13,981 bases of DNA from assembly GCA_903821905.1 (NCBI GenBank), contig CAIJMQ010000033.1:1-13981 (forward strand), in the 5' to 3' direction. Under the pieces are notes generated by a model, which was not told where the DNA came from, ran no database searches, and saw only the letters and a list, made by a program, of their open reading frames with translations. This document shows positions 1-13,981 of this stretch, one piece after another. The position numbers and the translations under genes were made by a program. Each line of letters starts with the position of its first letter. Position 1 is the first letter of the stretch. This DNA comes from an uncultured bacterium (GTDB lineage Bacteria > CAIJMQ01).

Positions 1-2726
1 GGGAATACGGATTCTTTTACTGCAACACAGTTAATTTGTTTCTCCTTTGTAAATTTCAGCTCTTCCAGTGTTTTGCCAAGCATTATCTTGGTTGCAAGAT
101 TAGCAAGAGGAACTCCTATAACTTTACTTATAAATGGTACGGTTCTGCTTGCTCTCGGATTCACTTCCAGGATATAGACAATATTGTTTTTAACCGCAAA
201 CTGGATATTTAATAATCCTTTCACCTGCAATTCTTTTGCTAATGCATATGTATTTTTCTTTATTGTTTCTAATATATCTTTAGACAGTGTATAAGTCGGG
301 ATAACCATTGCGCTGTCTCCTGAATGTATGCCTGCTTCCTCTATGTGTTCCATAATGCCGCCTATAACACATCTTTCGCCGTCCGCTATTGCGTCCACAT
401 CCACTTCTATTGCATCATCCAGAAATTTATCAATAAGTATGGGATGTCCGGGAGATACTTCCATGGCTTTCTCCATAAAACTTGCCAATCCTTCGTCATC
501 ATAGACTATCTCCATTGCTCTTCCGCCGAGCACATACGACGGTCTTACTATTACGGGATAGCTTATTTTATTTGCAACCTTTTTTGCTTCTTCAAGAGAA
601 TTAGCAGTACCGTTCTCAGGTTGTATAATTTTAAGTTTCTTGACTATCTGCTGGAATCTTTTTCTATCTTCCGCTTTATCTATTGAATCAGGGCTTGTCC
701 CGAGAATATTAATCCCTAATTTCCACAGCGGGACTGACATGTTAAGAGGCGTCTGTCCTCCGAACTGAACTATTATTCCGATAGGTTTTTCTAAATCGAT
801 AATGTTTAATATATCTTCCACGGTTAAGGGTTCGAAATACAATTTGTCCGAAGTATCATAATCCGTGGAAACGGTTTCAGGGTTACAGTTCACCATGATA
901 CTCTCGATGTTTTCTTCCTGCAGAGCATATGAAGCGTGAACGCAGCAATAATCGAATTCGATTCCCTGTCCTATTCTGTTGGGACCTCCTCCGAGGATGA
1001 GGACTTTCTTTTTCCCTGAAGGGATGCTCTCGTCTTTTGTTTCATAGGTGGAATAATAATATGGCCTTTCCGCCTTGAATTCTCCGGCGCAGGTATCCAA
1101 CAATTTATAAACCGCCTTTATATTATTGTTCTTTCTATAAGTTCTTACTTTTTGCTCGGTAGAATTAAGAAGATGTGCAATCTGTATATCAGAAAAACCG
1201 TTCATCTTTGCTCTCTTAAGCAATTCCACGGGAACTTTTATCGCACTACTTGTACTGCTTTGTGCGTATTTTTGTATTTCTTCTTCCAGGTTAACAATTT
1301 GTTTCATATTATCTAAAAACCATTTATCGATTTTTGAAAGTTCACATATTTCATCGATTGAAAGCCCCATTTTAATGCCATATCTGATATAAAACAACCG
1401 CTCATCATTCGGAATTCTTATTTTTTCTTTTATGGCTTCAGATAGCTCTTTCGATGGTAATTTTAACATTTCGTTTGTAATCTTGTCTTTCCCGTCTGAT
1501 CCCAAACCGAACCTACCTGTTTCCGTAGACCTTATACCTTTTTGAAGCGCTTCCTGGAAATTTCTTCCGATAGACATCGCTTCTCCGACAGCTTTCATAG
1601 ATGTGTTCAGCACTCTTTCGGCTTGAGGGAATTTTTCAAAAGTGAACCTGCATATTTTAAACACACAGTAATCGACCGTCGGTTCAAAGAACGAAGTTGT
1701 TTTCCCGGTAATCTGGTTCATAACCTCCGGCAGAGTTAATCCTACGGCAAGTTTTGTAGCTACTCTTGCAATAGGGAATCCCGTAGCTTTTGAAGCCAAA
1801 GCAGAACTTCTCGATAATCTTGGGTTCACTTCTATAATTACGATATGCCCATTCTCCGGATTTTGTCCAAACTGAATATTTGCTCCGCCGCCGGTTATAT
1901 CTATTTTTCTTATAATCTTTTTTGATAGGTTTACAAATTGTGAGTATTCGTCCTTAGTTAAAGTTTGTGACGGTGCCACCACGATGCTGTCTCCGGTATG
2001 CACGCCCATCGGGTCAATATTTTCCATCGAAGTAATCATAATCACGTTATCAACTCTGTCTCTCATCACTTCAAATTCTATTTCTTTCCAACCAAGGACT
2101 GACTGCTCAACAAGTACTTGTCCTACGGGGCTTATTTCCAATCCCTTCGCAAGAAAAACTTCTAATTCTTCCTGGTTATAAGCAGTAGAACTACCGCTAC
2201 CGCCCAAACAATAAGCCGGTCTTAAAATTAAAGGGAATCCTATAGAAAGCCCGATTTTCATACCTTCTTCAACACTTGTTGCAATACCGCTCTTTGGTAC
2301 ATCAATCCCTATCTCCTGCATTGCCTTTTTAAATAATTCCCTGTCTTCCGCTCTTGATATGGCTTCCACGCTTGCTCCTATGGATTCCACACCGTATTTT
2401 TTCAGTATGCCTTCTTTCATCAAGAAATATGCGAGATTCAAACCTGTTTGCCCTCCCAATGTTGGAAGAATAGCGTCAGGTTTTTCTTTCTTTATTATCT
2501 CTGTAACCATATCCACCGTAAGCGGTTCGATATAAGTTTTATCTGCCATTCCCGGGTCTGTCATAATGGTCGCTGGGTTACTGTTAATAAGAATCGTATG
2601 ATAACCTTCTTCTCGTAGTGCTTTACACGCCTGAGAGCCGGAATAATCAAATTCACAGGCCTGACCTATAACAATCGGTCCGGAACCTATCATCAGAATT
2701 TTATGTATATCAGTGCGTTTCGGCAT
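1..2726 (-). CDS. carB: Carbamoyl phosphate synthase large subunit, C-terminus beyond the left edge
   Basis: CarB makes carbamoyl phosphate from bicarbonate, ammonia and two ATP, for pyrimidine and arginine synthesis. Starting at the ATG at 2726-2724 the frame stays open for 908 codons to the window edge. It begins [20 protein letters not shown], the family's usual N-terminus. Both ATP-grasp halves are visible: the first with [13 protein letters not shown] and [18 protein letters not shown], the second starting near [16 protein letters not shown] with [12 protein letters not shown] and [12 protein letters not shown]. The family is usually about 1,070 residues, so roughly 160 residues, the allosteric MGS-like domain, lie outside. 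I saw no frameshift. The start is 5 nt after the carA stop, with an AGGAAA ribosome site inside the carA end, so the two genes are cotranscribed. The catalytic halves look normal, unlike the partner CarA. Confidence 0.97.
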
Positions 2727-2731
2727 TGTTT

Positions 2732-3808
2732 TTATTTCCTTTTGTTTGCCATTTTCAAAAACCTTACAAATACATTATTCACTTCATCAAATCCGGGACT
2801 GACCGGATAATATTGCGTTGAAATGAACTTCAAGGATTTGCTTTCCATCTCTTCAATCGAATTATCATTCAAATTGCGCAGTGTTATGTTTACATCTTTT
2901 CTATTCTTTATTGAATCTTCGTCTACAATAAATGAATGGTTTTGAACGGTGATTTCGCCTTTAAGAGAATCAGACGATTTAACGGGATAGTTCACGCCCC
3001 GATGCCCCATTGCCATTTTCTTCAGTTTTCCTCCCAATGCAAGAGCGATGATTTCGTGACCTGTAGATATACCCAAGACCGGAATCTTCCCGAGCATTTC
3101 TTTTATAGTTTGTGTGATTATCGGGATTGCTTCGTCGTCTTCGGGACCGTTTGAAATGAACAGAGCATCAAATTCCGATTTTAATATTTTGTCCGCATCA
3201 GTGTCGTACGGTAATAAAGTTATATTGCACTCAAGAGTTTTCAATTGTTTGATAACACTATTGGTAATCCCCAAATCCAATATCGCAATGTCCGGTCCGG
3301 AACCGGCATCTTTGTTTTTGGTAATCTTTTCTACCGAGATTCCTTTTATAAAATTTTTCTTTGCTTTGTTGTCCTTGAGTTTCTTAAGTAAAACAGCGTC
3401 GCTTGTATCTTTGGTGGAAATTATTCCAAGCATCTCGCCGCTATCTCTAATTTTAACAGCCAGCGTCCTTGTATCAATTTCACTTATCGCAACGGTCTTT
3501 TCTTTTTTCAGGAAATCATCAAGACTACCCTCTGCCTGCCAGTTTGAATACATCTTGCTGTTTTCTTTGATAATAAGACCTTCAATCCAGCATTTTTTTG
3601 ACTCGTTGAATTTTCCGGCTACGCCATAATTGCCGATTAGAGGATAAGTGAGGACTAAAATTTTCCCTGCATTTGCAGGGTCTGTAATCATTTCTTGATA
3701 ACCTACAACTGCGGTATTAAGGATAACTTCTCCGATTTTTTCGCCCGGGGAACCGATGGAGATGCCTTCAAAAGAACTGCCGTCTTCTAATACTAATTTA
3801 GCTTTCAT
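2732..3808 (-). CDS. carA: Carbamoyl phosphate synthase small subunit with a degenerate glutaminase site
   Basis: The 358-residue length, the N-terminal CarA domain ([19 protein letters not shown], residues 26-44) and the position directly before carB identify this as CarA, which normally hydrolyses glutamine and feeds ammonia to CarB. The class I glutaminase domain starts near residue 172. The usual nucleophile motif GICLGHQ reads GISTGHE, with Ser248 (codon 3067-3065) in place of Cys. The usual QGHPEASPG reads QYYPVSPG, with Tyr334 for His and Val336 for Glu. The GPGDP loop reads GPEDD (residues 221-225). The glutaminase is therefore very probably dead, while the frame is intact and the rest conserved. 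Vertebrate ammonia-dependent CPS I likewise has GISTG at this place. The likely role is structural or allosteric support of an ammonia-using CarB. Identity is certain; loss of activity is inferred from residues. Confidence 0.96.
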
Positions 3809-3825
3809 CGGTTAAATTTCAGGAC

Positions 3826-3854
3826 AGTGTATCAAAAAAAATGAAGTTTAGCAA
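3826..3854 (-). promoter_or_regulatory. Possible carAB promoter
   Basis: On the minus strand TTGCTA (3854-3849) and TACACT (3831-3826) are separated by 17 nt, a reasonable -35/-10 pair in the 56-nt gap between the radical SAM gene and carA. The start point would fall near 3819, leaving a very short leader with no clear ribosome site. Matches are partial, so this is a suggestion only; carAB could also be read through from mnmG. Confidence 0.35.
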
Positions 3855-3864
3855 AAGAAAAATT

Positions 3865-4788
3865 TTATGCCTTTGCGGGGCACAATATACCCTGATGTGT
3901 ACCTTTTTCCGCCAACTTTTTCTCTATCAAATTTAACACTTTATTTTTCTCAAGAATCCACAAAGGCGCAACGAGAAACTCTTTCGGGCAGTCGGCGGTG
4001 AGCCGCTGAATAACAGTGGTTGATGGAAGATATTCCAAAAATTCGGTTGCTATATTTACATACTCGTCTAATTCCAGCGGTTTATATTTACCTTTCTTGA
4101 AGAGCTCTTCCAGCTTGGTCCCTTTTACAATATGCAAAGGATGAATTTTTACCCCGTCTATTTTTAGGTGAGCCAAAGCTTTTGCCGTCTCTAACATTTC
4201 TTCCTTTGTTTCATTCGGCAGTCCGATAATTATATGAGCGCAGATTTTTATATTTCTCTTTTTTGCCAGTTCCACCGCTTTCAAAAAGTCTTCATATGTA
4301 TGATGCCTGTTTATCAATTTCAATGTCTTGTCGTGGATACTCTGCAAGCCGTACTCAATCCACGTCTCGTAATCCTTGGAATAACTATCAATCAAATCCA
4401 ATATTTTTTCATCTACACAATCGGGACGAGTTCCGATAGATATCCCAACAATATCTTTAAACTTCCGCACAACATCATATCTTTCTTTCAAGATGTCTAA
4501 AGGCGCATAAGTGTTGCTGTATGCCTGAAAATATACTATGAATTTCTCTGCGCCGTATCTTTCTCTGCCGATTTTGATACCCGATTCAATCTGGGTTTCT
4601 ATTGAAGTCTTCGGAGTTCTGGTGTTTGGACTGAATGCCCTGTTGTCACAATAAATACAACCGTCTTTGCTAAGTTTTCCGTCTTTATTCGGGCAGGAGA
4701 AACCTGCATCTATGCTGACCTTATGAACTCTGCATCCAAAACGCTCTTTTAAATATTCGGAAAACTTATAATATTTTTCTTTTGCCAT
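3865..4788 (-). CDS. Radical SAM protein, TIGR01212/YhcC family
   Basis: This 307-residue protein shows the YhcC/TIGR01212 pattern: an N-terminal KVSIDAGFSCPNKDG followed by GCIYC. Cys32, Cys44 and Cys47 (C-x11-C-x2-C) are the expected ligands of the radical SAM [4Fe-4S] cluster, a spacing reminiscent of Elp3-like proteins rather than the common CxxxCxxC. Further family features are YFQAYSNTYAPL (67-78), GISIGTRPDCVDEKILDL, WIEYGLQS and HIIIGLPNETKEEM. The family is cytoplasmic, and I know of no firmly established substrate. The ATG lies inside the end of mnmG with a 23-nt overlap and is preceded by GAGGG, so translation is probably coupled to mnmG. A role in RNA modification would fit that neighbour, but this is inference. 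Confidence 0.9.
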   Translation of the reverse strand: MAKEKYYKFSEYLKERFGCRVHKVSIDAGFSCPNKDGKLSKDGCIYCDNRAFSPNTRTPKTSIETQIESGIKIGRERYGAEKFIVYFQAYSNTYAPLDILKERYDVVRKFKDIVGISIGTRPDCVDEKILDLIDSYSKDYETWIEYGLQSIHDKTLKLINRHHTYEDFLKAVELAKKRNIKICAHIIIGLPNETKEEMLETAKALAHLKIDGVKIHPLHIVKGTKLEELFKKGKYKPLELDEYVNIATEFLEYLPSTTVIQRLTADCPKEFLVAPLWILEKNKVLNLIEKKLAEKGTHQGILCPAKA

Positions 4789-6595
4789 GTTCCCTCAAAT
4801 ACACAATCAAAATACTAATTGCCACCGGTGTTACTCCTGATATCCTGCTCGCTTGTCCCAGATTCATCGGCTTAAACTTCGAAAGTTTCTCCTTAATCTC
4901 ATAAGATATCCCCGGAATCTTGCCGTAATCCAAATCAGTCGGTATCTTAATCTTTTCCAGATTCTTGAATTTATTCACCTCTGAAAGTTCTCTCTTGATA
5001 TAACCTTCATACTTTACTTCAATCTCCATTTCGCGGATAACTTCGCTCGGATAATCCGAAGGAATTTTATCTTCTATATCTTTTATTTCCACTTGTGGAC
5101 GTTTCAGGAATTGATAAAGAGTAACCCTCTCCTTACCCGCGGAAATCTTATTCTCCTTCAGTTCTTTGATCCCTTCCTCAATCTGCTTCTGTTTTTCTTG
5201 TGTCTCGTCAAATACTTTCTTACTAATCAATCCAACCTCAAACCCTATTTTTCTTAGGCGTAAATCTGCATTGTCTTCCCTTATGATAAGCCGGTATTCC
5301 ACGCGCGAAGTAAACATCCTGTATGGTTCGTTTGTCCCTTTGGTTATTAAATCGTCAATCAAAACACCGATATAACTTGTCGAGCGGTCCAGAATCAAAG
5401 GCGGTTTTCCTTTAACCTTAAGCGCCGCATTAATCCCTGCAATCAATCCCTGCGCTGCCGCTTCTTCATATCCGGTCGTCCCGTTAATCTGTCCCGCCAA
5501 GTATAAGTTTTTCACTAACTTTGTCTCCAGTGTGGGATAAAGTTGTGTCGGCTCAACAACATCGTGTTCTATCCCATAGCCGAAACGGTTGATTTTTACA
5601 TTCTCAAGTCCCTCGACAGAATGTATAAAATCCTCCTGCACATCGGTAGGTAAACTTGTAGAAAGACCGTTCGGATAAATCTCATCCGTATCCAATCCTT
5701 CCGGTTCCAGAAATATCTGATGTCTTGTATGATGCGGAAACTTTACAACCTTATCTTCCAAAGACGGACAATACCTCACACCTGTCCCGAGAATCTTTCC
5801 GCTGTAAAGAGGCGAGCGGTCCAAATTCTTCCTGATGATATCGTGCGTCTTTTCGGTAGTATGTGTTATGTAGCAGGGAACCTGTTTTAACTTGATTGTC
5901 TTTGTAGAAAAAGAAAACGGCACGGGCGGTTCATCCCCATTCTGGATAGTAAGATTGGAATAATCGATTGTCTTTCCGTCCAACCGCGCGCAAGTTCCCG
6001 TCTTGAACCGCAAAAGTTTAAATCCTAACTTTTTTAAAGAATCGGAAAGTTCTTTACTGGCTTGTTTCTCTTCAATCCTTCCCCCTGCGAAACTTTTCAT
6101 CCCGATATGTATCAACCCATTCAAGAACGTTCCCGGTGTAATCACTACCGCTTCAGCCGATATCTTGTCGCCTTTATCGGTTTCAACACCATTAATAATT
6201 CCATCTTTAACTATTAGCCTATTAACTTCCCCTTCATAAATTTTCAGATTCTTTTCCTTACTTATTGCGTTCTGCATATACAGAGAATATTTCGCCATAT
6301 CAACTTGCGCCCGAGATGACCAAACCGCAGGACCTTTGGAAGTATTGAGTGTCTTGAACTGTATTCCCGTCGCATCAGTAGCGTGAGCCATCTCTCCGCC
6401 AAGAGCATCAATTTCCTTGACTAATTGCCCTTTTCCGACTCCGCCGATTGCAGGATTGCACGACATAAACCCCAGCATATTCTTGTGCAGAGTGATGAGG
6501 AGCGTCTTGCATCCCATCCGTGCAGAAGCCAGCGCCGCTTCACATCCGGCGTGACCACCGCCTACAATTACAACATCATAAATGCCTTTAACCAT
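4766..6595 (-). CDS. mnmG: tRNA uridine-5-carboxymethylaminomethyl(34) synthesis enzyme MnmG (GidA)
   Basis: MnmG uses FAD and, with the GTPase MnmE, installs the carboxymethylaminomethyl-type group on the wobble uridine of certain tRNAs. The 609 residues begin with a Rossmann FAD motif VGGGHAGCEAALASARMG (11-28). The family signatures MSCNPAIGGVGKG (Cys46), RYCPSLEDKVVKFP (Cys276), QIFLEPEGLDT and AGQINGTTGYEEAAAQG (367-383) are present. Cys46 and Cys276 correspond to the two conserved cysteines of the E. coli enzyme. I chose the ATG at 6595; a TTG one codon upstream (6598) would add a single Met. The ribosome site is weak. An oddity is GTCARLDG (200-207), where most homologues read GTPPR or GTPAR. 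Its 3' end overlaps the radical SAM gene. MnmE is not in the window. Confidence 0.97.
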   Translation of the reverse strand: MVKGIYDVVIVGGGHAGCEAALASARMGCKTLLITLHKNMLGFMSCNPAIGGVGKGQLVKEIDALGGEMAHATDATGIQFKTLNTSKGPAVWSSRAQVDMAKYSLYMQNAISKEKNLKIYEGEVNRLIVKDGIINGVETDKGDKISAEAVVITPGTFLNGLIHIGMKSFAGGRIEEKQASKELSDSLKKLGFKLLRFKTGTCARLDGKTIDYSNLTIQNGDEPPVPFSFSTKTIKLKQVPCYITHTTEKTHDIIRKNLDRSPLYSGKILGTGVRYCPSLEDKVVKFPHHTRHQIFLEPEGLDTDEIYPNGLSTSLPTDVQEDFIHSVEGLENVKINRFGYGIEHDVVEPTQLYPTLETKLVKNLYLAGQINGTTGYEEAAAQGLIAGINAALKVKGKPPLILDRSTSYIGVLIDDLITKGTNEPYRMFTSRVEYRLIIREDNADLRLRKIGFEVGLISKKVFDETQEKQKQIEEGIKELKENKISAGKERVTLYQFLKRPQVEIKDIEDKIPSDYPSEVIREMEIEVKYEGYIKRELSEVNKFKNLEKIKIPTDLDYGKIPGISYEIKEKLSKFKPMNLGQASRISGVTPVAISILIVYLREHGKRKIL

Positions 6596-6665
6596 CAATA
6601 GTATTTTAACATTTTAGAGTTGTAAGTAATAAGTGATAGGTTTTAAACTTAAGAAATGGTTTTAG

Positions 6666-6690
6666 AAAAAAAGATAGTGATAAAAACTAT
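6666..6690 (-). terminator. Weak candidate terminator after the restriction-type cassette
   Basis: Starting at the stop codon of the 266-residue gene, the minus strand reads ATAGT, a 7-nt loop, ACTAT, then C and seven T. The stem is only 5 bp and AT-rich, so termination would be weak and transcription may continue into mnmG, 88 nt further on. Confidence 0.3.
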
Positions 6691-7487
6691 TTAGAATCGT
6701 TTGAAATAATATAAGGTGACAACCATTCAAGTAATTCCTGCTGTTTTGGAGGACAAATTCCTCTTGTCCTTAACAATAATTGCATAGTATCGTAAGCCAA
6801 TGACCAGTCAATATTTAATGGAGTTGAGTAGTTTTTGCGAACATCTTCTACAAACAACCGGGTTTTATAAGGGACACTCATACAAGTTAGCAAAGTATTA
6901 ATCCTTCCTGTCTTCCACTCATGCTTTCCTTTAAATGTCGGTTTCCCATTTTCGACATGATATTTAACATCTTCATTCCAGCCTATAAGATCCATAAAAT
7001 GCAGAAGCCCTAATAACCCATATTCAATAATATCTGGAATTAAACTGTCCAATAAACTTATGCACTCTAAAATTTTTTTGTCTGGTTGATATCTGTATAT
7101 CCCTTTGGAAACTTCAACGTGATCTAACATATAAGCATTTCTGTAAATCAGCGTTAATACGGATTTGAAAATTTCTTGATTTGAAACCGATATTTTGGAA
7201 AGTTGTTTCCAAACATCATCGAATCCATATCGCTTATTATCTGAACCTACTTGTGGCCGCATGTCATGCGGATTAGGATTTCCTTTTCTGACTGTTTCTT
7301 TGCCGGGTTTATAGAAACAAACTTCCTTTTTATTAGGAAGAATAGTAATTAGTTTTTTCTTGGGTTGTTCGATTGACTTACCACTTGGAAAACCTAACCC
7401 CTCAATTATTCTTTGACTTCTTTTCTCAGTTAATCCAATAGGATTTCCCCTTTGGAGTTCAGTTTGTAGTATTGAATAAAATGTCAT
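6687..7487 (-). CDS. Unrecognised 266-residue protein, possible restriction endonuclease partner
   Basis: I do not recognise a family for this protein. Its place is suggestive: it starts 6 nt after the stop of a DNA methyltransferase, on the same strand, and has the size of many type II restriction enzymes. It is lysine-rich and AT-rich in codon use, has no signal peptide or membrane segment, and is probably soluble. A possible PD-(D/E)xK-like arrangement is Asp173 followed 17 positions later by Glu190-Trp-Lys192 in the stretch KGKHEWKTGR, but this is a weak pattern that could be chance. The N-terminal part (GLTEKRSQRIIEGLGFPSGK) is basic and could contact DNA. Other options are an accessory DNA-binding or specificity protein. 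No frameshift is seen. The start ATG at 7487 gives the maximal frame; an upstream ribosome site is not obvious. Confidence 0.6.
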   Translation of the reverse strand: MTFYSILQTELQRGNPIGLTEKRSQRIIEGLGFPSGKSIEQPKKKLITILPNKKEVCFYKPGKETVRKGNPNPHDMRPQVGSDNKRYGFDDVWKQLSKISVSNQEIFKSVLTLIYRNAYMLDHVEVSKGIYRYQPDKKILECISLLDSLIPDIIEYGLLGLLHFMDLIGWNEDVKYHVENGKPTFKGKHEWKTGRINTLLTCMSVPYKTRLFVEDVRKNYSTPLNIDWSLAYDTMQLLLRTRGICPPKQQELLEWLSPYIISNDSK

Positions 7488-7493
7488 TTGAAT

Positions 7494-8384
7494 TTATGCT
7501 ATTGTTAAATATTTTTTATGGGGCTTATTATTATTTCGCAATGAATATGTTCCTTGTTTCTCCAAGAGGGTTAACTGAGGATGTAATGTTTCAATAGGTG
7601 TTTTTCTAATTGGGAGTCTATATTTTTCTTCGATTTTACCGTTCTTTAATCTAGATAAAATTAATTTATGATACTTTGGATCTATTTCCGCAGAAATATA
7701 TTGTCTTTTAAGCCATTTGCATACCTCTAATTCTGAACCACTTCCTCCAAAAAGAACTAGGACTATATCATCTGGTATAGTACAAGATTTTATTAACATC
7801 TCCGTCAATTTTTGAGGTATCTGGCAAGCATGATAAGTTTTTTCTTTGCTTACATTCTTGACTAGGTCAAAATAAAACCAGTCGTAAGGCATTCTGCCTT
7901 TAGACCCATTTTTAAGATTTTGCAAAATTCTTTTATCTGTAGGGTTTTTGTAAGAAACTGCAACATTATCTTTATAAAATTTATTATTTTTTGTTTTTAT
8001 ACAGTGCAAAATACTTCTATGAGCAGTTGTAAAACGTTTTGGAGTATGCCCTACATTAGTATTGTATGTCCATACATAATCAAATACATCATAACAAACT
8101 TGGTCTAAATATTTAACCCGTAAATATGCATTTTGCTTGGGATAGTTTATAAAAAACATATTTCCGCTGTCTTTGAGAACTCTTAGTGATTCTTTTGCCA
8201 ATTCAATATACCACTCAATATATTCATTGAAGTTTTTGGTATAAGATTTATCTCCGTATTTAACCCCTACATTATAATCAGGATCACCATAAACCATATC
8301 AATACTTTTATCAGGCAAGTCTTTTAAGAGAGCCAATATATCCGTCAGAAAAACTTGGTTTAAATATTGTTTAAGGTATGACAT
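7494..8384 (-). CDS. Beta-class site-specific DNA methyltransferase (N6-adenine or N4-cytosine)
   Basis: The 296-residue protein has the two hallmark amino-methyltransferase motifs in beta-class order. Motif IV comes first, GDPDYNVG (33-40), a variant of DPPY. Motif I follows, LVLFGGSGSE (209-218), the S-adenosylmethionine loop, with Glu-Ile-Asp of motif II at 233-235. MPYDWFYFDLVKN (165-177) and HACQIPQKLTEMLIKS (185-200) are typical of this class just before motif I. It methylates the exocyclic amine of adenine or cytosine in a specific site, which cannot be deduced here. It leads a two-gene cassette with the 266-residue protein. A well-spaced promoter lies directly upstream. The base composition is clearly more AT-rich than neighbouring mnmG (14 G+C in the 60 bases 7981-8040 against 26 in 5461-5520), suggesting horizontal acquisition. 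Confidence 0.92.
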   Translation of the reverse strand: MSYLKQYLNQVFLTDILALLKDLPDKSIDMVYGDPDYNVGVKYGDKSYTKNFNEYIEWYIELAKESLRVLKDSGNMFFINYPKQNAYLRVKYLDQVCYDVFDYVWTYNTNVGHTPKRFTTAHRSILHCIKTKNNKFYKDNVAVSYKNPTDKRILQNLKNGSKGRMPYDWFYFDLVKNVSKEKTYHACQIPQKLTEMLIKSCTIPDDIVLVLFGGSGSELEVCKWLKRQYISAEIDPKYHKLILSRLKNGKIEEKYRLPIRKTPIETLHPQLTLLEKQGTYSLRNNNKPHKKYLTIA

Positions 8385-8417
8385 TAGGAATTTAGTTAGT
8401 CTTTTTTATTACGTTTT

Positions 8418-8446
8418 ATTGTATATACCATTAGACAATACGTCAA
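8418..8446 (-). promoter_or_regulatory. Predicted promoter of the methyltransferase cassette
   Basis: On the minus strand TTGACG (8446-8441) and TACAAT (8423-8418) are separated by exactly 17 nt, a near-consensus sigma-70 pair. Transcription would begin near 8411, about 27 nt before the methyltransferase ATG. The heptamer GTCAAGT overlapping the -35 recurs at 8466-8472 and could be an operator half, which is speculative. Confidence 0.65.
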
Positions 8447-8462
8447 GTATCTGTAATAAAAC

Positions 8463-8480
8463 GGGGTCAAGTCTTGCATT
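8463..8480 (+). repeat. Possible dispersed-repeat or transposon-end remnant
   Basis: The 18 bases GGGGTCAAGTCTTGCATT sit between the two divergent transcription units. From memory, very similar sequences (complement ending AAGACTTGACCCC or AAGACCTGACCCC) commonly border REP-associated tyrosine (Y1/IS200-like) transposase genes in environmental bacteria. No transposase is present here and no second copy was found in the window, so this could be a solo remnant or chance. Confidence 0.3.
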
Positions 8481-8486
8481 AACATA

Positions 8487-8516
8487 TTAAAAGAATCAGA
8501 TGAGTTATTGTATAAT
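8487..8516 (+). promoter_or_regulatory. Predicted promoter of the VOC gene
   Basis: A perfect TATAAT (8511-8516) lies 26 nt before the GTG start, with a weak -35, TTAAAA (8487-8492), at 18-nt spacing. The start point would be near 8523, leaving a 20-nt leader that carries the ribosome site GGAGAGG (8529-8535). Confidence 0.5.
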
Positions 8517-8542
8517 GCTAATAAAAATGGAGAGGATATCGA

Positions 8543-8944
8543 GTGAGACAATCAATTGTTCATGTTGCTTTGGTAGTTAGGGATTACGATGAGGCAATTG
8601 AGTTTTATACGAAGAAACTTCATTTCACTTTGGTCGAAGACACTTATCAACCCGAGCAAGATAAACGTTGGGTGGTAGTTTCTCCTCCCGGCTCTGGCGG
8701 TACGACATTGTTGCTTGCCAGAGCTTCAAAACCCGAACAGGAAAAGTTTATTGGCAGTCAAACGGGTGGAAGAGTTTTTCTGTTCCTAAATACTGATGAT
8801 TTCTGGCGTGACTATAATGAGATGGTTTCTAAGGGGATAAAATTTGTTAGAGCTCCTAAAAAGGAACCTTACGGTATGGTAGCTGTTTTTGAAGATTTAT
8901 ATGGCAATCTTTGGGACTTGCTGGAGCTGAATCCTAAATCCTAA
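8543..8944 (+). CDS. VOC (glyoxalase/bleomycin-resistance fold) family protein
   Basis: The 133-residue protein is a single-module VOC protein. It begins IVHVALVVRDYDEAIEFYTKKL (5-26), the first beta-alpha unit with metal-type His7. It continues with RWVVVSPPGSGGTTLLLARA (42-61), GGRVFLFLNTDDFWRDYNEM (75-94) and a final VFEDLYGNLWDLLEL (115-129) with acidic residues at the usual ligand position. Such proteins bind a divalent metal and act as lyases, isomerases, dioxygenases or drug-binding proteins; the substrate here is unknown. The start is GTG, chosen because GGAGAGG lies 7 nt upstream and because the frame begins exactly at the domain. Its 3' end overlaps by 11 nt an antisense fragment resembling the end of hisF. 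It is monocistronic or followed loosely by the membrane protein. Confidence 0.9.
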   Translation: MRQSIVHVALVVRDYDEAIEFYTKKLHFTLVEDTYQPEQDKRWVVVSPPGSGGTTLLLARASKPEQEKFIGSQTGGRVFLFLNTDDFWRDYNEMVSKGIKFVRAPKKEPYGMVAVFEDLYGNLWDLLELNPKS

Positions 8945-9024
8945 CCACTATTCCCTTCTTCTTTAAATATTCTTCCGTTTCTTTTCCCTCCCATTCGCCG
9001 TATAATAGGATATAGTTGAAAATC
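8934..9024 (-). pseudogene. hisF 3'-end-like fragment A
   Basis: Read on the minus strand this stretch encodes YGEWEGKETEEYLKKK then GIVVRI and a stop, matching the C-terminus of the HisF in this window (HYGEF...[11 protein letters not shown], stop) without a gap over about 23 residues. Upstream of that the similarity stops and there is no start codon or gene body, so it is a fragment rather than a gene. It ends inside the VOC gene's last codons on the opposite strand. It may be debris of a lost hisF copy or a dispersed repeat. Confidence 0.55.
9001..9006 (+). promoter_or_regulatory. Possible -10 element for the small membrane protein
   Basis: A perfect TATAAT occurs 121 nt before the membrane-protein ATG, with only a poor -35 (TTTCTT at 8978-8983). 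A transcript from here would start near 9013 and carry both hairpins of the leader. It lies within the hisF-like fragment, so it may be fortuitous. An alternative is TTGCGG (9072-9077) with TATCTA (9095-9100) at 17 nt. Confidence 0.3.
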
Positions 9025-9080
9025 CCGCATCGTAAGACGTTTGAAAAATCTCTTCGATATTTTTCAGACACTTGCGGGAT
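9022..9080 (+). promoter_or_regulatory. Long imperfect hairpin in the leader of the small membrane protein
   Basis: ATCCCGCA (9022-9029) is the exact reverse complement of TGCGGGAT (9073-9080). Nested inside, GTTTGAAAAAT (9039-9049) pairs with ATTTTTCAGAC (9059-9069) with one G-T wobble. Together they form a two-part stem with a 9/3-nt internal loop and a 9-nt apical loop. It has no T-tract, so it is not a standard terminator. It could be a structured 5' leader, a protein or RNA binding site, or a small palindromic repeat. Confidence 0.55.
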
Positions 9081-9086
9081 AATCGT

Positions 9087-9106
9087 AACGCATTTATCTA
9101 TGCGTT
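9087..9106 (+). promoter_or_regulatory. Second leader hairpin just before the ribosome site
   Basis: AACGCAT (9087-9093) and ATGCGTT (9100-9106) form a perfect 7-bp stem with a 6-nt loop, ending 6 nt before the AAGGAGG ribosome site at 9113-9119. It is well placed to influence translation start or transcript stability of the small membrane protein. Confidence 0.5.
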
Positions 9107-9126
9107 CCAATTAAGGAGGAGTTAAA

Positions 9127-9324
9127 ATGGCAAAGAAAAAAGCTACATGCTGTAATATGAAGGAAGGATGCGGAGGAGCTTTCTATTTTCTTGGGCTTAT
9201 CGGTGCGGCAATTTATTATATCTCAACCGCGGTTAGCTTCTGGATGGGAGTGTTAGGATTTTTAAAAGCAATTGTTTGGCCAGTATTTTTAGTCCTTGGA
9301 TTGCTTAAGTATATGGGCATATAA
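9127..9324 (+). CDS. Small two-helix membrane protein of unknown function
   Basis: The 65-residue protein starts at an ATG 7 nt after a near-perfect ribosome site AAGGAGG (9113-9119), strong support that it is translated. The N-terminus is basic (AKKKA) followed by a cysteine-containing CCNMKEGCGG (8-17). Then come two hydrophobic segments, about 18-37 (FYFLGLIGAAIYYISTAV) and 40-61 (MGVLGFLKAIVWPVFLVLGLL). Lysines at both ends suggest both termini on the cytoplasmic side. I recognise no characterised family; similar short glycine-rich two-helix proteins with an N-terminal Lys/Cys segment do occur in environmental genomes, as far as I recall. The cysteine cluster could bind metal or be oxidised, which is a guess. 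It stands alone between convergent pyrG and the VOC gene. Confidence 0.75.
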   Translation: MAKKKATCCNMKEGCGGAFYFLGLIGAAIYYISTAVSFWMGVLGFLKAIVWPVFLVLGLLKYMGI

Positions 9325-9342
9325 CAAAAACCTAACAAAGCG

Positions 9343-9426
9343 CTACACCCTAACTACTATTCTTTTTTTTCTTGAGGTGTTCTTTTGCTTCTTTGATTGA
9401 GTATTTGCCGTAGTGGGAAATTAGTC
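9343..9426 (-). pseudogene. hisF 3'-end-like fragment B, frameshifted
   Basis: Directly after the pyrG stop the minus strand encodes LISHYGKYSIKEAKEHLKKK, then, after one extra base in an A-tract (9363-9370), RIVVRV and a stop. This matches the HisF C-terminus here ([24 protein letters not shown]). There is no start codon or upstream gene body. It occupies the whole gap between pyrG and the small membrane protein apart from 18 nt. No convincing terminator hairpin is visible for either convergent unit. Confidence 0.6.
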
Positions 9427-11025
9427 CTATTTATTCCTTGCCGCTTTCACAAACTCTCTAAACAATGGGTGTGCTCTGTCTGGCTTTGATTTGAATTCGG
9501 GATGGAACTGGCAGGCGACGAACCAAGGATGGTCTTTTAGTTCTATTATCTCTACCAGATTTTTCTGCGGGTTGATACCTGAGAAGATAATACCTTTTGC
9601 TTCCATAATCTTTCTATACTTATTATTGAATTCGTATCTGTGTCTGTGGCGTTCTGAGATTTCTTCTTTTTTATAAGCGCTGAAGCTTTTAGTCCCTTTC
9701 TTTATCTGGCAACCGTATGCGCCAAGCCGCATTGTCCCGCCTTTGTTTTTTATCTTTTTCTGTTCTTCAAGTAAGCTGATGATGGGGTAGGGTGTCTTTT
9801 TATTAAACTCGGTGGAATTTGCGTTTGCCATTCCGCAGACGTTTCTTGCGAATTCTATGACTGCTGTTTGCATTCCGAGACATATACCTAAGAACGGAAT
9901 GTTGTTTTCTCTGGCGTATTTGATTGCTTCGATTTTTCCTTCGATGCCTCTATGACCAAATCCGCCGGGTACGAGTATTCCCTGAACATCTTTCAAGGAT
10001 TTTTCGGCGCCGTGTTTTGTGATTTCTTCGGATTCTATTTTTATTATCTGGAGTTTCGTATCGTTGGCGATACCGCCGTGGGTTAATGCTTCATATATTG
10101 ATTTATAGGAATCCTGTAATGTTATGTATTTGCCTACGACTGCAATGGTGGTGACTTTGGTTGCGTTTCTCATTCTGTCTATTACTCCGCATTTCCATTC
10201 CTTTAACTCGCCGTTTGTTTTTTTCAAGCCGAGTAAATCAAGTATCAATTTGCCTAATCCTTCTTTTTGATAGATGAGGGGTATTTCATAAATGGTTTCC
10301 ATATCAAGAGCGCCGATAACTGCGTCTTGGTTTACATTACAGAAGAGTGCGATTTTTGCTTTTATTTCTTTGCTTAAATTTTTCTCCGAACGGCAGAGGA
10401 GTATGTCGGGCTGAATACCTATTTCACGGAGTTTGCCGACGCTATGCTGAGTGGGTTTGGTTTTGATTTCTTGCGCGCTTTTAATATACGGTACAAGAGT
10501 CAGATGAATGTTTATTGCGTTGCACCTACCCAACTCTAACGTCATCTGTCTTACTGCTTCAAGGAAAGGTAAGCTTTCTATGTCTCCGACTGTTCCGCCG
10601 ATTTCAACTATAACCACATCCAATTTTTTGCCTGTTGAAGCTTTTTTTATTTGTGATTTTATTTCATCAGTAATGTGGGGAACGACCTGAACTGTTGCGC
10701 CTAGGAATTCGCCTTTTCTTTCTTTGCAGATAACAGAAAAATAAACTTTGCCGCTGGTGATGTTGTTGTCTTTACCAACAACTGCGTTGGTGAAGCGTTC
10801 GTAATGTCCCAGGTCCAAGTCGGTTTCTGCGCCGTCGTCTGTGACATAAACTTCGCCGTGTTGGAACGGGTTCATTGTGCCGGGGTCAACATTGATATAT
10901 GGGTCGCATTTGATGAGGGTTATTTTAAGCCCCATTGATTCAAGGAGTTTGCCGATGGAAGCTGATGCGATGCCTTTGCCTAAGCTCGAAATTACTCCGC
11001 CGGTAACGAATATATATTTGGGCAT
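9427..11025 (-). CDS. pyrG: CTP synthase (glutamine-hydrolysing)
   Basis: PyrG converts UTP to CTP with ATP and glutamine, the last step of pyrimidine nucleotide synthesis. The N-terminal synthetase domain begins [18 protein letters not shown] with the ATP loop at 9-18, followed by [40 protein letters not shown] and [12 protein letters not shown] (140-151). The C-terminal class I glutaminase domain starts near 293 and has the full triad: Cys382 in GICLGMQ, and His508 and Glu510 in QFHPE. The length of 532 is normal. The ATG is 1 nt after the purF stop, so it is the last gene of the guaA-hisH-hisF-purF-pyrG unit and probably translated by coupling. Its stop is followed at once by a hisF-like fragment. 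Confidence 0.98.
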
Positions 11026-11026
11026 A

Positions 11027-12403
11027 TTAACAATTCTTCTCTAGCATGCTCTTGGAAATTTTCTTATATATTTTAGTTGAATAGTCGCCTGTAAAGCAAG
11101 CCGTACAAAATTCGTCTTTCGGCAATAACATTGCGTTTAACATTCCTTCTAAACTCAAGTATTTTAAACTGTCTAATCCTATAAAGTCTCTTATATTTTC
11201 AACGGTGCGGTTGTTAGCTATGAGTTCTTTTTTTGTCGGGAAGTCGATGCCGTAGAAACAGGGAGATATTATAGGTGGACAGCTGACACGCATATGGACT
11301 TCTTTTGCGCCGGCTTCGCGTAATGTTTTTACTCTGGCTTTGCTCGTGGTGCCGCGGACGATTGAGTCCTCTACGATGAGTATCCGTTTACCTTTAATAA
11401 CGTCTTTGATGGGGTTGAGTTTCACTTTTACCTTGAAGTCACGTATAAACTGCGACGGCTGAATGAATGTTCTGCCGACATAATGGTTTCTTATCAGACC
11501 TATCTCGTAGGGGATTCTACTTTCTTTTGCGAAGCCGAGTGCGGCGTAAATGCCTGAGTCGGGGATAGGCATGACCAAATCACAGTTTGCCGGATATTCT
11601 TTTGCCAATTGTGTGCCTAATTGTCTTCTCGTAAGATAAACATTTTTGCCGAATATATTACTATCAGGTCTTGCGAAATAGATGTATTCAAATATGCAGA
11701 GTGCATGTTTTCTCGGGAGGAAGGGTTTAATGGAATGAATACCTTTACTGTTAATAAACACTATTTCGCCGGGTTCTACTTCACGAACATATTCCGCCTG
11801 GATTAAATCCAAAGCGCATGTTTCGCTTGCAAGAATATAAGCTCCGTCTATTTTGCCGATACATAATGGTCTGAAACCGTGAGGGTCTCTTGCGCCGATC
11901 AACGTATCGTCTAACATCAAAACTATGGAATAAGCGCCTTCAAGTTGTGACAGCGCTTCGATGACGACTTGCTCTTTGTCGTGTTTGTCAGATTTTGTGA
12001 TTAAGTGGACGATGATTTCGGAGTCCATCGTTGTCTGAAATATGGAACCTCTCTCTTCCATTCCACGGCGCAGTTGCATTGTATTTACGAGATTGCCGTT
12101 GTGTGCAATGGCAATGTGGCCTTTTCTATGAGCTACAAGAAATGGCTGAATATTTTTGGAGATGCTTGAGCCGGTGGTTGAGTAACGGACGTGACCGATG
12201 GCTACATTTCCGTGGAGAGATTTTATTGTTTTTTCGTCGAAGACGTCTCCTACAAGTCCCATACCACAATGGTTTTTAATTTTCCCGTGGTTGTAAGCGA
12301 CTATGCCGGCGCTTTCTTCTCCGCGATGCTGGAGTGCGTAAAGCCCAAGATAGGTGAGCCGTGATGCATCTTTATGGCCGTGTATTCCAAATATTCCGCA
12401 CAT
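11027..12403 (-). CDS. purF: Amidophosphoribosyltransferase
   Basis: PurF carries out the first committed step of purine synthesis, making phosphoribosylamine from PRPP and glutamine. The protein begins MCGIFG, so Cys2 becomes the N-terminal nucleophile after Met removal with no propeptide to cleave. Class II glutaminase features follow: [14 protein letters not shown] (21-34), HVRYSTTG (71-78), AHNGNLVN (100-107). The phosphoribosyltransferase domain has the PRPP loop [14 protein letters not shown] (341-354). Cys236, Cys382, Cys433 and Cys436 match the four [4Fe-4S] ligands of the Bacillus subtilis enzyme, so this is the iron-sulfur type. The length of 458 is typical. A strong GGAGG site lies in the 14-nt gap after hisF. 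Both sites look functional. Confidence 0.98.
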
Positions 12404-12417
12404 AGTTTTACCTCCAG

Positions 12418-13218
12418 CTATATTCTAACTATTATTCCTTTATCTCTTAAATATTTTTTTGCATCTTGAATAGAGAACTCACCGTAATGGAAAATAGAAG
12501 CGGCGAGGACTGCATCTGCTTTGCCTTTGGTTAGGGCTTCTTCAAGATGTGCTAAGTTGCCTGCTCCACCGGAAGCGATTACGGGTATGTTGACTGCTTC
12601 GGATATAGCTCTTGTTAACTGCAAATCGTATCCGTCTTTTGTCCCGTCTTTGTCCATACTTGTTAAAAGAATTTCTCCTGCTCCCAATTTTTCAGCTTGC
12701 TTTGCCCACTCCACTGCATCTACGCCGGTAGGTTTTCTTCCGCCGTATGTATATACTTCCCAACTTGATGTGCGAGTTTGCGGGTGTGTTAGTTTGCGGG
12801 TGTTTAACTGGCTAATCATTTTTTTAGCATCTATCGCCACTACTATGCATTGGCTTCCGAATTCTTCGGCGGATTCTTTTATTAAATTTGGATTCTCTAT
12901 CGCCGCTGTATTTATAGAAACTTTATCTGCACCGCTTTTGAGGAGAAGTCGTATATCTTCTAAATTTCTTATGCCTCCTCCGACAGTAAGAGGAATGAAA
13001 ACTTTCTCGGCGGTTTTTGCCACTATTTCCAACATTGCACTGCGTTTTTCAACGCTGGCGGTAATGTCAAGATAGACGAGCTCGTCTGCGCCTTCTTTAC
13101 TGTAAGTGGAAGCCGTTTCGACAGGGTCGCCCGCATCTTTTAAGTTTATGAAATTTATCCCTTTTACTACGCGGCCGTCTTTTACGTCCAAACAGGGAAT
13201 TATTCTTTTTGCCAGCAT
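12418..13218 (-). CDS. hisF: Imidazole glycerol phosphate synthase cyclase subunit with an in-frame insertion
   Basis: HisF uses ammonia from HisH to close the imidazole ring, giving imidazole glycerol phosphate and the purine intermediate AICAR. The (beta/alpha)8 barrel is complete. Catalytic Asp11 is in [16 protein letters not shown] and Asp130 in [32 protein letters not shown] and VIASGGAG are the phosphate and barrel motifs. At 266 residues it is about 13 longer than usual, and the excess lies between Asp130 and [13 protein letters not shown]. There, about residues 134-151 are Thr/Arg/Lys/Pro-rich and encoded by a tandem repeat (12775-12803). The loop after strand 5 is on the catalytic face, but an in-frame insert with conserved flanks suggests it is tolerated. 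The start overlaps the hisH stop in TAATG, with a GAGGT site upstream. Confidence 0.97.
12775..12803 (+). repeat. 13-bp tandem direct repeat inside hisF
   Basis: AGTTTGCGGGTGT occurs at 12775-12787 and again at 12791-12803, a 16-nt period with exact copies. Because 16 is not a multiple of three, the two copies encode different residues (hisF 139-148 overall). It coincides with the extra segment of HisF and looks like an inserted low-complexity or dispersed repeat that happened to keep the frame. Confidence 0.8.
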
Positions 13219-13823
13219 TATGACCTCGTTAATTCAACAAAGTTTTTTAATATTTTTAAACCTAAATCGGAACTTTTTTCGGGGTGGAATTGCACACCCC
13301 ATATATTGTCTTTATTCACTGCTGAGACAAAATCTTTGCCGTATTGGGTAACCGCTATGACGGTATTTTTATCTTTTGGCTCAACATAATAAGAATGGTC
13401 AAAATAGAAGTAAGAATTGTCAGGTATGCCGTCGAATAAATCCGTTGTATTTAGTTTTATCTGGTTCCATCCCATGTGCGGTATTTTTACATTGGGAGCA
13501 AATTTTTTAACACTGCCTTTTAGAATACCTAATCCTTTGGAGACGCCGTGTTCTTCGCTTTCGGTGAATAATAATTGTAATCCCAAACAAATTCCTAAAA
13601 ATGGTTTATTGTTTTTGATAGATTCAAGTATTGCGGGTGATAATCCTAATTGTTCGAGATTCTCCATGCCTCTGCAAAATGCGCCCACACCGGGCAGGAC
13701 TATCGCTTCGGCGGATTTTATATCTTCGGGGCTATTAGTGACTTTTGTTTCTGCGCCGACAGACTCAAGTGCTTTACTGACACTTCTTAAATTCCCCATT
13801 CCATAATCGATTACAGCGATCAT
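13218..13823 (-). CDS. hisH: Imidazole glycerol phosphate synthase glutaminase subunit
   Basis: HisH hydrolyses glutamine and channels ammonia into HisF. The 201 residues are the family's normal length. It starts [20 protein letters not shown] and has VLPGVGAF (42-49) as the oxyanion-side loop. The nucleophile Cys79 lies in [13 protein letters not shown], and HMGWN (116-120) is typical of the family. His180 and Glu182 in GVQFHPEKS complete the triad. The gene follows guaA after 9 nt, with no clear ribosome site, and overlaps hisF by one base. Other histidine genes are absent from the window, so hisHF is separated from at least part of the pathway or belongs to a mixed nucleotide operon. All catalytic residues are intact, in contrast to CarA. 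Confidence 0.98.
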
Positions 13824-13832
13824 ATTTTTAAA

Positions 13833-13981
13833 TTATTCCCACTCGATAGTAGCAGGTGGTTTGCTCGAGATATCATAAACCACTCTGTTTACGCCTTTAA
13901 CTTCATTGATAATTCTATTGGAAATTCTACCTAAAAGGTCGTAAGGTAGTTTTACCCAGTCGGCAGTCATACCGTCTTGAC
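13833..13981 (-). CDS. guaA: GMP synthase (glutamine-hydrolysing), C-terminal 48 residues
   Basis: Only the 3' end is in the window. It encodes [18 protein letters not shown], then [18 protein letters not shown] and finally KPPATIEWE with a TAA stop. This is the highly conserved C-terminal dimerisation segment of GuaA, which aminates XMP to GMP with glutamine and ATP. The catalytic glutaminase and ATP-pyrophosphatase domains lie beyond the right edge and cannot be judged. Nine nt separate it from hisH on the same strand, making it the first visible gene of the operon with hisH, hisF, purF and pyrG. Confidence 0.96.

Follow-up and report, generated by a model that had tools for sequence, protein, structure and literature searches.

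Bacterial carbamoyl phosphate synthetases with a dismantled glutaminase site and a probable use of free ammonia

The window analyzed here is a stretch of 13,981 nucleotides from the metagenome-assembled genome (MAG) of an uncultured bacterium (G000; 1.3 Mb in 121 contigs, 84% complete). Its minus strand carries two genes for a carbamoyl phosphate synthetase (CPS), carA2 for the small subunit and carB2 for the large one (Table 1). CarA2 matches the NCBIfam model of the glutamine-hydrolysing small subunit (TIGR01368) with 361.9 bits, above the curated cut-off of 307.35, and is covered at full length by CPSase_sm_chain (PF00988, 154 bits) and GATase (PF00117, 116 bits); it is therefore a true CarA. 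An AlphaFold model of the protein (pLDDT 86, pTM 0.89) has the CPS small-subunit fold and matches E. coli CarA with a Z score of 45 and human CPS1 with a Z score of about 40. The nucleophile motif reads GISTGHE (Ser248), the His/Glu motif QYYPVSPG (Tyr334 and Val336) and a third motif NGPEDD. An earlier note on this DNA had described these three triad replacements and the GPEDD loop, in an intact frame and an otherwise conserved CarA, and the minus-strand ORF and the profile match bear this out. Its view that Val336 substitutes for the catalytic Glu stands as to the loss of that residue and needs refining as to the manner: every CarA2 of the clade described below has a His/Glu loop shortened by one residue (YPVSPGF in the window vs HPEASPGP in CarA with a live glutaminase, here live CarA), so Glu355 has been either deleted or replaced by Val336, and the alignment fits both. 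With Ser47, Lys202 and Gly243 changed as well as the triad, CarA2 falls outside glutamine-dependent CPS (CPS II), and the pipeline label "glutamine-hydrolysing subunit" is probably wrong.

Table 1. Features of the CarA2-CarB2 locus in the window (replaced residues in E. coli numbering).
Feature	Positions	Strand	Basis
carA2, 358-aa CPS small subunit lacking the triad	2732..3808	minus	ORF, profile match and alignment
Ser248 codon, replaces nucleophile Cys269	3065..3067	minus	alignment
Tyr334 codon, replaces His353	2807..2809	minus	alignment
Val336 codon, Glu355 site, loop one residue shorter	2801..2803	minus	alignment
Glu223 codon, replaces Gly243 of the oxyanion/glutamine loop	3140..3142	minus	alignment
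carB2, CPS large subunit of the full-length type; 908 aa lie in the window, where the contig end at position 1 truncates the frame	3..2726	minus	
CarB2 Thr232 codon, replaces ammonia-gate Cys232	2031..2033	minus	alignment
CarB2 Gln208 codon, replaces Glu208; Gln in 26/26 clade CarB2	2103..2105	minus	alignment

The large subunit, which the earlier note had called conserved, is indeed interrupted only by the contig end, and the rest of carB2 lies on another contig of the same genome (G000:C49), 91% identical to that of a relative. The CarB partners of triad-less CarA keep, in all 29 cases, the catalytic residues tested in both halves, including Arg129, Arg169, Glu215, Asn283, Gln285, Glu299, Asn301, Arg303 and Arg306; these are what we take to be the catalytic residues of E. 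coli CarB, with positions read from the alignment. Residue 207 is Glu in the partners of live and triad-less CarA alike. The gate at position 232, which corresponds to Cys648 of CPS1 (PMC4655335), is Thr in 26 of 26 CarB2 of the clade and Cys in all 64 partners of live CarA (41 full CarB and 23 N-terminal halves, CarB-N), and Cys232 is retained in three CarB that belong to separate triad losses outside the CarA2 clade. The N-terminal half of CarB2 has a dN/dS of about 0.03-0.06. On its sequence, CarB2 is catalytically complete and has changed together with CarA2.

The earlier note had proposed looking for the same residue set in related genomes and estimating dN/dS on the subunit. A search of named genomes returned about 20 relatives of CarA2 (49-87% identity), mostly labelled Omnitrophota or Ratteibacteria and a few bearing other MAG labels. 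In a tree of 129 CarA the 30 triad-less CarA2 form a single clade (SH-aLRT 100), and all three triad residues are replaced in every member, a pattern well outside what chance would give. The replacements vary: the nucleophile position 269 holds Ser, Ala, Val or Gly, and Tyr, Asn, Ile, Leu, Cys, Ala or Met stand at position 353. Residues around the glutamine site differ in a more uniform way. Position 47 is Ala in 27/30 CarA2 vs Ser in 91/92 live CarA, Lys202 is found in none of the 30 vs 91/92, and position 243 is Glu in 30/30 vs Gly in 91/92; Tyr replaces His295 throughout (30/30), and the tunnel position 293, mostly Gly or Ala in live CarA, is Val in 25/30. The GATase domain of CarA2 is under purifying selection, with dN/dS values mostly of 0.05-0.19 (one pair reaches 0.29 at a dS of only 0.15), next to 0.05-0.12 for the same domain of the second, intact CarA described below. 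Taken at the level of these alignments, the glutaminase of CarA2 is lost, and its dismantled glutamine site has become fixed in a new form. Two genomes of 4.7-4.9 Mb that also have a live CarA and a full CarB carry CarA2 as well (G046, with L100 and L099, and G063, with L039), perhaps by transfer or misbinning.

Outside the clade, further triad losses occur in three small Bacillota groups and in one Omnitrophota genome, G125. The Bacillota CarA with incomplete triads are L086, L091, L076, L087 and L057, with motifs such as GISLGHQ and QFNPEG. In the tree of CarB N-terminal halves, the G125 protein is sister to the CarB2 clade; its triad loss may thus share an origin with that of CarA2, and the separate placement of its CarA may be a long-branch effect.

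The second, intact carA for which the earlier note had suggested a search is present in the window's own genome. Contig C108 of G000 encodes CarA1, with its triad preserved (GICLGQQ, QFHPEA), followed by a 552-aa CarB and then by guaA. This CarB is exactly the N-terminal half of the large subunit, that is, the carboxyphosphate ATP-grasp and the D3 domain, and ends immediately ahead of the second half. CarA2 is thereby ruled out as the organism's sole CarA, and because CarA1 is intact the cell has probably not abandoned glutamine. A search of G000 for a separate CarB C-half gene, as in split (Aquifex-type) CPS, found none, and the sole C-half located there belongs to CarB2. Since both modules are present, CarA2-CarB2 need not carry flux in G000.

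The genomic surroundings of the two modules differ among lineages. In most Omnitrophota the triad-less pair lies in a pyrimidine operon of the order pyrR-pyrB-pyrC-TIGR00375-[TIGR00725]-carA2-carB2-mutM-x-pyrK-pyrD-pyrF, with the pyr gene names confirmed by NCBIfam, whereas in the window's own family it adjoins a radical SAM gene and mnmG. CarA1-CarB-N neighbours pyrG in Omnitrophota and guaA-hisH-hisF-purF in the window's family. The TIGR00375 gene of the operon encodes about 825 aa at L046:7374-9851 and L048:7294-9774 vs about 412 aa in relatives; residues 310-562, in the middle of the L046 protein, match the intein-containing model NF045703 and are likely an intein. In the window, a gene for a Type II DNA methyltransferase (6687-8384, minus strand; PADLOC MTase_II, E 8.5e-142) lies between mnmG and pyrG, adjoined by a 266-aa ORF that has no family match and is perhaps its restriction enzyme. 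Carbamate kinase as an alternative source of carbamoyl phosphate gave nothing over the cut-off in the 18 genomes searched. A want of glutamine synthetase as the reason for keeping CarA2 found no support: a full GlnA-type match occurs in G000 and in several of the genomes that have CarA2 only; others of these have only a partial Gln-synt_C match in a 740-aa frame, and G070 gave none. Finally, an arginine-only role for one module and a pyrimidine-only role for the other could not be told apart from the argF/pyrB profile, because both genes occur in most genomes.

We then tallied the two modules over 32 genomes with CarA2, in which the absence of CarA1 was judged in MAGs whose incompleteness limits every such statement. 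Live CarA accompanies a half-length CarB in 20 of the 32, where the only complete C-half found is that of CarB2; it accompanies a full CarB in two (G046 and G063), has an ambiguous status in two and was not found in eight, all MAGs. Six of these eight CarA2-only genomes (G003, G067, G068, G069, G072 and G075) carry both pyrB and argF, and just a few of the CarA2-only genomes, namely G068 (the survey centre), G069 and G083, stem from a survey limited to genomes of at least 85% completeness. By locus, no CarA1-CarB-N was found in the L045/L046/L051 clade, the L043/L044 pair, L048 or L201. Conversely, many of the relatives that lack CarA2 combine CarA1-CarB-N with a stand-alone CarB-C, located in the same slot of the pyr operon or beside purF-guaA. 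In the tree of C-terminal halves, these solo CarB-C fall in at least seven separate places inside groups of CarA2-CarB2. The simplest reading of this pattern is that CarA2 and the N-half of CarB2 were deleted repeatedly, at least about seven times, where CarA1-CarB-N exists, and are thus dispensable there. Because lineages have lost one module or the other, either N-terminal module appears to be sufficient.

The halves may also have been rejoined. The full CarB of G134 (L245), which stands behind a live CarA, groups with CarB-N by its N-half and with CarB2-C and solo CarB-C by its C-half, and looks like a re-fusion of split or dual genes; in G158 the two modules adjoin each other, so a single deletion could give a CarB of this kind. 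A long-branch clade of three full-length CarB without an adjacent CarA (L248, L249 and L250, in G152:C23, G116:C3 and G112:C8) keeps all catalytic residues and is possibly another ammonia-dependent CPS, or has a different function.

Based on these results we consider it likely that CarA2-CarB2 is a functional CPS that does not hydrolyse glutamine and uses free ammonia as its substrate. The pair has the hallmarks of an ammonia-dependent CPS, namely an inactivated glutaminase and two complete synthetase halves, and ammonia use is probable since the glutaminase active site has been lost yet the subunit is conserved. In our model, ammonia would enter past the remodelled gate Thr232 and reach carboxyphosphate in the N-half of CarB2 without using the old CarA tunnel; the carbamate would then move inside CarB2 to the C-half, which would make carbamoyl phosphate, mainly for pyrimidines given the position of the pair in the pyr operon of most Omnitrophota, and CarA2 would be retained as a structural or allosteric subunit. 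Ammonia dependence would be the natural reading, we infer, where CarA2-CarB2 is the only CPS found and pyrB and argF are present. The earlier note's proposal that the enzyme uses ammonia thus agrees with the lost glutaminase and the complete CarB2, and is tempered by the intact CarA1 in the same genome. In dual genomes CarA1 and CarB-N would provide a glutamine-driven route, probably borrowing the C-half of CarB2: CarB-N needs a C-half, and the relatives with solo CarB-C make an arrangement in trans plausible. CarA1-CarB-N may alternatively act as a homodimeric half-CPS, by analogy with a small CPS from Methanobrevibacter smithii that is reported to be dimeric (described in PMC6022934).

The same dual genomes, about 20 of which pair CarA1 with a CarB N-half only and have their complete C-half in CarB2, could instead mean that CarA2 and the N-half of CarB2 are an idle scaffold and that only the C-half works, fed carbamate or ammonia by CarA1-CarB-N in what would be a split, glutamine-dependent CPS carrying a vestigial appendage. 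The solo CarB-C in the same operon slot of relatives shows that the C-half works without the rest. However, one would expect an N-half that does no work to decay, whereas that of CarB2 keeps every catalytic residue at the low dN/dS given above, shares a clade-wide change at its gate and persists in genomes lacking CarA1-CarB-N; we therefore regard this explanation as unlikely. Less likely still is that CarA2 is an alternative glutaminase, or a regulatory sensor of another ligand, that works through the new residues Glu243 and Tyr295. The invariance of both in 30/30 does point to a remodelled pocket under constraint, but there is no conserved nucleophile, and positions 269 and 353 vary. On sequence, a glutaminase with a different triad keeps a small probability, although the glutamine-binding residues are gone too. 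An assembly error or a decaying pseudogene, suggested by the fragmented MAG from which the window comes, is hardly credible, as about 30 MAG sequences share the triad-less state with open frames, clade-wide conservation and strong purifying selection. Beyond the ammonia-dependent CPS that we favor, we tentatively propose a dual-input enzyme, an extension we hold somewhat short of probable, in which the C-half of CarB2 was served by interchangeable CarA1-CarB-N (glutamine) and CarA2-CarB2N (ammonia) modules and lineages later dropped one or the other, giving a split glutamine CPS or a purely ammonia-dependent one.

In the open-access literature we found no paper that treats Omnitrophota and carbamoyl phosphate together and no report of a triad-less bacterial CarA. 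If the proposed reading is right, these enzymes would be a bacterial counterpart of the urea-cycle CPS I, and the clade-wide changes of the triad, Gly293 and Cys232 would lay out a testable path for the change of a CPS from glutamine use to ammonia use. The lineages would likewise form a natural series from full-length to split CPS and show two half-redundant copies partitioning one reaction.

Among known systems, the closest comparison is with vertebrate CPS1. The human enzyme, which is unable to use glutamine, has Ser294 in place of the Cys, with Thr295 next to it, and its tunnel is blocked by Gln318, which occupies the Gly293 position (PMC4655335). CarA2 likewise has Ser followed by Thr in the window and a bulkier residue, Val, at the Gly293 position, so the parallel with CPS I drawn in the earlier note is upheld; both synthetase halves are complete in both systems and the small-subunit fold is the same (Z about 40). 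In contrast to CPS1, one fused chain of about 1500 residues that acts in the urea cycle, carA2 and carB2 are separate bacterial genes of a pyrimidine operon, the whole triad is lost rather than the Cys alone, and the gate Cys232 (Cys648 in CPS1) is Thr. Judged by sequence, CarA2-CarB2 would work like CPS I, but its separate genes and pyrimidine context set it apart from CPS I proper, of which N-acetylglutamate is the essential activator. With E. coli CarAB (CPS II) the pair shares homologous subunits, architecture and the CarB catalytic residues, and differs in that CarA2 has no glutaminase triad and a dismantled glutamine site. The split CPS outlined in PMC6022934 has the same arrangement as the CarA1-CarB-N and stand-alone CarB-C of Omnitrophota relatives; unlike it, the Omnitrophota split derives repeatedly from a full-length CarA2-CarB2 state, and in G000 the C-half has stayed joined to a second N-half.
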